From Hydrogenophaga crocea (lineage in GTDB: Bacteria; Pseudomonadota; Gammaproteobacteria; Burkholderiales; Burkholderiaceae_C): a DNA stretch of 64,000 nt. Positions within the stretch are counted from its first letter, which is position 1. Every line of letters begins with the position of its first letter. Under the pieces are notes generated by a model. The model did no database searches and was not told where the DNA came from. It saw nothing but the letters and a program-made list of their open reading frames with translations. Both the position numbers and the translations under genes were made by a program. The stretch spans positions 620,001 through 684,000 of the forward strand of contig NZ_CP049989.1 of the NCBI RefSeq assembly GCF_011388215.1. Reading direction: 5' to 3'. Below, one piece after another: positions 1 to 64,000 of this stretch.

Positions 1-70
1 AAAGCCGGCCTTCACCGGCCGTTGAACCGGCCTGCCTTCTCCCCCCAACACCCATCCCAGGAGACAGACC

Positions 71-1324
71 ATGCGCAACCCCAACCGCAGGCACGTGCTG
101 CAACTCGGCGCCGCCGGCGCCACGGCCCTGAGCTTTCCGCACCTGGCGCTCGCGCAGTCCGGGCCGCTGCGCATCGGCCTGATCACGCCGCTGTCGGGTC
201 CGCAGGAGTTCATCGGCACCTACGTGAAGAACGGCGCCGAGATCGCGGTGGACCAGATCAACAAGGCCGGCGGCATCCTGGGCCGCCAGGTTGCGCTCGA
301 GATCCGCGACGACAAGGCCAACCCCGCGGCTGCGCTGGCCGCGGCGCGCGAGCTGCTGGGCATGGGCATCAACCTGCACGTGGGCGGCATCTCGAGCGCG
401 GTGGTGCTGGCGCTCGCACCCGTGATGGCGCAGGAGAAGGGCGTGCACCTGACCTGCGGCGCGGGCACCGAGAAGATGAACCACGAGGCCTATTCGGAGA
501 ACATGTTCCGCCCCGGCGACAGCCCCGACGCGCGCGGCCGCGCGCAGGCGCGCCTGATGGCCGAGAAGTACCCCGACGTGACGCGCTGGACCGGCCTGAT
601 CCCCGACCACGAATACGGCCGCACCATGTGGGGCATCTTCGTCGACGGCCTGCTCGAGTTCTACCCGGCGATCGCGAAGAAAAAGCCCGAGATCCTCGAC
701 CCCATCCTCATGCCCTACGGCGTGTCCGACTACCGCAACGGCATCACCGCGGCGCTGCGCGTGCAGGCCGAGGGCTGCTTCAACGCCACCTACGGCGGCG
801 ACGCCATCACCATGTTCCAGCAGGCGCGCGGCTTCGGCCTGATGCAGCGCTACAAGGTGGTGTGCGACGCGGCCAACGAATTCCTGGTGGCGCGCGGCAT
901 GAAGCAGCAACTGCCGCCCCAATGGACCGGCATGCACTACTACGCCGCCGCCAACAAGGGCAACGCCATGAGCGACCGCTTCGTGGCCGACTACACCGCC
1001 AAGACGCGCGACCCCGAGCCGCTGGGCTGGGCGGCCGAGGCCCACGCGGCGATCTATGCGCTGGCCCGCGCGGCCGAGAAGGGCAAGTCCACCGAAACGC
1101 GCTCGGTCATCGCCAGCCTCAAGGGCCTCACCTGGGACACCGTGACCGGCCCGCGCACCATGCGCGCCGAAGACAACCAGGCCGTCAAGGACGTGGAGCT
1201 GGTGTTCATCGAACCCGCGAGCACCGACAAGGGCTACCAGGTGGGGCAGTACATCAAGGTCGACGGCAAGTCGGTGATCCTGCCGCCGTCGCCGGGCCAG
1301 AAGCTCAAGCTGCGCACCGCCTGA
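71..1324 (+). CDS. Tat-type LivK-like substrate-binding protein of an ABC importer
   Basis: Periplasmic solute-binding protein of a HAAT-family (branched-chain amino acid type) ABC importer, 417 residues, the usual length. Residues 5-12 read NRRHVLQL and are followed by a hydrophobic stretch and an ALA cleavage site near residue 28, so export is probably by the Tat route. The mature part begins with the family motif IGLITPLSGP. AGGAGA at 59-64 sits six bases before the ATG and fixes the start. It is the first gene of a run in which permeases and ATPases follow at once. The ligand is not visible in the sequence. The acyl-CoA ligase closing the operon suggests a carboxylic acid, perhaps aromatic or alicyclic, rather than an amino acid; that is inference. 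Confidence 0.9.
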   Translation: MRNPNRRHVLQLGAAGATALSFPHLALAQSGPLRIGLITPLSGPQEFIGTYVKNGAEIAVDQINKAGGILGRQVALEIRDDKANPAAALAAARELLGMGINLHVGGISSAVVLALAPVMAQEKGVHLTCGAGTEKMNHEAYSENMFRPGDSPDARGRAQARLMAEKYPDVTRWTGLIPDHEYGRTMWGIFVDGLLEFYPAIAKKKPEILDPILMPYGVSDYRNGITAALRVQAEGCFNATYGGDAITMFQQARGFGLMQRYKVVCDAANEFLVARGMKQQLPPQWTGMHYYAAANKGNAMSDRFVADYTAKTRDPEPLGWAAEAHAAIYALARAAEKGKSTETRSVIASLKGLTWDTVTGPRTMRAEDNQAVKDVELVFIEPASTDKGYQVGQYIKVDGKSVILPPSPGQKLKLRTA

Positions 1325-1331
1325 GCGCGCG

Positions 1332-2213
1332 ATGGCCGCCGACCTCCTGACCCTGCTGGTCAACAGCCTCACCTGGGCCATGGCCACCTTCCTGGTGGCC
1401 GCGGGCCTCACCCTGGTGTTCGGCACCCTGCACATCCTGAACTTCTCGCACGGCGGCTTCTTCATGATCGGCGCCTACGCGGCCTACTCGATCGCGCAGT
1501 GGCTGGGCGCGAGCGATTCCACCGCGGTCTACCTCGTGGGCACGCTGGCCGCGGGCCTGCTGGTGGCGCTGCTCGGGCTGCTGGTCGACCGGCTGGTGCT
1601 GCGCCGCCTCGCGGGCGTGGAGGATGCCTACATCCTGATCGCCACCTACGCGCTGCTGCTGGTGTGCGAAGGCGCGACCAAGCTCGTGTGGGGCCTCAAG
1701 TACCACAGCGTGATGCCGCCGCAGGCGCTCGACGGCGCCTGGGTGCTGGGCAACGCCGTGGTGCCGCGCATGTCGCTGTTCATCATCGCGGCCGGCGTGC
1801 TGAGCTTCATCGCGCTCGAGGTCTTCCTCAACCGCACGCGCGCGGGCCGGCTGGTGAAGGCCATCGCGGTCGACCCGTGGATGGCGCGGCTCATGGGCAT
1901 CAACGTGCGGCGCGTCTACACCGCCACGGTGGCGCTGGGCTTCGGCCTGGCGGGTCTGGCGGGCGGCACGCTGCTGGCCAACCAGGCGCTGTCGCCCTCG
2001 CTCGCGAGCGGCTTCGTGATCTACGCCTTCGGCGTGATCATCGTCGGCGGCATGGGCAGCATCGCGGGGGCCTTCGTGGGCTCGATCCTGCTGGGCCTCA
2101 TCGACGCCGCGGGCCAGTGGGTGCTGCCGGGCCTGCCGGGTCTGCCGTTCTTCGCCGCCATGACGCTGATCCTGCTGCTGCGCCCGCAAGGGCTGATGGG
2201 GAAGAAGACATGA
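1332..2213 (+). CDS. livH: branched-chain amino acid-type ABC transporter permease (LivH family)
   Basis: Inner-membrane permease of the HAAT importer, 293 residues, with about eight hydrophobic segments. The N-terminal segment LTLVFGTLHILNFSHGGFF is the family hallmark (TLNxAHG-like), and the conserved cytoplasmic coupling region lies around residues 165-190 (RAGRLVKAIAVDP, then LMGINV). It starts seven bases after the binding protein and its stop overlaps the start of the next permease by four bases (ATGA), which implies translational coupling. It should pair with LivM to form the membrane channel. Family assignment is firm; substrate is unknown. Confidence 0.92.
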   Translation: MAADLLTLLVNSLTWAMATFLVAAGLTLVFGTLHILNFSHGGFFMIGAYAAYSIAQWLGASDSTAVYLVGTLAAGLLVALLGLLVDRLVLRRLAGVEDAYILIATYALLLVCEGATKLVWGLKYHSVMPPQALDGAWVLGNAVVPRMSLFIIAAGVLSFIALEVFLNRTRAGRLVKAIAVDPWMARLMGINVRRVYTATVALGFGLAGLAGGTLLANQALSPSLASGFVIYAFGVIIVGGMGSIAGAFVGSILLGLIDAAGQWVLPGLPGLPFFAAMTLILLLRPQGLMGKKT

Positions 2214-3220
2214 CCGCTTTTGTCGGCGCCGGGCTGCGGCGCGACCTGCTCGTGCTGCTTGCGCTGGTGGTGCTGGGCTGCCTGCTGCCGCAGGTGCTCA
2301 ACCGCGGCCTGGTGTTCATCGCGGGCCTGGTGTGGATCAACGCCGTGTTCGGCCTGAGCTTCAACCTGCTGTTCGGCCTGTCGGGCGTGCTGAGCTTCGG
2401 CCAGGCCATGTTCTTCGCGGGCGGGGCCTATGGCGCGGCGGTGCTCACGCAGTCGCTGGGCCTGCCGTTCCTGCTGGCCTGGCCGCTCGCGGGCCTGGTG
2501 GGCGCGCTGCTGGCGGCCGCGGTGGGCGGCGTGGCGCTGCGCCGCACCGAGGGCGTGTACTTCGCCATCCTCACGCTGTCGTTCGCCGAACTGCTGCACC
2601 TGCTCGTGATCAACACCGGCTTCCTGGGCCGCAACGACGGCCTGAGCGGCCTCGCGCGGCCCCTGATCGAACTGGGCGCGCTGCGGCTCGACTTCAGCGC
2701 GGGCGACCGCTTCTACTACTTCATCGTGTTCGCCTGCGCGCTGCTGATCGCATTGGTGCGCTGGGTGATCGCCACGCCTTTCGGCCGCGCCCTGCAGGCC
2801 GTGAAGCAGGAGCCCGAGCGCGCCGAGTTCCTCGGCATTCCGGTGCGCCGGCACCGCTGGAGCGTGTTCGTGTTCGCGGGCTTCACCACCGCCATGGCCG
2901 GCGCGCTGGTGGCGCCGTGGGCCCAGATCGTCACGCCCGAGCTCGCGCACTGGTCGAATTCCACCAACCCCATCCTCTACACCCTGCTGGGCGGCAGCGC
3001 CTACTTCTGGGGTCCGGTGCTGGGCGCGGTGCTGCTGTCGGCGGTGTTCTACGTCACGCGCACGCTGGTGGGCATCTCCGACCTCGTGACGGGCCTGCTG
3101 CTGCTGTCGGTGGTGCTCGCGCTGCCCGGCGGCGTGCTGGGGCTGCTGGCGCGCTGGGTGCGGCCCGCGCCGCGCGCGGACCGGCCCGCGGCCGGCGCCC
3201 AGGTGGGGGCCGGCCGATGA
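2210..3220 (+). CDS. livM: branched-chain amino acid-type ABC transporter permease (LivM family)
   Basis: Second membrane subunit of the importer, 336 residues. I chose the ATG at 2210 because it overlaps the livH stop by four bases. Near residues 48-70 it has the LivM signature (FNLLFGLSGVLSFGQAMFF), and further on the permease coupling region around residues 185-210 (FGRALQAVKQEPERAEFLG). The C-terminus is a short Arg/Pro/Ala-rich cytoplasmic tail. Its stop again overlaps the next start by four bases. The reading frame stays open far upstream inside livH, but that extension has no family similarity and is a shadow of the high GC content. Confidence 0.92.
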   Translation: MTAFVGAGLRRDLLVLLALVVLGCLLPQVLNRGLVFIAGLVWINAVFGLSFNLLFGLSGVLSFGQAMFFAGGAYGAAVLTQSLGLPFLLAWPLAGLVGALLAAAVGGVALRRTEGVYFAILTLSFAELLHLLVINTGFLGRNDGLSGLARPLIELGALRLDFSAGDRFYYFIVFACALLIALVRWVIATPFGRALQAVKQEPERAEFLGIPVRRHRWSVFVFAGFTTAMAGALVAPWAQIVTPELAHWSNSTNPILYTLLGGSAYFWGPVLGAVLLSAVFYVTRTLVGISDLVTGLLLLSVVLALPGGVLGLLARWVRPAPRADRPAAGAQVGAGR

Positions 3221-3981
3221 GCGCGCTGCTGAACGCCCGCGGCCTGTTCAAGGCTTACGGCAAGATCCCGGTGCTGCGTCAGGTCGACATCGCCATCGCG
3301 CCCGAAGAAGGCCATGTGGTGATCGGCCCCAACGGCGCGGGCAAGACCACGCTGTTCAAGGTGCTCACGGGCGAGGTGATCGCCGATGCAGGGCAGATCG
3401 TGTTCCGCGGCGACGACATCACCCGGCTGCCCGCACACGCGCGCGTGCACCGCGGCTTCGGGCGCACCTTCCAGGTGGCGCGCGTGTTCGGCAAGCTCAC
3501 CGTGCGCGACAACCTGCAGCTCGCCTGCGAGGCGCGCCAGCGCCGCGCCAACCCGCTCGCCGGCCTGTCGGCCGCGCAGGCGCGCACCATCGCCGCGCAA
3601 CTCGACGCGCTGCTGCTCGAAACCGCCCTGGAACGCCAGGCCGACGCGATCGCGGGCGCGCTCGCCTACGGCGACCGCAAGCGGCTCGAGCTGGCCATGG
3701 TGCTGGCGCTGGACCCGGCCATCCTGTTCCTCGACGAGCCCACGGCGGGCATGTCGGCCGCGGAGCGCCAGGCCACGGTGCAGCTGTTGCAGCGCGTGCG
3801 CCGCGAGCGCCGGCTCGCGCTGCTGCTCACCGAGCACGACATGGACGTGGTCTTCGGCCTGGCCGACCGCATTTCGGTGCTGCACCATGGCGAGCTCATC
3901 GCCTCGGGCACGCCGCAACAGATCCGCGACAACCCGCGCGTGCGCGAGGTCTACCTGGGCGACGAGGCCGCACATGCTTGA
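3217..3981 (+). CDS. livG: ABC transporter ATP-binding protein (LivG family)
   Basis: Cytoplasmic ATPase of the importer, 254 residues. Walker A is GPNGAGKTT (about residues 37-45), the Q-loop follows at RTFQVARVF, and Walker B is ILFLDEPTAG (about residues 169-178). The signature region before Walker B reads LAYGDRKRLELAM, the LivG variant of LSGGQ. A switch histidine is in LLTEHDMD. The ATG at 3217 overlaps the livM stop, and the stop overlaps livF by eight bases. It pairs with LivF as the ATPase dimer that drives uptake. Confidence 0.92.
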   Translation: MSALLNARGLFKAYGKIPVLRQVDIAIAPEEGHVVIGPNGAGKTTLFKVLTGEVIADAGQIVFRGDDITRLPAHARVHRGFGRTFQVARVFGKLTVRDNLQLACEARQRRANPLAGLSAAQARTIAAQLDALLLETALERQADAIAGALAYGDRKRLELAMVLALDPAILFLDEPTAGMSAAERQATVQLLQRVRRERRLALLLTEHDMDVVFGLADRISVLHHGELIASGTPQQIRDNPRVREVYLGDEAAHA

Positions 3982-4678
3982 GATCCGCCACCTGAACGCG
4001 CGTTATGGCGACAGCCGCGTGCTGTTCGACCTGAACCTGCGCGTGCCCAAGGGCGCCGGCGTGGCGCTGCTCGGGCGCAACGGCGCGGGCAAGTCCACGC
4101 TCATGAAGGCCTTGCTCGACGCCGGGCCCGCGAGCGAGGGCGAGATGGCGCTCGACGGCCGTGCGCTCGCGGGCCTTGGCACCGAGCAGCGCGCGCGCCT
4201 GGGCCTCACGCTGGTGCCCGAAGACCGCCGCATCTTCAGCAACCTCACGGTGCGGCAGAACCTCGAGCTCGCGCACCATGCGCTGCCGCGCGGCCGTGCG
4301 CCCACCCCGGTCGACGAGATGGGCCGGCTGTTTCCGCTGCTGCCGCCGCTGCTCGACCGCCTGGGCTACCAGCTCTCGGGCGGGCAGCAGCAGCTCGTGG
4401 CGGTGGTGCGCGGCCTCATGGCCGGGCCCGCGCTGCTGTTGCTCGACGAACCCGCCGAAGGGCTCGCGCCCAAGCTCGCGATGGACCTCGCGCACGAAGT
4501 GCGCCGCGCGCGCGAGACACTCGGCCTGTCGCTGCTGGTGGCCGAGCAGAACGTGGCCTACGCGCGCCAGTGCACCGAATACGTCTACCTGCTCGACAGT
4601 GGCAGGCTGGTGTTCGAAGGCGACTGGGCTGCGTTCGACGCCCAGCCCGATCTCAAGACCCGATACCTCGCCGTATGA
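3974..4678 (+). CDS. livF: ABC transporter ATP-binding protein (LivF family)
   Basis: Second ATPase of the importer, 234 residues, the standard LivF size. It shows Walker A GRNGAGKST (about residues 34-42), the LivF-typical LVPEDRRIFSNLTVRQNL segment, signature LSGGQQQ (about residues 134-140) and Walker B LLLLDEPAEGLAP. The start at 3974 overlaps the livG stop by eight bases, and its own stop overlaps the downstream ligase start by four. All five transporter genes are therefore linked without gaps. Confidence 0.92.
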   Translation: MLEIRHLNARYGDSRVLFDLNLRVPKGAGVALLGRNGAGKSTLMKALLDAGPASEGEMALDGRALAGLGTEQRARLGLTLVPEDRRIFSNLTVRQNLELAHHALPRGRAPTPVDEMGRLFPLLPPLLDRLGYQLSGGQQQLVAVVRGLMAGPALLLLDEPAEGLAPKLAMDLAHEVRRARETLGLSLLVAEQNVAYARQCTEYVYLLDSGRLVFEGDWAAFDAQPDLKTRYLAV

Positions 4679-6345
4679 CCCAGGCCCACCCCATGTCCGC
4701 GCCGCGGCTGCAGCCGCGCATCGATCCCGAACAGGCCCGCCGCTGGAAAGCCAGCGGCGCCTGGGAAGACCTCACGCTGGCCGATCGCGCGCAGGCGCTC
4801 GCGCAGCAGGCGCCCACCCACGTCACCCACCGGGAGGCGGGCGTGTCGCTCACCGCGGAGCAGGCCTGGGCGCGCTCGGGCCGGCTGGTGGCCGCGCTGG
4901 CCGCGCAAGGCTTCGTGGCGGGCGACGTGATCGCCTTCCAGACCCCGAACTGGCTCGAGGCCGTGCTCATCAACCTCGCGGCCGCGCGGCTCGGCCTGGT
5001 GGTGTGCCCCATCGTGCCCATCTACCGCGAGCGCGAGGTCGAGCTGATCCTGGCCGACTGCGGCGCCAAGGGCATCTTCGTGCCCGAGCGCTTCCGCGGC
5101 TTCGACCACCTGGCCATGGTGCAGGGCCTGCGCGCGCGCCTGCCCGCGCTGCGCCACGTGTGGAGCGTGCGCGGCGAAACGCCCACGCCCGGCGTGACCG
5201 ACCTGCGCGCGCTGCTCGAGAGCGATGCGCCGCTGCCCGCGCTGCCGCGCACCGATCCCGACGCCGTCAAGCTCATCCTCTACACCTCGGGCACCACGGG
5301 CCGGCCCAAGGCCGTGCTGCACAGCCACAACAGCCTGGCGCGCAGCATGCGTCGCGCCGCGCAGCACTGGGGCCTGCGCCCTGGCGACACCACGCTCATG
5401 CCCTCGCCGATCACGCACGTCACGGGTTACACCTACGGCCTGGAGCTGCCGTTCCACGACCGCGTGCGCGCCGTGCTCATGGACAAGTGGGACGCCGCCG
5501 CCGCGGCCGACCTGATCGAGGCCGAGCAGGTGGTCTTCACGCTGTGCGCCACACCCTTCCTGCAGGAACTGCTCGACCTGGCGGAGCGCGAGCAGCGCCC
5601 GCTGCCCAGCCTGCGCACCTTCCCCTGCGGCGGCGCGGCCGTGCCGCCCGAGCTCATCCACCGCGTGGCGCGCGTGTTCGCGAACTGCCGCTCGTTCCGC
5701 GTCTACGGCAGCAGCGAAGCGCCCGTGATCACGCTGGGCTATGTGCTGCCGGGCCAGGAGCGGCTGGCCGCCGAGACCGACGGCGAGGTGATCGACTACG
5801 AGGTCAAGCTCGTGGACCCGAACGGCGACGAGGTCGGCCCCGGCCAGGAAGGCGAAATCTGCGCGCGCGGCCCGGGCCTGTTCCTGGGCTACGCCAATCC
5901 TGAAGACACGGCGCAGGTGTTCGACGCGCAGGGTTACTTCCACACCGGCGACGTCGGCTACCGCACGCCCGAGGGCGCGATCGTGTTCACCGGCCGCATC
6001 AAGGACCTCATCAACCGCGGCGGCGAGAAGATCAGCGCCAAGGAGGTCGAAGACCTGCTGCACCAGCACCCGGGCGTGCTGCAGGCCGCGGTGGTGGCCA
6101 TGCCGCACCCGCGCCTGGGTGAAACCGTGTGCGCCTACCTGGTCGCGGCGCCCGGGGCCGACGTGTCGATCGAGGCCGTGTCGCGCACGCTCGCGGCCGC
6201 GGGTGTGGCCCGGCAGAAGATGCCCGAGAAGCTGGTGGTGGTCGATGCGTTTCCCACCACGGCGTCGGGCAAGGTCAAGAAAGACCTGCTGCGCGCCGAC
6301 GTGCGCGAGCGGCTCGCGCAGGCGGCGCCCGCGGCGCGCCCGTGA
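4675..6345 (+). CDS. AMP-dependent acyl-CoA synthetase/ligase
   Basis: Class I adenylate-forming enzyme of 556 residues that should activate a carboxylic acid to its acyl-AMP and then acyl-CoA thioester in the cytosol. The P-loop-like motif YTSGTTGRPKAV is near residue 203, the A5-type motif YGSSEAP near residue 343, the ATP-binding aspartate in YFHTGDVG near residue 425, and the hinge and catalytic-lysine regions in GRIKDLINRGGEKIS and TASGKVKK. The overall look is of the cyclohexanecarboxylate-CoA ligase or dihydroxybenzoate-AMP ligase branch. The ATG at 4675 overlaps the livF stop; an ATG at 4693 is an alternative. Its place at the end of the importer operon suggests it traps the imported acid as CoA ester. 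The substrate is not deducible. Confidence 0.87.
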   Translation: MTQAHPMSAPRLQPRIDPEQARRWKASGAWEDLTLADRAQALAQQAPTHVTHREAGVSLTAEQAWARSGRLVAALAAQGFVAGDVIAFQTPNWLEAVLINLAAARLGLVVCPIVPIYREREVELILADCGAKGIFVPERFRGFDHLAMVQGLRARLPALRHVWSVRGETPTPGVTDLRALLESDAPLPALPRTDPDAVKLILYTSGTTGRPKAVLHSHNSLARSMRRAAQHWGLRPGDTTLMPSPITHVTGYTYGLELPFHDRVRAVLMDKWDAAAAADLIEAEQVVFTLCATPFLQELLDLAEREQRPLPSLRTFPCGGAAVPPELIHRVARVFANCRSFRVYGSSEAPVITLGYVLPGQERLAAETDGEVIDYEVKLVDPNGDEVGPGQEGEICARGPGLFLGYANPEDTAQVFDAQGYFHTGDVGYRTPEGAIVFTGRIKDLINRGGEKISAKEVEDLLHQHPGVLQAAVVAMPHPRLGETVCAYLVAAPGADVSIEAVSRTLAAAGVARQKMPEKLVVVDAFPTTASGKVKKDLLRADVRERLAQAAPAARP

Positions 6346-6364
6346 AGCCCCGGCGCGCGGTGCG

Positions 6365-6386
6365 CACGCCCGGCATCACGGGCGTG
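6365..6386. terminator. bidirectional hairpin between convergent genes
   Basis: Perfect 8-bp stem CACGCCCG/CGGGCGTG with a six-base loop. It lies in the 49-base gap between the convergent ligase and cytochrome genes. There is no clear U tract on the plus side (TCGTTCCC follows), so it may need Rho or act only as a 3' end barrier. Confidence 0.5.
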
Positions 6387-6394
6387 TCGTTCCC

Positions 6395-7663
6395 TTAACG
6401 CACCTTTTGCACATCGAGCGGCAGCACGCGCCCGGCCCCGTCGCCCCAGCGGCTGCGCACGAAGCTCGCGACCGCGGCGATGTCGGCGTCGCTCAGGTCC
6501 TGGCCGAAGGGCGGCATGCCGAAGGGGCGCGGGTTGCCCGCGGTGCTGGGCGTGAAGCCGCCGCTCACGATCAGGCGCAGCAGGTTGGTCGGGTCCTGCA
6601 AGGCGACGCTGCGGTTGCCCGCGAGCGGCAGGTACAGGCCCTCGTAGCCTTCGCCTTGCGCGCCATGGCATTGCGCGCAATGTTGTTCGTAGAGGCCGGC
6701 GCCGCGTTCGAGCACCTGGGCCGTGGCCGGCTCGCCGCGCTCGCGGCGCACCGGCTGCTCGGGCAGGGCGCGCAGGAAGGTCGCCATGGCGCGCAGGTCG
6801 CTCTCGTCCAGGTGACGGGTGCTGCCGGCCACCACCTCGGCCATGGGGCCCAGCGTGGCGCCGTGCGCGCTGCGGCCGTCGCGCAGCAGCTGCACGGCCT
6901 CGTCCTCGCTCCAGCGCTGCAGCCCGGCCTCGTCGGCCGCGGCCAGCGAGGGCGCGTACCACTTCTGCAGCGGGATCAGACCGCCGCTCAGGTCGGGCGA
7001 GGCGGCGGTGGCGCCGAAGGCGTTGCGCGGCGCATGGCAGGCCTGGCAGTGGCCCAGGCCCTGCACCAGGTAGGCGCCGCGGTTCCACTCGGCGCTGCGC
7101 GAGGCGTCGGCCTCGAACGTGCCGGGCGTGAAGAACAGCGCGCGCCAGACCTTGAGCGCGGCCTGCGTGCGGTAGGGCCAGCGCAGGTCGTGCGGCCGGT
7201 TGGCCTGCGCCACGGGCGGCAGGCTTTGCAGGTAGGCGAACAGCGCGTCGGCGTCTTCGCGGCGCACGCGGGTGTATTCGGTGTAGGGGAACGCGGGGTA
7301 GAGCAGGCGGCCGTCGCGCGACTGGCCGTGGTGCAGCGCGCGCCAGAAGTCGTCGGCGCTCCAGCGGCCGATGCCGGTGTCGGCGTCGGGTGTGAGGTTG
7401 CCCGCGTACACGGTGCCGAAGGGCGTGGCCAGGCCTTTGCCGCCCGCGTAGTCGGCGCCGCCGCGCTCGGTGTGGCAGGCCGCGCAGTTGCCCGCGCGCG
7501 CCAGGTAGGCGCCGCGCTGCACGAGCGCGGCCGGGGCGGGCACGGCCAATGCGGGCGCGGCGGGCGCCACGGCCACGGGCGCCGTGGGCCAGAGCAGCCA
7601 GGCCGCGGTGGCGGCGGCCAGCAGCGCCGCGCCGGCCAGGGGGAGGGCGATGGTGCGTTTCAC
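6395..7663 (-). CDS. triheme c-type cytochrome, alcohol-dehydrogenase cytochrome subunit-like
   Basis: Membrane-anchored or periplasmic electron-transfer protein of 422 residues. A hydrophobic N-terminal segment (residues 5-27) acts as signal or anchor. Three CXXCH haem-attachment sites are present: CAACH at residues 60-64, CQACH near 206 and CAQCH near 327. This three-domain layout and length match the cytochrome subunits of membrane alcohol, aldehyde and gluconate dehydrogenases, which pass electrons to quinone or a terminal oxidase. The start overlaps the stop of the upstream diheme cytochrome by four bases, so the two are co-translated. No dehydrogenase catalytic subunit is adjacent, so the donor is unknown. 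Confidence 0.88.
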   Translation of the reverse strand: MKRTIALPLAGAALLAAATAAWLLWPTAPVAVAPAAPALAVPAPAALVQRGAYLARAGNCAACHTERGGADYAGGKGLATPFGTVYAGNLTPDADTGIGRWSADDFWRALHHGQSRDGRLLYPAFPYTEYTRVRREDADALFAYLQSLPPVAQANRPHDLRWPYRTQAALKVWRALFFTPGTFEADASRSAEWNRGAYLVQGLGHCQACHAPRNAFGATAASPDLSGGLIPLQKWYAPSLAAADEAGLQRWSEDEAVQLLRDGRSAHGATLGPMAEVVAGSTRHLDESDLRAMATFLRALPEQPVRRERGEPATAQVLERGAGLYEQHCAQCHGAQGEGYEGLYLPLAGNRSVALQDPTNLLRLIVSGGFTPSTAGNPRPFGMPPFGQDLSDADIAAVASFVRSRWGDGAGRVLPLDVQKVR

Positions 7664-8406
7664 CGTTCACCGCTCCCGCAGGCCATGGGCCGCTTCGCGG
7701 GCAGGCTGCCCGCGGGCGCCGGGCCCTGTGTGACCGGTTGCGACGACAGCCACACCGCCATCGCGCTCACGTCTTCGGGCGTGAGGCGGCGCGCGATCTC
7801 GCCCATGCAGTCGGGCGCCGTGGCCTGGCGCAGGCCGGTGCGCCAGGCGCCGAACTGCGCCAGCAGGTAGTCGCGCGGCAGGCCCAGCAGGCCCGGCATG
7901 GACGGCTGCACGCCCGTCATGGCCGCGCCGTGGCAGCTCGCGCAGGCCGGAATGCCGAGCGCCGGGTCGCCATGACGAACCAGTTGCTCGCCGCGCTGCA
8001 GCTGCGCGGCCGGCGCGCCCGTGGTCTGCGGCGGCGGGTAGGGCAGGTCGAGCGCGGCGAAATGCTCGGCGATCTCGCGCAGATAGGCCTCGCTCATATG
8101 ATCGACGAGGTAGCTCATGGTCGCGTTCTTGCGCCGGCCGTCCCGGAAATGGATCAACTGGTTGTAGAGGTAGCCCGCGGGCTTGCCGGCGATGCGCGGA
8201 AAGTAGCCCTGGTTGGTGGCCCGGCCGTCCTGGCCATGGCAGACCGTGCAGGCCTGCATGCGCTGGGCCATGGTGTCCTGCGGCGGCGCGGGCGGTGCGG
8301 CCTGCGCGGCGCTGCCCAGGCACAGGGCGGCGGCGAACGCCGCCAGGCGGGTCCGGCCGCGCCGCGCGCGCGTGGTGAGGTGGAAGGTCTTTTTCACGGC
8401 CCTCAC
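7660..8406 (-). CDS. diheme cytochrome c (c4-like)
   Basis: Secreted diheme cytochrome of 248 residues with a signal peptide ending near residue 36 (GSAAQAA). The first haem site CTVCH is at residues 53-57 and the second, CASCH, is near residue 160. Each is followed by the class I pattern with a distal methionine candidate (for example in PSMPGLLGL). The annotated start is a GTG at 8406; another GTG at 8397, giving VKKTFHL, is also possible. It overlaps the triheme cytochrome by four bases. Together they look like a short periplasmic electron-transfer chain. Confidence 0.85.
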   Translation of the reverse strand: MRAVKKTFHLTTRARRGRTRLAAFAAALCLGSAAQAAPPAPPQDTMAQRMQACTVCHGQDGRATNQGYFPRIAGKPAGYLYNQLIHFRDGRRKNATMSYLVDHMSEAYLREIAEHFAALDLPYPPPQTTGAPAAQLQRGEQLVRHGDPALGIPACASCHGAAMTGVQPSMPGLLGLPRDYLLAQFGAWRTGLRQATAPDCMGEIARRLTPEDVSAMAVWLSSQPVTQGPAPAGSLPAKRPMACGSGER

Positions 8407-8473
8407 TGTGCGCCCGATCGGGCCCGGCCGGTAGGTGCAGATCGCGCCAGGTCGACCGTATCAGCGGCTTGAG

Positions 8474-9928
8474 ATGGCCACCAAGTACGAAACCCTGGCG
8501 CAGTCTTTCGCGGCCCTGATCGAGCAGGGCACGCTGCGCGCCGGCGACCGGCTGCCCTCCGTGCGCGATGTGGTGGCCACGCGCGGCCTGAGCCCGTCCA
8601 CCGTGTTCGAGGCCTACTACCTGCTCGAGGCGCGCGGCCTGGTGAGCGCGCGGCCGCGCTCGGGCTATTTCGTGAACGCGCGGCCCGAGCGGCGCGAAGA
8701 GCCGCAGGCCATGCACCCCACCGCGGGCCAGCAGGCGGTGGCGATCAACGACGTGGTGATGGCCGTGCTCGGCACGGTGCGCGACCGCCGCGTGGTGCCG
8801 CTGGGCTCGGCCTTCCCCGACCCCGCGCTGTTCCCGCTCGAGCGGCTGGCGCGCGGCATGGGCACGGCCATGCGCCGGCTCGACCCGTCGCAACTGCTCG
8901 AGAACCTCGCGCCCGGCAACCCCGACCTGCGCCACCAGATCGCGCTGCGCGGCCTGGCGCAGGGCGTGCCCTCGTCGGTGGACGAGATCGTGATCACCAG
9001 CGGTGCGATGGAGGCCTTGTCCTTGTCGCTGCAGGCGGTGACCCGGCCGGGCGACGTGGTGGCCATCGAGTCGCCCGCGTTCTACGGCTGCCTGCAGGTG
9101 CTCGAGCGTCTGCGGCTGCGCGCGGTGGAGGTGGCCACGCACCCGCGCCTGGGCGTGCAGCTGGACTCGCTCGAACAGGTGCTGCAGCACCACCCCGTGA
9201 AGGCCTGCTGGTTCATGCCCACGTTCCAGAACCCGTTGGGCGCGCTGATGCCGGTGGACAAGAAGCAGGCGCTGGTGGCGCTGCTGGCGCGCCACCGCGT
9301 GCCGCTGATCGAGGACGACGTGTACGCCGAGCTGTATTTCGGCGCGCAGCGCCCGCCGCCGGCCAAGGCCTTCGACCGCGAGGGCTGGGTGATGCACTGC
9401 GGCTCGTTCTCGAAGTCACTCGCGCCCGGTTACCGCGTGGGCTGGGTCTCGGCGGGGCGATTCGCGCGCGAGGTGGAGCGGCTCAAGCTCATGGGCACGC
9501 TCGCGGTGGCGGTGCCGTCGCAGCTCGCGGTGCTGCATTTTCTGAAGCACGGCGCGTACGATCGGCATCTGCGCCGGCTGCGCGACGCGCTCGCGGCGCG
9601 GCAGGAGCGCGCGCTGCGGGCGATCGCGCAGCACCTGCCCGCGGGCACGCGCGTGACGCGGCCCGAGGGCGGCTACTTCGTGTGGGTGGAGCTGCCTGAG
9701 GGCGTGGACGCGATGGCGCTGCACCACGCGGCGCTGGCGCGCCACATCAGCCTCGCGCCCGGGCACCTGTTCTCGGCCGACCGGCGCTTCACGCGGCACA
9801 TCCGGCTCAACGTGGGTCACCCACGGCCCGAGCAGAGCGATGCGGCGATCAAGGCGCTGGGGCGGCTGGTGAGCGCGCTGCCGGGCCAGCACATCCCGTT
9901 CACCGCGGCGAAAGGAGCCCGCACTTGA
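8474..9928 (+). CDS. MocR-type transcriptional regulator (GntR HTH fused to class I aminotransferase fold)
   Basis: PLP-dependent MocR-family regulator, 484 residues. The N-terminal winged helix spans about residues 1-75 (GDRLPSVRDVVATRGLS is the recognition part). The remainder has the fold type I aminotransferase domain, with the substrate-loop motif TFQNPLG near residue 253, LIEDDVY near 278, and the PLP lysine in GSFSKSLAPGYRVGW near residue 315. I prefer the ATG at 8474; a GTG at 8435 would add 13 unconserved residues. It is divergent from the cytochromes and overlaps the next gene (TTGA), so it probably controls that oxidoreductase in response to an amino compound. The inducer is unknown. 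Confidence 0.87.
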   Translation: MATKYETLAQSFAALIEQGTLRAGDRLPSVRDVVATRGLSPSTVFEAYYLLEARGLVSARPRSGYFVNARPERREEPQAMHPTAGQQAVAINDVVMAVLGTVRDRRVVPLGSAFPDPALFPLERLARGMGTAMRRLDPSQLLENLAPGNPDLRHQIALRGLAQGVPSSVDEIVITSGAMEALSLSLQAVTRPGDVVAIESPAFYGCLQVLERLRLRAVEVATHPRLGVQLDSLEQVLQHHPVKACWFMPTFQNPLGALMPVDKKQALVALLARHRVPLIEDDVYAELYFGAQRPPPAKAFDREGWVMHCGSFSKSLAPGYRVGWVSAGRFAREVERLKLMGTLAVAVPSQLAVLHFLKHGAYDRHLRRLRDALAARQERALRAIAQHLPAGTRVTRPEGGYFVWVELPEGVDAMALHHAALARHISLAPGHLFSADRRFTRHIRLNVGHPRPEQSDAAIKALGRLVSALPGQHIPFTAAKGART

Positions 9929-11160
9929 AACAAGAAATCCTCGTCCTGGGGGCCGGCATGGTCGGCGTGTGCACCGCACTGCACCTGGCGCAGCGCGGCC
10001 ACGCGGTGACGCTGGTGGACCGGCGCGCGCCCGGCCGCGAAACCTCGCACGGCAACGCGGGCATCATCCAGCGCGAATCCATCGAGCCCTACCCGTTCCC
10101 GCGCGAATGGTCCACGCTGCTGCGCGTGGCCTTCAAGCGCGGCGCCGACGTCAACTACCACCTGGGCGCGCTGCCCGCGCTCGCGGGGCCGCTGGCGCGT
10201 TACTGGTACCACTCGCAGCCGGCGCGCCACGCGCGCCTGTCGCTGGCCTACGGCGCGCTCATCGAACATTGCCTGAGCGAGCACGAGCCCCTGATCCGCC
10301 TGGCCGGCGCCGACGACCTGGTGCGCCGCGAAGGCTACCTGCACGTGTTCCGCGAACGCGCCACCATGCGCGACACCGTGGCCAAGGCGCAGCGCCTGGC
10401 CGAGCGCGGCGTGAACCACCGCGTGCTCGACAGCGACGCCCTGGCCGCGGCCGAGCCCGCGCTGCGCCGCCGCCTCGCGGGCGCGGTGCACTGGACCGAT
10501 CCCTGGTCGGTGAGCGATCCGGGCGAGCTCGTGTCGCGCTATGCCGCGCTGTTGCCCGGCCTGGGCGCGCGCCTGCTCGCGGGCGATGCCGCCACCCTGC
10601 GCCAGACCGCGCAGGGCTGGGCCGTGCGCACCGCCGAGGGCGAGGTGCAGGCCGCCCAGGCGGTGGTGGCGCTGGGCCCATGGTCGGACCCGCTGCTTCG
10701 CGGCCTGGGCTACCGCTACCCGCTGTTTCCCAAGCGCGGCTACCACCAGCACTACACGGGCGGCGAGCCGCCGCGCCTGACCCTGCTCGACGCCGACGGC
10801 GGCTTCGTGATCGCGCCCATGCGCCGCGGCGTGCGCATCACCACGGGTGCCGAGTTCGCGCGCCTGGACGCACCGCCCACGCCGGTGCAGGTGGGCCGCG
10901 CGCACCGGCTCGCGAGCGAGCTGCTCGACCTGCCGCAGGCGGTCGATCCCGAGCCCTGGCTCGGCGCACGCCCCGCCACCGGCGACATGCTGCCCGTGAT
11001 CGGCCCCGCGCCGCGCCACCGCGGCCTGTGGTTCAACTTCGGCCACGCGCACCAGGGCTTCACGCTGGGCCCGTTGAGCGGGCGGCTGATGGCCGAACTC
11101 ATCGAGGGCGGACCGACGCGGGTGGACGTGGCGCCGTACTCGGCGGCGCGGTTTGGCTAG
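9925..11160 (+). CDS. FAD-dependent oxidoreductase, D-amino acid dehydrogenase-like (DadA family)
   Basis: DAO-family flavoprotein of 411 residues. The N-terminal Rossmann motif LGAGMVGVCTAL (about residues 7-18) binds FAD, and the C-terminal region PVIGPAPRHRGLWFNFGHAHQGFTL matches the DadA family closing motif. It should oxidise an amino acid or N-substituted amino acid and feed electrons to quinone. The start is an uncommon TTG at 9925 that overlaps the MocR stop by four bases. AAAGGAG at 9911-9917 is a strong ribosome site just ahead and supports this start. The substrate is not fixed by sequence; sarcosine-type or hydroxyproline-type oxidation is also possible. Confidence 0.85.
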   Translation: MKQEILVLGAGMVGVCTALHLAQRGHAVTLVDRRAPGRETSHGNAGIIQRESIEPYPFPREWSTLLRVAFKRGADVNYHLGALPALAGPLARYWYHSQPARHARLSLAYGALIEHCLSEHEPLIRLAGADDLVRREGYLHVFRERATMRDTVAKAQRLAERGVNHRVLDSDALAAAEPALRRRLAGAVHWTDPWSVSDPGELVSRYAALLPGLGARLLAGDAATLRQTAQGWAVRTAEGEVQAAQAVVALGPWSDPLLRGLGYRYPLFPKRGYHQHYTGGEPPRLTLLDADGGFVIAPMRRGVRITTGAEFARLDAPPTPVQVGRAHRLASELLDLPQAVDPEPWLGARPATGDMLPVIGPAPRHRGLWFNFGHAHQGFTLGPLSGRLMAELIEGGPTRVDVAPYSAARFG

Positions 11161-11311
11161 GCGCGGCCGCGGCCTCGATCGTGGTTTTCCCGGTGCAGCG
11201 CGCACACGACACCGCGCCCGCTTCCCCAGCTTGGGGGCTGGCGCGCCTGCGCAAACCTTGATCCAATCCGCCGCGAAGAGGCCGTATCGGCCCGCCGCCA
11301 CGAGACGATCC

Positions 11312-12112
11312 ATGCTCCTTGCCCAGGTGTCCGACCTGCATGTCTGCGCGCCCGGCCGCACCCTGGGCGGCGGCGTCGACACCCCGGCCATGGCCCGGGC
11401 CTGCGTGCAGGCCCTGCTCGCGCTGCGGCCCGCGCCCCAGGCGCTGCTGCTCAGTGGCGATCTGGTCGACGCCGGCGGGCCCGCCGAATACGCGCACCTG
11501 CAGCGGTTGCTGCAGCCGCTGCCCTGGCCCCTGTACCCCGTGGCGGGCAACCACGACGAGCGCGGTGCGCTGCGCGAGGCCTTCGGCGCCCGCATGGGCC
11601 CCCACAGCGCGCTCATGCCCGACTTCCTGCAGTACGCCGCCGACCTCGGCCCGCTGCGCCTGCTCGTGCTCGACACCGTGGTGCCGCAGCGGCCGCACGG
11701 CGCGCTGTGCGCGCGCCGCCTGGCCTGGCTCGGCGAACGCCTGCGCGAAGACGATCGCCCCGTGCTGATCGCGCTGCACCACCCGCCGTTCGCCACCGGC
11801 ATCGCCCACATGGACGCCATGGGCCTGCTCGAAGGCGCCGAGGCGCTCGAAGACCTGGTGCGCCGCCATCCCCGGGTACAGGCCTTGCTCTGCGGCCACG
11901 TGCACCGCAGCATCCAGACCCGCTTCGGGGGCGCCGTCGCCAGCGTCTGCCCGAGCCCGGCCCACCAGATCGCGCTCAACCTGCTCGGTCAGGGGGAGGA
12001 CGGGTTCACGCTGGAGCCGCCGGGCTTCCAGCTGCACCTGTGGCATGCACAGCGGCTGGTGAGCCACACCGTGCCCATCGGTGACCACGGCGGCACCCGA
12101 CCGTTTGCCTGA
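11312..12112 (+). CDS. calcineurin-like metallophosphoesterase (CpdA/Icc-like)
   Basis: Class III cyclic-nucleotide phosphodiesterase-like protein of 266 residues. All metal-site motifs of the family are visible in order: DLH near residue 10, GDLVD near 50, GNHDE near 77, LHHPPF near 155 and GHVHRS near 196. This is the CpdA arrangement, which hydrolyses cAMP in other bacteria, but relatives act on other phosphodiesters. I chose the ATG at 11312; the frame is open upstream but without family similarity. The stop lies four bases before the histidine kinase start, so the two genes are likely co-transcribed. Confidence 0.83.
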   Translation: MLLAQVSDLHVCAPGRTLGGGVDTPAMARACVQALLALRPAPQALLLSGDLVDAGGPAEYAHLQRLLQPLPWPLYPVAGNHDERGALREAFGARMGPHSALMPDFLQYAADLGPLRLLVLDTVVPQRPHGALCARRLAWLGERLREDDRPVLIALHHPPFATGIAHMDAMGLLEGAEALEDLVRRHPRVQALLCGHVHRSIQTRFGGAVASVCPSPAHQIALNLLGQGEDGFTLEPPGFQLHLWHAQRLVSHTVPIGDHGGTRPFA

Positions 12113-12116
12113 GACC

Positions 12117-14996
12117 ATGCGCGAGCCCGGCTCCTCTGCGTCGCCCTTGCCCTACGAGGCCTTGTTCATGGCCTCGTCGATCGCCAGCGCGATCTCGTCC
12201 GCGCACGACGGCCGCCTGATCGAGGTCAACCCCGCCTGGGAAGCGCTGTTCGGCACGCCGCGGGCCCAGGCCCTGGGCCGCACCACGCTTGAGCTCGGCC
12301 TGTGGGAGAGCAGCGAGGTGCGCGCGGCCTTCCTGCGCCAGATGCCCGGGCCGCTGCCGCCCGCGCGCCTGCGCAACTCGGCCGGCGAGCCCCTGATGGT
12401 GCGCATGCACGTGTCCACGCTCGCTTCCGCGGGCGGGCCGTTGCTGCTGGTGCAGATCACCCACGCCGAGCGCGAAGTGCAGGCCGAGACCGCGCGCGAG
12501 CGCAGCGAACAGGCCCTGTCGGCGCTCAACCGCGAGCTGCAGCAGCGCGTCGAGCTCCACACCGTCATCGAGCGCACGGCGCGCGTCGGCCACTGGACCA
12601 ACGCCGAAAACGCGCAAGAGGTGGTCTGGTCGGACGGTCTTTACGAGATCGCGGGCTTCACCCGCGACCCGGGCGGGCGCTTCACGCGCGCCATGGGGCG
12701 CAGCGGCATCCACCCCGACGACCTGCCCGCCTGGCTGGCGCTGCGCGAGCGGCTCGACGGCAGCGAGATCGTTTTCCGCTGGCTGCGGCCCGACGGCCAG
12801 CTGCGCTGGTTCCGCACCACCATGGGTCAGACCACGGTCAAGGGCAACCCGCAGACCGACTACGGTGTGGTGCAGGACATCACGTCCGAGCGCGAGGCCG
12901 CCGAGCGCCGCGAGCGGCTCACGCGCATGCTGGCCGCGGTCACGCAGGCGCAGGCGGTGTTCATCGAAGGCCAGGACCGGCGCCACGCCTTCCAGGGCCT
13001 GCTCGACGCCTTTCTCGCGGTCACGGGCAGCGAGTACGGCTTCGTCGGCGAGGTGCTGTACGACGCCGACGACCGGCCCTACCTGCGCACCAACGCGGTC
13101 ACCGACATTTCCTGGGACGAGGCCTCGCGCCAGCACTACGAGGCGCACCGCGAGACCGGCATGGAGTTCCGCAACCTCGGCACCCTGTTCGGTCACGCGC
13201 TGCGCACCGGCGAGCCGGTGATCGCGAACGACCCCGCGAACGACCCGCGCCGCGGCGGCATGCCCGGGGGCCATCGCGCGATGCGGGCCTTCCTGGGGGT
13301 GCCGCTGGCGGTGGGCGAGCGGCTCGTGGCCATGGTGGGCCTGGCCAACCAGCCGGGCGGCTACACCGCGGACGACGTGGGGTTTTTGCAGCCGCTGCTG
13401 GGCGCGCTGCGCCAGCTCGTGATGGCCTGGCGCGAGCACGAGGCCAGCCAGCGCACGCGCGAGCAGCTCGAAGCCACCAGCGCCTTGCTCGTGGACAAGA
13501 GTGCGGCCCTGCAGGACACGCTCGACAGCATCAGCCAGGGCCTGGTGAAGATCGGCGTGGACGGCCGGGTGCGGGTCTACAACCGCCGTTTCCTCGAACT
13601 GCTCGACCTGCCCGAAGCGGTGGTGGCCGACCACCCCTTGCACGACGACGTGATCCGCTTCCAGACCGCGCGCGGCGACTTCGGTCCCGGCATGGGCTGG
13701 GTCGACCCGCAGGCGCGCGAGTACCTCGAGCTCAGAAGCGGGGCGGACATGCCCGAGCATTTCTGGCGCCGCACGCGCCAGGGCCTCACGCTGGAGATCC
13801 GCACGCTCAAGCTGCCCGACGGCGGCCTCGTGCGCACCTACACCGACGTGACCTCGTACATCGCCACGCAGGACGCGCTGCGCGCGGAGCGCCAGCGTCT
13901 GGCCTGGGTGCTCGAAGCCACGCGCCCCGGCATCTGGGAGACCAACCTGCGCGAGCGCAGCATGGTGGTCAACGAGCGCTGGGCCGAGATGCTGGGCCAC
14001 ACGCTCGCCGAGCTGCAGCCCGTGAACTACGACACCTGGTACTCGCGCGTGCACCCCGAAGACCGCGAGCGCGCGATCGCCCTGCGCAACCGCCATGCGG
14101 CCGGCGAGCTGCCGTTCTACGAATGCGACATCCGCATGCGCCACAAGGACGGCCACTGGGTGTGGATCAACACGCGCGGGCGCGTGCACCGGCGCGACGA
14201 GCAGGGCGCGGCGCTGTACATGTCGGGCACGCACCTCGATGTGAGCGAGCGCGTGGCCGCGCAGGAGCAGATCCGCGCGCTCAACGCCGGCCTGGAGCAG
14301 CGCGTGCGCGAGCGCACGGCCGAGCTCGAGCGCTCGATGCGCGACATGGAGGCCATCTCGTACTCCATCGCGCACGACCTGCGCGCGCCGCTGCGCTCGG
14401 TCAACGGCTTTGCGCAGGTGATCGAAGAAGAAGAGCTGCAACGCCTGAGCGCCAGCGGCCGCGAGATGTTCGCGCGCATTTCGCGCTCGGCGCGCAACAT
14501 GGGCCAGATGATCACCGACATGCTCGAGCTGCTGCGGGTGGTGCAGGTCGACCTGGAGCCGCGGCCGGTGGACATGGCCGCGCTTGCGCACGCGGTGGCC
14601 GAGGCCCTCGGGCCGCAGGCGCCGGCCGCACGCATCGAGGTGTGCGAGCTGCCGCTGGCGATGGGCGACGCCACGCTGCTGCGCCAGGTGCTGAGCAACC
14701 TGGTGGACAACGCGCTCAAGTACTCGCGCCAGCGGGCCGATCCGCGCGTGCAGGTGGGGCACGACGCGGTGCAGGGCGCCTATTTCGTGCGCGACAACGG
14801 CATCGGCTTCGACATGGCGCGCGCGAACAAGCTGTTCGGTCTGTTCCAGCGGCTGCAGGCCCACAGCGACGTGCCCGGCATGGGCGTGGGGCTGGCGATC
14901 GTGCAGCGCATCGTCGAGCGGCACGGCGGGCGGGTCTGGGCCGAGGCCGCGCCGGGGCAGGGCGCCACGTTCTGGTTCCGGTTGCCGCTGGCTTGA
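12117..14996 (+). CDS. multi-PAS/GAF sensor histidine kinase
   Basis: Soluble-looking sensor kinase of 959 residues with no convincing membrane segment. Domains in order are PAS (about 10-120), PAS (about 165-265, with WTNAENAQEVVWSDG), GAF (about 285-435, ending before a helical linker), PAS_7-type (about 470-580, starting DSISQGLVKIG), PAS (about 595-710), HisKA with phospho-acceptor His753 in SIAHDLRAPLRS, and HATPase_c with the N box near 860 (NLVDNALKYS), DNGIGF near 895 and GMGVGL near 921. The ATG at 12117 is four bases after the preceding stop; a GTG at 12081 would overlap that gene. No response regulator is encoded next to it, so it is an orphan kinase here. It resembles phytochrome-like kinases, but I see no bilin-binding cysteine. 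Confidence 0.87.
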   Translation: MREPGSSASPLPYEALFMASSIASAISSAHDGRLIEVNPAWEALFGTPRAQALGRTTLELGLWESSEVRAAFLRQMPGPLPPARLRNSAGEPLMVRMHVSTLASAGGPLLLVQITHAEREVQAETARERSEQALSALNRELQQRVELHTVIERTARVGHWTNAENAQEVVWSDGLYEIAGFTRDPGGRFTRAMGRSGIHPDDLPAWLALRERLDGSEIVFRWLRPDGQLRWFRTTMGQTTVKGNPQTDYGVVQDITSEREAAERRERLTRMLAAVTQAQAVFIEGQDRRHAFQGLLDAFLAVTGSEYGFVGEVLYDADDRPYLRTNAVTDISWDEASRQHYEAHRETGMEFRNLGTLFGHALRTGEPVIANDPANDPRRGGMPGGHRAMRAFLGVPLAVGERLVAMVGLANQPGGYTADDVGFLQPLLGALRQLVMAWREHEASQRTREQLEATSALLVDKSAALQDTLDSISQGLVKIGVDGRVRVYNRRFLELLDLPEAVVADHPLHDDVIRFQTARGDFGPGMGWVDPQAREYLELRSGADMPEHFWRRTRQGLTLEIRTLKLPDGGLVRTYTDVTSYIATQDALRAERQRLAWVLEATRPGIWETNLRERSMVVNERWAEMLGHTLAELQPVNYDTWYSRVHPEDRERAIALRNRHAAGELPFYECDIRMRHKDGHWVWINTRGRVHRRDEQGAALYMSGTHLDVSERVAAQEQIRALNAGLEQRVRERTAELERSMRDMEAISYSIAHDLRAPLRSVNGFAQVIEEEELQRLSASGREMFARISRSARNMGQMITDMLELLRVVQVDLEPRPVDMAALAHAVAEALGPQAPAARIEVCELPLAMGDATLLRQVLSNLVDNALKYSRQRADPRVQVGHDAVQGAYFVRDNGIGFDMARANKLFGLFQRLQAHSDVPGMGVGLAIVQRIVERHGGRVWAEAAPGQGATFWFRLPLA

Positions 14997-15026
14997 GGAT
15001 CGGTTTCCTTTTGTCGCGCTTCTTCA

Positions 15027-15176
15027 GGGCCGATGGAGCGGGTGCCCGTGCACCGGCGTGCTCGCGGGCGGCGGTGTTTGGGGAGCGGGCACCGTTTCGT
15101 CAACACCGTGATGGGTGCGCGGCTTCTGTGGCAACCGCGAATGGCGCCTGCGCACGGACACCCGCTCCATCGGCCC
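15027..15176. repeat. repeat unit A: about 105-base core between 25-base inverted arms
   Basis: Bases 15027-15051 (GGGCCGATGGAGCGGGTG then CCCGTGC) recur as reverse complement at 15152-15176 with one mismatch. Between them lies a core of about 100 bases that contains CGTGCTCGCGGGCGGCGG near its left end and CTGTGGCAACCGCGAATGGC near its right end. The same core, inverted, forms unit B. The layout (short arms around a short non-coding core) resembles a miniature inverted-repeat element, but I recognise no known family and see no target-site duplication. Confidence 0.7.
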
Positions 15177-15189
15177 CAGCGACACAAAG

Positions 15190-15209
15190 GCGCGCCAACG
15201 TTGGTGCGC
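15190..15209. repeat. central palindrome of the mosaic
   Basis: GCGCGCCAACGTTGGTGCGC is a 20-base palindrome with a single G-T pair out of place, centred between 15199 and 15200. It sits at the symmetry centre of units A and B, whose outer ends are about 172 bases to either side. Confidence 0.7.
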
Positions 15210-15223
15210 ACAGGTCTCCTCGG

Positions 15224-15369
15224 GTCGGGTGGCGGGGTTCGTGTGCGCAGGAGCCATTCGCGGTTGCCACAGAGTCAGCGCCCCAACAACGTCGTTGACG
15301 AAGCAAGCTCAGCACACCAGAAGCCGCCGCCCGCGAGCACGCCGGAGCACACGAACCCCGCCACCCGAC
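15224..15369. repeat. repeat unit B: inverted copy of the core, between different 23-base arms
   Basis: Bases 15224-15246 (GTCGGGTGGCGGGGTTCGTG then TGC) recur perfectly as reverse complement at 15347-15369. The enclosed core is the reverse complement of the unit A core, at roughly three-quarters identity, best over CTGTGGCAACCGCGAATGGC and CCGGCGTGCTCGCGGGCGGC. The arms differ completely from those of unit A, so the two units share a core but not their ends. Confidence 0.7.
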
Positions 15370-15409
15370 TCCGCGAAGCAGTCGAGCGAAACCTCAGGGT
15401 AGAGACACC

Positions 15410-16366
15410 TCAGAACGGCGCGCTTTCGTCCTTGGGCGCCACGTCGGGCCCCTCGTCAGCAGAGGCCCCTTCCACAGCCGGCGAAGGCTTGGAAGCAAGC
15501 CCCGTCTTGCGCGCCGCCGCGCGCGCCTGGCGCACCGCGGCCTTGTCGCCCGCGCTCGCGAACTTGCTGTATTTGCCCGTGAGGCCCACGAGCTGGCCGT
15601 AGATCTTGGGGTTGGCGGCCAGGCATTCCTTCTGTTCGAGGAAATCGGGCTCGCCCGTGAAATTGCCGATCAGGCCGCCGGCCTCGGTGACCAGCAGCGA
15701 ACCCGCGGCCACGTCCCAGGGCGACAGGCCCATCTCGAAGAAGCCGTCGCTGAAACCCGCGGCCACGTAGGCCAGGTCGAGCGCGGCCGAGCCCGGGCGG
15801 CGCACGCCGGCCACCTTGGGCATCACCTCGCCGAGCATCTGCATGTAGGTCTGGAAGGCGTCGCCCGGGCGGAAGGGAAAGCCCGTGGAAATCAGGCAGT
15901 CGCGCAGCGTGGTGCGCTTGGCCACGCGGATGCGGCGCTCGTTGAGGTAGGCGCCGCGCCCGCGCGTGGCGCAGAACAGGTCGTTGCGCGTGGGGTCGTA
16001 GACCACGGCCTGCTCGATGCGGCCGTCGACCATGAGCGCGATGCTCACGCAGTAGACGGGGAAGCCGTGGATGAAGTTGGTGGTGCCGTCCAGCGGATCG
16101 ATGATCCACACGTGGTTCTTGTCACGGCCCTTGCCGGGCGTGCGGCCCGACTCTTCGGCCCAGATGCCGTGGTCGGGGTAGGCGGTCTTGAGGGTTTCGA
16201 TGATCGCGGCTTCGGCCGCGTGATCGACCTCGGTCACGAAGTCGTTGGTCTGCTTGACCGACACCCGCACGGTCTCGACGTCGAGTGCGGCGCGGTTGAT
16301 GAGGGCGCCGGCGGCGCGGGCGGCCTTGACGGCCACGTTGAGCATGGGGTGTGAGCTGGACGACAT
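15410..16366 (-). CDS. suhB: inositol-1-monophosphatase family protein
   Basis: Mg-dependent inositol monophosphatase, 318 residues; the catalytic domain ends near residue 265 and a poorly conserved charged Ala/Lys-rich tail of about 50 residues follows, as is common in Burkholderiales. Metal-site motifs are WAEESG (about 67-72), DPLDGTTNF (about 90-98) and WDVAAGSLL (about 217-225). SuhB also acts in rRNA antitermination in enterobacteria, which may be its main role here. It is divergent from trmJ across a 109-base gap. Confidence 0.9.
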
Positions 16367-16475
16367 GGATTGTGACCTTCGCGCCGCGGCGCAACGGTGA
16401 AGAGCGGGGAGGGGGCGTCACCGGGGCCCGGCGATGCGGGGCGGCGACAATGGCGGCGATTTTACCCGTGCCCCC

Positions 16476-17210
16476 ATGAAAACCCGATTCGTCCTGATCG
16501 AAACCAGCCACGCCGGCAATGTGGGCGGCGCCGCGCGCGCGCTCAAGGTCATGGGTTTCGACGAACTCGTGCTGGTGCGCCCGCGCTGGCCCAACGTGCT
16601 GCGCAAGGAAGAAACCATCCAGCGCGCGAGCGGCGCCAACGACGTGCTGGCGAACGCCCGCATCGTGGACACGCTCGACGAGGCCCTGGACGGCATGACC
16701 CACCTGTGCGCCACCGCCATGACCCCGCGCGACTTCGGCCCGCCCACACGCGCCCCGCGCGAGCATTTCACGCAACTGCTGGCGGCGCCCGAGCGGCCGG
16801 CGGGCGTGGCCTTTCTGTTCGGCAGCGAGCGCTTCGGCATGGCCAACGACGACGTCTACCGCTGCCACGTGGCGCTGTCCATTCCCACGGCGCCCGGCTA
16901 CGGCTCGCTCAACCTCGCGGCCGCGGTGCAGCTCGTGGCCTACGACTGGCGCCAGGCCCTGGGCGGCTTTGCCGTGGCCTCGCCCGTGGCCGAACGCCCG
17001 GTGGCCGACGCCGCCGCGGTGGCGGGCATGCTCGAGCACCTGCAGCGGGCGCTGGTGGCGGTGGACTTCCTCGACCCGGCCGCGCCGAAGAAGCTCATGC
17101 CGCGCCTACAGCAGTTGTTCAACCGCGCGCAACCGAGCGAGGAAGAAGTCCACATCCTGCGCGGTGTCGCCCGGGCCATGCTGCAGACGGCCGAGCGCGC
17201 GAAACGCTAG
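16476..17210 (+). CDS. trmJ: tRNA (cytidine/uridine-2'-O-)-methyltransferase TrmJ
   Basis: SPOUT-class RNA methyltransferase, 244 residues, that 2'-O-methylates position 32 of tRNAs. The N-terminus has IETSHAGNVGGAARALKVMGF, the signature of the TrmH/TrmJ branch, with catalytic arginine in GAARAL; the SAM-binding knot is visible as FGSERFGMAND (about 107-117) and SIPTAPGYGSLNLAAAVQ (about 129-146). The ATG at 16476 gives the standard N-terminus; the frame extends upstream without similarity. cysE follows 28 bases later. Confidence 0.92.
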   Translation: MKTRFVLIETSHAGNVGGAARALKVMGFDELVLVRPRWPNVLRKEETIQRASGANDVLANARIVDTLDEALDGMTHLCATAMTPRDFGPPTRAPREHFTQLLAAPERPAGVAFLFGSERFGMANDDVYRCHVALSIPTAPGYGSLNLAAAVQLVAYDWRQALGGFAVASPVAERPVADAAAVAGMLEHLQRALVAVDFLDPAAPKKLMPRLQQLFNRAQPSEEEVHILRGVARAMLQTAERAKR

Positions 17211-17238
17211 ACTGCCCAGCCCTTTGCCTCCCCGCTCC

Positions 17239-18009
17239 ATGTTCAAGCGCCTCCGTTCCGACATCCAGTGCATCCTCGAGCGCGACCCCGCCGCGCGCAG
17301 TGCGTTCGAGGTGCTCACGTGTTACCCGGGTCTGCACGCGGTGGTGCTGCACCGCCTGGCGCACGGCTGCTGGACGCGCGGCTTCAAGTGGCTGGGCCGT
17401 TTCGTCTCGCACATCGGCCGCTTCCTCACCGGCATCGAGATCCACCCCGGCGCGGTCATCGGCGAGCGCGTGTTCTTCGACCACGCCATGGGCACGGTGG
17501 TGGGCGAGACCGCGGTGATCGGCGATGGCTGCACCATCTACCAGGGCGTGACGCTGGGCGGCACCTCGCTCTACAAGGGCACCAAGCGCCACCCCACGCT
17601 GGGGCGCGACGTGGTGGTGAGCGCGGGCGCCAAGGTGCTCGGCGGCTTCGAGGTGGGCGACGGCGCCAAGATCGGCAGCAATGCCGTGGTGATCAAGCCC
17701 GTGCCCGCGGGCGCCACGGCCGTGGGCATTCCGGCGCGCATCATCCCGAGCAAGTCGGGCGAAAGCGCCGACGTGACCGAGGGGCCGCGCAAGTTCTCGG
17801 CCTACGGCGTCACGCAGGAAGACGATCCGCTGTCGCAGGCCATGCGCGGCCTGATCGACAGCACGGCGAGTCAGGAGCACCAGATCGCGCTGCTGTGGCA
17901 GGCGATCGAAAAACTCGCCGAGGCGCGCCAGGGCGACTGCGTGCCCGCCGAGGCGCAGCGCCGTGAGTGCTTCGAGGCCGACAAGCTCAACCAGCTCGTC
18001 GGCAAGTGA
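17239..18009 (+). CDS. cysE: serine O-acetyltransferase
   Basis: Enzyme that acetylates serine to O-acetylserine, the first step of cysteine synthesis; 256 residues. It shows the left-handed beta-helix hexapeptide repeats (IGERVFFDHAMGTVVGET and following), the catalytic His-Asp pair in FFDHAMG (about residue 81), and GGTSLYKGTKRHPTLG, which are typical of EpsC/CysE. The C-terminus is longer than the core and lacks further motifs. The ATG at 17239 is selected by similarity at MFKRLRSDIQ. It shares a direction and probably a transcript with trmJ. Confidence 0.92.
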   Translation: MFKRLRSDIQCILERDPAARSAFEVLTCYPGLHAVVLHRLAHGCWTRGFKWLGRFVSHIGRFLTGIEIHPGAVIGERVFFDHAMGTVVGETAVIGDGCTIYQGVTLGGTSLYKGTKRHPTLGRDVVVSAGAKVLGGFEVGDGAKIGSNAVVIKPVPAGATAVGIPARIIPSKSGESADVTEGPRKFSAYGVTQEDDPLSQAMRGLIDSTASQEHQIALLWQAIEKLAEARQGDCVPAEAQRRECFEADKLNQLVGK

Positions 18010-18015
18010 GCGCGC

Positions 18016-18034
18016 GGCGCGGCCCGGCCGCGCC
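18016..18034. terminator. hairpin between convergent cysE and slyD
   Basis: Perfect 9-bp inverted repeat GGCGCGGCC/GGCCGCGCC with one central base, lying in the 42-base gap of two convergent genes. There is no U tract, so intrinsic termination is uncertain. Confidence 0.4.
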
Positions 18035-18051
18035 AGACCAAGCCCGCAGGC

Positions 18052-18528
18052 TCAGTGGTGGTGGCCGTGCGCGCCGTGCGCGTGGCCGTGCTGGATCTCT
18101 TCGGCCGTGGCCGCGCGCACGTCGAGCACCTTGAGCGTGATGTTCAGGTCTTCGCCCGCGAGCGGGTGATTGCCATCGAGCAGCACCTTGTCGCCCTTGA
18201 TCTTCACCACGGTGAAGAGCTGGCGGCGGCCCTGGTCGTCGTGGCCTTCGAGCTGGCCACCCACCTTCACACCGGGCGGAAACTGCGATTTGGGGATGCT
18301 GGTGACCAGCGACTCGTCGCGTTCGCCGAAGGCCAGCGAGGGCTGCAGCGTGAGGGTGGTGCTGAAGCCCTTTTCCTGGTTTTCCAGCGCCACCTCGATG
18401 CCCTGGAGCGTGTTGCCGTAGCCGCCGTGCAGGTAGGCGCGCGCGGTCTTGCCATCGTCGAGCAGCTTGCCCTTGCCGTCGAGGATGCGCGCGCTCACGG
18501 TGACGACGGTGTCTTTTTCGATCTTCAT
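18052..18528 (-). CDS. slyD: FKBP-type peptidyl-prolyl isomerase SlyD
   Basis: Cytosolic prolyl isomerase and metallochaperone of 158 residues. The FKBP half-domains flank an insert-in-flap chaperone domain (about 70-125, PSLAFGERDESLVTSIP). The C-terminus is His-rich (GHAHGAHGHHH), as in SlyD proteins that bind nickel. It follows mog by 19 bases on the same strand and is probably the last gene of a darP-mog-slyD transcript. Confidence 0.92.
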   Translation of the reverse strand: MKIEKDTVVTVSARILDGKGKLLDDGKTARAYLHGGYGNTLQGIEVALENQEKGFSTTLTLQPSLAFGERDESLVTSIPKSQFPPGVKVGGQLEGHDDQGRRQLFTVVKIKGDKVLLDGNHPLAGEDLNITLKVLDVRAATAEEIQHGHAHGAHGHHH

Positions 18529-18547
18529 GTCAGGGTCTCCGGGGGGT

Positions 18548-19153
18548 TCAGCGCGCGGGGCGCACCGCGTTCTTGGGGCGCCAGCCCTTGATGACCTCGT
18601 CGTTGGTTTCGAGGTAGGGGCCGCCGATGAGGTCGATGCAATAAGGCACGGCCGCGAAGATGCCGTTGACCTTCACCGAGCCGTCGGCGTTCTTCGCGCC
18701 TTCGAGCGTTTCGGCGATGGCCTTGGGCTGGCCGGGGAGGTTGATGATGAGGCTGTTGTCGCGGATCACCGCGACCTGGCGCGACAGGATGGCCGTGGGC
18801 ACGAAGGCCAGGCTGATCTGGCGCATCTGCTCGCCGAAGCCGGGCATTTCCTTGTGCGCCACGGCCAGGGTGGCCTCGGGCGTCACATCGCGTCGGGCGG
18901 GGCCGGTGCCGCCGGTGGTGAGCACCAGGGCGCAGCCCGCGTCCACGAGCTCGATCAGCGTGGCGCTGATGCGGTCCTGCTCGTCGGGAATCAGCCGCGG
19001 CTCGAAGGTGATGGGGTTCTTGAGCGCGCGCGTGAGCCAGTCCTGCAGCGCGGGCAGGCCCTTGTCTTCGTACACGCCGCTGCTGGCGCGGTCGCTGATG
19101 GACACGATGCCGATGCGCACCGGGTCGTGGGGGTGGGAGGTGGCTGTGGTCAT
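18548..19153 (-). CDS. mog: molybdopterin adenylyltransferase
   Basis: Enzyme of molybdenum cofactor synthesis that adenylylates molybdopterin before metal insertion; 201 residues. The N-terminal IGIVSISDRASSGVYEDKG and the TTGGTGPARRDVTPEAT motif (about 85-101) are diagnostic of Mog/MogA. I chose the ATG at 19153, which overlaps the darP stop by four bases. The nitrate reductase NasA encoded later in the window needs molybdenum cofactor, though this gene is not part of that operon. Confidence 0.92.
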   Translation of the reverse strand: MTTATSHPHDPVRIGIVSISDRASSGVYEDKGLPALQDWLTRALKNPITFEPRLIPDEQDRISATLIELVDAGCALVLTTGGTGPARRDVTPEATLAVAHKEMPGFGEQMRQISLAFVPTAILSRQVAVIRDNSLIINLPGQPKAIAETLEGAKNADGSVKVNGIFAAVPYCIDLIGGPYLETNDEVIKGWRPKNAVRPAR

Positions 19154-19791
19154 GACGGGTCGGCGGTGGGTTCGCTGTCGCCGCTGTCGCGGGCCAGCGC
19201 GGCCTTCACGAGTTGGAAGATGTCGCGGTAGGCGCGGCCGTGGCGCTGCGCCTCGCCGGGCTTGTCGGGGCTGGCCTGCGCGTCCTTGCGGGCCTGGCGG
19301 ATCAGCGTGCGCAGGTGCTGCACGTCGGCCCCGGTGTCGAGCGCCAGCCACTCGGTGAGCGCGCCGTCGTCGGCGATCAGGCGGTCGCGCCACTGTTCGG
19401 CCAGGTGCAGCTGCAGCGTGGCGGCGGCCGAGGGCTTGCGCTGCTCCTCGATCGCGGCCTCGATCGCGGCGATGCTTTCCTCGGGCAGCTTGCGCATGAG
19501 CTTGCCCACGTACTGGCTCTGGCGGCGGCGGCCCTCGAAGTTGGTGATGCGGCGCAGTTCGTCGAGCGCGTCGAGCAGGGCATCGCTCAGTTCGAGCCGC
19601 GCGAGCAGGTCGCCGCGCAGCGTGAGCAGCTGTTCGCCCAGGTCCTGCAGCTTGTCGCTGAGCTTCTTGAGGTCGGTGCGGCTCAGGCCGTCGGTGCCCT
19701 TGGCTTCGCGCTTGAGCTCCTGGTCGAGCTCGCTGCCCTCGGCCACGAACTGGCCGCGAACGAAATAGCCTCGGGTGGGTTTGCGCGCCAT
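19150..19791 (-). CDS. darP: ribosome biogenesis factor DarP/YjgA (DUF615)
   Basis: Small helical protein of 213 residues associated with late 50S subunit assembly in E. coli. Recognised by SRTDLKKLSDKLQDLGEQL and ITNFEGRRRQSQYVGKLMRKL, both conserved in the YjgA family. The C-terminal region HGRAYRDIFQLVKAAL is also typical. The ATG at 19791 gives MARKPTRGYF. It is divergent from pmbA across 76 bases, the arrangement usual in beta- and gammaproteobacteria. Confidence 0.88.
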   Translation of the reverse strand: MARKPTRGYFVRGQFVAEGSELDQELKREAKGTDGLSRTDLKKLSDKLQDLGEQLLTLRGDLLARLELSDALLDALDELRRITNFEGRRRQSQYVGKLMRKLPEESIAAIEAAIEEQRKPSAAATLQLHLAEQWRDRLIADDGALTEWLALDTGADVQHLRTLIRQARKDAQASPDKPGEAQRHGRAYRDIFQLVKAALARDSGDSEPTADPS

Positions 19792-19867
19792 GGGAGGGGG
19801 AGGGGTGGATGGGCTTCTGCGCAGGGCGCAGCGCCGCGGAAAACGGGCCCGTATCATAGCGGCCGCC

Positions 19868-21265
19868 ATGTCCAAGACCGCCTCGAACACCCCGCTCCCC
19901 GGTTTCCACCACAGCCGCCACCAGTTCGAGGAACTGGTCGACCTCGCGCTCTCGCACGCGAAGCGCCTGGGCGCCTCCGACGCCGCCGCCGAAGCCTCCG
20001 AAGGCTCGGGCCTGAGTGTGTCGGTGCGCAAAGGCGAGCTCGAGAACGTCGAGCGCAACCGCGACAAATCGCTCGGCGTCACCGTGTACCTGGGCCAGCG
20101 CCGCGGCAACGCGAGCACGTCCGACTTCTCGCCCGCCGCGGTTCGCCAGACGGTGCAGGCCGCCTACGACATTGCGCGCTTCACCGCCGAAGACCCGGTG
20201 GCCGGCCTGCCCGACCCGCAGGACGTGGCCAACGAGTACCCCGACCTCGACCTCTTCCACCCCTGGGATCTGAGCGCCGAGCGCGCGGCCGAGATCGCGC
20301 TGGCCTGCGAGGCCGCGGCCTTCGCCACCAGCAAGAAGATCAGCAACAGCGAAGGCGCGGGGGTGTCGGCCCAGCAATCGCACTTCTTTGTGGCCCACAT
20401 GCGCGGCGGCGAACGCGGCAAGCCCGGCATCTTCAGCGGCGGCTACGCGAGCTCGCGCCACAGCCTGTCGGTGGCGCCGATCGCGGGCAAGGGCGACGCC
20501 ATGCAGCGCGACTACTGGTACAGCTCCATGCGGGCCGAGCGCGATCTCGCCTCGCCCGAGGCCGTGGGCCGTTACGCGGCCGAGCGCGCGCTCTCGCGCC
20601 TGGGCTCGCGCAAGATCAAGACCACCGAATGCCCGGTGCTGTTCGAGTCGCCGCTGGCCGCGGGCCTGCTCGGCGCCTACGTGCAGGCCACCAGCGGGGG
20701 CGCCCTCTACCGCAAGACCAGCTTCCTCGCCGACAGCCTGGGCAAGGCCGCCATGGCCGACCACCTCGACATCGTCGAGCAGCCGCACCTGCGCGGCGGC
20801 AAGGGCAGCGCGCCCTTCGACGACGAAGGCGTGCGCACGGCCGAGCGCGCCGTGGTGCAGGGCGGCGTGGTGCAGGGCTATTTCCTGTCGACCTACTCGG
20901 CGCGCAAGCTTGGCATGCGCACCACGGGCAACGCGGGCGGCTCGCACAACCTCACGCTCACCAGCCGGCGCACGCGCGCGGGCGACGACCTCGACGCCAT
21001 GCTGAAAAAACTCGGCCGCGGCCTGTTCGTCACCGAGCTCATGGGCCAGGGGGTCAACCCGGTCACGGGCGACTACTCGCGCGGCGCCGCGGGCTACTGG
21101 GTCGAGAACGGCGTGATCGCCTACCCGGTGCAGGAGATCACCATCGCCGGCAACATGAAAGACATGCTCATGGGCATCGAGGCCGTGGGCGCGGACGCGT
21201 ACAACTACGGCGCGAAGACGGTCGGCTCGGTGCTGGTCAACCGCATGAAGGTCGCCGGGAGCTGA
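19868..21265 (+). CDS. pmbA: metalloprotease PmbA/TldE
   Basis: TldD/PmbA-family protein of 465 residues, the non-catalytic partner of TldD in a heterodimeric protease that trims peptides. N-terminal hallmarks are SVRKGELENVERNRDKSLGV and the middle region KISNSEGAGVS; the C-terminal domain has GNAGGSHNLTL and GYWVENGVIAYPVQEITIAG, which are strongly conserved. I use the ATG at 19868. The gene ends four bases before the EamA transporter start. Confidence 0.92.
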   Translation: MSKTASNTPLPGFHHSRHQFEELVDLALSHAKRLGASDAAAEASEGSGLSVSVRKGELENVERNRDKSLGVTVYLGQRRGNASTSDFSPAAVRQTVQAAYDIARFTAEDPVAGLPDPQDVANEYPDLDLFHPWDLSAERAAEIALACEAAAFATSKKISNSEGAGVSAQQSHFFVAHMRGGERGKPGIFSGGYASSRHSLSVAPIAGKGDAMQRDYWYSSMRAERDLASPEAVGRYAAERALSRLGSRKIKTTECPVLFESPLAAGLLGAYVQATSGGALYRKTSFLADSLGKAAMADHLDIVEQPHLRGGKGSAPFDDEGVRTAERAVVQGGVVQGYFLSTYSARKLGMRTTGNAGGSHNLTLTSRRTRAGDDLDAMLKKLGRGLFVTELMGQGVNPVTGDYSRGAAGYWVENGVIAYPVQEITIAGNMKDMLMGIEAVGADAYNYGAKTVGSVLVNRMKVAGS

Positions 21266-21269
21266 CTTC

Positions 21270-22163
21270 GTGTTGCGGCCCGAGGCCCTGGCGCTGCTGG
21301 CCGCCGCCTGCTGGGCCGTGGCGGCCCTGTTTTCGGCGCCCGCGGCGCAGCGCCTCGGGGCCTTCGCCTTCAGCCGCTGGCGCATGCTGTTCGCAGCGCT
21401 GCTGCTCTGGGGCATCGCGCTCGCCAGCGGCGGCTGGCACAGCCTCAACGCCCCGGCCCTGGGCCTGCTCGCGGTCTCGGGCGTGATCGGCATCTTCATC
21501 GGCGACACCGCGCTGTTCGCCTGCATGAACCGCTTGGGGCCGCGCCGCTCGGGCGTGCTGTTCGCCACCCACGCGCTGTTCTCGGCCGTGCTGGCGTGGC
21601 TGTTCCTCGGTGAAACGCTCTGGGGCTGGGCGCTCGTGGGCGCGAGCCTGCTGGTGGGCGGCGTGATGCTGGCCATCCTGCGCGGCCGCCGCGAAGACGA
21701 ATCGCACGCCTGGGAGCAGACGCGCGGCACGCTCGCGGTGGGGGTGGCGCTGGGCCTGCTGGCGGCGCTGTGCCAGTCGGTGGCCACGCTCATGCTCAAG
21801 CCGCTCATGGCCTCGGGCATCGACGCCATCGCCGGCTCGGCTATGCGCATGAGCACGGCCTTCGCGGCGCACGCGCTGCTGTGGGCCAGCGGCTGGCGCA
21901 TGGCCCGCGCGCGCGAGCCGCTGCGCTGGCGCGAAGCGGCCCAGGTGTTCGGCAGCGCGGTGATCGCCATGGCCGTGGGCATGACGCTGATCCTGCAGGC
22001 CATGAAGCTCGGGCAGGCCGGCGTGGTGGCCATCCTGTCGTCGGTGACGCCGATCGTGGTGCTGCCGCTGCTGTGGCTGGTGTACCGGCGCCGCCCGGCC
22101 TGGGGCGCCTGGGCCGGCGCGGTGCTCGCGGTGGCGGGCACGGCGCTGATCCTGGGCCGCTGA
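21270..22163 (+). CDS. EamA/DMT-family transporter
   Basis: Inner-membrane protein of 297 residues with two EamA repeats and about ten hydrophobic helices (first repeat about 3-125, second about 155-295). The start is GTG at 21270, four bases after pmbA, so it may be translated by reinitiation. Family members export amino acids, metabolites or drugs; nothing here indicates the substrate. Confidence 0.82.
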   Translation: MLRPEALALLAAACWAVAALFSAPAAQRLGAFAFSRWRMLFAALLLWGIALASGGWHSLNAPALGLLAVSGVIGIFIGDTALFACMNRLGPRRSGVLFATHALFSAVLAWLFLGETLWGWALVGASLLVGGVMLAILRGRREDESHAWEQTRGTLAVGVALGLLAALCQSVATLMLKPLMASGIDAIAGSAMRMSTAFAAHALLWASGWRMARAREPLRWREAAQVFGSAVIAMAVGMTLILQAMKLGQAGVVAILSSVTPIVVLPLLWLVYRRRPAWGAWAGAVLAVAGTALILGR

Positions 22164-22179
22164 GCGGCCCGGCGCGGCC

Positions 22180-23418
22180 TCAGCGCTTGCGCTGCACGAA
22201 CAGGTTGCGGCGCGCGTCCTCGGGGTAGGCGAAGGTCACCGCGCCCTGGTGCACCTTGCCCATCACCAGCATGTTGTCGGTCACGGCGTCCTTGTCGTCG
22301 GCCGTGAACGGGTGGTCGTAGGTGGCGACCACGCCGTAGTAGGTGCGCTGCAGGTTCTCGAGCGAGGCCTTGAGCGCGGGCCCCGTGAAGCGGCCGCCGG
22401 GCACGCCGAACATCGCGTAGAGCAGCAGGTAGGTGGTGTCGTAGGCCTGGGCCGCGGCCATGGGCACGGTGAGCCGGGTCTTGAAGGCGCGCGCGTAGTT
22501 GGCCAGGAAGGCCGCGCGGCGCTCGTTGCTGGGCTCGGCGATGAAGGTCTGGGCCATCAGCGCGCCTTCGGCGGCCTGCGCGGCGCCGTCGATGAAGAAG
22601 GGGAACGACAGCGGCCAGCCGCCGACCAGGGGCACGTCCCAGCCGAGCGCGCGCCGGTCGTTGGCGATCGTGGCGTTCTCGGGGCCCACGGTGTAGCTGA
22701 AGATGACGTTGGCGCCCGCGGCGCGGGCCGCCTGCAGCTCGGCCTTGAGGTCTTTCACGCCGATCGCAAAGCGCGCCACGTGCGCAGGCGCCAGGCCGTG
22801 TGCGGCCAGGGCCTTCTGCACGTCGACCAGCCCGGCCTCGCCGTAGCCGCTGGTGTCGGCGAACACCGCCACGCGCTTCCAGCCGCGCTGCACGATGTCG
22901 TTGACCACGAAAGGCGCCTGGATCGCGTCGCGCGCCGAGGTGCGGAAGACGTAGCTTTCGGCCGCCGGCACCTGGGCCGTGAGCGGCGTGCCCGTGGCGC
23001 AGGGCACCAGCAGGGGGGAGCGGGCCTGCTGGAACACCGGCAGGGCCTTGAGCGCCACGCCGGTGTTGCAAAAGCCGATGGTGGCCACCACGCCGGCCTG
23101 CACCAGCGCCTGTGCGCCCTGCAGGCCGGTGTCGGGGTCGGCGCGGTCGTCCTTGACCAGCGTTTCGATGGGGCGGCCCAGGTAGCCGCCCACGCGGTTG
23201 ATTTCCTCGACGGCCAGGCGAACGCCGTTGAGCATGGGCGTGCCGAAGTCCGACGACGGGCCGCTGAACGGGCCGATCACGCCGATCCTGATGGGCGGGC
23301 CGGCGGATTGGGCGGCGGCGGCCAGGCTCAGGCCGGCGATGCCGGCGATCAGGGCGGCCCGCACGGCGCGCGCCATGCGGCGCGTCGGCTGTGCAGGGAG
23401 GTGGGTGGGCATGGGCAT
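22180..23418 (-). CDS. orphan LivK-type ABC transporter substrate-binding protein
   Basis: Periplasmic binding protein of the HAAT family, 412 residues, with a signal peptide ending near residue 38 (AAAAQSA). The mature protein begins IRIGVIGPFSGPSSDFG and has the two-lobe fold pattern of this family. The ATG at 23418 has GAGGAG six bases ahead; the frame continues 18 codons further up without support. No permease or ATPase gene is near, so it either serves a transporter encoded elsewhere or a sensory role. Its ligand is unknown. Confidence 0.87.
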   Translation of the reverse strand: MPMPTHLPAQPTRRMARAVRAALIAGIAGLSLAAAAQSAGPPIRIGVIGPFSGPSSDFGTPMLNGVRLAVEEINRVGGYLGRPIETLVKDDRADPDTGLQGAQALVQAGVVATIGFCNTGVALKALPVFQQARSPLLVPCATGTPLTAQVPAAESYVFRTSARDAIQAPFVVNDIVQRGWKRVAVFADTSGYGEAGLVDVQKALAAHGLAPAHVARFAIGVKDLKAELQAARAAGANVIFSYTVGPENATIANDRRALGWDVPLVGGWPLSFPFFIDGAAQAAEGALMAQTFIAEPSNERRAAFLANYARAFKTRLTVPMAAAQAYDTTYLLLYAMFGVPGGRFTGPALKASLENLQRTYYGVVATYDHPFTADDKDAVTDNMLVMGKVHQGAVTFAYPEDARRNLFVQRKR

Positions 23419-23459
23419 GGGGGCTCCTCGGTCCGGGCGCAGAAAGCGTCGGAGTGGAA

Positions 23460-23477
23460 CGCCCGTGCGCACGGGCG
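23460..23477. repeat. perfect 18-base palindrome
   Basis: CGCCCGTGCGCACGGGCG is its own reverse complement. It lies 42 bases upstream of the start of the minus-strand binding-protein gene and downstream of the coiled-coil protein gene. It could be an operator or part of a terminator; the sequence does not decide. Confidence 0.4.
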
Positions 23478-23560
23478 CGATGCCGCGCCGATGGCAGTCA
23501 TCGAAACCGCACCCGGAGGCTGCGAACTGATGCCGAAGCAGTAGGGCTGTGGGGGGGCGG

Positions 23561-24181
23561 TCAGCGCGGCGCGCTGCAGCGCGCCTCGTAACGCTGCTCG
23601 AACAGCGCCAGGTCGCGCAGTTCGCCTTCCGTCATGCCGGTGCGCGCCCGACGCTGCCGGATCGCGCCGCGCATCTCCGCGCACTGGCTCATGAGCTTCT
23701 CGTGGTCGGCGGCGGCCAGCTGCTTGTCGGCATTCGCCTGGCGCTTCGCATCCTGCTGCTCGCGTCGCTTGGCCTGTTGTTCCGCACGCAGCTGCGAACG
23801 GGCCTCGGCCTGTTCCTGGGCGCACTCCGCCTGGTAGTTGCGCAGCAGCTCGCTCTGCGTGCGGTGGTCGACGCCGCGCGCCGGCGCGGTGCGGATGCCC
23901 TCGCGCATGGAGGCGCAGCGCGGGCTCATGTAGGTCAGCTCTTCATCGGCGCGCGCCACGGGCACGGGCACCGAAGGGCGTGGGGCGGGTGCCTGCGGAC
24001 CGTAGTAGATCAGCCCCGGCGGCCGGCTCGCTGGGCAGGGCGAGTACGACAGATAGCGTTGGCCCGAGGCATTCAGGCAGTTGTAGGTGACCTGGGCCGC
24101 GGCCGGGGCCGGCGCACCCACCAGCCCGCAGAACACGGCCGTCAACCACGAAGCGCCCATGAGCGCCGATCCGAAGCGCAT
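23561..24181 (-). CDS. secreted coiled-coil protein of unknown function (DUF4124-like start)
   Basis: Predicted exported protein of 206 residues that I cannot assign. A signal peptide ends near residue 29 (PAPAAAQ). The mature start (VTYNCLNASGQRYLSYSPCP) resembles the DUF4124 pattern, a short cysteine-containing beta domain at the N-terminus of many betaproteobacterial periplasmic proteins. A proline-rich stretch follows, then a highly charged Gln/Glu/Arg/Ala-rich helix at about 115-165, likely coiled coil. Six or more cysteines in the mature part suggest disulfides. It is read towards the orphan binding protein, 142 bases downstream. Confidence 0.75.
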   Translation of the reverse strand: MRFGSALMGASWLTAVFCGLVGAPAPAAAQVTYNCLNASGQRYLSYSPCPASRPPGLIYYGPQAPAPRPSVPVPVARADEELTYMSPRCASMREGIRTAPARGVDHRTQSELLRNYQAECAQEQAEARSQLRAEQQAKRREQQDAKRQANADKQLAAADHEKLMSQCAEMRGAIRQRRARTGMTEGELRDLALFEQRYEARCSAPR

Positions 24182-24247
24182 ACCCCACCCCCTGTAGATG
24201 GGCGCGATGGTAGCAATGGCCTAAGCCATTTGGCCTCGGGTGTTGCG

Positions 24248-24694
24248 TCAACCCGCCAATGCAGACTTGACGGCCGCCGACACCTGGCCCATGTCCGCCT
24301 TGCCGGCCAGGCGGGCCTTGGCCGCCCCCATGACCTTGCCCATGTCGCCGGGACCGCTGGCGCCGAGCTCGGCCACGATGGCCTTCACCTCGGCGGCCAC
24401 GGCCTCGGCCGACAGCCGCTCGGGCAGATAGGCCTGCAGCACGGCCATTTCGGCGGCTTCCTTGGCGGCCAGGTCGGCGCGGCCGCCCTGCTCGAAGGCG
24501 GCGATCGAGTCCTTGCGCTGCTTGACCATCTTGTCGATCACGCCCACCACGGCGGCGTCGTCGAGCTCGATGCGCTCATCGACCTCTTTCTGCTTGATCG
24601 CGGCCGTGAGCAGGCGGATGGTGGCCAGGCGCTCGGTTTCCTTGGCGCGCATGGCGTTCTTCATGTCGTCGGTGATGCGGGCTTTGAGGCTCAT
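24248..24694 (-). CDS. yqeY: YqeY/GatB-tail domain protein
   Basis: Protein of 148 residues of the YqeY family, homologous to the tail domain of the GatB amidotransferase subunit and thought to touch tRNA. It matches the family across its whole length: MRAKETERLATIRLLTAAIKQ near the start and GPGDMGKVMGAAKARLAGKADM near the end. The ATG at 24694 follows GGAGACC. It lies after rpsU on the same strand, the common rpsU-yqeY order, but a terminator separates the two. dnaG does not follow as it does in many genomes. Confidence 0.9.
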   Translation of the reverse strand: MSLKARITDDMKNAMRAKETERLATIRLLTAAIKQKEVDERIELDDAAVVGVIDKMVKQRKDSIAAFEQGGRADLAAKEAAEMAVLQAYLPERLSAEAVAAEVKAIVAELGASGPGDMGKVMGAAKARLAGKADMGQVSAAVKSALAG

Positions 24695-24751
24695 GGGAGG
24701 TCTCCGGCGGGGAGGGGCAGAAGGAAGGGGCGAGGAAAACGGGCGGCAAAG

Positions 24752-24785
24752 AAAAAGCCCGCGCAAGCGTCCTTGGGCGGGCTTT
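24752..24785 (-). terminator. intrinsic terminator after rpsU
   Basis: On the minus strand AAAGCCCGC pairs with GCGGGCTTT around a short loop and runs into TTTTTC. It sits 26 bases after the rpsU stop and before yqeY. Stem plus U run make this one of the clearest terminators in the window; some read-through may feed yqeY. Confidence 0.8.
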
Positions 24786-24811
24786 GCGGCGGCCGGTGGG
24801 GCCGTCGGCGT

Positions 24812-25024
24812 TCAGTACAGCTTCTTGGGCAGCTGCATCGAGCGCACACGCTTGAAGTGGCGCTTGACGGCGGCGGCCTTCTTGCGCTTGCGCTCGGCGG
24901 TGGGCTTTTCGTAGAACTCGCGGGCGCGGAGGTCGGTCAGCAGGCCGAGTTTTTCAATGGTGCGCTTGAAGCGACGCAGAGCCACGTCGAACGGCTCGTT
25001 GTCCTTGACACGGATGGTGGTCAT
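24812..25024 (-). CDS. rpsU: 30S ribosomal protein S21
   Basis: Small basic ribosomal protein of 70 residues that helps base-pairing of the Shine-Dalgarno helix during initiation. The sequence [20 protein letters not shown] and the Lys/Arg-rich C-terminus ([13 protein letters not shown]) are typical of S21. It has its own promoter and terminator. The final residues LPKKLY match betaproteobacterial S21. Confidence 0.96.
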
Positions 25025-25149
25025 GTATCGGTCGATTCCTGAATGTGCGGCCAGAGGAAGACGGGTAGATCAGGCCCGGGCTTCTTGATCGCGGTGTGTC
25101 CCGTCAAAAACTAGTATTGGCCGACGGGAGTTTGCCAGCAAAGCCCGCG

Positions 25150-25177
25150 ATTATAGCCATTTCGGGGCGGTTGGCTA
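25150..25177 (-). promoter_or_regulatory. sigma-70-type promoter for rpsU
   Basis: On the minus strand a perfect -10 box TATAAT (25150-25155) is preceded at 16 bases by TAGCCA (25172-25177), four of six matches to the -35 consensus. Transcription would start near 25143, about 120 bases before the rpsU ATG. Confidence 0.65.
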
Positions 25178-25181
25178 CCCG

Positions 25182-26384
25182 TCAGAGCGCCTGGGCGCAG
25201 GCGTGGGCCGAGGCCCAGGCCCACTGGAAGTTGTAGCCGCCGAGCCAGCCGGTCACGTCCACCACCTCGCCGATGAAGTGCAGGCCGGGCTGGCGCGATT
25301 CCAGCGTCTGCTGCGACAGCTCGCGGGTGTCCACGCCGCCGCGCATCACCTCGGCCTTGCGCCAGCCTTCGGTGCCGGTGGGCACCAGCGACCAGCGGTG
25401 CAGGCCGTCGGCCAGGCGCGCCAGGGCCTTGTCGGCGGTTTCCATGGCCGGGCGCTGCCAGTCGGGGTCGCGCGCGGTCCAGGTGGCGGCCAGGCGTGCG
25501 GGCACCCAGGCCGCGAGTTCGTTGGCCAGCAGCTTGCGCGAACGGCGCTTGGCCTCGGCCAGGGCGTCGGCCAGCGCCGCGCCCGGGGCCAGGTCCACCT
25601 GCAGCGGCGTGCCGCCGTGCCAGTAGCTCGAGATCTGCAGCACCGCGGGGCCCGAGAGGCCGCGGTGGGTGAACAGCAGGTCTTCGTCGAAGGCCATGCG
25701 GTGCTTCTTGTCGCCGGTCTCGATGCGCACCGGCAGCGCCAGCCCCGCGAGCTCGGCGAACGGGGCCCACTGGCCGGCGTCGAAGGTGAGCGGCACCAGC
25801 GCGGGGCGGGGCTCGACCACCTTGAGGCCGAACTGCGCGGCGATGCGCAGGCCGAAATCGCTGGCGCCGATCTGCGGCACGGGCAGGCCGCCGGTGGCGA
25901 TCACCACGCGCGGCGCGCGCACGGTGCCGCGATCGGTGTCGAGCTCGTAGCCGCCGTCGCCGCCCTGGCGCAGCGCCTGCACCGCGCAGGGCTGCCAGCG
26001 GGTCACGCCGCCGGCCTCGCATTCGCGCAGCAGCATCTGGATCAGGTCGTCGGCCGAGCGGTCGCAGAACAGCTGGCCCTTGTGCTTCTCGTGCCAGGCG
26101 ATGCGGTGGCGGTCGACGAGGGCGATGAAATCGGCCGGGGTGTAGCGCGACAGCGCCGAGCGGCAGAAGTGCGGGTTCTCGCCCACGAAGTGCTTTTGCG
26201 GCGCGCGCGGATCGAGGTCGCGGTTGGTGAAGTTGGCGCGGCCGCCGCCCGAGATGCGGATCTTCTCGGCCACCTTGGCGCTGTGGTCGATCAGCAGCAC
26301 GCGCCGGCCGCGCTGGCCCGCGATGCCGGCACAAAACAGGCCGGCGGCGCCGGCGCCCACGATGACGGCATCAAAACTTTGCAC
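25182..26384 (-). CDS. HI0933/BaiN-family FAD-dependent oxidoreductase
   Basis: Flavoprotein of 400 residues of the HI0933 (YhiN, BaiN-like) family. The N-terminal FAD site reads VIVGAGAAGLFCAG (about residues 6-19) and is followed by the family signature KIRISGGGRANFTN (about 43-56). The C-terminal motif GGYNFQWAWASAHACAQAL closes the FAD site. The probable start is a GTG at 26384; the open frame runs much further upstream, but through another gene. The physiological substrate of this family is largely unknown; BaiN acts on bile acid intermediates in clostridia. Confidence 0.87.
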   Translation of the reverse strand: MQSFDAVIVGAGAAGLFCAGIAGQRGRRVLLIDHSAKVAEKIRISGGGRANFTNRDLDPRAPQKHFVGENPHFCRSALSRYTPADFIALVDRHRIAWHEKHKGQLFCDRSADDLIQMLLRECEAGGVTRWQPCAVQALRQGGDGGYELDTDRGTVRAPRVVIATGGLPVPQIGASDFGLRIAAQFGLKVVEPRPALVPLTFDAGQWAPFAELAGLALPVRIETGDKKHRMAFDEDLLFTHRGLSGPAVLQISSYWHGGTPLQVDLAPGAALADALAEAKRRSRKLLANELAAWVPARLAATWTARDPDWQRPAMETADKALARLADGLHRWSLVPTGTEGWRKAEVMRGGVDTRELSQQTLESRQPGLHFIGEVVDVTGWLGGYNFQWAWASAHACAQAL

Positions 26385-26416
26385 GGCGCGCAGTGTAGCG
26401 AGCGCGCCGGGGGCGT

Positions 26417-27100
26417 TCAGGTAGCGCGGCTGCGGTCGGCCAGCACGGCCGCCTTGCGCGTGAGCGCGTCGATCTCGCCCGTGATGTCCGACAGCACGTT
26501 GGCCACCACCGCGAACTCGCGCCCGTGCGTGCCGGCCCGCGCGGCCACGACCTGGGCGTTGAAGCTCACCACCTTGGCCTCCTTGGCCACGTTTTGGATA
26601 TCGCCCACGATGCCGGTGAGCTCCTTCATCATCGCGTCGCCGCGCGCGCGGGCCACCTCGTCGAAGGCGGTGGTGGCGGTGTTCAGGGCTTCGAGGATGC
26701 GGTCGGTGTGGGCCACGAGCTCGGCCAGGGTGTCGGCCATGCGCGCGCTGCCGCTCTCGATCTGGCGCAGCGCGGTCTGCATCAGGCCCATGAAGGCCTG
26801 CACCACCGGGCCCACGCCCTGCGGGCCTTCGTAGGTGTCGCGGATCTTGCGCGCGCCCGCGGGCTCGAGCTGCGCCCCGGTGTTCTGCAGGTGCTGCTGG
26901 CTCTCGCTGAACATGGCCAGGCTGCGCTGCGCCGCGGCCAGGCGCTCGGCGTCGCCCTGGGCCGCGAGCACGGTCTGCAGGATCATGCGCTGCGACAGCA
27001 TGCGCTGGCGCGCGGCCAGGTTCACGAGCGACAGGCCCTGGATGTGGGCCGGCGTGTGGCGGGGTGCGGTGACGGGGCTCGGGGCGGTGAGGGTGCTCAT
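26417..27100 (-). CDS. PilJ-N-type (type IV pili MCP N-terminal) helical protein
   Basis: All-helical protein of 227 residues with no membrane segment. The stretch LSLVNLAARQRMLSQRMILQTVLAA (two parts of about 25 residues near position 22) matches the PilJ/NarX N-terminal helical sensor domain. The C-terminal half (KEAKVVSFNAQVVAARAG and EFAVVANVLSDI) mimics the conserved hairpin tip of methyl-accepting chemotaxis proteins, much shortened. It may therefore be a soluble, truncated chemoreceptor-like signalling protein. The ATG at 27100 has no strong ribosome site. No chemotaxis gene is nearby. Confidence 0.72.
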   Translation of the reverse strand: MSTLTAPSPVTAPRHTPAHIQGLSLVNLAARQRMLSQRMILQTVLAAQGDAERLAAAQRSLAMFSESQQHLQNTGAQLEPAGARKIRDTYEGPQGVGPVVQAFMGLMQTALRQIESGSARMADTLAELVAHTDRILEALNTATTAFDEVARARGDAMMKELTGIVGDIQNVAKEAKVVSFNAQVVAARAGTHGREFAVVANVLSDITGEIDALTRKAAVLADRSRAT

Positions 27101-27199
27101 GGGCGCGGGGTTGGTGCATGGCGGGCCGGTGCGGCCCCTGCCCACCCGCGCTAGCAATCAACGCGCCATGCCGGCGCCAGTGCCGCGTTCAGACCGCGT

Positions 27200-28003
27200 T
27201 CAGGCCGCGTGGGCCAGGCCGGGCAGGCCCTGTGGCGCGCTGCCGCTCAGCACCTGCAGGCCCTGCAGCACGTCGCCCACCACGATCACGGCCGGGCTGC
27301 CCAGGCCTTCGCGCGCGATGCAGCCGCTCAGGTCACCCAGGGTGCTCAGGCAATGGCGCTGCTGCGGCAGCGTGGCGTGCTGGATCACGGCCAGCGGCGT
27401 GTCGGCCGGCAGGCCTTCGAGCAGGCCTTGCTCGATCTGCGCGGCGCCGCTCACGCCCATGTAGATCACGAGCGTGAGCTTGGCGCGGTGCGCGCTGGCC
27501 GCGAGCGCGGGCCAGTCGGTGCCGGCGTCGCCGGGCTTGGCATGGCCGGTGACGAAGACCACGCCGTGCGCGTGGTCGCGGTGCGTGAGCGGCACGCCCA
27601 GTGTGCTCAGGCCCGCCAGGCCCGCGGTGATGCCGTTGACCACCTGCACCGCGATGCCCTCGGCGCGCAGGTGTTCCACCTCTTCGCCGCCGCGGCCGAA
27701 GATGAAGGGGTCGCCGCCTTTCACACGCACCACCACCTCGCCTTCGCGCGCGGCCATGACCATGAGCTTGTCGATGAAGGCCTGTGGCGTGCTCTTGCAG
27801 CCGCCGCGCTTGCCCACGTGCACCACGCGCGCGGCCGGGTTCGCGTGCGCGAGCACGGCGTCGTTCACGAGGTCGTCGACCAGCAGCACCGTGGCCGCGC
27901 CGATGGCGCGCACCGCCTTGAGCGTGAGCAGCTCCGGGTCGCCGGGGCCGGCGCCCACGAGCGTGACGGTGCCGGGGCGGAAATCAGGCAGCGAGGTGTT
28001 CAT
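27200..28003 (-). CDS. cobA: uroporphyrinogen-III C-methyltransferase (SUMT)
   Basis: SAM-dependent enzyme of 267 residues that makes precorrin-2, the precursor of sirohaem. Motifs in order are LVGAGPGDPELLTLKA (about 13-28), VGKRGG (about 62), VRVKGGDPFIFGRGGEE (about 89-105), VVNGITAGLA (about 118) and YMGV (about 190). Only the methyltransferase domain is present, with no CysG-type dehydrogenase/ferrochelatase part. As last gene of the nitrate locus it should supply sirohaem for NirB. Its start lies inside the end of ybiB (20-base overlap). Confidence 0.92.
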   Translation of the reverse strand: MNTSLPDFRPGTVTLVGAGPGDPELLTLKAVRAIGAATVLLVDDLVNDAVLAHANPAARVVHVGKRGGCKSTPQAFIDKLMVMAAREGEVVVRVKGGDPFIFGRGGEEVEHLRAEGIAVQVVNGITAGLAGLSTLGVPLTHRDHAHGVVFVTGHAKPGDAGTDWPALAASAHRAKLTLVIYMGVSGAAQIEQGLLEGLPADTPLAVIQHATLPQQRHCLSTLGDLSGCIAREGLGSPAVIVVGDVLQGLQVLSGSAPQGLPGLAHAA

Positions 28004-28913
28004 GGCGGGGCACCGGGGTTCGGAGTTCGTCGAGGATGGTCTGCGCCTGGCGCGCGAGCGGCGCGGGCAGGGGCTGGCGGCCGTCGAGCACGGCGCGGGT
28101 GTAGGCGGCGGTGGCCGCGGCATCGGGGCCGGGCAGATCGGGCAACTGGGTGAGCGGGCCGTCCTGGGCGGGCACGCGCTCGATGCGCTGGCCGTCGCGG
28201 AAGGCCTCGATGCGCGGCTGGCGGCGCGCATCGGCCACCGCTTCGCCTTCGGTGCCGCGCAGCAGCAGCGCGTGCGCGCCGGTGAGCGCAAAGGTGTCGG
28301 CCATGCTCACCGCGTACTCGGGGTGGGTGTAGCTGCCCACGATGAGCGCGGGGCCGGCCACCGGGTTCATGAGCTTGACCAGGCTGTGGCCCGGGTTGCG
28401 CAGGCCCACCACGCGGCGCACGTCGAGCAGGCGCTTGAGGCCGGGCAGCAGCGCCTCGGTGGGCACGAAGGCGCATTCGCCCGCGGCGATGGCCGCCACG
28501 CGCGCGGCGGGCGCGGTGCCGAGCGCGCCGAACACCGCCTCGGCAGTGACGCGCTTGTCTTCGGTGGCCGTGCCGTGCACCAGCACGGCCGCGCCCTGGC
28601 GCGCCAGCCACAGCGCCAGCAGCGGCGTGAGCAGGGGCAACTTGCGCGCGCCGTTGTAGCTGGGCAGCACCACGATGGGCGCGGGGTTGGCGGGCACGCG
28701 CTGCAGCCGCGCGTGGGTGGCGTCGAGAAAGCCCGCCATCTCCTCGGGCGTTTCGCCCTTGATGCGCATGGCCAGGCAGAAGGCGCCGAGTTCGAGCTCG
28801 CTCACCGCGCCGTCGAGCACCTGGCCCATCAGGTCGGCTGCCTGCGCGCGCGTGAGGGCGCGTGCGCCGTCCTTGCCGCGGCCGATCTCCTTGATGTAGC
28901 TGCTGATGCCCAT
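27984..28913 (-). CDS. ybiB: YbiB/TrpD2-family DNA-binding protein
   Basis: Homologue of anthranilate phosphoribosyltransferase, 309 residues, of the TrpD2 branch. It keeps the overall fold (MGQVLDGAVSELELGAFCLAMRIKGE then VVLPSYNGARKLPLLTPLLAL) but has NGARK where true TrpD has the phosphoribosyl pyrophosphate glycine-rich loop GTGGD. E. coli YbiB binds nucleic acids and shows no TrpD activity; the same is likely here. I chose the ATG at 28913. It is embedded between nasA and cobA on the same strand. Confidence 0.85.
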   Translation of the reverse strand: MGISSYIKEIGRGKDGARALTRAQAADLMGQVLDGAVSELELGAFCLAMRIKGETPEEMAGFLDATHARLQRVPANPAPIVVLPSYNGARKLPLLTPLLALWLARQGAAVLVHGTATEDKRVTAEAVFGALGTAPAARVAAIAAGECAFVPTEALLPGLKRLLDVRRVVGLRNPGHSLVKLMNPVAGPALIVGSYTHPEYAVSMADTFALTGAHALLLRGTEGEAVADARRQPRIEAFRDGQRIERVPAQDGPLTQLPDLPGPDAAATAAYTRAVLDGRQPLPAPLARQAQTILDELRTPVPRHEHLAA

Positions 28914-28979
28914 GGTCGGCGGATTGTCCGGCAAGCTTGATGACTTGTTGTTATATGCAAACGCGCGCCCGCGGCCGCC
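28914..28979 (-). promoter_or_regulatory. AT-rich spacer between nasA and ybiB, possible internal promoter
   Basis: The 66-base gap contains, on the minus strand, TTTGCATATAACAACAAG followed by TCATCAAGC, an AT-rich island in a 70% GC surrounding. No well-spaced -35/-10 pair is visible. The ATATAAC core recalls LysR-type (CysB-like) sites, which is only a suggestion. Confidence 0.3.
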
Positions 28980-31760
28980 TCAGGCCGGCACCGGCGCGGC
29001 CTCGCGCAGCAGGCGGCGCAGCTCGGGCACGCAGGAGCCGCACTGGGTGCCGCAGCGCAACGCGCCCTGCAACTGCGCCAGCCGCTGCTCCTCGCTGCCC
29101 TCGCAGCGCGCGAGGCATTCGCGGATGGCGGTGTCGCTCACGTTGAGGCAGGTGCACACCTGTTTGCCGCGCGGGGCTTCGTCCACCGGCGCGCGCGCAC
29201 CGGGCATGAAGAGGCGCCGGGCGTAGGCCTCGGCAGGCAGGCCGTCCTGCAACAAGGGCTTGAGCCAGGCTTGCGCGCGCGTGTCGCCCGCGAGCAGCAG
29301 GGCGTCGAGCCGCGCGGCCTGGCCGGGCGTGCGTTGCAGGCGCGCGGCGCGGCGCTGGCCCTGGCGGCGGTCGGCGTAGCGCTGGGTGTCGGGCGTGTCC
29401 AGCCCCATCAGGGCCTCGAGGCGGTCGAGCAGGGCGGGATCGGGCGGCTCGTGCACCGCGGCGCGAAACAGCACGCCGGTGCGCTCGCGGCCGAAGGGCA
29501 CGCAGCTGGCGAACGGGAAGTCGGCCATGAGCGCGCGCAGTTCGCGCTGCACCGCGAGCGCGTGCCCGTCGGGCAACCAGGCCAGGGCCAGCAGCGACCA
29601 GGGCAGCTCGGCCTTGAGCACCTGCACCGCCGCGTGCTTGAGTTCGGGCTGTTTGGAGCCCGGGCAGAAGGCGGAGGTGGTGAGCGCGTTCACGCCGGCC
29701 AGCGGCTCGCCGCTGCTGCTGCGTCCGCTCAGGACCTCGCCGCCCCAGTGCATGGCGATGAAGGCCTGCGCGGGCGCGATCTGTTCGCTGGCCTGCGCGG
29801 GCAGCACGATGCTGCCGCGCTTGCTGGTCACGTGCACCAGCTCGCCGTCGGCGAGCGCCAGGCGCGCCATGTCCTGCGGGTGCAGTTGCACCGCGGGTTC
29901 GGCCACGTGGCCGAACAAGCGGCCCAGCGTGCCGGTGCGGCTCATGCCGTGCCACTGGTCGCGCAGGCGGCCGGTGGTGAGCGCGAACGGGAAACGCGAT
30001 TCGCGCGGCTCGGCGGGCGGGCGGTAGGGCAGGGCCGCGAAGCGGGCCCGGCCATCGGGCGTGGGGAAGCGGCCGTCTTCGTAGAGCCGCGCGCGCCCTG
30101 TGGCTTCGCCCTCGGGCAGGGGCCATTGTTGCGGGCCTTGTTGCTCGAGCAGCGCGTAGCTCAGGCCGCTGATGTCCAGGTCGCGCCCGCGCGTGCTGGC
30201 GCGGTGTTCGAGCCAGACCGCCTCGGGCGTGGTGTAGGGGAACAGCGCGTTGCCGGGTCGCAGGCGGTTCGCGAAGTCGACCGCGATGCGCCAGTCGTGC
30301 CGCGCCTCGCCCGGCGCGGGCACGGCCGCGCGCACGCGGCTGATGCGGCGCTCGCTGTTGGTGACCGTGCCTTCTTTCTCGCCCCAGGTGGTGGCGGGCA
30401 GCAGCAGGTCGGCGAAGTCGCAGGTGGCGGGCGTGGCAAAGGCTTCCTGCACCACCACGAATTCCGCGCGTTGCAGCGCGCGGCGCACGGTGCGTTGGTC
30501 GGGCATGGACTGCGCGGGGTTGGTGCAGGCGATCCACAGCGCCTTCACGGCGCCGTCGGCCGCGGCCTCGAACAGCTCCACCGCGGTGAGGCCGGGTTTC
30601 CCGGGCACCGAGGGCAGGCCCCAGAGCGCGGCCACCTCGGCGCGGTGCTGCGGGTTGGCGAGGTCGCGGTGGGCCGAGAGCAGGTTGGCCAGGCCGCCCA
30701 CCTCGCGCCCGCCCATGGCGTTGGGCTGGCCCGTGAGGCTGAACGGCCCCGCGCCGGGTTTGCCGATCTGGCCCGTGGCCAGGTGCAGGTTGATCAGGCT
30801 GGCGTTCTTGGCGGTGCCGCTGCTGCTCTGGTTCAGGCCCTGGCAGTACAGGCTGAGCGTGGCGGCGCGCTTCCCCGGATCACCGCTGGCGCCGTGCGCG
30901 AACCAGCGCGCGGCGGTCACGAGGTCTTCGGGCTTGAGGCCGCAGACCTGCGCGACACGGTCGGGCGTGTGCTCGCGCACCAGGGCCTCGAGCGCATCGA
31001 AGCCCGTGGTGTGGCGTTCGATGTAGCCGGCGTCGGTCCAGCCTTCCCGCAGCATGATGTGCAGCAGGCCGTGGAACAGCATCACGTCGGTGCCGGGCTG
31101 CAGCGGCAGGTAGAGGTCGGCGAGGTCGGCGGTGTCGGTGCGGCGCGGGTCGGCCACGATCAGCTTCATGCCCGGGCGCGCGCGGCGCGCGTCTTCGATG
31201 CGGCGGAACAGCACCGGGTGGGCCCAGGCCGCGTTGCTGCCCACGATGAACAGGCAGTCGGCGTGGTTCACGTCGTCGTAGCAGGCGGGCGGCGCGTCGG
31301 CGCCCAGCGTGAGCTTGTAGCCGGCCACCGCGCTGCTCATGCACAGGCGCGAGTTGGTGTCGATGTTGTTGGTGCCGATCAGGCCCTTGGCGAGCTTGTT
31401 GAAGACGTAGTAGTCCTCGGTGAGCAGCTGGCCGCTCACGTAGAAGCCCACGGCGTCGGGGCCGTGCGCGGCGATGCTGTCGCCGAAGCGCTGCGCCGCG
31501 AGGCCGAGCGCGCTGTCCCAATCGGTGCGTTCGGGCGCGGCACCGCGCGTGGCGCGGCGCATGGGGTGCAGCAGGCGGGTCTGCTGCTGCACCAGCGGCG
31601 CGGCCGTGAGGTGCAGCGTCTGGCCCTTGCTGCACAGGCGGCCGAAGTTCGCGGGGTGCTCGGGGTCGCCGCGCACGCCGGTGATGCGCGCGCCCTCGGC
31701 TTCGATGACCACCCCGCAGCCCACGCCGCAGTAGGGGCAGGTGGAGCGGGTCTCGGTCAT
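28980..31760 (-). CDS. nasA: assimilatory nitrate reductase catalytic subunit
   Basis: Cytoplasmic molybdoenzyme of 926 residues that reduces nitrate to nitrite. The N-terminal [4Fe-4S] site uses Cys8, Cys11, Cys15 and Cys43 (CPYCGVGC ... LCSKG). The bis-MGD-binding regions include YVSGQLLTEDYYVFNKLAKG, NTNSRLCMSSAV and QGLNQSSSGTAK. A BFD-like [2Fe-2S] domain is fused at the C-terminus, about 870-926, with CTCLNVSD and CGTQCGSC. That domain is typical of the Klebsiella-type NasA. No signal peptide is present. It overlaps nirD by four bases. Confidence 0.93.
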   Translation of the reverse strand: MTETRSTCPYCGVGCGVVIEAEGARITGVRGDPEHPANFGRLCSKGQTLHLTAAPLVQQQTRLLHPMRRATRGAAPERTDWDSALGLAAQRFGDSIAAHGPDAVGFYVSGQLLTEDYYVFNKLAKGLIGTNNIDTNSRLCMSSAVAGYKLTLGADAPPACYDDVNHADCLFIVGSNAAWAHPVLFRRIEDARRARPGMKLIVADPRRTDTADLADLYLPLQPGTDVMLFHGLLHIMLREGWTDAGYIERHTTGFDALEALVREHTPDRVAQVCGLKPEDLVTAARWFAHGASGDPGKRAATLSLYCQGLNQSSSGTAKNASLINLHLATGQIGKPGAGPFSLTGQPNAMGGREVGGLANLLSAHRDLANPQHRAEVAALWGLPSVPGKPGLTAVELFEAAADGAVKALWIACTNPAQSMPDQRTVRRALQRAEFVVVQEAFATPATCDFADLLLPATTWGEKEGTVTNSERRISRVRAAVPAPGEARHDWRIAVDFANRLRPGNALFPYTTPEAVWLEHRASTRGRDLDISGLSYALLEQQGPQQWPLPEGEATGRARLYEDGRFPTPDGRARFAALPYRPPAEPRESRFPFALTTGRLRDQWHGMSRTGTLGRLFGHVAEPAVQLHPQDMARLALADGELVHVTSKRGSIVLPAQASEQIAPAQAFIAMHWGGEVLSGRSSSGEPLAGVNALTTSAFCPGSKQPELKHAAVQVLKAELPWSLLALAWLPDGHALAVQRELRALMADFPFASCVPFGRERTGVLFRAAVHEPPDPALLDRLEALMGLDTPDTQRYADRRQGQRRAARLQRTPGQAARLDALLLAGDTRAQAWLKPLLQDGLPAEAYARRLFMPGARAPVDEAPRGKQVCTCLNVSDTAIRECLARCEGSEEQRLAQLQGALRCGTQCGSCVPELRRLLREAAPVPA

Positions 31761-32152
31761 GCCGCGACGCGCCGCGTCTGCGGGCCGGCCAGCGGGCGCG
31801 TGAGGTCGGTGGCCAGGCTGGCGAGTTCGTGCGCGTCCAGGTGCACCACGCCGTCGACCACCTGCACCGCGAAGCGCGGCGTGCAGCCTTCGTCGGGCGC
31901 CTGCGCGCAGCCGCTGTCGAGGCCGATGGTCCAGTTGTGCAGCGGGCAGGCGACGCGGTTGTCGAACACGATGCCCTGGCTCAGCGGGCCGCCCTTGTGC
32001 GGGCAGCGGTCGAGCAGCGCGAACACGCCGCCGTCGGCGTTGCGGAACACCGCCACGTCCAGACCCGCGGGGCGGCGCACGGTGCGCGCGCCCAGCACGG
32101 GGATGTCGTCGACGCGGCAGACCGGCGTCCAGGCTCGATGGGCAGCGCTCAT
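31757..32152 (-). CDS. nirD: nitrite reductase (NADH) small subunit, Rieske-type
   Basis: Rieske-fold protein of 131 residues, partner of NirB. The [2Fe-2S] binding motifs are intact: CPHKGGPLS (about 60-68) and CPLHNWTI (about 80-87). The E. coli NirD fold lacks these ligands, so this one probably carries a cluster, as ferredoxin-type NasG does in Paracoccus. The ATG at 32152 overlaps the nirB stop by four bases and the nirD stop overlaps nasA by four, so all three are translationally coupled. Confidence 0.92.
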   Translation of the reverse strand: MSAAHRAWTPVCRVDDIPVLGARTVRRPAGLDVAVFRNADGGVFALLDRCPHKGGPLSQGIVFDNRVACPLHNWTIGLDSGCAQAPDEGCTPRFAVQVVDGVVHLDAHELASLATDLTRPLAGPQTRRVAA

Positions 32153-34638
32153 GCCGGGCTCCTTTCCAGGGCAGCAGGCTGGATGGGGATGAACTGGCGC
32201 GTGTCGAGCGCGGCCTTCTGGTGTTCGAACCAGGGGTCGGGCTCGCCGTCGAGCGCGGCCTGCAACTGCGCCCACAAGGCCTTGCGGCCCTCGGCGTCGT
32301 CGACGATGCGCCGCTTCACGTGGTCCAGGCCCACGCGCGCCACGTAGTGCACCGTGCGCTCCAGGTACCAGCCTTCAAGGCGGTAGAGCTGCATGAAGGC
32401 GCCGGTGTATTCGAGCACCTCTTCGGCGGTCTTGAGCTTCACGAGGAACTCGGCCACCTCGGTCTTGATGCCGCCATTGCCCGCGATGTACATCTCCCAG
32501 CCCGAGTCCACGCCGATGATGCCCACGTCCTTGATGCCGGCCTCGGCGCAGTTGCGCGGGCAGCCGCTCACCGCGAACTTCACCTTGTGCGGCGCGTACA
32601 TGCGCCACATCGCGCGCTCCAGGTCTTTGCCCATCTGCGTGCTGTCCTGCGTGCCCATGCGGCACCACTCGCTGCCCACGCAGGTCTTCACCGTGCGCAG
32701 GGCCTTGGCGTAGGCGTGGCCGCTGGGCATGGCCAGGTCGTTCCACACCGCCTGCAGGTCTTCCTTCTTCACGCCCAGCAGGTCGATGCGCTGGCCACCC
32801 GTGACCTTGACGGTGGGGATGCGGTACTTGTCGACCACGTCGGCGATGCGGCGCAGCTCGGCCGCGGTGGTCTCGCCGCCCCACATGCGCGGGATCACGC
32901 TGTAGGTGCCGTCCTTCTGGATGTTGGCGTGGCTGCGCTCGTTGATGAAGCGGCTCTGCGGGTCGTCCTTCGCCTCTTTGGGCCAGGTGCTGATGAGGTA
33001 GTAGTTGACCGCGGGGCGGCAGGTGGCGCAGCCGTTGGGCGTGCGCCAGCCCAGGCCCGCGAACACCTCGGCGGTGCTCAGGTAGTGGCGCTCGCGGATG
33101 GCGTCGCGCACCGCCTGGTGACCGTGCTCGGTGCAGCCGCAGACGGGCTTGAGCTTGGGCGTGGCCGAGTAGTCACCGCCCGCGGTGAACATCAGGATCT
33201 GTTCCACCAGGCCGGTGCACGAGCCGCACGAGGCGCTGGCCTTGGTGTGCTTGCGCACCTCGTCGAGCGTGAACAGGCCTTTGTCCTTGATGGCCTTGCA
33301 GATGCTGCCCTTGCTCACGCCGTTGCAGCCGCAGACCTCGGCCTCGTCGGGCATGGCGGCGGCCTTGTTGTGGCCTTCGTGGCCGGTGTCGCCGATGTTG
33401 GATTCGCCGAACATCAGCCGGTCGCGGATGTCGGCCACGCTGCGGCCTTCGCGCAGCAGCTTGAAGTACCAGCTGCCGTCCACGGTGTCGCCGTAGAGGC
33501 AGGCGCCCACGAGCTTGTCATCGCGGATCACGAGCTTCTTGTAGACCCCGCCCGCGGGATCGCTCATCACGATCTCTTCGGTGTGCTCGCCGCCCATGAA
33601 GTCGCCGGCCGAAAATAGGTCGATGCCCGTGACCTTGAGCTTGGTCGAGGTGAGCGAGCCGCTGTAGCGGCCGATGCCGAATTCGGCCAGGTGCGTGGCC
33701 AGCACCTTGCCCTGCTCGAACAGCGGCGCCACCAGGCCGTACGCGATGCCGCGGTGGGACGCGCATTCGCCCACGGCATAGATGCGCGGATCGGTCACCG
33801 TCTGCAGCGTGTCGCTGACCACGATGCCGCGGTTCACGTGCAGCTTCATGGCTTCGGCGAGCGCGGTGTTGGGGCGGATGCCCACGGCCATCACCACGAG
33901 GTCGGCGGGCACTTCGGTGCCGTCCTGGAAGCGCACGGACGTCACCCGCCCATGCTCGCCGCCGACCAGTTCCTTGGTCTGCGCGCCCACGAGAAAGCGC
34001 ATGCCGCGCGCCTCGAGCGAGCGCTGCAGCAGCCGGCCCGCCACGTCGTCGAGCTGGCGCTCCATGAGCCAGGGCGCCACGTGCACCACGCTCACCTGCA
34101 TGCCGCGCTTCATGAGGCCGTTGGCCGCTTCCAGGCCCAGCAGGCCGCCGCCGATGACCACCGCGTGGGTGTACCGGGCCGCGGCGTCGATCATGGCCTG
34201 CGTGTCGGCGATGTCGCGGTAGGCCAGCACACCCTGCAGGTCCTTGCCCGGGATGGGCAGCATGAAGGGCGTGGAGCCCGTGGCCATGATGAGCCGGTCG
34301 TAGGGCGCGCTCACGGTCTCGCCCGCGGCGTTGGTGGCGTGCACCGTGCGCTTCACGCGGTCCACCGTGTGCACCGTGAAGCCCGCGTGCAGCGCGATGC
34401 CGTGGTCGGTGTACCAGGCCCAGTCGTTGAGCACGATCTCCTCGAGCGTCTGTTCGCCCGCGAGCACCGGCGACAGCAGGATGCGGTTGTAGTTGGGGTG
34501 CGGCTCGGCGCCGAACACCGTGATGTCGTAGAGGTCGGGGGCGATCTTGAGCAGCTCTTCGAGCGTGCGCACCCCGGCCATGCCGTTGCCGATCATCACG
34601 AGCTTCATCTTCTGCGGGGGCTTGACGCGCATGTCCAT
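32149..34638 (-). CDS. nirB: assimilatory nitrite reductase (NADH) large subunit
   Basis: Cytosolic sirohaem enzyme of 829 residues that reduces nitrite to ammonium with NADH. Domains in order are an FAD/NAD(P)-binding oxidoreductase part (1-300; GNGMAGVRTLEELL, MATGSTPF, VIGGGLLGLEAANGL), a BFD-like [2Fe-2S] domain (about 420-475; CGCNGVSKG, CGSCTGLVEQI), a second cysteine region (CGCTEHGH, CATCRPA) and the sulfite/nitrite reductase ferredoxin-like and sirohaem domains. The sirohaem [4Fe-4S] cysteines are in CVGSEWCRMG and SGCPRNCAEAG. GAGGAG precedes the ATG at 34638. The gene follows the transporter ATPase by ten bases. Confidence 0.94.
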   Translation of the reverse strand: MDMRVKPPQKMKLVMIGNGMAGVRTLEELLKIAPDLYDITVFGAEPHPNYNRILLSPVLAGEQTLEEIVLNDWAWYTDHGIALHAGFTVHTVDRVKRTVHATNAAGETVSAPYDRLIMATGSTPFMLPIPGKDLQGVLAYRDIADTQAMIDAAARYTHAVVIGGGLLGLEAANGLMKRGMQVSVVHVAPWLMERQLDDVAGRLLQRSLEARGMRFLVGAQTKELVGGEHGRVTSVRFQDGTEVPADLVVMAVGIRPNTALAEAMKLHVNRGIVVSDTLQTVTDPRIYAVGECASHRGIAYGLVAPLFEQGKVLATHLAEFGIGRYSGSLTSTKLKVTGIDLFSAGDFMGGEHTEEIVMSDPAGGVYKKLVIRDDKLVGACLYGDTVDGSWYFKLLREGRSVADIRDRLMFGESNIGDTGHEGHNKAAAMPDEAEVCGCNGVSKGSICKAIKDKGLFTLDEVRKHTKASASCGSCTGLVEQILMFTAGGDYSATPKLKPVCGCTEHGHQAVRDAIRERHYLSTAEVFAGLGWRTPNGCATCRPAVNYYLISTWPKEAKDDPQSRFINERSHANIQKDGTYSVIPRMWGGETTAAELRRIADVVDKYRIPTVKVTGGQRIDLLGVKKEDLQAVWNDLAMPSGHAYAKALRTVKTCVGSEWCRMGTQDSTQMGKDLERAMWRMYAPHKVKFAVSGCPRNCAEAGIKDVGIIGVDSGWEMYIAGNGGIKTEVAEFLVKLKTAEEVLEYTGAFMQLYRLEGWYLERTVHYVARVGLDHVKRRIVDDAEGRKALWAQLQAALDGEPDPWFEHQKAALDTRQFIPIQPAALERSPA

Positions 34639-34648
34639 GGCAGTCTCC

Positions 34649-35454
<806 letters not shown>

Positions 35455-35458
<4 letters not shown>

Positions 35459-36375
35459 GATTTCACGTCCTCGTAGGTGAAGGCGGTGGCCAGCCTGATG
35501 AGCGCGAACTCCAGCAACAGGCCCACGAGGCCGATGGTGAAGATCGCGATGATGATGTGGGCGACGTTGAGGTTGTTCCACTCGTCCCACACCCAGAAGC
35601 CGATGCCCACGCCGCCGGTGAGCATCTCGGCCGCCACGATCACCAGCCAGGCGGTGCCGACGGCCAGGCGCACGCCGGTGAGCATGTAGGGCAGCACGGC
35701 CGGCAGCAGGATCTTCGTGACGATCTTCCACTCGCTCAGGTTGAGCACGCGCGCCACGTTCATGTAGTCCTGCGGAACGCGCTGCACGCCCACCGCGGTG
35801 TTGATGATCATGGGCCAGATGGAGCAGATGAAGATGGTCCAGATGGCGGCCGGGTTGGCGCCCTTGAACACCAGCAGGCCGATGGGCAGCCAGGCCAGCG
35901 GCGAGACCGGGCGCAGCAGGCTGATGAGGGGATTGAACATGCGCGAGAGGAAGTTGAAGCGGCCGATGGCGAAGCCCACCGGGATGCCCACCAGCGCGGC
36001 CATGCCGAAGCCCATGCCCACGCGCTGGAGCGAGGACAGCACGTTCCAGCCGATGCCCTGGTCGTTCGGGCCGTTGGCGTAGAACGGGTCGCTGAACAGC
36101 TTGACCGCCGCGTCCCAGGTGAGGGCGGGCGAGGGGATGCCGCTGTTGGCGGTCTTGGCGATGACTTCCCAGAGCAGCACGAGCAGGCCCAGGCCGAGCA
36201 CGGGCGGGATCACGCGCAGCCAGAGGCCGCGCCAGTCGAAGGGCAGGCGCTGGGGCGCAGGGGCCGGCGCTGCGGCGGCCGCGGGCTGGACCGCCGGCTT
36301 GCGCGGCGCGGCCGCGGGCTCGGCCGTGAGCGCGCTGGCGGCGGCGTTGGGGGCATGGAAGACGGCGCTGACCAT
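35455..36375 (-). CDS. ntrB: nitrate ABC transporter permease
   Basis: Inner-membrane permease of the nitrate importer, 306 residues. The first about 45 residues are Ala/Pro-rich and cytoplasmic. About six membrane segments follow, and the coupling motif EWKIVTKILLPAVLPYMLTG (about 205-224) matches binding-protein-dependent permeases of the NtrB/SsuC group. It sits between the binding protein (gap of ten bases) and the ATPase (four-base overlap). Confidence 0.93.
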
Positions 36376-36385
36376 GTCGTGCTCC

Positions 36386-37663
36386 TCAGGCCGCCTGGAC
36401 CTTGAAGCCCTCGGCGTAGGCCTTGGGGTTCTTGCCGTCCCACACCACGCCGTCGATGAGCTTGCTGCTGCGCATCACGTCCTTGGGCACGTTCACCTTG
36501 GCGGCGGCCGCGCCCTGCCTGTAGAGGTCGATCTTGTTGATCTGCTGCGCGACCGCGAGGTAGTCGGGGTGGTCCTTGATGAGGCGCCAGCGCTTGTGCT
36601 GCGTGAGGAACCACATGCCGTCGGACAGGTAGGGCATGTTCACGTAGCCGTCGTTGAAGAACTTCATGTGGTTGGGGTCGTCCCAGGTCTTGCCCAGGCC
36701 GTTCTGGTAGCGGCCCAGGATGCGCTGGTTGATCACGTCCACGCTGGTGTTCACGTAGGCCCTGTCGGCCACGGTCTCGGCCATCTTGAGCTTGTTCTGC
36801 AGGCCGGCGTCGATCCACTTGCTGGCCTCGAGAATGGCCGCGATCACCGCGCGGCAGGTGTTGGGGTACTTCTGCGCGAACTCGGCCGAAGTGCCCAGCG
36901 CCTTCTCGGGGTGGTCCTTCCAGATGTCCTGCGTGGTGGCGGCCGTGATGCCGATGCCGTCGGCGATGGCGCGGTGGCCCCAGGGCTCGCCCACGCAGTA
37001 GCCGTCCATGTTGCCCACGCGCATGTTGGCCACCATCTGCGGCGGCGGCACGGTGATGACCTTGGTGTCCTTGAGCGGCTGCACGCCCACCGAGGCCAGC
37101 CAGTAGTAGAGCCACATGGCGTGGGTGCCGGTGGGGAAGGTCTGCGCGAAGGTGTATTCGCGCTTGTCGCTGGCCATGAGCTTGGCCAGGCTGGCCGCGT
37201 CCACCGCGCCCTTGTCGGCCACCTTCTTCGACAGCGTGATGGCCTGGCCGTTGTGGTTGAGGTTCATGAGCACCGCCATGTCCTTCTTGGGGCCGGCCGT
37301 GCCCAGGTGCACGCCGTAGATCAGGCCCCAGAGCACGTGCGCCATGTCGAGCTCGCCGTTGACCAGCTTGTCGCGCACGCCGGGCCAGCTCGCCTCTTTG
37401 GTGGGGATGATCTTCACGCCGTACTTCTGGTCGATGCCGAGCACCGAGGCCATGACCACGCTCGCGCAGTCGGTCAGCGGGATGAAGCCGATCTTCACTT
37501 CCTTTTTCTCGGGCGCGTCCGAGCCCGCGGCCCACACGGGCAGGTGGCCGAGGCCGGCGAACAGCGCGGCGCCCGCGGCGCCTCGCTGGATCAGCTGGCG
37601 CCGGGTCGGGGCAGCGGCTTCGGTGGGGGCGGGGATCGTGGGCTTCTGGTGCGCGGCGGTCAT
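36386..37663 (-). CDS. nrtA: nitrate ABC transporter substrate-binding protein, Tat-exported
   Basis: Nitrate/nitrite-binding protein of 425 residues. A twin-arginine signal, [19 protein letters not shown], occupies about residues 19-37. The mature protein shows the NrtA pattern (VKIGFIPLTDCASVVMAS, SWPGVRDKLVNGELDMAHVL, YCVGEPW), and residues around the last motif line the anion site in known NrtA structures. There is no N-terminal lipobox, unlike cyanobacterial NrtA. The ATG at 37663 follows GGAGCTGG. It opens the operon after a 280-base leader. Confidence 0.93.
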   Translation of the reverse strand: MTAAHQKPTIPAPTEAAAPTRRQLIQRGAAGAALFAGLGHLPVWAAGSDAPEKKEVKIGFIPLTDCASVVMASVLGIDQKYGVKIIPTKEASWPGVRDKLVNGELDMAHVLWGLIYGVHLGTAGPKKDMAVLMNLNHNGQAITLSKKVADKGAVDAASLAKLMASDKREYTFAQTFPTGTHAMWLYYWLASVGVQPLKDTKVITVPPPQMVANMRVGNMDGYCVGEPWGHRAIADGIGITAATTQDIWKDHPEKALGTSAEFAQKYPNTCRAVIAAILEASKWIDAGLQNKLKMAETVADRAYVNTSVDVINQRILGRYQNGLGKTWDDPNHMKFFNDGYVNMPYLSDGMWFLTQHKRWRLIKDHPDYLAVAQQINKIDLYRQGAAAAKVNVPKDVMRSSKLIDGVVWDGKNPKAYAEGFKVQAA

Positions 37664-37703
37664 GGTCCAGCTCCGGTGATGAAGAAATCGAAGGTCCCAA
37701 AGC

Positions 37704-37760
37704 ACAACGGCGCCCATTTCCAGGCCCGCGCAAAGCGCGGGCGGAAATGGACGCCGTTGT
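37704..37760 (-). promoter_or_regulatory. long leader hairpin upstream of nrtA, candidate attenuator
   Basis: Outer arms ACAACGGCG/CGCCGTTGT, middle arms CATTTCC/GGAAATG and inner arms GCCCGCGC/GCGCGGGC pair around a TTT loop, giving a stem of more than 20 base pairs with small bulges. It ends 41 bases before the nrtA ATG. No U tract follows (minus strand reads GCTTTGGGACC). The gene upstream encodes a NIT-ANTAR antiterminator, so this is most likely the structure whose effect that protein relieves. Confidence 0.6.
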
Positions 37761-37802
37761 CCTGTGTCCGGGAAGACGTGCCGGGTGCCGACCGCCGTTG
37801 GC

Positions 37803-37836
37803 CGGTCCCCGATGCAGCCCTTTCATGCAGGGACCG
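37803..37836 (-). promoter_or_regulatory. second leader hairpin, overlaps a candidate sigma-54 site
   Basis: CGGTCCC and GGGACCG pair, with inner TGCA/TGCA arms and an apical loop with GAAAG. It could be an ANTAR-type recognition hairpin or just DNA symmetry next to the promoter. It lies 67 bases ahead of the long hairpin in transcription direction. Confidence 0.35.
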
Positions 37837-37841
37837 TGCCA
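37826..37841 (-). promoter_or_regulatory. candidate sigma-54 (-24/-12) promoter for the nitrate operon
   Basis: The minus strand reads TGGCACGGTCCCTGCA. The GG and GC doublets are ten bases apart as required, and only one base of the TGGCAC-N5-TTGC consensus is off. Transcription would start near 37814, giving an mRNA leader of about 150 bases that contains the long hairpin. Nitrogen assimilation genes are often under RpoN/NtrC, which makes the match more credible. Confidence 0.45.
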
Positions 37842-37943
37842 GGCCCCGGCGCCGCTGCAAGTGCTTGATTTGCCGTGGCACGCCCCCGCGCGCGGTGCGC
37901 TGTTGGTGCGCCGGCCCCGGCTTTGTGCACCGCAGCAGTGCGC

Positions 37944-39200
37944 TCAGCGCGGCGGCAGCACCGCGGCCATGGCAAGCAGGGCCTCGGCCACGTCGACGAT
38001 GCGCCGGTTCTGGTTCATGGCCATCTGCCGCAGCGTCTTGTGCGCCTCGGCCTCGCTGAGCTGGCGGTGCGCCATCAGCAGGCCCTTGGCGCGTTCGATC
38101 AGTCGGCGCTCGTTGAGGCTGGCGCGCGCGGCCTCGAGCTCGTCGCCCATGGCCTGCAGGCGGCGCGCCTGGTCGTGCACGAGTTCGAGCACCGAGCGCT
38201 CGATGGGCAGGCCGAAGCCCTGCGCCGCGCCCGGCGGCGCACTGGCGGGCGCGTGCGCGGGCGCGAGGTAGAACACCAGCGGATCGGGCGTGGCCTGTTC
38301 CGCGAAGGCGCCGAAGCGTTCGAGCTCGGCCTGGGCGTGTTCGATCTTGTGCTCGCAGGTGCCGCGCAGATCGGCCGTGAGGCGGTCCTCCACGGTCTTC
38401 ATGGCGTCCATGCGCGCGCTGCAGACGTCGAACCAGGTCTGGCTGCGCTCGGGCTGCAGCGGCGCGCCGTGCGCGGCGGTGCAGACCACGCGGCGCAGGC
38501 GCTCGAGCTCGGCCAGGGTGTTGCTCGCGTGGGGCGCGCTCAACAGGGCGCGCGTTTCGGGGGGCGCGAAGGCGTCGAACACCTCGAGGCAGCGCTCCTG
38601 CGACTCGATCAGGTGCAGCAGCCGCTGCTGCTCGCTCGCATCGGCCTGGCCGCGCGCGAACAGCGCCGCGCCCGCGGCGCGTTCCTGGCCCGCGAACTCC
38701 TTGCCCTGCATCAGGTTGAACAGCGCCACGAGCTGGCGCGAGACCTCGGGGTCGGTGGCGCTGTCGGCCGCTTCGAACACCACGGCCAGCAGCGCAGCGA
38801 TCAGGCGAACGTAGGCCTCGGTGGCGCGCGCGGTGTCCCAGCCGCCTTCGCAGAGCTGGCGGCGCAGCGGCTCCAGGCCGTCCAGACCCTGCAGCACGCA
38901 GGCGATGCGGCTGAACAGGCGCGCGCCGTGGCCGGCCTGGGCGGCGCCGGCGTCGAGCCGCTCGAACTGGGCGCGCCACTCGGCCTCGACCTGGCGCGAG
39001 GCCACGAGCTGCTCCAGCCGCGCCTCGGCGAAGCGCTTGCCCTGCGAGCCCAGGTAGAGGTTGGTGAGCCCGCGCTCGCGCTGCAGGCCATGAACCAGGC
39101 GCGCGGTCACGTCCACCAGGTGGGCGGTGAACGCCAGGCGCTGCAGGCCGTCGATCTCGCAGCGCTTGGCGGCCAGCAGGAAGTCGAGGCTGGTTTTCAT
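37944..39200 (-). CDS. nasR: nitrate-responsive antiterminator, NIT-ANTAR protein (NasR-like)
   Basis: RNA-binding regulator of 418 residues. The N-terminal two-thirds (about 15-290) matches the helical nitrate/nitrite-sensing NIT domain ([21 protein letters not shown], in the position of the conserved E-R-G helix). The C-terminal part (about 350-410) is an ANTAR domain, with [20 protein letters not shown] and the closing helix [18 protein letters not shown]. Klebsiella NasR with this architecture binds nitrate and prevents termination in the nasF leader. Here the gene lies directly upstream of the nitrate operon leader on the same strand. It is divergent from tsaD across 47 bases. Confidence 0.87.
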
Positions 39201-39247
39201 GGGGGCGGACCAGCAACAAGCGTGCCGCACGTAAACTCGCGCCCCTC

Positions 39248-40324
39248 ATGCGCATCCTCGGCATCGAATCTTCCTGCGACGAAACCGGCGTGGCCCTGGT
39301 GGACGCCAGCGGCAGCGGCGTGCCGCGCCTGCTCGGCCACGCGCTGCACAGCCAGATCGAGATGCACCAGGCCTACGGCGGCGTGGTGCCCGAGCTCGCG
39401 AGCCGCGACCACATCCGCCGCGTGCTGCCGCTGACCGACGCGGTGCTGGCCCAGGCCGGCCTGGGGCTGGACGCCATCGACGCCATCGCCTGCACGCGCG
39501 GCCCGGGCCTGGCCGGCGCGCTGCTGGTGGGCACGGGCGTGGCGCACGCGCTGGGCGTGGCGCTGGGCCGGCCGGTGCACGGCGTGCACCACCTCGAAGG
39601 GCATTTGCTGTCGCCCTTCCTGAGCGCCGATCCGCCGAGCTTTCCCTTCGTGGCGCTGCTGGTGTCGGGCGGCCACACCCAGCTCATGCGGGTGGACGGC
39701 GTGGGGCGCTACGCCCTGCTCGGCGAGACCATCGACGACGCGGCCGGCGAGGCCTTCGACAAATCGGCCAAGCTGCTCGGCCTCGGTTACCCGGGCGGGC
39801 CCGCGCTGTCGCGCCTGGCCGAGCACGGCGACCCGGCGGCCTACAAGTTTCCGCGCCCGCTGCTGCACAGCGGCGACCTCGACTTTTCCTTCGCCGGCCT
39901 CAAGACCGCGGTGCTCACCCAGGTGAAACGGCTGGCGCGCGCCGCGCCCGAAGGCCCGGCCACGAGCCACCTGGCCGACCCGCTCACGCCGCAGGAAAAG
40001 GCCGACGTGGCCGCGGGCGCACAGGCCGCGATCGTGGACGTGCTGGTGAAGAAATCGCTCGCGGCCCTGCAGGCCACCGGCCTGCGCCGCCTGGTGGTGG
40101 CCGGCGGCGTGGGCGCGAACGCACGGCTGCGCGAGCAACTGGACGCGCAGGCCGCGCGCCAGGGCCTGCGCGTGCACTACCCCGAGCTTGCGCTGTGCAC
40201 CGACAACGGCGCCATGATCGCGCTGGCCGCCGGGCTGCGCGCCCAGGCCGGCCTGCTCGACGGGGCCGAGGCCACCGGGCGCTTCGACGTCGCCCCGCGC
40301 TGGCCGCTGGCGCTAGTAGAGTAG
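39248..40324 (+). CDS. tsaD: tRNA N6-adenosine threonylcarbamoyltransferase
   Basis: Catalytic subunit of the TsaBDE complex that puts threonylcarbamoyl on A37 of ANN-decoding tRNAs; 358 residues. The ASKHA fold motifs are clear: [13 protein letters not shown] (about 5-17), metal ligands in [10 protein letters not shown] (about 116), SGGHTQL (about 140), [14 protein letters not shown] and [11 protein letters not shown] (about 285). Essential in most bacteria. The ATG at 39248 gives MRILGIESS, the standard start. Confidence 0.95.
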
Positions 40325-40325
40325 C

Positions 40326-40370
40326 GCGCTGTCGCGCAAGCGACAGTGCACGGGCCGGCCCCGCCGGCCC
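40326..40370 (+). terminator. tandem hairpins after tsaD
   Basis: The first hairpin pairs GCGCTGTCGC with GCGACAGTGC around GCAA (40326-40349, one G-T pair); the second pairs GGGCCGGC with GCCGGCCC around CCC (40352-40370). They fill most of the 72-base gap between tsaD and the next gene. No U tract follows. Confidence 0.5.
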
Positions 40371-40396
40371 GCAGTTTCACCACGGAGTTGAACCCC

Positions 40397-41692
40397 ATGA
40401 ACCCGATCTCCCGCCGCCGCGGCCTGGCCGCGATGGCCGCTGCCTGTCTGTGTCTGCCCGCCGCGCCCCTGGCCCTGGCCCAAGCCGCGCCCGCCGCCCC
40501 GCGGGGCGAGCCGATCCGCATCGCCATGATCGAAACCCTGTCGGGCCCGTTCGCCAACACCGGCGAAGCGGTGTTCCGCAACCTGGTCTGGGCCACCGAG
40601 CGCGTGAACGCGCGCGGCGGCGTGAAGCTGCCCGGCGGCGCGCGCCCGCTGGTGATCGAGCGCTTCGACAGCAAGGGCCAGACCGAAGAGGCGCTGTCGT
40701 CGCTGCGCCTGTCGGTGGACCGCGGCATCGCCATCGTGGCGCAGGGCAATTCCTCGTCGGCCGCCGCGGCCATCATCGAGGCCATCAACAAGCACAACGA
40801 GCGCGAGCCGCAGCGCCGCCAGGTCTTTCTCAACTACTCGGCCGTCGATCCGGTGCTCACCAACGAGAAGTGCAGCTTCTGGCACTTCCGCTTCGACGCC
40901 CACGCCGACATGCGCATGACCGCGCTCATGGGCGTGCTGCGCGAGGACAAGGACTTGAAGCGCGTCTACCTGATCGGCCAGGACTACAGCTTCGGCCAGT
41001 CGGTGCTGCGCGAGGCGCGGCGCCAGCTCGGCGCGCAGCGGCCCGACGTGCAGATCGTGGGCGACGAGCTGCACCCGATGGCGCGCATCAAGGATTTCCT
41101 GCCCTACGCCAACAAGATCAAGGCCAGCGGCGCGCAGGCGGTGCTCACGGGCAACTGGGGCAACGACCTGACGCTGCTGGTGAAGGCCGCGCGTGAGGTC
41201 GGCTTCGACGGCCGCTTCTACACCTTCTACGGCAACGCGCTGGGCGCGCCCGCGGCCATCGGCGACGCGGGCATCGGCAAGGTGGTGGCCGTGGCCGACT
41301 GGTTCCCCAACACGCCCACGCCCGAGAGCGAAGCCTTCTACCGCCGCTTCCGCGAGCGCTTCCCCAAGCCCGAGGACGACTACGTGCACATGCGCCAGCA
41401 GCTCATGATCGAGGCGCTCGCGCAGGCCATCGAACGCGCGGGCAAGGTCGAGGCCGGCGCCATCGCCGCGGCGCTGGAACACGCCGACGTGGGCCTGGCC
41501 GGCCAGCGCGGCCGCATGCGCGAGGGCGATCACCAGTTCCAGCAGAACCTGGCCGTGGCCGTCATGGACCGCCAGGGCGCGCCCGGTGTGAAGTTCGACG
41601 TCGAAGGCTCGGGCTATGGTTTCCGCGTGATCCGCAACCTCACGCCGCAGCAGGCCGAGATGCCCCACACCTGTACCATGCAACGCCCTTGA
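40397..41692 (+). CDS. LivK-type ABC transporter substrate-binding protein (third copy, orphan)
   Basis: HAAT-family periplasmic binding protein of 431 residues. The N-terminus SRRRGLAAMAAA followed by an ALAQA cleavage site near residue 30 looks like a Tat or Sec signal. The mature protein starts IRIAMIETLSGPFANTGEAV and has the typical GQDYSFGQSV hinge region near residue 200. The ATG at 40397 has GGAG ahead. No permease or ATPase accompanies it; an aminotransferase follows after 22 bases. Ligand unknown. Confidence 0.87.
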   Translation: MNPISRRRGLAAMAAACLCLPAAPLALAQAAPAAPRGEPIRIAMIETLSGPFANTGEAVFRNLVWATERVNARGGVKLPGGARPLVIERFDSKGQTEEALSSLRLSVDRGIAIVAQGNSSSAAAAIIEAINKHNEREPQRRQVFLNYSAVDPVLTNEKCSFWHFRFDAHADMRMTALMGVLREDKDLKRVYLIGQDYSFGQSVLREARRQLGAQRPDVQIVGDELHPMARIKDFLPYANKIKASGAQAVLTGNWGNDLTLLVKAAREVGFDGRFYTFYGNALGAPAAIGDAGIGKVVAVADWFPNTPTPESEAFYRRFRERFPKPEDDYVHMRQQLMIEALAQAIERAGKVEAGAIAAALEHADVGLAGQRGRMREGDHQFQQNLAVAVMDRQGAPGVKFDVEGSGYGFRVIRNLTPQQAEMPHTCTMQRP

Positions 41693-41714
41693 ACACGGCA
41701 ATGGAGTGATCGCG

Positions 41715-42896
41715 ATGCGTGATGTGGTGGCGGGCCTGCAGGGCTCGCGCATTCGGGAAGTGGCCAACGAAGGCCTGGGGCGCGAGGGCGTGCTGGCTTT
41801 CTGGTTCGGCGAGAGCGACGAGGTCACGCCCGAGCCCATCCGCGCGGCCGCCATCGCGTCGCTGCAGGCTGGCGAAACCTTCTACGCCCACAACCTCGGC
41901 CTGCCCGAGCTGCGCGAGGCCATCGCGGGCTACACCGACCGCCTGCACCCCGGCCGCGGCGCGGCGCACTGGTTCGGGCGCACCGCCGTCACCTCGGGCG
42001 GGGTCAACGGCCTCATGCTCGCGGCCCAGACCCTGGTGGACGCGGGCGACGAGGTGGCCGTGCTCACGCCGGCCTGGCCCAACCTCGCGGCGCAGCCCGC
42101 GATCCTGGGCGCGCGCGTGAAGACCGTGTCGCTGCGCCCGCAGGCCGGCGCCTGGACGCTGGACCTCGATGCGCTGCGCGCGGCGGTTACGCCGGCCACG
42201 CGGCTGCTGATCGTGAACGCGCCCGCCAACCCCACGGGCTTCACGCTCACGGCCGACGAGCAGCGCGCCATCCTCGCGCACTGCCGCGCCACCGGCACCT
42301 GGATCGTGGCCGACGAGGTCTACGAGCGCCTGTACTACGGCGACGACACCGCCAACGGCGCCGCGCCCAGCTTCCTCGACGTGGCCGAGCCCGACGACCG
42401 CCTGATCGTGGCGCACAGCTTCTCCAAGAGCTTCCTCATGACCGGCTGGCGCCTGGGCTGGCTGGTGCTGCCGCCCGCGCTCACCGAGCCCGTGGGCAAG
42501 CTCATCGAGTTCAACACCTCGTGCGCACCGGTGTTCGTGCAGCGCGGCGCGGTGGCCGCCATCGCCCACGGCGACGCCGTGACCCCGGCGCTGGTGGCCC
42601 ACCTGCGCCACTGCCGCGACACCCTGGTGCCGCTGCTGCAGGCCGTGCCCGGCCTGGCACTGGCCACGCCGCGCGGCGGCATGTACGCCTTCTTCCGCCT
42701 GCCCGGCCAGGCCGACTGCCTGGACGTGGCCAAGCGCCTGGTGCGCGAGGCCGGCCTGGGCCTGGCGCCGGGCAGCGCCTTCGCGCCCGAGGCCACGGGC
42801 TGGCTGCGCTGGTGCTTCGCCAGCCGCGACACCGCGCGCCTGCAAGCCGGTGTGCAGCGGCTGCGTGGCTGGCTGGACGGCGCCGGCCTGGGATAA
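41715..42896 (+). CDS. PLP-dependent class I/II aminotransferase
   Basis: Fold type I aminotransferase of 393 residues. The cofactor lysine is Lys238 in HSFSKSFLMTGWRLGW; other sites are NPTGF (about 175), DEVYERLYY (about 200) and the terminal arginine region WLRWCFAS. It belongs with aspartate/alanine-type enzymes; the amino donor is not determined. I prefer the ATG at 41715; a GTG at 41706 is three codons upstream. It follows the orphan binding protein closely, which hints at a role on an imported amino compound. Confidence 0.85.
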   Translation: MRDVVAGLQGSRIREVANEGLGREGVLAFWFGESDEVTPEPIRAAAIASLQAGETFYAHNLGLPELREAIAGYTDRLHPGRGAAHWFGRTAVTSGGVNGLMLAAQTLVDAGDEVAVLTPAWPNLAAQPAILGARVKTVSLRPQAGAWTLDLDALRAAVTPATRLLIVNAPANPTGFTLTADEQRAILAHCRATGTWIVADEVYERLYYGDDTANGAAPSFLDVAEPDDRLIVAHSFSKSFLMTGWRLGWLVLPPALTEPVGKLIEFNTSCAPVFVQRGAVAAIAHGDAVTPALVAHLRHCRDTLVPLLQAVPGLALATPRGGMYAFFRLPGQADCLDVAKRLVREAGLGLAPGSAFAPEATGWLRWCFASRDTARLQAGVQRLRGWLDGAGLG

Positions 42897-42921
42897 AAAG
42901 CGCCTTGCGCACGGTTTCGGC

Positions 42922-42955
42922 TAGAATGCGCGGTTGCCGTTCCGGTCGGAATGGC
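42922..42955 (+). promoter_or_regulatory. rpsO promoter -10 box and 5' leader hairpin
   Basis: TAGAAT at 42922-42927 is a good -10 box; no matching -35 at normal spacing is visible (TTGCGC at 42905 is only 11 bases away). About nine bases later a stem-loop (42936-42955, GCCGTTCC/GGAATGGC, one G-T pair) would form at the very 5' end of the transcript. S15 represses its own mRNA in many bacteria through leader structure; whether this one does so is inference. Confidence 0.5.
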
Positions 42956-43029
42956 ATTTCACGCCCGCCGCGGCCCGGCCATCGAGGCTCGTGCTGCAGC
43001 GGGACGCACGTCAACAGGAAGTACTCCAC

Positions 43030-43296
43030 ATGATCAGCCAACAAGCCAAGGCCGAGGTGATTGCCGCCAACGCCCGCGCCGCCGCCGACACCGGCAGCCC
43101 CGAAGTCCAGGTCGCTCTGCTGACCGCTCGTATCAACGAGCTCACCCCCCACTTCAAGACCCACGCCAAGGACCACCACGGCCGTCGCGGTCTGCTGCGC
43201 ATGGTGAGCCGCCGCCGCAAGCTGCTCGACTACCTCAAGGCCAAGGATGCCGACCGCTACCTGGCCCTGATCCAGAAACTGGGCCTGCGCAAGTAA
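43030..43296 (+). CDS. rpsO: 30S ribosomal protein S15
   Basis: Ribosomal protein of 88 residues that binds 16S rRNA early in small-subunit assembly. The four-helix S15 pattern is complete, including [20 protein letters not shown] and [21 protein letters not shown]. The ATG at 43030 follows AGGAAG. It is followed by a terminator and then pnp, the widespread rpsO-pnp order. Confidence 0.97.
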
Positions 43297-43320
43297 TTTG
43301 AGCCGGGTGTGCCCACACGG

Positions 43321-43355
43321 AAAGCCTGAGTTGGTTCGCTGGCTCGGGCTTTTTG
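43321..43355 (+). terminator. intrinsic terminator after rpsO
   Basis: AAAGCCTGAG and CTCGGGCTTT pair around a 12-base loop, and the stem runs into TTTTTG. It lies 25 bases after the rpsO stop and ahead of pnp. Confidence 0.85.
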
Positions 43356-43410
43356 CGTTCTGCACACCGGCTTCTTGAGTCCGGAGTTCACACACCGTCC
43401 GAAGCTGTGT

Positions 43411-43452
43411 CATTCCAACGCCGTTGCGCCCCCGCGCAGCCGCTCTGGAATG
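43411..43452 (+). promoter_or_regulatory. pnp leader stem-loop
   Basis: CATTCCA (43411-43417) pairs with TGGAATG (43446-43452), and inner CGCG-rich segments can extend the stem. It lies 91 bases before the pnp start. In E. coli the pnp leader hairpin is cut by RNase III and then degraded by PNPase itself; this hairpin occupies the equivalent place. Confidence 0.5.
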
Positions 43453-43543
43453 GCATCGTGTTCTGGGTGCGTTCTCCGGGAAGGTGCAGTCCGCTGCACG
43501 CCATGCCGTCCGCAGGAATGGGCGGCGCACAGGAGATGAACCC

Positions 43544-45709
43544 ATGAGCATGTTCAACAAAGTCACCAAGACCTTCCAGTGGGGCCAGCACACGGTCACC
43601 ATGGAAACCGGCGAGATCGCCCGCCAGTCCACCGGCGCCGTGCTGCTCGACATGGACGGCACCGTGGTGCTGGCCACCGTCGTGGCCCGCAAGGAAGCCA
43701 AGGCCGGCCAGGACTTCTTCCCGCTGACCGTCGACTACATCGAGAAAACCTACGCCGCCGGCAAGATCCCCGGCAGCTTCTTCAAGCGCGAAGGCCGTCC
43801 GAGCGAACTCGAGACGCTCACCAGCCGCCTGATCGACCGCCCGATCCGCCCGCTGTTCCCCGAAGGCTTCTTCAACGAAGTGCAGGTGGTGATCCACACG
43901 CTGTCGCTCAACCCCGAGGTCGACGCCGACATCGCCGCCATGATCGCGACCTCGGCCGCGTTGTCCGTCTCGGGCATCCCGTTCAACGGCCCGATCGGCG
44001 CCGCCCGCGTGGGCTACATCAACGGCCAGTACGTGCTCAACCCGGGCCAGACCGAGCGCCAGAATTCGCAGATGGACCTGGTGGTCGCCGGCACGCAGGT
44101 CGCCGTGCTGATGGTCGAGTCCGAAGCCGAGCAGCTCTCCGAAGAGATCATGCTGGGCGCCGTGGTGTTCGGCCACGAGCAGGGCAACATCGCGATCAAC
44201 GCCATCAACGAGCTGGTGCGCGACGCCGGCAAGCCCGAGTGGCAGTGGGAAGCCCCGGCGCGCGACGAAGCGCTGATCGCCAAGGTGAGCGAACTCGGCG
44301 AAGGCGCGCTGCGCGCGGCCTACCAGATCCGCAACAAGCAGGCCCGCACCCAGGCCTGCCGCGAGGCCTATGCCGCCGTCATGAGCGGCCTCAAGGAAGC
44401 CGGCATCGAGTTCGACAGCGTGAAGGTCGAAGGCCTGCTGTTCGACATCGAAGCGCGCATCGTGCGCGGCCAGATCCTGGCCGGCGAGCCCCGCATCGAC
44501 GGCCGCGACACGCGCACCGTGCGCGGCATCGAGATCCGCACCGGCGTGCTGCCCCGCACCCACGGCTCGGCGCTGTTCACCCGCGGTGAAACCCAGGCCC
44601 TGGTGGTCTCCACGCTCGGCACCGACCGCGATGCGCAGAAGATCGACGCGCTGGCCGGCGAGTTCGAAGACCGCTTCATGCTGCACTACAACATGCCGCC
44701 CTTCGCCACCGGCGAAACCGGCCGCGTGGGCAGCCCCAAGCGCCGCGAGATCGGCCACGGCCGCCTCGCCAAGCGCGCCCTGGTGGCCTGCCTGCCGAGC
44801 AAGGAAGAGTTCCCCTACACCATCCGCGTGGTCTCCGAGATCACCGAGTCGAACGGCTCCTCGTCGATGGCCTCGGTGTGCGGCGGCTGCCTCGCGCTGA
44901 TGGACGCCGGTGTGCCGATGAAGGCGCACGTGGCCGGCATCGCCATGGGCCTGATCAAGGACGGCAACCGCTTCGCCGTGCTGACCGACATCCTCGGTGA
45001 CGAGGACCACCTCGGCGACATGGACTTCAAGGTGGCCGGCACCACCAACGGCATCACCGCCCTGCAGATGGACATCAAGATCCAGGGCATCACCAAGGAA
45101 ATCATGCAGGTCGCGCTGGCCCAGGCCAAAGAAGCGCGCATGCATATCCTCGGCAAGATGCAGGAAGCCATGGGCGAGGCCAAGACCGAGATCAGCGATT
45201 TCGCGCCGCGCCTCTACACCATGAAGATCAACCCCGAGAAGATCCGCGACGTGATCGGCAAGGGCGGCGCCACCATCCGCGCGCTGACCGAAGAAACCGG
45301 CACGCAGATCGACATCGGCGAAGACGGCACCATCACCATCGCGTCCAACGACAGCGCCAAGGCCGAAGAGGCCAAGCGCCGCATCGCCGAGATCACGGCC
45401 GAGGTGGAAGTGGGCAAGGTCTACGAAGGCCCGGTCACCAAGATCCTCGACTTCGGCGCCCTGGTGAACCTGCTGCCCGGCAAGGACGGCCTGCTGCACA
45501 TCAGCCAGATCGCGCACGAGCGCGTCGAGAAGGTCACCGACTACCTGCAGGAAGGCCAGATCGTGAAGGTCAAGGTGCTCGAGACCGACGAGAAGGGCCG
45601 CATCAAGCTGTCCATGAAGGCGCTGCTCGAGCGCAACGGCGGCGGCGAGCGCGGCGATCGCGCGAGCGCCGAGGCCGCTGCCCAGCAACAGCAGCAGCAA
45701 CAGCAGTAA
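43544..45709 (+). CDS. pnp: polyribonucleotide nucleotidyltransferase (PNPase)
   Basis: Phosphorolytic 3'-5' exoribonuclease of 721 residues, part of RNA decay. Two RNase PH domains (about 10-230 and 315-545; [20 protein letters not shown], then [13 protein letters not shown]), a linking helical domain, a KH domain (about 555-615; [17 protein letters not shown]) and an S1 domain (about 620-695) are all present. The last residues are AAA followed by eight glutamines, an unusual low-complexity end. The ATG at 43544 follows AGGAGATG. Confidence 0.96.
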
Positions 45710-45722
45710 GGCGGGCGCAGCC

Positions 45723-46721
45723 ATGCCGAGCATGCAGGTCGTCGAGATCAGCGCCTTCGGTGCACCCGAGGTGCTGCGCCTGGCCGAACGCGAGCGCCCC
45801 GTGGCGGGCGCGGGCGAGCTGCTGATCCGCGTCACCGCGTCGGGCGTGAACCGCCCCGACGTGCTGCAGCGCACCGGCAACTACCCCGTGCCGCCCGGCG
45901 CGTCCGACATCCCCGGCCTCGAAGTGGCCGGCGTGATCGAGTCGGGCGATGCCGCGGCGCTGGCCGAGGCCGGCCTGAAGATCGGCGATCGCGTGTGCGC
46001 GCTCGTGGCCGGTGGCGGCTACGCGCAGTGGTGCGTGGCGCCCGTGGGCCAGTGCCTGCCCGTGCCCGAGGGCCTGGACGACGTGGCCGCGGCCGCGCTG
46101 CCCGAAACCTTCTTCACGGTCTGGAGCAACGTCTTCGATCGCGGCCGCCTGCAGGCCGGTGAAACCCTGCTCGTGCAGGGCGGCACCAGCGGCATCGGCG
46201 TCACCGCGATCCAGATGGCCAAGGCGCGCGGCGCCGTGGTGATCGCCACCGCGGGCAGCGACGAGAAGTGCGCGGCCTGCAAGGCGCTCGGCGCCGACCA
46301 CGCCATCAACTACCGCACGCAGGACTTCGTGGCCGCGGTGGCCGACATCACGGGCGGCCGCGGGGTCGACGTGATCCTCGACATGGTGGCCGGCGCCTAT
46401 GTCGCGCGCGAGATCGACTGCCTGGCCGAAGACGGCCGGCTCGTGATCATCGCGGTGCAGGGCGGCATCAAGGCCGAGATCAATGCCGGCCTGGTGCTGC
46501 GCCGCCGCCTCACGGTCACGGGCTCCACGCTGCGTCCGCGCCCCGTGGCCTTCAAGGCCGCGATCGCGCGTTCGTTGCGCGAGCACGTCTGGCCGCTGCT
46601 CGCGTCGGGCGCCATCAAGCCCGTGATCCACCAGGTGTTTGCACCGGCGCAGGCCGCCGAGTCGCATGCCCTCATGGAATCGAATCGCCACATCGGCAAG
46701 CTGGTGTTGCGCTGGTCCTGA
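45723..46721 (+). CDS. NAD(P)H quinone oxidoreductase, zinc-free MDR family (PIG3/QOR-like)
   Basis: Medium-chain reductase of 332 residues without zinc ligands. The GroES-like half includes [20 protein letters not shown], and the nucleotide site is [20 protein letters not shown] (about 148-167). That pattern matches the TP53I3/PIG3 quinone oxidoreductase branch, which uses NADPH. It starts 13 bases after pnp and is probably co-transcribed. Confidence 0.88.
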
Positions 46722-46730
46722 ACATGAACC

Positions 46731-46800
46731 CCCACGCTCCGCACTTCGTGTCGTCGCTGCCCCCCGAGGGGGCGCGTGCCTCCCTTGGGGCGGCCCGGCG
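46731..46800 (+). repeat. Comamonadaceae-type GC-rich intergenic repeat with two hairpins
   Basis: The stretch from CCCCCACGCTCCGCACTTCG to GGGGCGGCCCGGCGG contains hairpins GCCCCCC-GA-GGGGGC and GCCTCCC-TT-GGGGC. From memory, close variants are scattered between genes in Acidovorax, Variovorax and relatives. It fills the gap between the quinone reductase and tpiA, and the strand is arbitrary. Confidence 0.65.
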
Positions 46801-46812
46801 GCAAGCACAAGC

Positions 46813-47553
46813 ATGAAAAAACTGATTGCCGGCAACTGGAAGATGAACGGCGGCCTGGCCGCCAACGAAGCGCTGCTGCGCGCGCTGCTCGCGCAGATCG
46901 GCACGCCCGCGGCCGAAGTGGCCGTGTGCGCGCCCGCGCCTTACCTTGCGCAACTGCAGTCGCTGCTCAACGGCAGCCCGATCGCCTGGGGTTCGCAAGA
47001 CGTGTCGGCGCACGAGCAGGGCGCCTACACGGGCGAGATCTCGGTGGCCATGCTGCACGACTTCGGCTGCCGCTACGCCATCGTGGGCCACTCCGAGCGC
47101 CGCCAGTACCACGGCGAGACCGACGCCGTCGTGGCCGCCAAGGCCCAGCGCGCGCTGGCCGGCGGTGTCACGCCCATCGTGTGCGTGGGCGAAACGCTGG
47201 CCGAGCGCGAAGCCGGCCAGACCGAGGCCGTGGTCAAGCGCCAGCTCGCGGCCGTGATCCACGCCGTGGCCCATTGCACGAGCGAGATCGTCGTGGCCTA
47301 TGAGCCCGTGTGGGCCATCGGCACCGGCAAGACCGCCACGCCCGAGCAGGCCCAGCAGGTGCATGCCGTGCTGCGCGCCCAGCTCGCCGCGGCCACCACG
47401 CACCCCGAGCGCGTGCGCATCCTCTACGGCGGCAGCATGAACGCGGCCAATGCCGCGAGCCTGCTGGCGCAGCCCGACATCGATGGCGGGCTCATCGGTG
47501 GTGCGTCGCTCAAGGCGCCCGATTTCCTGCAGATCGTGGCCGCGGCCCGATGA
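46813..47553 (+). CDS. tpiA: triosephosphate isomerase
   Basis: Glycolytic enzyme of 246 residues that interconverts dihydroxyacetone phosphate and glyceraldehyde 3-phosphate. Active-site parts are intact: AGNWKMNG with Lys near residue 11, VGHSERR with the catalytic His near 93, [13 protein letters not shown] with the catalytic Glu and flexible loop near 160-175, and GGSMNAANA. The start at 46813 is set by [12 protein letters not shown]; no clear ribosome site precedes it, because the repeat reaches almost to the ATG. Confidence 0.96.
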
Positions 47554-47611
47554 GATGAACCCCGGGTCGATCGTGTGATCCGACCCGACTGAGAGAACCC
47601 CGGAGAATTCC

Positions 47612-48019
47612 ATGAACGTTTTGCTGACCCTTCTGCTCGTGGTGCAGATCCTCGCGGCCCTGGGCATGATCGGCCTGATCCTCATGCAGCACGGCAAAGG
47701 CGCCGATGCCGGTGCCGCGTTCGGCGGCGGCGGCGCGGGCTCCGCGAGCCTGTTCGGCGCCTCGGGCGGCGCGAACTTCCTGTCGCGCACCACGGCCGTG
47801 CTCGCGGGCGTGTTCCTCGCGTGCACGCTGGGCCTCGCGTACTTCGGCAACCTGCGCCAGGCCCCGGCCTCGTCGGGCAGCGTGCTCGAGTCGGTGCCCG
47901 TCACGCCGGTGCAGCAGATTCCGGGCAGCACCACGCCGCCCGCGGGCAGTGCGCCCGCACAGAGCGCGCCCGCGCCGGCGCCCGCCCCCACGGGCGCGGG
48001 CCAGATCCCGGCCAAGTGA
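47612..48019 (+). CDS. secG: preprotein translocase subunit SecG
   Basis: Small inner-membrane protein of 135 residues that supports SecYEG. Two membrane helices (about 2-24 and 52-72) and the loop GLILMQHGKGADAGAAFG with GSASLFGASGGANFLSRTT are diagnostic. The C-terminal 50 residues are Ala/Pro-rich and variable. GGAG precedes the ATG. It has the usual place between tpiA and the tRNA-Leu/nuo genes. Confidence 0.94.
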   Translation: MNVLLTLLLVVQILAALGMIGLILMQHGKGADAGAAFGGGGAGSASLFGASGGANFLSRTTAVLAGVFLACTLGLAYFGNLRQAPASSGSVLESVPVTPVQQIPGSTTPPAGSAPAQSAPAPAPAPTGAGQIPAK

Positions 48020-48059
48020 TGCGATAAGGGCGCGCGCTTCAAAAAAGGGTGCGCCCCTC

Positions 48060-48088
48060 CTGAAACAGGGGTCGTTTCAGGGTAAACT
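48060..48088 (+). promoter_or_regulatory. candidate promoter for tRNA-Leu (and nuo)
   Basis: CTGAAA (48060-48065, four of six -35 matches) and TAAACT (48083-48088, -10-like) are separated by 17 bases. A perfect 8-bp inverted repeat CCTGAAAC/GTTTCAGG (48059-48081) coincides with it. Transcription would begin near 48095, 50 bases before the tRNA. Confidence 0.5.
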
Positions 48089-48144
48089 CTATGAGTTGTC
48101 GCGATGGCTCACCCATCCCTCGTGAGCCAGGCAACGCAGACCCA

Positions 48145-48229
48145 GCCGACGTGGTGAAATTGGTAGACACGCTATCTTGAGGGGGTAGTGGCGAAAGCTG
48201 TGCGAGTTCGAGTCTCGCCGTCGGCACCA
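48145..48229 (+). tRNA. tRNA-Leu, anticodon GAG
   Basis: The 85-base sequence folds as a class II tRNA. The acceptor stem GCCGACG/CGTCGGC is perfect and the ACCA end is encoded. The D-arm region is GGTGAAATTGGTAGAC, the anticodon stem is CTATC/GGTAG with loop TTGAGGG (anticodon GAG, reading CUU/CUC), a long variable arm follows, and the T loop is TTCGAGTCT. It lies between secG and nuoA. Confidence 0.96.
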
Positions 48230-48279
48230 GATCGTTGAAAGCCCGGCCAGCAGGCCCGGCTTATGGAACCCGACCCACG

Positions 48280-48639
48280 ATGAGCCTAGACCAGTACCTT
48301 CCCGTGCTTCTGTTCATCCTCGTGGGTATTGCGGTAGGCGTCATCCCCCAGGTGCTTGGGTACATCCTCGGCCCCAACCTGCCGGACGCCGAAAAGAACT
48401 CCCCCTACGAATGCGGCTTCGAGGCCTTCGAAGACGCCCGCATGAAGTTCGATGTGCGCTACTACCTGGTGGCCATCCTCTTCATCCTGTTCGATCTCGA
48501 GATCGCCTTCCTCATTCCCTGGGCGGTGGCCTTCACCGACATCGGTCTCACGGGTTTCGTGGCCGGCGTGGTGTTCCTGGCCATCCTCACCGTGGGCTTC
48601 GCCTACGAGTGGAAAAAGGGCGCGCTCGACTGGGAATGA
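48280..48639 (+). CDS. nuoA: NADH-quinone oxidoreductase subunit A
   Basis: Membrane subunit of complex I, 119 residues with three helices. Conserved parts are [20 protein letters not shown] with the loop cysteine, and [21 protein letters not shown]. It opens a 14-gene operon in standard order. The ATG at 48280 gives [12 protein letters not shown]; the frame is open upstream to 48235 without similarity. Confidence 0.96.
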
Positions 48640-48675
48640 ACCCGTGCCCGCGCCGCGGGCATACCGGAGCTTCGC

Positions 48676-49155
48676 ATGATTGAAGGTGTCTTCAAGGAAG
48701 GTTTCGTCACCACCAGCTACGACGCGGTGGTGAACTGGGCCAAGACCGGCTCGCTCTGGCCCATGACCTTCGGTCTGGCCTGCTGCGCGGTCGAGATGAT
48801 GCATGCCGCGGCCGCGCGCTACGACATCGGCCGCTTCGGCTCCGAGGTCTTCCGCGCCAGCCCGCGCCAGTCTGATCTGATGATCGTGGCCGGCACGCTG
48901 TGCAACAAGATGGCGCCCGCCCTGCGCAAGGTCTACGACCAGATGGCCGAGCCGCGCTGGGTGCTCTCCATGGGCTCGTGCGCCAATGGCGGTGGCTACT
49001 ACCACTACAGCTACTCCGTCGTGCGCGGCTGCGACCGCATCGTGCCGGTCGACGTCTACGTGCCCGGCTGCCCGCCCACGGCCGAAGCGCTGCTTTACGG
49101 AATCATTCAGCTGCAGCAGAAGATCCGCCGCACCCAAACGATCGCGCGCGCCTGA
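48676..49155 (+). CDS. nuoB: NADH-quinone oxidoreductase subunit B
   Basis: Peripheral-arm subunit of 159 residues that carries cluster N2, the last Fe-S centre before quinone. The paired cysteines in [11 protein letters not shown] (about 36-37), the third in [15 protein letters not shown] and the fourth in [16 protein letters not shown] are all present. Contiguous with nuoA and nuoC. Confidence 0.97.
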
Positions 49156-49183
49156 GGCGCCGCACAGCCGACGGCCCCACGCC

Positions 49184-49807
49184 ATGACCGATCACGCCAC
49201 CCCTTCCCAAGCCATCGCGCCCGAAGACCTGCGCGAGCGTCTCGCGGCCTTGCTCGACGGGCGTGCGCGCTCGGTCGAGCTGTCCCGCGGTGAGGTCACG
49301 GTCACCGTGGCCGCTGCCGACTACCTGGGCGTGATGCTCGCGCTGCGCGACGCGCCCGAGGCGCGCTTCGAGCAACTGATCGATCTCTGCGGCATCGACT
49401 ACTCCACCTACGGCGATGGCCGCTGGGAAGGCGCGCGCTTCGCGGCCGTGTCGCACCTGCTGTCGGTGAGTCTGAACCAGCGCGTGCGCGTGCGCGTGTT
49501 CTGCCCCGAAGACGACTTCCCCGTGCTGCCCTCGGTCACGGCCATCTGGAACAGCGCCAACTGGTACGAGCGCGAGGCCTTCGACCTGTACGGCATCGTC
49601 TTCGAAGGCCACGCCGACCTGCGCCGCATCCTCACCGACTACGGCTTCATCGGCCACCCCTTCCGCAAGGACTTCCCGCTCTCGGGCCACGTCGAGATGC
49701 GCTACGACGCCGAGCGCCAGCGCGTGATCTACGAGCCCGTGACGATCGAGCCGCGCGAGATCACGCCGCGCGTGATCCGCGAAGACAACTACGGCGGCCT
49801 GCACTGA
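49184..49807 (+). CDS. nuoC: NADH-quinone oxidoreductase subunit C
   Basis: Peripheral-arm subunit of 207 residues, the 30-kDa (NDUFS3) family; separate from NuoD, unlike the NuoCD fusion of E. coli. Signature is [24 protein letters not shown] followed by [18 protein letters not shown]. The start is the ATG at 49184. Confidence 0.96.
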
Positions 49808-49826
49808 AGGCGCGAGGCACACCGAC

Positions 49827-51080
49827 ATGGCAGAGATCAAGAACTACACCCTGAACTTCGGCCCGCAGCACCCGGCCGCGCACGGCGTGCTGCGCCTGGT
49901 GCTCGAACTCGACGGTGAGGTCGTGCAACGCGCCGATCCGCACATCGGCCTGCTGCACCGCGCGACCGAAAAGCTCGCCGAGCACAAGACCTTCATCCAG
50001 TCGCTGCCCTACATGGACCGTCTCGACTACGTGTCCATGATGAGCAACGAGCACGCCTACTGCCTGGCGATCGAGAAGCTGCTCGGCATCGAGGTGCCGA
50101 TCCGCGCGCAGTACATCCGCGTGATGTTCAGCGAAATCACCCGCATGCTCAACCACCTGATGTGGCTGGGCTCGCACGGCAACGACTGCGGCAGCTCCAC
50201 CATCCTGATCTACGCGTTCCGTGAGCGCGAAGACCTGTTCGACATGTACGAGGCGGTGTCGGGCGCGCGCATGCACGCCGCCTACTTCCGCCCGGGTGGC
50301 GTCTACCGCGACCTGCCCGACAGCATGCCGCAGTACCAGGCGAGCAAGGTGCGCAACCAGCGCGCGATCGACGAGATGAACCAGAACCGCCGGGGTTCGC
50401 TGCTCGACTTCATCGACGACTTCACCCAGCGCTTCCCGACCTACCTCGACGAGTACCACACGCTGCTCACCGACAACCGCATCTGGAAGCAGCGCACCGT
50501 GGGCATCGGCGTGGTGCCGCCCGAGCGCGCGCTCAACCTCGGCATGACCGGCCCCATGCTGCGCGGCTCCGGCATCGCCTGGGACCTGCGCAAGAAGCAG
50601 CCCTACGAGGTCTACGACCGCCTCGATTTCGACATTCCCGTGGGCAAGACCGGCGACACCTACGACCGCTACCTGGTGCGCATGGAGGAGCTCAAGCAGT
50701 CCAACCGCATCATCAAGCAGTGCGTGGACTGGCTGCGCGCCAACCCGGGCCCGGTCATCACCGACAACCACAAGGTCGCGCCGCCTTCCCGTGAGGCGAT
50801 GAAGACCAACATGGAAGAGCTGATCCACCACTTCAAGCTCTTCACCGAAGGCTTCCACGTGCCCGAGGGCGAGGCCTATGCCGCCGTCGAGCACCCCAAG
50901 GGCGAGTTCGGCATCTACCTCGTGAGCGACGGCGCCAACAAGCCCTACCGCCTGAAGATCCGCGCCCCCGGCTTCGCGCACCTGGCCACGCTCGACGAAA
51001 TGGCGCGTGGCCACATGCTGGCCGACGCGGTCGCCATCATCGGCACCATGGACATCGTTTTCGGAGAGATCGACCGATGA
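49827..51080 (+). CDS. nuoD: NADH-quinone oxidoreductase subunit D
   Basis: 49-kDa subunit of 417 residues that forms the quinone site with NuoB. The motifs [16 protein letters not shown], the Tyr/His quinone-headgroup region near the start and RIAHLMWLG-like [13 protein letters not shown] are present, and the C-terminus ends with the family-typical [11 protein letters not shown]. It overlaps nuoE by four bases (ATGA). Confidence 0.97.
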
Positions 51081-51595
51081 ATGCCGCTGTGAGCGCTCCT
51101 GTGCAATTCTCTGCCGCCACCATCGCGCGTTTCGACCGCGAGGTGGCCAAGTACCCGCCCGAGCAACGCATCTCCGCGGTGATGGCCTGTCTGTCCATCA
51201 TCCAGCAGGAGCAGGGCTGGGTGAGCACCGAGGCCGAGGCCGCGCTGGCCGCCTACATCGGCGTCGAGCCGATCGCGGTGCACGAGGTCACGACCTTCTA
51301 CAACATGTACAACCAGCGGCCGGTGGGCAAGTTCAAGCTCAACGTCTGCACCAACCTGCCGTGCCAGCTGCGCGATGGCCAGAAGGCGCTGCACCACCTC
51401 GAGCACAAGCTGGGCATCGCGATGGGCGAAACCACGCCCGACGGCCTGTTCACGCTGCAGCAGAGCGAGTGCCTGGGCGCGTGTGCCGACGCACCCGTGA
51501 TGCTGGTCAACGACCGCCACATGTGCAGCTTCATGAGCCACGACAAGCTCGACCAGCTGGTCGACGGCCTGCGTGCCGCGGAGGGCAAAGCCTGA
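51077..51595 (+). CDS. nuoE: NADH-quinone oxidoreductase subunit E
   Basis: 24-kDa subunit of 172 residues with the thioredoxin-like [2Fe-2S] cluster N1a. Ligands lie in CTNLPCQL (about 88-93) and CLGACADAP (about 134-138). It overlaps nuoD by four bases and nuoF by one (TGATG). Confidence 0.96.
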
Positions 51596-52953
51596 TGAAC
51601 GCCGAACAGATCATTGGCCAGTTCGCCGCCACCGGCGTGCAGACCTGCTTCCATGGCCGCCACATCAGCCCGCAGATCTACGCCGATCTGAACGGCAAGA
51701 ACTGGTCGCTCAAGGACTACGAAGCGCGCGGCGGCTACCAGGCGCTGCGCAAGATCCTGGGCAAGGACGGCGGCGAAGGCCTCACGCAGGACCAGGTGAT
51801 CGCCACCGTGAAGGAATCGGCCCTGCGCGGCCGTGGCGGCGCGGGCTTCCCTAGCGGCCTCAAATGGAGCTTCATGCCGCGCCAGTTTCCGGGGCAGAAG
51901 TACCTGGTGTGCAACTCCGACGAGGGCGAACCGGGCACCTGCAAGGACCGCGACATCCTCATGTACAACCCGCACATCGTCATCGAAGGCATGGCGATCG
52001 CGGCGTACGCCATGGGCATCACCGTGGGCTACAACTACATCCACGGCGAGATCTTCGAGGTGTACGAGCGCTTCGAGGCCGCGCTGGAAGAGGCGAGGGC
52101 GGCCGGCCTGTTGGGCGACAACATCCTGGGTTCGGGCTTCTCGTTCCAGCTGCATGCCCACCACGGCTTCGGCGCCTACATCTGTGGCGAGGAAACCGCG
52201 CTGCTCGAATCGCTCGAAGGCAAGAAGGGCCAGCCGCGCTTCAAGCCGCCGTTCCCGGCCAGCTTCGGCCTCTACGGCAAGCCCACCACGATCAACAACA
52301 CCGAGACCTTCGCGGCCGTGCCCTGGATCATCCGCAACGGCGGCCAGGCCTACCTCGAGATCGGCAAGCCCAACAACGGAGGCACCAAGATCTTCTCGGT
52401 CAGCGGCGACGTCGAGATGCCCGGCAACTTCGAGATCCCGCTCGGCACCCCGTTCAGCAAGCTGCTCGAACTCGCGGGCGGCGTGCGCAAGGGCCGCCAG
52501 CTCAAGGCCGTGATCCCCGGCGGCTCGTCGGCGCCGGTGCTGCCCGCGCACATCATGATGGAATGCACGATGGACTACGACTCCATCGCCAAGGCCGGCT
52601 CCATGCTGGGCTCGGGCGCCGTCATCGTGATGGACGACTCGCGCGACATGGTGTCTTCGCTCAAGCGCCTGTCGTACTTCTACATGCACGAGAGCTGCGG
52701 CCAGTGCACGCCCTGCCGCGAAGGCACGGGCTGGCTCTGGCGCATGGTCGACCGCATCGACCGCGGCCTCGGCAAGCCCGAAGACATGGTGCTGCTCGAC
52801 AACGTGGCCGAGAACATCATGGGCCGCACCATCTGCGCGCTCGGCGACGCGGCGGCCATGCCGGTGCGCGCCATGATCAAGCACTTCCGCCACGAGTTCG
52901 AGGCCAAGATCGCCGCCGCGCAAGCCGCGGGCAACAACGCGGCCACGGCCTGA
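51595..52953 (+). CDS. nuoF: NADH-quinone oxidoreductase subunit F
   Basis: NADH-oxidising subunit of 452 residues with FMN and cluster N3. The NADH-site motif [14 protein letters not shown] (about 79-92), FMN-site motif [16 protein letters not shown] (about 105-120) and cluster ligands [13 protein letters not shown] with a later cysteine in TICALGD are all intact. The ATG at 51595 shares its first base with the nuoE stop. Confidence 0.97.
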
Positions 52954-52975
52954 ACCGAGGAACACGGACATCCCC

Positions 52976-55105
52976 ATGGTTGAAATCGAACTCGACGGCC
53001 AGAAGGTCGAAGTGCCCCCGGGCAGCATGGTCATGCATGCGGCCGAGAAGGCGGGCACCTACATCCCCCACTTCTGCTACCACAAGAAGCTCTCGATCGC
53101 GGCCAACTGCCGCATGTGCCTGGTCGAGGTGGAGAAGGCGCCCAAGCCCATGCCCGCCTGCGCCACACCGGTGACGCAGGGCATGGTCGTGCGCACGCAG
53201 AGCGACAAGGCCGTCAAGGCCCAGAAGTCGGTGATGGAGTTCCTGCTCATCAACCACCCGCTCGACTGCCCCATCTGCGACCAGGGCGGCGAATGCCAGC
53301 TGCAGGACCTGGCCGTGGGCTACGGCGGTTCGGGCTCGCGCTACCAGGAAGAAAAGCGCGTCGTCTTCCACAAGAACGTGGGCCCGCTGATCTCCATGCA
53401 GGAGATGAGCCGCTGCATCCACTGCACGCGCTGCGTGCGCTTCGGCCAGGAAATCGCCGGCGTGATGGAGCTCGGCATGAGCCACCGCGGCGAGCACGCC
53501 GAGATCGAAACCTTCGTGGGCCAGTCGGTCGACTCCGAGCTCTCGGGCAACATGATCGACATCTGCCCGGTCGGCGCGCTCACGAGCAAGCCCTTCCGCT
53601 ACCAGGCCCGCACCTGGGAGCTCTCGCGCCGCAAGAGCGTGAGCCCGCACGATTCCACCGGCGCCAACCTCGTGGTGCAGGTCAAGAACCACCAGGTCAT
53701 GCGCGTGGTGCCGCTCGAGAACGAAGCGGTCAACGAATGCTGGATCGCCGACCGCGACCGCTTCTCGTACGAAGCGCTCAACGGCCCCGACCGCCTCACC
53801 CAGCCCATGCTCAAGCAGGGTGGTGAATGGAAGACCGTCGACTGGCAGACCGCGCTCGAGTACGTGGGCGAAGGCCTGCGCCAGATCCAGGCCGAGCACG
53901 GCGCGAACGCCATCGGCCTGCTGGCCAGCCCGCACAGCACGCTCGAGGAACTGGCCCTGGCTGGCGCGCTGGTGCGCGGGCTGGGCAGTGCCAACATCGA
54001 CAGCCGGCTGCGCGCGGCCGACTTCGGCAACGCCGCGCCCGCCCACAGCGCGCGCTGGCTGGGCCTGCCCATTGCCGAACTGTCCACGCTGCAGCGTGTG
54101 CTCGTGGTCGGCTCCAACCTGCGCAAGGACCACCCCCTGTTCGCACAGCGCCTGCGCCAGGCCGTGCGCCATGGCGCGCAACTGAGCGCACTGATCGCCG
54201 CCGAAGCCGACTGGGCCATCAAGCGCCGCCACACCCTGCTGGCCGACAGCCGCCAATGGGTGGGCGCGCTGGCCGGCATCGCCGCCTCCGTGGCCGCCGA
54301 GAAGGGCGTGAGCGCGCCCGTGGCCGCCGAGGTGAACGACACGCACCGCGCCATCGCGGCCTCGCTGCTGGGCGGCGAGCGCAAGGCGGTGCTGCTGGGC
54401 AACGCCGCCGCACACCACGAGAAGGCTTCCAGCCTGCTCGCGCTCGCGAACTTCATCGCCGAACACACCGGTGCCTCGGTGGGCTACCTCGGCGAGGCCG
54501 CCAACACCGTGGGCGCGCAACTCGCGGGCGCGCTGCCCGGTCAGGGTGGCCTCAACGCCGCGCAGATGCTCGGTGGCGCCGTCAAGGGCGCGCTGCTGCT
54601 CAACGTCGAAGCGCAAGATACCGCGCTGGGCCTCGACGGCCTGCAGAAGGCCGAGATGGTCGTCACGCTGAGCCCGTTCAAGACCAACCTCGAGGTGAGC
54701 GACGTGCTGCTGCCGATCGCGCCCTTCACCGAAACCTCGGGCAGCTTCGTCAACGCCGAAGGCCGTCTGCAGAGCTTCCACGCCGTGGTGCGCCCGCTGG
54801 GCGACACCCGACCGGGCTGGAAGGTGCTGCGCGTGCTGGGCAACCTCATGCGCCTGCCCGGCTTCGATGCCGATTCTTCGCAGGCCGTGCTCGCCAAGGC
54901 GCTGCCGGGCGTGGAGCAGGGCGCCCTGGTGCCCGCCGCGCGCCTGGACAACCGCAGCCAGGCCACCATCGACACCACGCCCGCGCAGACCGAACCGGTC
55001 GTGGCCAGCATCTACCAGCTCGACGCGCTCGTGCGCCGCGCGCCCGCGCTGCAGCTCACGGCCGATGCCCGTCGGGCGCGTGCCGAAGAAGGAGCCGCAG
55101 CGTGA
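52976..55105 (+). CDS. nuoG: NADH-quinone oxidoreductase subunit G
   Basis: 75-kDa subunit of 709 residues. The N-terminal region carries four-cluster ligands typical of the family: [15 protein letters not shown], then [22 protein letters not shown], and [13 protein letters not shown], plus [12 protein letters not shown]. The molybdopterin-oxidoreductase-like C-terminal part is short, the mitochondrial/alphaproteobacterial and betaproteobacterial form, against about 900 residues in E. coli. Confidence 0.96.
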
Positions 55106-56184
55106 TCGACGCCATGTACAACGGTGGCCTGGGCCTGATCAACGCGCCCTGGTGGACAGGCGCCGCCTGGCCCGTTCTCTGGGCCCTGATCAAGATCGTG
55201 GCCGTGCTTGCGCCGCTCATGGGCGCGGTGGCCTACCTCACGCTGTGGGAGCGCAAGCTGCTCGGCTGGATGCAGGTGCGCCACGGCCCCAACCGCGTGG
55301 GCCCCTTCGGCCTGCTGCAGCCCATCGCCGACGCGCTCAAGCTGCTCACCAAGGAACTGATCCGCCCGAGCGCGGCCGCCAATGGCCTGTTCCGCCTCGG
55401 TCCCATCATGGCCATCATGCCGGCGCTGGCCGCCTGGGTGGCGATTCCCTTCGGTCCCGAGGCCGTGCTCGCCAACGTCAACGCGGGCCTGCTGGTCATC
55501 CTGGCCATCACCTCGATCGAGGTCTACGGCGTGATCATCGCGGGCTGGGCCTCGAACTCGAAGTACGCTTTCCTGGGCGCGCTGCGCGCCTCGGCGCAGA
55601 TGGTGAGCTACGAGATCGCGATCGGCTTCTGCTTCCTGGTGGTCGTGATGACCGCAGGCAGCCTGAACCTGGCCGAGATCGTGGCCTCGCAGAACCGCGG
55701 CACGGGCGCTGGCATGGGCCTGAACTTCCTGTCGTGGAACTGGCTGCCGCTGCTGCCCATCTTCATCGTCTACCTGATCTCGGGCGTGGCCGAAACCAAC
55801 CGCCACCCCTTCGACGTGGTCGAAGGCGAGGCCGAGATCGTGGCCGGTCACATGGTCGAGTACTCGGGCATGGGCTTCGCCATCTTCTTCCTCGCCGAGT
55901 ACGCGAGCATGTGGCTGGTGTCCATCCTGGCCGTGCTGATGTTCCTCGGCGGCTGGCTGCCCCCGCTCGACAGCGACCTCTTCAACTGGATCCCGGGCTG
56001 GATCTGGCTCGGCATCAAGACCTTCTTCGTGGTCTCGCTGTTCATCTGGATCCGCGCCACCTTCCCGCGCTTCCGCTACGACCAGATCATGCGTCTGGGC
56101 TGGAAGATCTTCATTCCCGTCACGCTGGTGTGGCTGCTGCTCGTGGGTGCGCTCATGAAGTCGCCCTGGAACATCTGGCACTGA
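55102..56184 (+). CDS. nuoH: NADH-quinone oxidoreductase subunit H
   Basis: Membrane subunit of 360 residues at the junction with the peripheral arm, about eight helices. Conserved parts include [24 protein letters not shown] and the acidic loop [20 protein letters not shown]. The GTG at 55102 overlaps the nuoG stop (GTGA); an ATG at 55114 is an alternative. Confidence 0.96.
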
Positions 56185-56200
56185 GGACAGGGGAACCAAC

Positions 56201-56716
56201 ATGTCCACCTCCACGACCGCCGTCGCGCCGTTCAGCTTCCGCGACTTTTTCAAGAGCTTCATGCTCGTCGAGCTCTTCAAGGGCATGGCCCTGACGGGCC
56301 GCTACGCCCTGCGCCGCAAGGTCACGGTGCAGTTCCCCGAAGAGAAGACGCCGCTGTCGCCGCGCTTCCGCGGCCTGCACGCGCTGCGCCGCTACGACAA
56401 CGGCGAAGAGCGCTGCATCGCCTGCAAGCTCTGCGAAGCCGTGTGCCCGGCCATGGCCATCACCATCGAGAGCGATGTGCGCGATGACGGCACGCGCCGC
56501 ACCACGCGCTACGACATCGACCTCACCAAGTGCATCTTCTGCGGCTTCTGCGAGGAAAGCTGCCCGGTCGACTCCATCGTGGAGACGCACATCTTCGAAT
56601 ACCACGGCGAAAAGCGCGGCGATCTCTACTTCACCAAAGAGATGCTGCTGGCCGTGGGCGACCGCTACGAACCGCAGATCGCCGCGGCGAAGGCGGCCGA
56701 CGCCCCGTACCGCTGA
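56201..56716 (+). CDS. nuoI: NADH-quinone oxidoreductase subunit I
   Basis: Ferredoxin-like subunit of 171 residues with clusters N6a and N6b. The two [4Fe-4S] motifs are [12 protein letters not shown] (about 68-79) and [12 protein letters not shown] (about 113-124). The residues between nuoH and the ATG contain AGGGGAACC. Confidence 0.97.
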
Positions 56717-56732
56717 GCCCATCAGAGATCCC

Positions 56733-57377
56733 ATGGACTTCACGACCGGTTTCTTCTACCTGTTCGCGGCGGCGTTGCTGTTCGCGGGCTTTCGCGTGGT
56801 CACCGCGCGCAACGCGGTGCACGCCGTGCTCTACCTCATGCTCGCGTTCTCGCAGGCCGCGGCGCTCTGGCTGTTGCTCAAGGCCGAGTTCCTGGGCATC
56901 ACCCTGGTGCTCGTGTACCTGGGCGCGGTGATGGTGCTGTTCCTGTTCGTCGTGATGATGCTCGACATCAACATCGACGCGCTGCGCCGCGGCTTCTGGA
57001 GCCACTTCCCGCTCGCGGCCCTGATCGGCGCCGTGGTGGCGGGCGAGCTCATCGCCGTGCTGTGGGTGGGCTTCCCGAGCATCGCGAACAACGCGCCCGC
57101 GGTCTCGCCCACGGTGTCCAACACGCGCGAGCTCGGCAAGCTGCTCTACAGCGCTTACCTCTATCCCATCCAGGTCGCGGGCTTCATCCTGCTCGTGGCC
57201 ATGGTCGCGGCCATCGCGCTCACCCTGCGCCAGCGCAAGGACAGCAAGGCCATCAACCCGGGCGACCAGGTGCACGTGCGCGCCAGCGACCGCCTGGTGG
57301 TGGTGCCCATGGCGGCCGTGAAAACCGCCGCCCCGACCGCTCCCGCCGCCACCGCCGAGGAGGGCAAGAAGGCATGA
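56733..57377 (+). CDS. nuoJ: NADH-quinone oxidoreductase subunit J
   Basis: Membrane subunit of 214 residues with five helices; the third ([23 protein letters not shown]) has the pi-bulge pattern typical of NuoJ. The C-terminal 45 residues are a variable soluble tail. It overlaps nuoK by four bases. Confidence 0.95.
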
Positions 57378-57694
57378 ACGCCATGAACCACCTGGGCCTG
57401 GGCCACTTCCTCGCGGTCGGCGCGATCCTGTTCGCGATCTCCGTTGTCGGCATCTTCCTCAACCGCAAGAACCTGATCGTGCTGCTCATGGCCATCGAGC
57501 TCATGCTGCTCGCGGTCAACATGAACTTCGTGGCCTTCTCCCACTTCCTGGGCGATCTGCACGGCCAGGTGTTCGTGTTCTTCATTCTCACCGTGGCAGC
57601 GGCCGAATCGGCCATCGGCCTCGCCATCCTCGTGCTGCTGTTCCGCAACAAGTCGTCGATCAGCGTCGAAGAACTCAACACGCTCAAGGGCTGA
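57374..57694 (+). CDS. nuoK: NADH-quinone oxidoreductase subunit K
   Basis: Small antiporter-like subunit of 106 residues with three helices. The conserved acidic residue lies in [13 protein letters not shown] and a second in [13 protein letters not shown]. The ATG at 57374 overlaps the nuoJ stop; 57383 would also work. Confidence 0.95.
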
Positions 57695-57700
57695 CCGGAC

Positions 57701-59725
57701 ATGAGCAACACGCTTTCCGCTTCCACGCTGCTGGCCGTGCCGCTCGCGCCCCTGGTGGGCTCGGCCGTGGCCGGCATCCTGGGCACGGCCTTCGGCGGCA
57801 ACGTCATCGGCCGCCGCGCCTCGCACGGGGCCACCATCCTCGGTGTGCTCGTGGCCTTCATCCTGTCGGCCATGACGCTGTCCGACGTGATCGGCGGCGC
57901 GCGCTTCAACCAGACCATCTACGAGTGGATGGTGATCGGCGGTCTCAAGATGGAGATCGGCTTCCTGGTCGACGGGCTGACCGCGATGATGATGGTGGTG
58001 GTCACCTTCGTCTCGCTCATGGTGCACCTCTACACCATCGGCTACATGGCAGACGACGAGGGCTACAACCGCTTCTTCGCCTACATCTCGCTGTTCACCT
58101 TCTCCATGCTCATGCTGGTCATGAGCAACAACCTGCTGCAGCTGTTCTTCGGCTGGGAAGCGGTGGGTCTGGTGTCGTACCTGCTGATCGGCTTCTGGTT
58201 CAACAAGCCCTCGGCCATCTTCGCCAACATGAAGGCCTTCCTGGTCAACCGCGTGGGCGACTTCGGCTTCATCCTCGGCATCGGCCTGATCGTGGCCTAC
58301 GCCGGCACCATGAACTACACCGAGATCTTCGCCAAGGCCGGCGAACTCGGCGCCCTGGGCTTCCCGGGCACCAGCTGGATGCTGGTCACCGTGATCTGCA
58401 TCTGCCTGTTCATCGGCGCCATGGGCAAGAGCGCGCAGTTCCCGCTGCACGTGTGGCTGCCCGATTCCATGGAAGGCCCGACCCCCATCTCGGCGCTGAT
58501 CCACGCCGCCACCATGGTGACGGCCGGCATCTTCATGGTCGCGCGCATGAGCCCGCTGTTCGAACTCTCGGACACCGCGCTGAACTTCGTCATGGTCATC
58601 GGCGCGATCACCGCGCTGTTCATGGGCTTCCTGGGCATCATCCAGAACGACATCAAGCGCGTGGTCGCGTATTCCACGCTCTCGCAGCTGGGCTACATGA
58701 CCGTGGCGCTCGGCGCCTCGGCCTACTCGGTCGCGGTGTTCCACCTGATGACGCACGCCTTCTTCAAGGCGCTGCTGTTCCTGGCCGCGGGCTCGGTGAT
58801 CATGGGCCTGCACCACAACCAGGACATCCGCTGGATGGGTGGCGTGCGCAAATACATGCCCATCACCTGGATCACCTCGCTGCTGGGCACGCTCGCGCTG
58901 ATCGGCACGCCGCTGTTCTCGGGCTTCTACTCGAAGGACTCGATCATCGAGGCGGTGCACTTCAGCAACCTGCCCGGCGCCGGCTTCGCGCACTTCGCGG
59001 TGCTCGCCGGTGTGTTCGTGACCTCGTTCTACTCGTTCCGCCTGTACTTCCTGGTCTTCCATGGCCAGGAGCGCTACGACCAGAACCCCGACGCGCACCA
59101 CGATGACCACCACGACGACCACGGCCACGGCCATGGCGACGGCAAGCCGCACGAGTCGCCCTGGGTCGTGACGCTGCCGCTGGTGCTGCTGGCCGTGCCT
59201 TCGGTGTTCATCGGCTTCTTCACCATCACCCCGCTGGTGTTCGGCGACTTCTTCCGCGACGCCATCACGGTGAACGCTGCGGCCCACCCCGCGCTCACCG
59301 AGTTCGCCAAGATCTTCCACGGCCCGCTGGCCATGGCCGCGCACGCGCTGAGCACGCCGCCGCTGTACCTGGCCCTGGCCGGCGCGGTGAGCGCCTGGTA
59401 CTGCTACCTCGTGAATCCCGCGGTGCCGGCCGCCATCGGCCGCGCGCTCAAGCCCCTCATCACCATCCTCGAGAACAAGTACTACCTCGACTGGTTCAAC
59501 GAGAACGTGCTCGCCCGTGGCGCGCGCGCCCTCGGCGTGGGCCTGTGGAAGGGCGGCGACCGGGGCGTCATCGAAGGCGGCGTGGTCAACGCGAGCTGGA
59601 AGCTCGTGGGCCTGATCTCGTCCGTGGTGCGTCGCTTCCAGACCGGCTACCTCTACCACTACGCGCTCATGATGCTGGTGGGGATCATGCTGTTCATGAC
59701 GTACTTCGTCTGGCTCGCGAAATAA
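57701..59725 (+). CDS. nuoL: NADH-quinone oxidoreductase subunit L
   Basis: Largest antiporter-like proton-pumping subunit, 674 residues. Core motifs are FFGWEAVGLVSYLLIGFW (the key glutamate near 151) and GKSAQFPLHVWLPDSMEGPTP. The long amphipathic lateral helix is at the C-terminal end. A soluble His/Asp-rich loop at about residues 463-485 (HHDDHHDDHGHGHG) is inserted between helices and could bind metal. Confidence 0.96.
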   Translation: MSNTLSASTLLAVPLAPLVGSAVAGILGTAFGGNVIGRRASHGATILGVLVAFILSAMTLSDVIGGARFNQTIYEWMVIGGLKMEIGFLVDGLTAMMMVVVTFVSLMVHLYTIGYMADDEGYNRFFAYISLFTFSMLMLVMSNNLLQLFFGWEAVGLVSYLLIGFWFNKPSAIFANMKAFLVNRVGDFGFILGIGLIVAYAGTMNYTEIFAKAGELGALGFPGTSWMLVTVICICLFIGAMGKSAQFPLHVWLPDSMEGPTPISALIHAATMVTAGIFMVARMSPLFELSDTALNFVMVIGAITALFMGFLGIIQNDIKRVVAYSTLSQLGYMTVALGASAYSVAVFHLMTHAFFKALLFLAAGSVIMGLHHNQDIRWMGGVRKYMPITWITSLLGTLALIGTPLFSGFYSKDSIIEAVHFSNLPGAGFAHFAVLAGVFVTSFYSFRLYFLVFHGQERYDQNPDAHHDDHHDDHGHGHGDGKPHESPWVVTLPLVLLAVPSVFIGFFTITPLVFGDFFRDAITVNAAAHPALTEFAKIFHGPLAMAAHALSTPPLYLALAGAVSAWYCYLVNPAVPAAIGRALKPLITILENKYYLDWFNENVLARGARALGVGLWKGGDRGVIEGGVVNASWKLVGLISSVVRRFQTGYLYHYALMMLVGIMLFMTYFVWLAK

Positions 59726-59746
59726 GACAACAGAAAGAAAGCCACC

Positions 59747-61228
59747 ATGGGTTTGCTGAGCCTTGCCATCTGGACGCCCATCGCCTTCGGCATCGTGCTG
59801 CTGGCGCTGGGCCGTGACGAGCACGCGGGCATGGTCCGCTGGGTCGCGCTGATCGGCGCCATCGCCGGTCTGGTCGTCACCCTGCCGCTCTACACCGGCT
59901 TCGAGGTCGGCAGCGCGGCCATGCAGTTCACCGAGAAGATGCTCTGGATCGAGCGCTTCAACATCCACTACCACCTGGGTGTGGACGGCATCTCGCTGTG
60001 GCTGGTGCTGCTCACGGCCTTCATCACCGTGATCGTGGTGATCGCGGGCTGGGAGGTGATCACCGAGCGCGTGAACCAGTACATGGGCGCGTTCCTGATC
60101 CTGTCGGGCCTGATGATCGGCGTGTTCGCCGCGCAGGACGGCATGCTGTTCTACGTGTTCTTCGAGGCCACGCTGATCCCCATGTACCTGATCATCGGCA
60201 TCTGGGGCGGCCCGAACAAGATCTACGCCGCGTTCAAGTTCTTCCTCTACACGCTGCTGGGTTCGCTGCTGCTGCTGATCGCGCTGATCTACCTCTACGT
60301 GCAGTCCAAGGGCAGTTTCGCGCTCACCGACTGGTACGCGCTGCCGCTGGGCAAGACCGCGCAGACCCTGCTGTTCTTCGCCTTCTTCGCGGCCTTCGCG
60401 GTGAAGGTGCCGATGTGGCCGGTGCACACCTGGCTGCCCGACGTGCACGTGGAAGCGCCCACCGGCGGCTCTGCCGTGCTGGCGGCCATCATGCTCAAGC
60501 TCGGCGCCTACGGCTTCCTGCGCTTCTCGCTGCCCATCCTGCCCGACGCCTCGCACCAGTGGGCCGGCCTCATGATCGGCCTGTCGCTGGTGGCGGTGAT
60601 CTACGTGGGCCTGGTGGCCATGGTGCAGCAGGACATGAAGAAGCTCGTGGCCTATTCGTCGGTCGCGCACATGGGCTTCGTCACGCTGGGCTTCTTCGTC
60701 TTCAGCGACCTCGGCGTCAGCGGCGCCCTGGTGCAGATGGTGTCTCACGGCTTCGTGTCGGCCGCCATGTTCCTGGCCATCGGCGTGCTCTACGACCGCG
60801 TGCACTCGCGCGAGATCGCATCCTACGGCGGTGTGGTCAACACCATGCCGCGCTTTGCCGCCTTTGCGCTGCTGTTCACCATGGCCAACGCCGGCCTGCC
60901 CGGCACCGCGGGCTTCGTGGGCGAGTGGATGGTGATCATTGCGGCGGTCAAGGCCAACTTCTGGATCGGCCTGCTGGCGGCCTCGGCCCTGATCTTCGGC
61001 GCCGCCTATTCGCTGTGGATGTTCAAGCGCGTCTACCTCGGTGAGCCGGGCAACGACGACGTGCGCGCGCTCACCGACATCAACGCCCGCGAATTCCTCG
61101 TGATGGCGCTGCTCGCGATCGCGGTGCTCGCCATGGGCGTGTACCCCAAGCCCTTCACCGACGTGATGGACCCCTCGGTGGCCGAGCTGCTGCGCCACGT
61201 GGCCCAATCCAAGCTCCCGCTGAACTGA
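59747..61228 (+). CDS. nuoM: NADH-quinone oxidoreductase subunit M
   Basis: Antiporter-like proton-pumping subunit of 493 residues, about 14 helices. It shows [20 protein letters not shown] with the conserved glutamate near 144, and [21 protein letters not shown]. Placed between nuoL and nuoN as usual. Confidence 0.96.
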
Positions 61229-61241
61229 AGAGAGCCCTCCC

Positions 61242-62738
61242 ATGATCGACAAACTCAGCTGGGTCGCGGCTTACCCGGAAATCCTGCTCGCGGTGATGGC
61301 CTGCGTGATCGCGCTGGTCGACCTCGGCGTCAAGTCGCCCAAGCGCGGCGCCACCCATGTGCTCACCCTGCTCACGCTCGCCGTGGTGGCGCTGCTGCTG
61401 GGCGTGGCCGCATCCGGCGGACAGACCATCGTCGGCTTCGGCGGCATGATCGTGAGCGACCCCATGGGCAACTGGCTCAAGTGCTTCGGTGCCCTCGCGC
61501 TCATGGTCACGCTGGTCTACGGCCGCGGCTACGCCAGCCAGCGCGACATGCTGCGCGGCGGTGAGCTCTTCTCCATGAGCCTGCTCGCGCTGCTGGGCAT
61601 GTTCGTGATGATCTCGGGCCACAACTTCCTGGTGATCTACCTGGGCCTGGAGCTGCTCACGCTCTCGAGCTATGCCCTGGTGGCCCTGCGCCGCGACGAC
61701 ATCGCCGCCACCGAAGCCGCCATGAAGTACTTCGTGCTCGGCGCGCTGGCCAGCGGCTTCCTGCTCTATGGCCTGTCCATGGTCTACGGCGCCACCGGCT
61801 CGCTCGACCTGGCCCAGGTGCTGGCCGCCATCTCCGGCGGTGCGGCCACGCTCAAGGGCTCGCCCCAGGTGCTCACGCTGGGCCTGGTGTTCGTGGTGGC
61901 CGGCCTGGCCTTCAAGCTCGGTGTGGCGCCGTTCCACATGTGGGTGCCCGACGTCTACCACGGCGCGCCCACGGCCGTCACGCTGCTGATCGGCGGTGCG
62001 CCCAAGCTCGCGGCCTTCGCCATCGTGATCCGCCTGCTCGTCGAAGGCATGGCCCCGCTCGCGGTCGACTGGCAGCAGATGCTGGGCGTGCTCGCGGTGG
62101 TGTCGCTGCTGGTGGGCAACCTGGCCGCCATCGCGCAGACCAACCTCAAGCGCATGCTGGCCTTCTCCACCATCGCGCAGATGGGCTTCCTGCTGCTGGG
62201 CCTGCTGGCCGGCGTGTCGGGCGGCAGCACGGCCAACATGGCCAACGCCTACAGCTCGTCCATGTTCTACGTGATCACCTACGTGCTCACCACCCTGGGC
62301 ACGTTCGGCGTGATCCTGCTGCTCTCGCGCAGCGGCTTCGAGTCCGAGAACATCGAGGACCTCGCGGGCCTGAACCAGCGCAGTCCGCTGTACGCCGGCG
62401 TGATGGCCACCTGCATGTTCTCGCTCGCGGGCATTCCGCCGCTGGTGGGCTTCTACGCCAAGCTCTCGGTGCTGCAGGCCCTGCTGGCCTCGCCCTCGGC
62501 CTTCCACGTGGGCCTCGCGGTGTTCGCTGTGGTCATGTCGCTGGTGGGCGCGTTCTACTACCTGCGCCTGGTCAAGGTCATGTACTTCGACGCGCCGGTG
62601 CAGACCGCGCCGATCGAGGCCGGCCTCGAGGTGCGCTCGGTGCTGTCGCTCAACGGCCTGCTGGTGCTGGTGCTGGGCATCGTGCCGGGCGGTCTCATGG
62701 CCCTTTGCGCGCAATCCATCGCGGCGCTGTTCGCGTGA
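61242..62738 (+). CDS. nuoN: NADH-quinone oxidoreductase subunit N
   Basis: Antiporter-like subunit of 498 residues, about 14 helices, last of the core complex I genes. Motifs are [18 protein letters not shown] with the key glutamate near residue 132, and [21 protein letters not shown]. It ends 47 bases before the DUF2818 gene. Confidence 0.96.
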
Positions 62739-62785
62739 TCGCAAAGGCCACGGAACCCGTGGCCCGCGCCGTGCTCTGACGCCCC

Positions 62786-63091
62786 ATGGACCAAACCGCT
62801 GCCGTCTGGCTGGTGCTCACCGCCGCCCTCGTCGCCGCCAACCTGCCATTCGCCAACGAGCGCTGGTTCGTCGTGGGGCCGCGGCGCGCGCCCAAGTCGA
62901 TGTGGGTGCGCCTGCTCGAACTCGTGGTGCTGTACTTCGTGGTCGGGGCGATCGGCCTCGGCCTCGAACAGCACGCGGGCCAGATCTACCCCCAGGGCTG
63001 GGAGTTCTACGCCACCACGGCCTCGCTGTTCGTGACCCTGGCCTTCCCCGGCTTCGTCTACCGCTACCTCTACAAAAAGCGGCATGCCTGA
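62786..63091 (+). CDS. DUF2818 small membrane protein
   Basis: Protein of 101 residues with three hydrophobic segments (about 5-22, 42-62 and 75-95) and a basic C-terminal end KKRHA. It matches the DUF2818 family, which as far as I recall is found downstream of nuoN in Burkholderiales. No function is known; an accessory role in complex I is a reasonable guess from location. It overlaps the NUDIX gene by eight bases. Confidence 0.8.
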   Translation: MDQTAAVWLVLTAALVAANLPFANERWFVVGPRRAPKSMWVRLLELVVLYFVVGAIGLGLEQHAGQIYPQGWEFYATTASLFVTLAFPGFVYRYLYKKRHA

Positions 63092-63665
63092 CGCCCACCT
63101 GAAGGAAGTGCCGCTGGCGCGCACCGAGCTGTTGCGCGGCCACTTCCTGCACGTGGTGCGCGACACCGTGCGCCTGCCCACGGGCGCCGAGGCCACGCGC
63201 GAATTTGTTCTGCACCCGGGCGCGGTGATGGTGATCGGCCTGCTCGACGACGGCCGCGTGGTGCTCGAGCGCCAGTACCGCCACCCCATGCAGGCCGTGA
63301 TGGTGGAATTCCCCGCGGGCAAGCTCGACCCGGGCGAGGGCAGCCTGGCCTGCGGCCGGCGCGAGCTGCGCGAGGAAACCGGTTACACCGCGCGCGAATG
63401 GGCCTTCGCGGGCCGGCTCGCGCCCACCATCGCGTACTCCGACGAGGTCATCGACATCTGGTTCGCGCGCGGCCTGCGCCTGGGCGAGCGCGCGCTCGAC
63501 GACGGCGAGGCGCTCGACGTGTTCGCCGCCACGCCCGCCGAGCTGCAGGCCATGTGCCGCGACGGCCGCGTCATCGACTGCAAGACCCTGGTGGGCGCCC
63601 TCTGGCTGCAAAACGTCCTGAGCGGCGCCTGGGTTCTCGATTGGCAGGAGAATCCGGGGCCATGA
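63084..63665 (+). CDS. NUDIX hydrolase, ADP-ribose pyrophosphatase-like
   Basis: Protein of 193 residues with an intact Nudix box GKLDPGEGSLACGRRELREETGY (about 77-99, given here in two overlapping parts: GKLDPGEG and RRELREETGY). The preceding QYRHPMQAVMVEFPAG is characteristic of ADP-ribose pyrophosphatases (NudF type), which recycle ADP-ribose. It overlaps DUF2818 by eight bases and the next gene by four, so translation is coupled through the tail of the nuo operon. Confidence 0.87.
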   Translation: MPDAHLKEVPLARTELLRGHFLHVVRDTVRLPTGAEATREFVLHPGAVMVIGLLDDGRVVLERQYRHPMQAVMVEFPAGKLDPGEGSLACGRRELREETGYTAREWAFAGRLAPTIAYSDEVIDIWFARGLRLGERALDDGEALDVFAATPAELQAMCRDGRVIDCKTLVGALWLQNVLSGAWVLDWQENPGP

Positions 63666-64000
63666 AGGTCCTCGATCTGCAATGCGCGCACCAGCACGTG
63701 TTCGAAGGCTGGTTCGCGTCCGAAGACGATTTCAACAGCCAGCTCGCGCGCGGGCTGGTGAGTTGCCCGCTGTGCGGTGATCAGCACATCGAGAAGAAGC
63801 TGTCGGCGCCGCGGCTGAACCTGCGCGCCGGCAAGCAGGACGCGACGCCGGCCCCCGCGTCCGGCGTGGCCATGAGCAACCACCCCGCGCACGCCGAACT
63901 GGCCGAGCTGCAGGCCCGCATGCTGCGCGCCATGCGCGAGATCGTGGCCAACACCGAAGACGTGGGCGAGCGCTTCGCCGAACAGGCGCGCGCCATGCAC
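63662..64000 (+). CDS. DUF1178 family protein, truncated by the window end
   Basis: The frame from the ATG at 63662 stays open to the last base (113 codons seen, no stop). It begins MKVLDLQCAHQHVFEGWFAS and has CPLCGD near residue 35, matching the DUF1178 family with a zinc-ribbon-like N-terminus (Cys8, then CPLC). The start overlaps the NUDIX stop by four bases. Function unknown; members usually run to about 150 residues. Confidence 0.82.
   Translation, partial: MKVLDLQCAHQHVFEGWFASEDDFNSQLARGLVSCPLCGDQHIEKKLSAPRLNLRAGKQDATPAPASGVAMSNHPAHAELAELQARMLRAMREIVANTEDVGERFAEQARAMH

Follow-up and report, generated by a model that had tools for sequence, protein, structure and literature searches.

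Integron attC sites are fold-dependent sites with variable, self-complementary arms, and their passengers include toxin-antitoxin and defence genes. There is one site per cassette, in one direction, and the boxes at the stem base are conserved; in integrase-less integron arrays no enzyme lies beside the attC sites. Another described repeat, ERIC, is a long stem-loop comparable to the Ype and Efa repeats. REPs carry a GTAG or CGTC tag at one end, and IS110-type bridge RNAs have guide loops that match donor and target. In the available part of their description, Ype and Efa are intergenic stem-loop elements larger than REPs that prefer the 3' ends of genes (PMC1590033). According to the available parts of PMC3116915 and PMC3733652, respectively, REPINs are inverted doublets with a spacer and compensatory changes, and REPs are found where neighbouring genes are convergent or co-directional. 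Both compact and cargo forms are described for MITEs, mobile insertion cassettes and TIMEs (PMC4133298, available part).

The locus examined here lies in a 64,000-nt stretch of Hydrogenophaga crocea DNA (the window), between two convergent genes that point at it, a histidine-kinase-like gene (12081-14996, + strand, ending at 14996) and an inositol monophosphatase (suhB)-like gene (15410-16366, - strand, ending at 15410), whose functions were taken from their translations. Unit A (15027-15176) is an imperfect hairpin of about 150 nt with arms of the type GGGCCG-TGG, and unit B (15224-15369) has the same core in inverted orientation within arms of a different type; the wobble signature described below is on the - strand in A and on the + strand in B. 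The opposed cores, proposed from the sequence-only reading, were recovered as a 116-nt inverted repeat (15040-15155 / 15243-15358, 78% complementary), and in unit A the core (15052-15151) contains the conserved boxes CTCGCGGG, TTCGTCAAC and CTGTGGCAACCGCGAATG and covarying inner stems. Sequence reading and inverted-repeat search placed the 5' arm of A at 15027-15051 and the outer arm of B at 15347-15369, their partners being 15152-15176 and, on the spacer side, 15224-15246. By eye, pairing over the initial 25 nt of A is broken by a single mismatch, which reads C.A on the + strand and G.U on the - strand, and the initial 23 nt of B pair perfectly, as had been claimed; the inverted-repeat tool gave arms of 32 nt for A (15027-15058 / 15145-15176, 91% complementary) and 28 nt for B (15224-15251 / 15342-15369, 93% complementary). 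The spacer (15177-15223) is the site of inserts in some relatives and contains the 20-base palindrome reported earlier (15190-15209), which by eye has one mismatched pair and is therefore near-perfect. Outside unit B, the flank at 15370-15393 looks like the flanks of B-type ends at other loci in the same genome and probably belongs to the element.

No promoter-like (sigma-70) or terminator-like site was found in 14950-15450, and an intrinsic terminator or a sigma-70 promoter was discarded as the identity of the feature. The only Rfam match above cut-off in the window was a tRNA at 48145-48226, with none at the element, and none above the family cut-off was obtained at nine other element loci (the best sub-threshold scores at element loci had E values of 0.05 and 0.52); on these searches a known RNA family was discarded as well.

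The feature is one copy of a repeat family in Hydrogenophaga and related bacteria. The H. crocea genome (G000) contains eight units at five loci (ten rows in the unit list, two of which are reverse readings of units already listed): the window locus at 15027-15369 and loci at 684 kb, 1185 kb (a solo unit), 2872 kb and 3831 kb. A covariance model of the ~150-nt unit (R1) was built from an alignment of 63 units, which left out one truncated unit (in L035) and two duplicate contigs. At E 1e-5 it matched 40 of 67 Hydrogenophaga genomes, H. crocea included, and 27 were without a match; across the bacterial family at least 42 of 349 genomes and at least 26 of 141 genera were matched, these counts being lower bounds since eight candidates were scored per genome. 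Rescoring gave 34 matches each in G197 and G107 and 56 in G207, the highest number among the genomes listed. A search with a core pattern led to four contigs, three from Hydrogenophaga and one from an unclassified Burkholderiales MAG. No match was found for the window element in plasmid and phage collections, for three relatives' elements or one unit in the plasmid collection, for one relative's element in the phage collection, or for one exact pattern in viral contigs. Local duplication was rejected on the copies at unrelated loci and in other genera. The feature is not unique, which corrects the earlier description, and the lack of any other copy, named in the sequence-only reading as a refuting result, is contradicted by the copies found in the same genome and in relatives. 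Our literature search, with most subscription journals outside its reach, found no description of the family.

The arrangement of the units follows a rule. Neighbouring units less than 250 nt apart were + then - (head-to-head) in 100 of 106 cases, the others being four - -, one - + and one + +. Same-orientation units occur in L210, L157 and genome G393; in the last, the units of L219, L256 and L257 are direct tandems with 94-97% identity, 200-206 nt apart. For 76 pairs with gaps below 200 nt (152 units), the 5' arm was compared over 26 positions; on average 17.9 matched in its own 3' arm, 11.9 in the partner's and 12.9 in 3' arms sampled from other loci. The arms fitted their own unit better than the partner's in 148/152 units, with two ties. 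The earlier statement that the arms of A and B are unrelated was thereby confirmed in the sense that is relevant here, and unlike arms are the rule of the family. Window unit A is nearest to A-type units of its own genome (84-86%), and unit B is nearest to the B-type unit at 3831 kb (81%), then to that at 684 kb (79%) and, over a shorter stretch, to the solo unit at 1185 kb. Given that same-type ends at other loci are nearest and that the units stay head-to-head, a single element whose two ends are unlike describes the feature better than the composite of two miniature elements suggested before, and from these sequence comparisons the two arm sets read as two inherited ends of one element.

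Additional repeated pieces were seen outside some pairs. G197 (L117-L138) has further repeated flanks with a CGGCCCKTTGC-like end, and in two of its copies (L126 and L127) the second hairpin is missing and the outer flank is kept. In L112-L116, L143, L155 and L156, partial repeated end-arm pieces lie in the flanks just outside full units, as if they were truncated older ends or a re-copied end. One survey of the elements was based on 113 distinct elements out of 120.

When units A and B were folded separately, none of 200 shuffles folded as well on either strand (z -6.5 to -7.3; for the two strands, A -7.30 versus -7.04 and B -6.50 versus -6.62), and in the window units the minimum free energy was lower on the strand opposite to the wobble-favoured one. 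The whole 413-nt intergenic stretch was likewise not equalled by any of 100 shuffles (z -13.8 and -10.0 for the two strands); the spacer alone was unremarkable (z -1.7, 12/200 shuffles equally well folded). In alignment A1, 92.2% of the cells at 20 tested pairs were paired in the standard way versus 78.9% in shuffles, and the fraction fell to 27.6-43.0% when the partner was slid. Cells changed on both sides numbered 148 versus 47.8 +/- 4.9 in shuffles (0/500 as high); a weaker covariation measure, the number of further pair types, gave 30 versus 26.5 and was reached by 27/500 shuffles. The inner pair 35-127, for example, is C-G in 25, G-C in 21 and U-A in nine cases. These results show that the arms vary in sequence yet keep their complementarity. 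Two exclusive structures, separate hairpins or one large fold across both units, had been proposed earlier. They are possible for the single sequence, the minimum free energy structure of the whole + strand being the large hairpin (-262.6 kcal/mol); covariation, however, favours the two separate hairpins, because the two arms of a unit complement each other and not those of the partner.

A further signature distinguishes the two strands of each unit. We call outward that strand of each unit which is read from the middle of the pair towards its edge. Arm mismatches flanked by Watson-Crick pairs were G.U in 387 cases on the outward strand and in 19 on the other. The count was made on 218 distinct arms, left after duplicates had been removed from 244 of 270 units (at least 148 nt long, with at least 15 paired arm positions). 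The bias was present at nearly all of positions -22 to -4 (175 units), and in Hydrogenophaga (158 to 10) as well as in other genera (227 to 9). Of 62 groups, which are the genomes and one unit without a genome assignment, 57 agreed in direction, one was opposed and four were equal. Beside the core, the outward strand has conserved G.A or A.G mismatches at -2, -1, +1 and +3, and the consensus fold of 148 units under 85% identity was -87.6 for this strand versus -71.1 for the other. Mutation bias was rejected as the cause of the asymmetry, given that the unpaired core columns of the outward strand are slightly biased in the opposite direction (C>T 125/1924, 6.5%; G>A 183/2025, 9.0%). The wobble pairs thus point to one selected strand per unit. 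A double-stranded cruciform as the selected form is disfavoured, since both strands would then weigh equally, whereas the counts are unequal. The G.U signature suggests RNA, though single-stranded DNA, in which G.T and G.A are also the better mismatches, fits too.

To find the same junction in other genomes, the suhB end was searched in 67 genomes; it matched in 64, and 30 of the loci were retrieved. In all 30, the kinase-like and suhB-like genes, placed by protein matches (the gene caller alone found suhB in 11/30), are convergent neighbours, and units were present at their junction in H. crocea only, the other 29/29 genomes being without the element. The two protein matches end 419 nt apart in H. 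crocea and 12-127 nt apart in nine other loci with a full-length suhB match. Unoccupied sites, whose existence had been raised from the sequence, were also found when the joined 260-base flanks of the five H. crocea elements were searched in close relatives: the 684 kb site is unoccupied in G048, G055, G103, G027 and G025 (2-57 nt between flank matches), the 3831 kb site in G048, G055, G103, G038 and G027 (3-36 nt) and the 1185 kb site in G048 (15 nt), and a match for the 2872-kb flanks in G055 was poorly aligned on one side. No target duplication was readable at the unoccupied junctions, and since these are short and diverged the boundary of the element is not placeable to the base. At one of them (L226, in G055, corresponding to the 684-kb locus), the approximately 57 nt contain a short inverted repeat of high GC flanked by A- and T-rich stretches, which by eye is like an ordinary two-way terminator.

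Most pairs are closely spaced: where the gap is below 1,600 nt (104 pairs, median 64), it is at most 220 nt in 99 and 501-1,286 nt in the other five. A sixth wide pair, L213, spans 11 kb. In another pair, L212 (3-kb gap), the enclosed gene resembles the host in its codon use, and it was not counted as an insert. In all six wide pairs the GC content of the insert is lower than that of the flanks. Recognised passenger genes were found in four of them: ParD_antitoxin and ParE_toxin in L103, a HARE-HTH protein in L211, DUF6678 in L255, and DrmA, DrmB and UvrD- and NERD-type helicases in L213, where GC is about 0.50 versus 0.64 in the surroundings. L140 has a lipoprotein-like frame without a Pfam match, and L104 one 45-residue frame without a match. 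The DISARM-like DrmA/DrmB island (L213:2539-13873, G133:C216) adjoins a lolA-like gene, named from its translation. A different arrangement is seen in L210:1327-4242 (G133:C280), which has three same-orientation units: Gp49/HTH_37 and PIN_3 genes separate the first unit from the second, a Uma2 gene lies past the third, and GC is not lower (0.614 versus 0.608). In the five wide pairs whose arms were compared, these are unlike in L103 and L255, alike in L140 and ambiguous in L211 and L213. Among the frames searched between wide pairs no transposase or recombinase was recognised, so that the full-length relative with a transposase looked for on the basis of the sequence-only reading did not appear there.

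We lean towards the view that the window feature is a compact non-autonomous mobile element with two structured, unlike ends of ~150 nt; it is the few relatives with toxin-antitoxin or phage-defence genes between their hairpins that make the units read as the ends of a mobile element. The head-to-head units, with a common core and differing arms, could serve as distinguishable left and right ends. We infer that an enzyme supplied in trans would recognise each end by its shared core, folded in single-stranded form on the outward-reading strand (single-stranded DNA or an RNA copy), and would move the pair plus whatever lies between. Copies would survive where they are least harmful, at the 3' ends of genes and chiefly between convergent genes, and old copies may persist since ending in a hairpin benefits a transcript or does it no harm. 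Copies at five unrelated loci of the same genome and in at least 26 of 141 genera of the family, empty sites, the fixed order of the units, arms that fit their own unit, covariation, the strand asymmetry and the low-GC inserts count for this reading. Counting against it are that no transposase or recombinase was recognised in the frames searched, no enzyme was tied to the family and no target duplication was seen, that the plasmid and phage collections and, for one exact pattern, viral contigs gave no match, which would be odd for an element moving between cells, that single-sequence energies show no preference for the wobble strand, that one covariation measure is weak, and that not all wide pairs have unlike arms and some units have the same orientation. 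In this account the anatomy given by the sequence-only reading is retained, together with other copies, empty sites and a fold signature on one strand, and its composite origin is replaced.

An extended form of this proposal, which we put forward tentatively and regard as rather unlikely, is a fold-dependent cassette system outside integrons, in which the ends would be head-to-head, the outward strand would be recognised in folded form, unlike arms would mark left and right, and an enzyme located elsewhere would spread toxin-antitoxin and phage-defence genes among Burkholderiaceae chromosomes. If true, the mobile reading adds a family of chromosomal elements whose ends are selected as single-stranded folds and which can carry defence genes, and offers such genes a possible way into quiet places on the chromosome; the wobble asymmetry would then predict the recognised strand directly.

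The placement of the elements bears on another explanation. Among 155 elements with both neighbours called (out of 165 distinct among 191 elements), the flanking genes are convergent for 75, co-directional for 67 and divergent for 13. The background, 193 further junctions that measure at least 30 nt and come from the longer of these loci, divides into 16, 118 and 59, respectively. The element counts are not all independent, since the same junction in several genomes was counted each time. With gene names taken from translations, elements occupy the rsmG-lysE junction in nine genomes and the purH-hemL junction in five, in each case from two genera. The loci of the former, seen as an rsmG-lysE-parA junction, are L042, L045, L054, L060, L083, L149, L260, L262 and L274. 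For the rsmG-lysE units of G013, the copies of the other genus are outside the five nearest, and thus both repeated insertion and deep divergence are possible; unit B at purH-hemL in G021 has its nearest relatives at that junction in G039 and G052, which suggests inheritance.

Such shared junctions count against mobility inasmuch as they also fit a structured RNA that serves the host, in which the outward hairpin would protect or end each transcript that crosses it, convergent genes would use one pair for both directions, and mobility would be past or rare. We consider this rather unlikely, and a serious rival all the same, and the two readings may apply to different copies. A host RNA would agree with the confinement of the G.U signature to one strand, the conserved unpaired boxes and G.A/A.G positions, the excess between convergent genes (75/155 versus 16/193, with shared junctions counted repeatedly) and the occupation of some junctions in several genomes, including the kinship of the G021 purH-hemL unit B with the G039 and G052 copies. 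It is opposed by the lack of a promoter- or terminator-like site in 14950-15450 and of an Rfam family over cut-off in the window region or at the nine other loci, by the 27/67 genomes of the genus without a match at E 1e-5, by the absence of H. crocea copies from close relatives and by the inserts with passenger genes, which a host RNA would not lead one to expect. If it were true, the pair would be a structure that is widespread in high-GC betaproteobacteria at the 3' ends of convergent genes; under either reading the odd mosaic is explained as a family rule.

A candidate for moving the elements was sought among Y1_Tnp genes, which were found in 56 of 67 genomes, as a single copy in all but two of the 56 (in H. 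crocea at G000:C1:4371597-4371908). The gene is present in 37/40 genomes with units and in 19/27 without (Fisher's exact test, p = 0.02), a weak association that was counted by hand and is raw with respect to genome completeness. In 30 fetched loci out of 58 matches, covering up to about 1.5 kb on each side of the gene, there were no units, no 14-mer repeated three times and no obvious flanking repeats, which leaves a RAYT weak as the mover. These data bear on the explanation that the feature is an outsized REPIN, that is two inverted palindromic units dispersed by a single-copy RAYT (REP-associated tyrosine transposase). The layout as an inverted doublet with spacer and compensatory changes, the placing between convergent and co-directional genes (as in the available parts of PMC3116915 and PMC3733652) and the distribution of Y1_Tnp all agree with it, and the absence of units and of the repeated 14-mer around the Y1_Tnp genes read, the unit length of ~150 rather than 20-40 nt, the low copy number (eight units in H. 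crocea and no more than 56 in any genome listed) and the 19/27 unit-free genomes that still have the gene make it improbable.

Even less probable, in our judgement, is an ordinary MITE, including passenger forms, of a known insertion sequence with long hairpin-like ends. Its inverted terminal layout, lack of a transposase and occurrence in compact and cargo forms would be those of MITEs, mobile insertion cassettes and TIMEs (PMC4133298, available part). Neither a related insertion sequence nor a target duplication was found in the material searched, and no parent insertion sequence with the same ends was seen in the wide pairs read. Moreover, recognition of the ends in double-stranded form would not predict one-strand wobble or arms that covary within each end, both of which are seen here.

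Compared with these systems, the family is like REP doublets, REPINs and BIMEs in its inverted palindromic units, spacer, compensatory changes and extragenic position downstream of genes, and it has the two inverted units with a spacer that characterize REPINs (100/106 + then -). It differs in its longer unit, of ~150 instead of 20-40 nt and with a conserved core and loops that are its own, in the two unlike sets of arms in each pair, in its few copies where REPs are in high copy, in having no unit beside the Y1_Tnp genes read, where REPIN units flank the RAYT, and in pairs that enclose passengers. As in MITEs, mobile insertion cassettes and TIMEs, the elements are short, interspersed and transposase-free with an inverted terminal layout, have empty sites and occur in compact and passenger forms; as in mobile insertion cassettes, six wide pairs enclose inserts in which no transposase was seen among the frames searched. 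Unlike in these, each terminal repeat is a hairpin with a one-strand signature, and the left and right ends differ. The likeness to attC sites is in arms that are variable yet self-complementary, in defence and toxin-antitoxin passengers and in the absence of an enzyme alongside; in place of repeats in one direction, however, the units are mostly head-to-head (exceptions in G393, L157 and L210), and in place of conserved boxes at the stem base it is the inner core that is conserved, the outer arms being variable. With Ype and Efa, as described in the available part of PMC1590033, the family has in common repeated intergenic stem-loops near the 3' ends of genes, and it is set apart from that description by the head-to-head pair, the unlike arms and the inserts.
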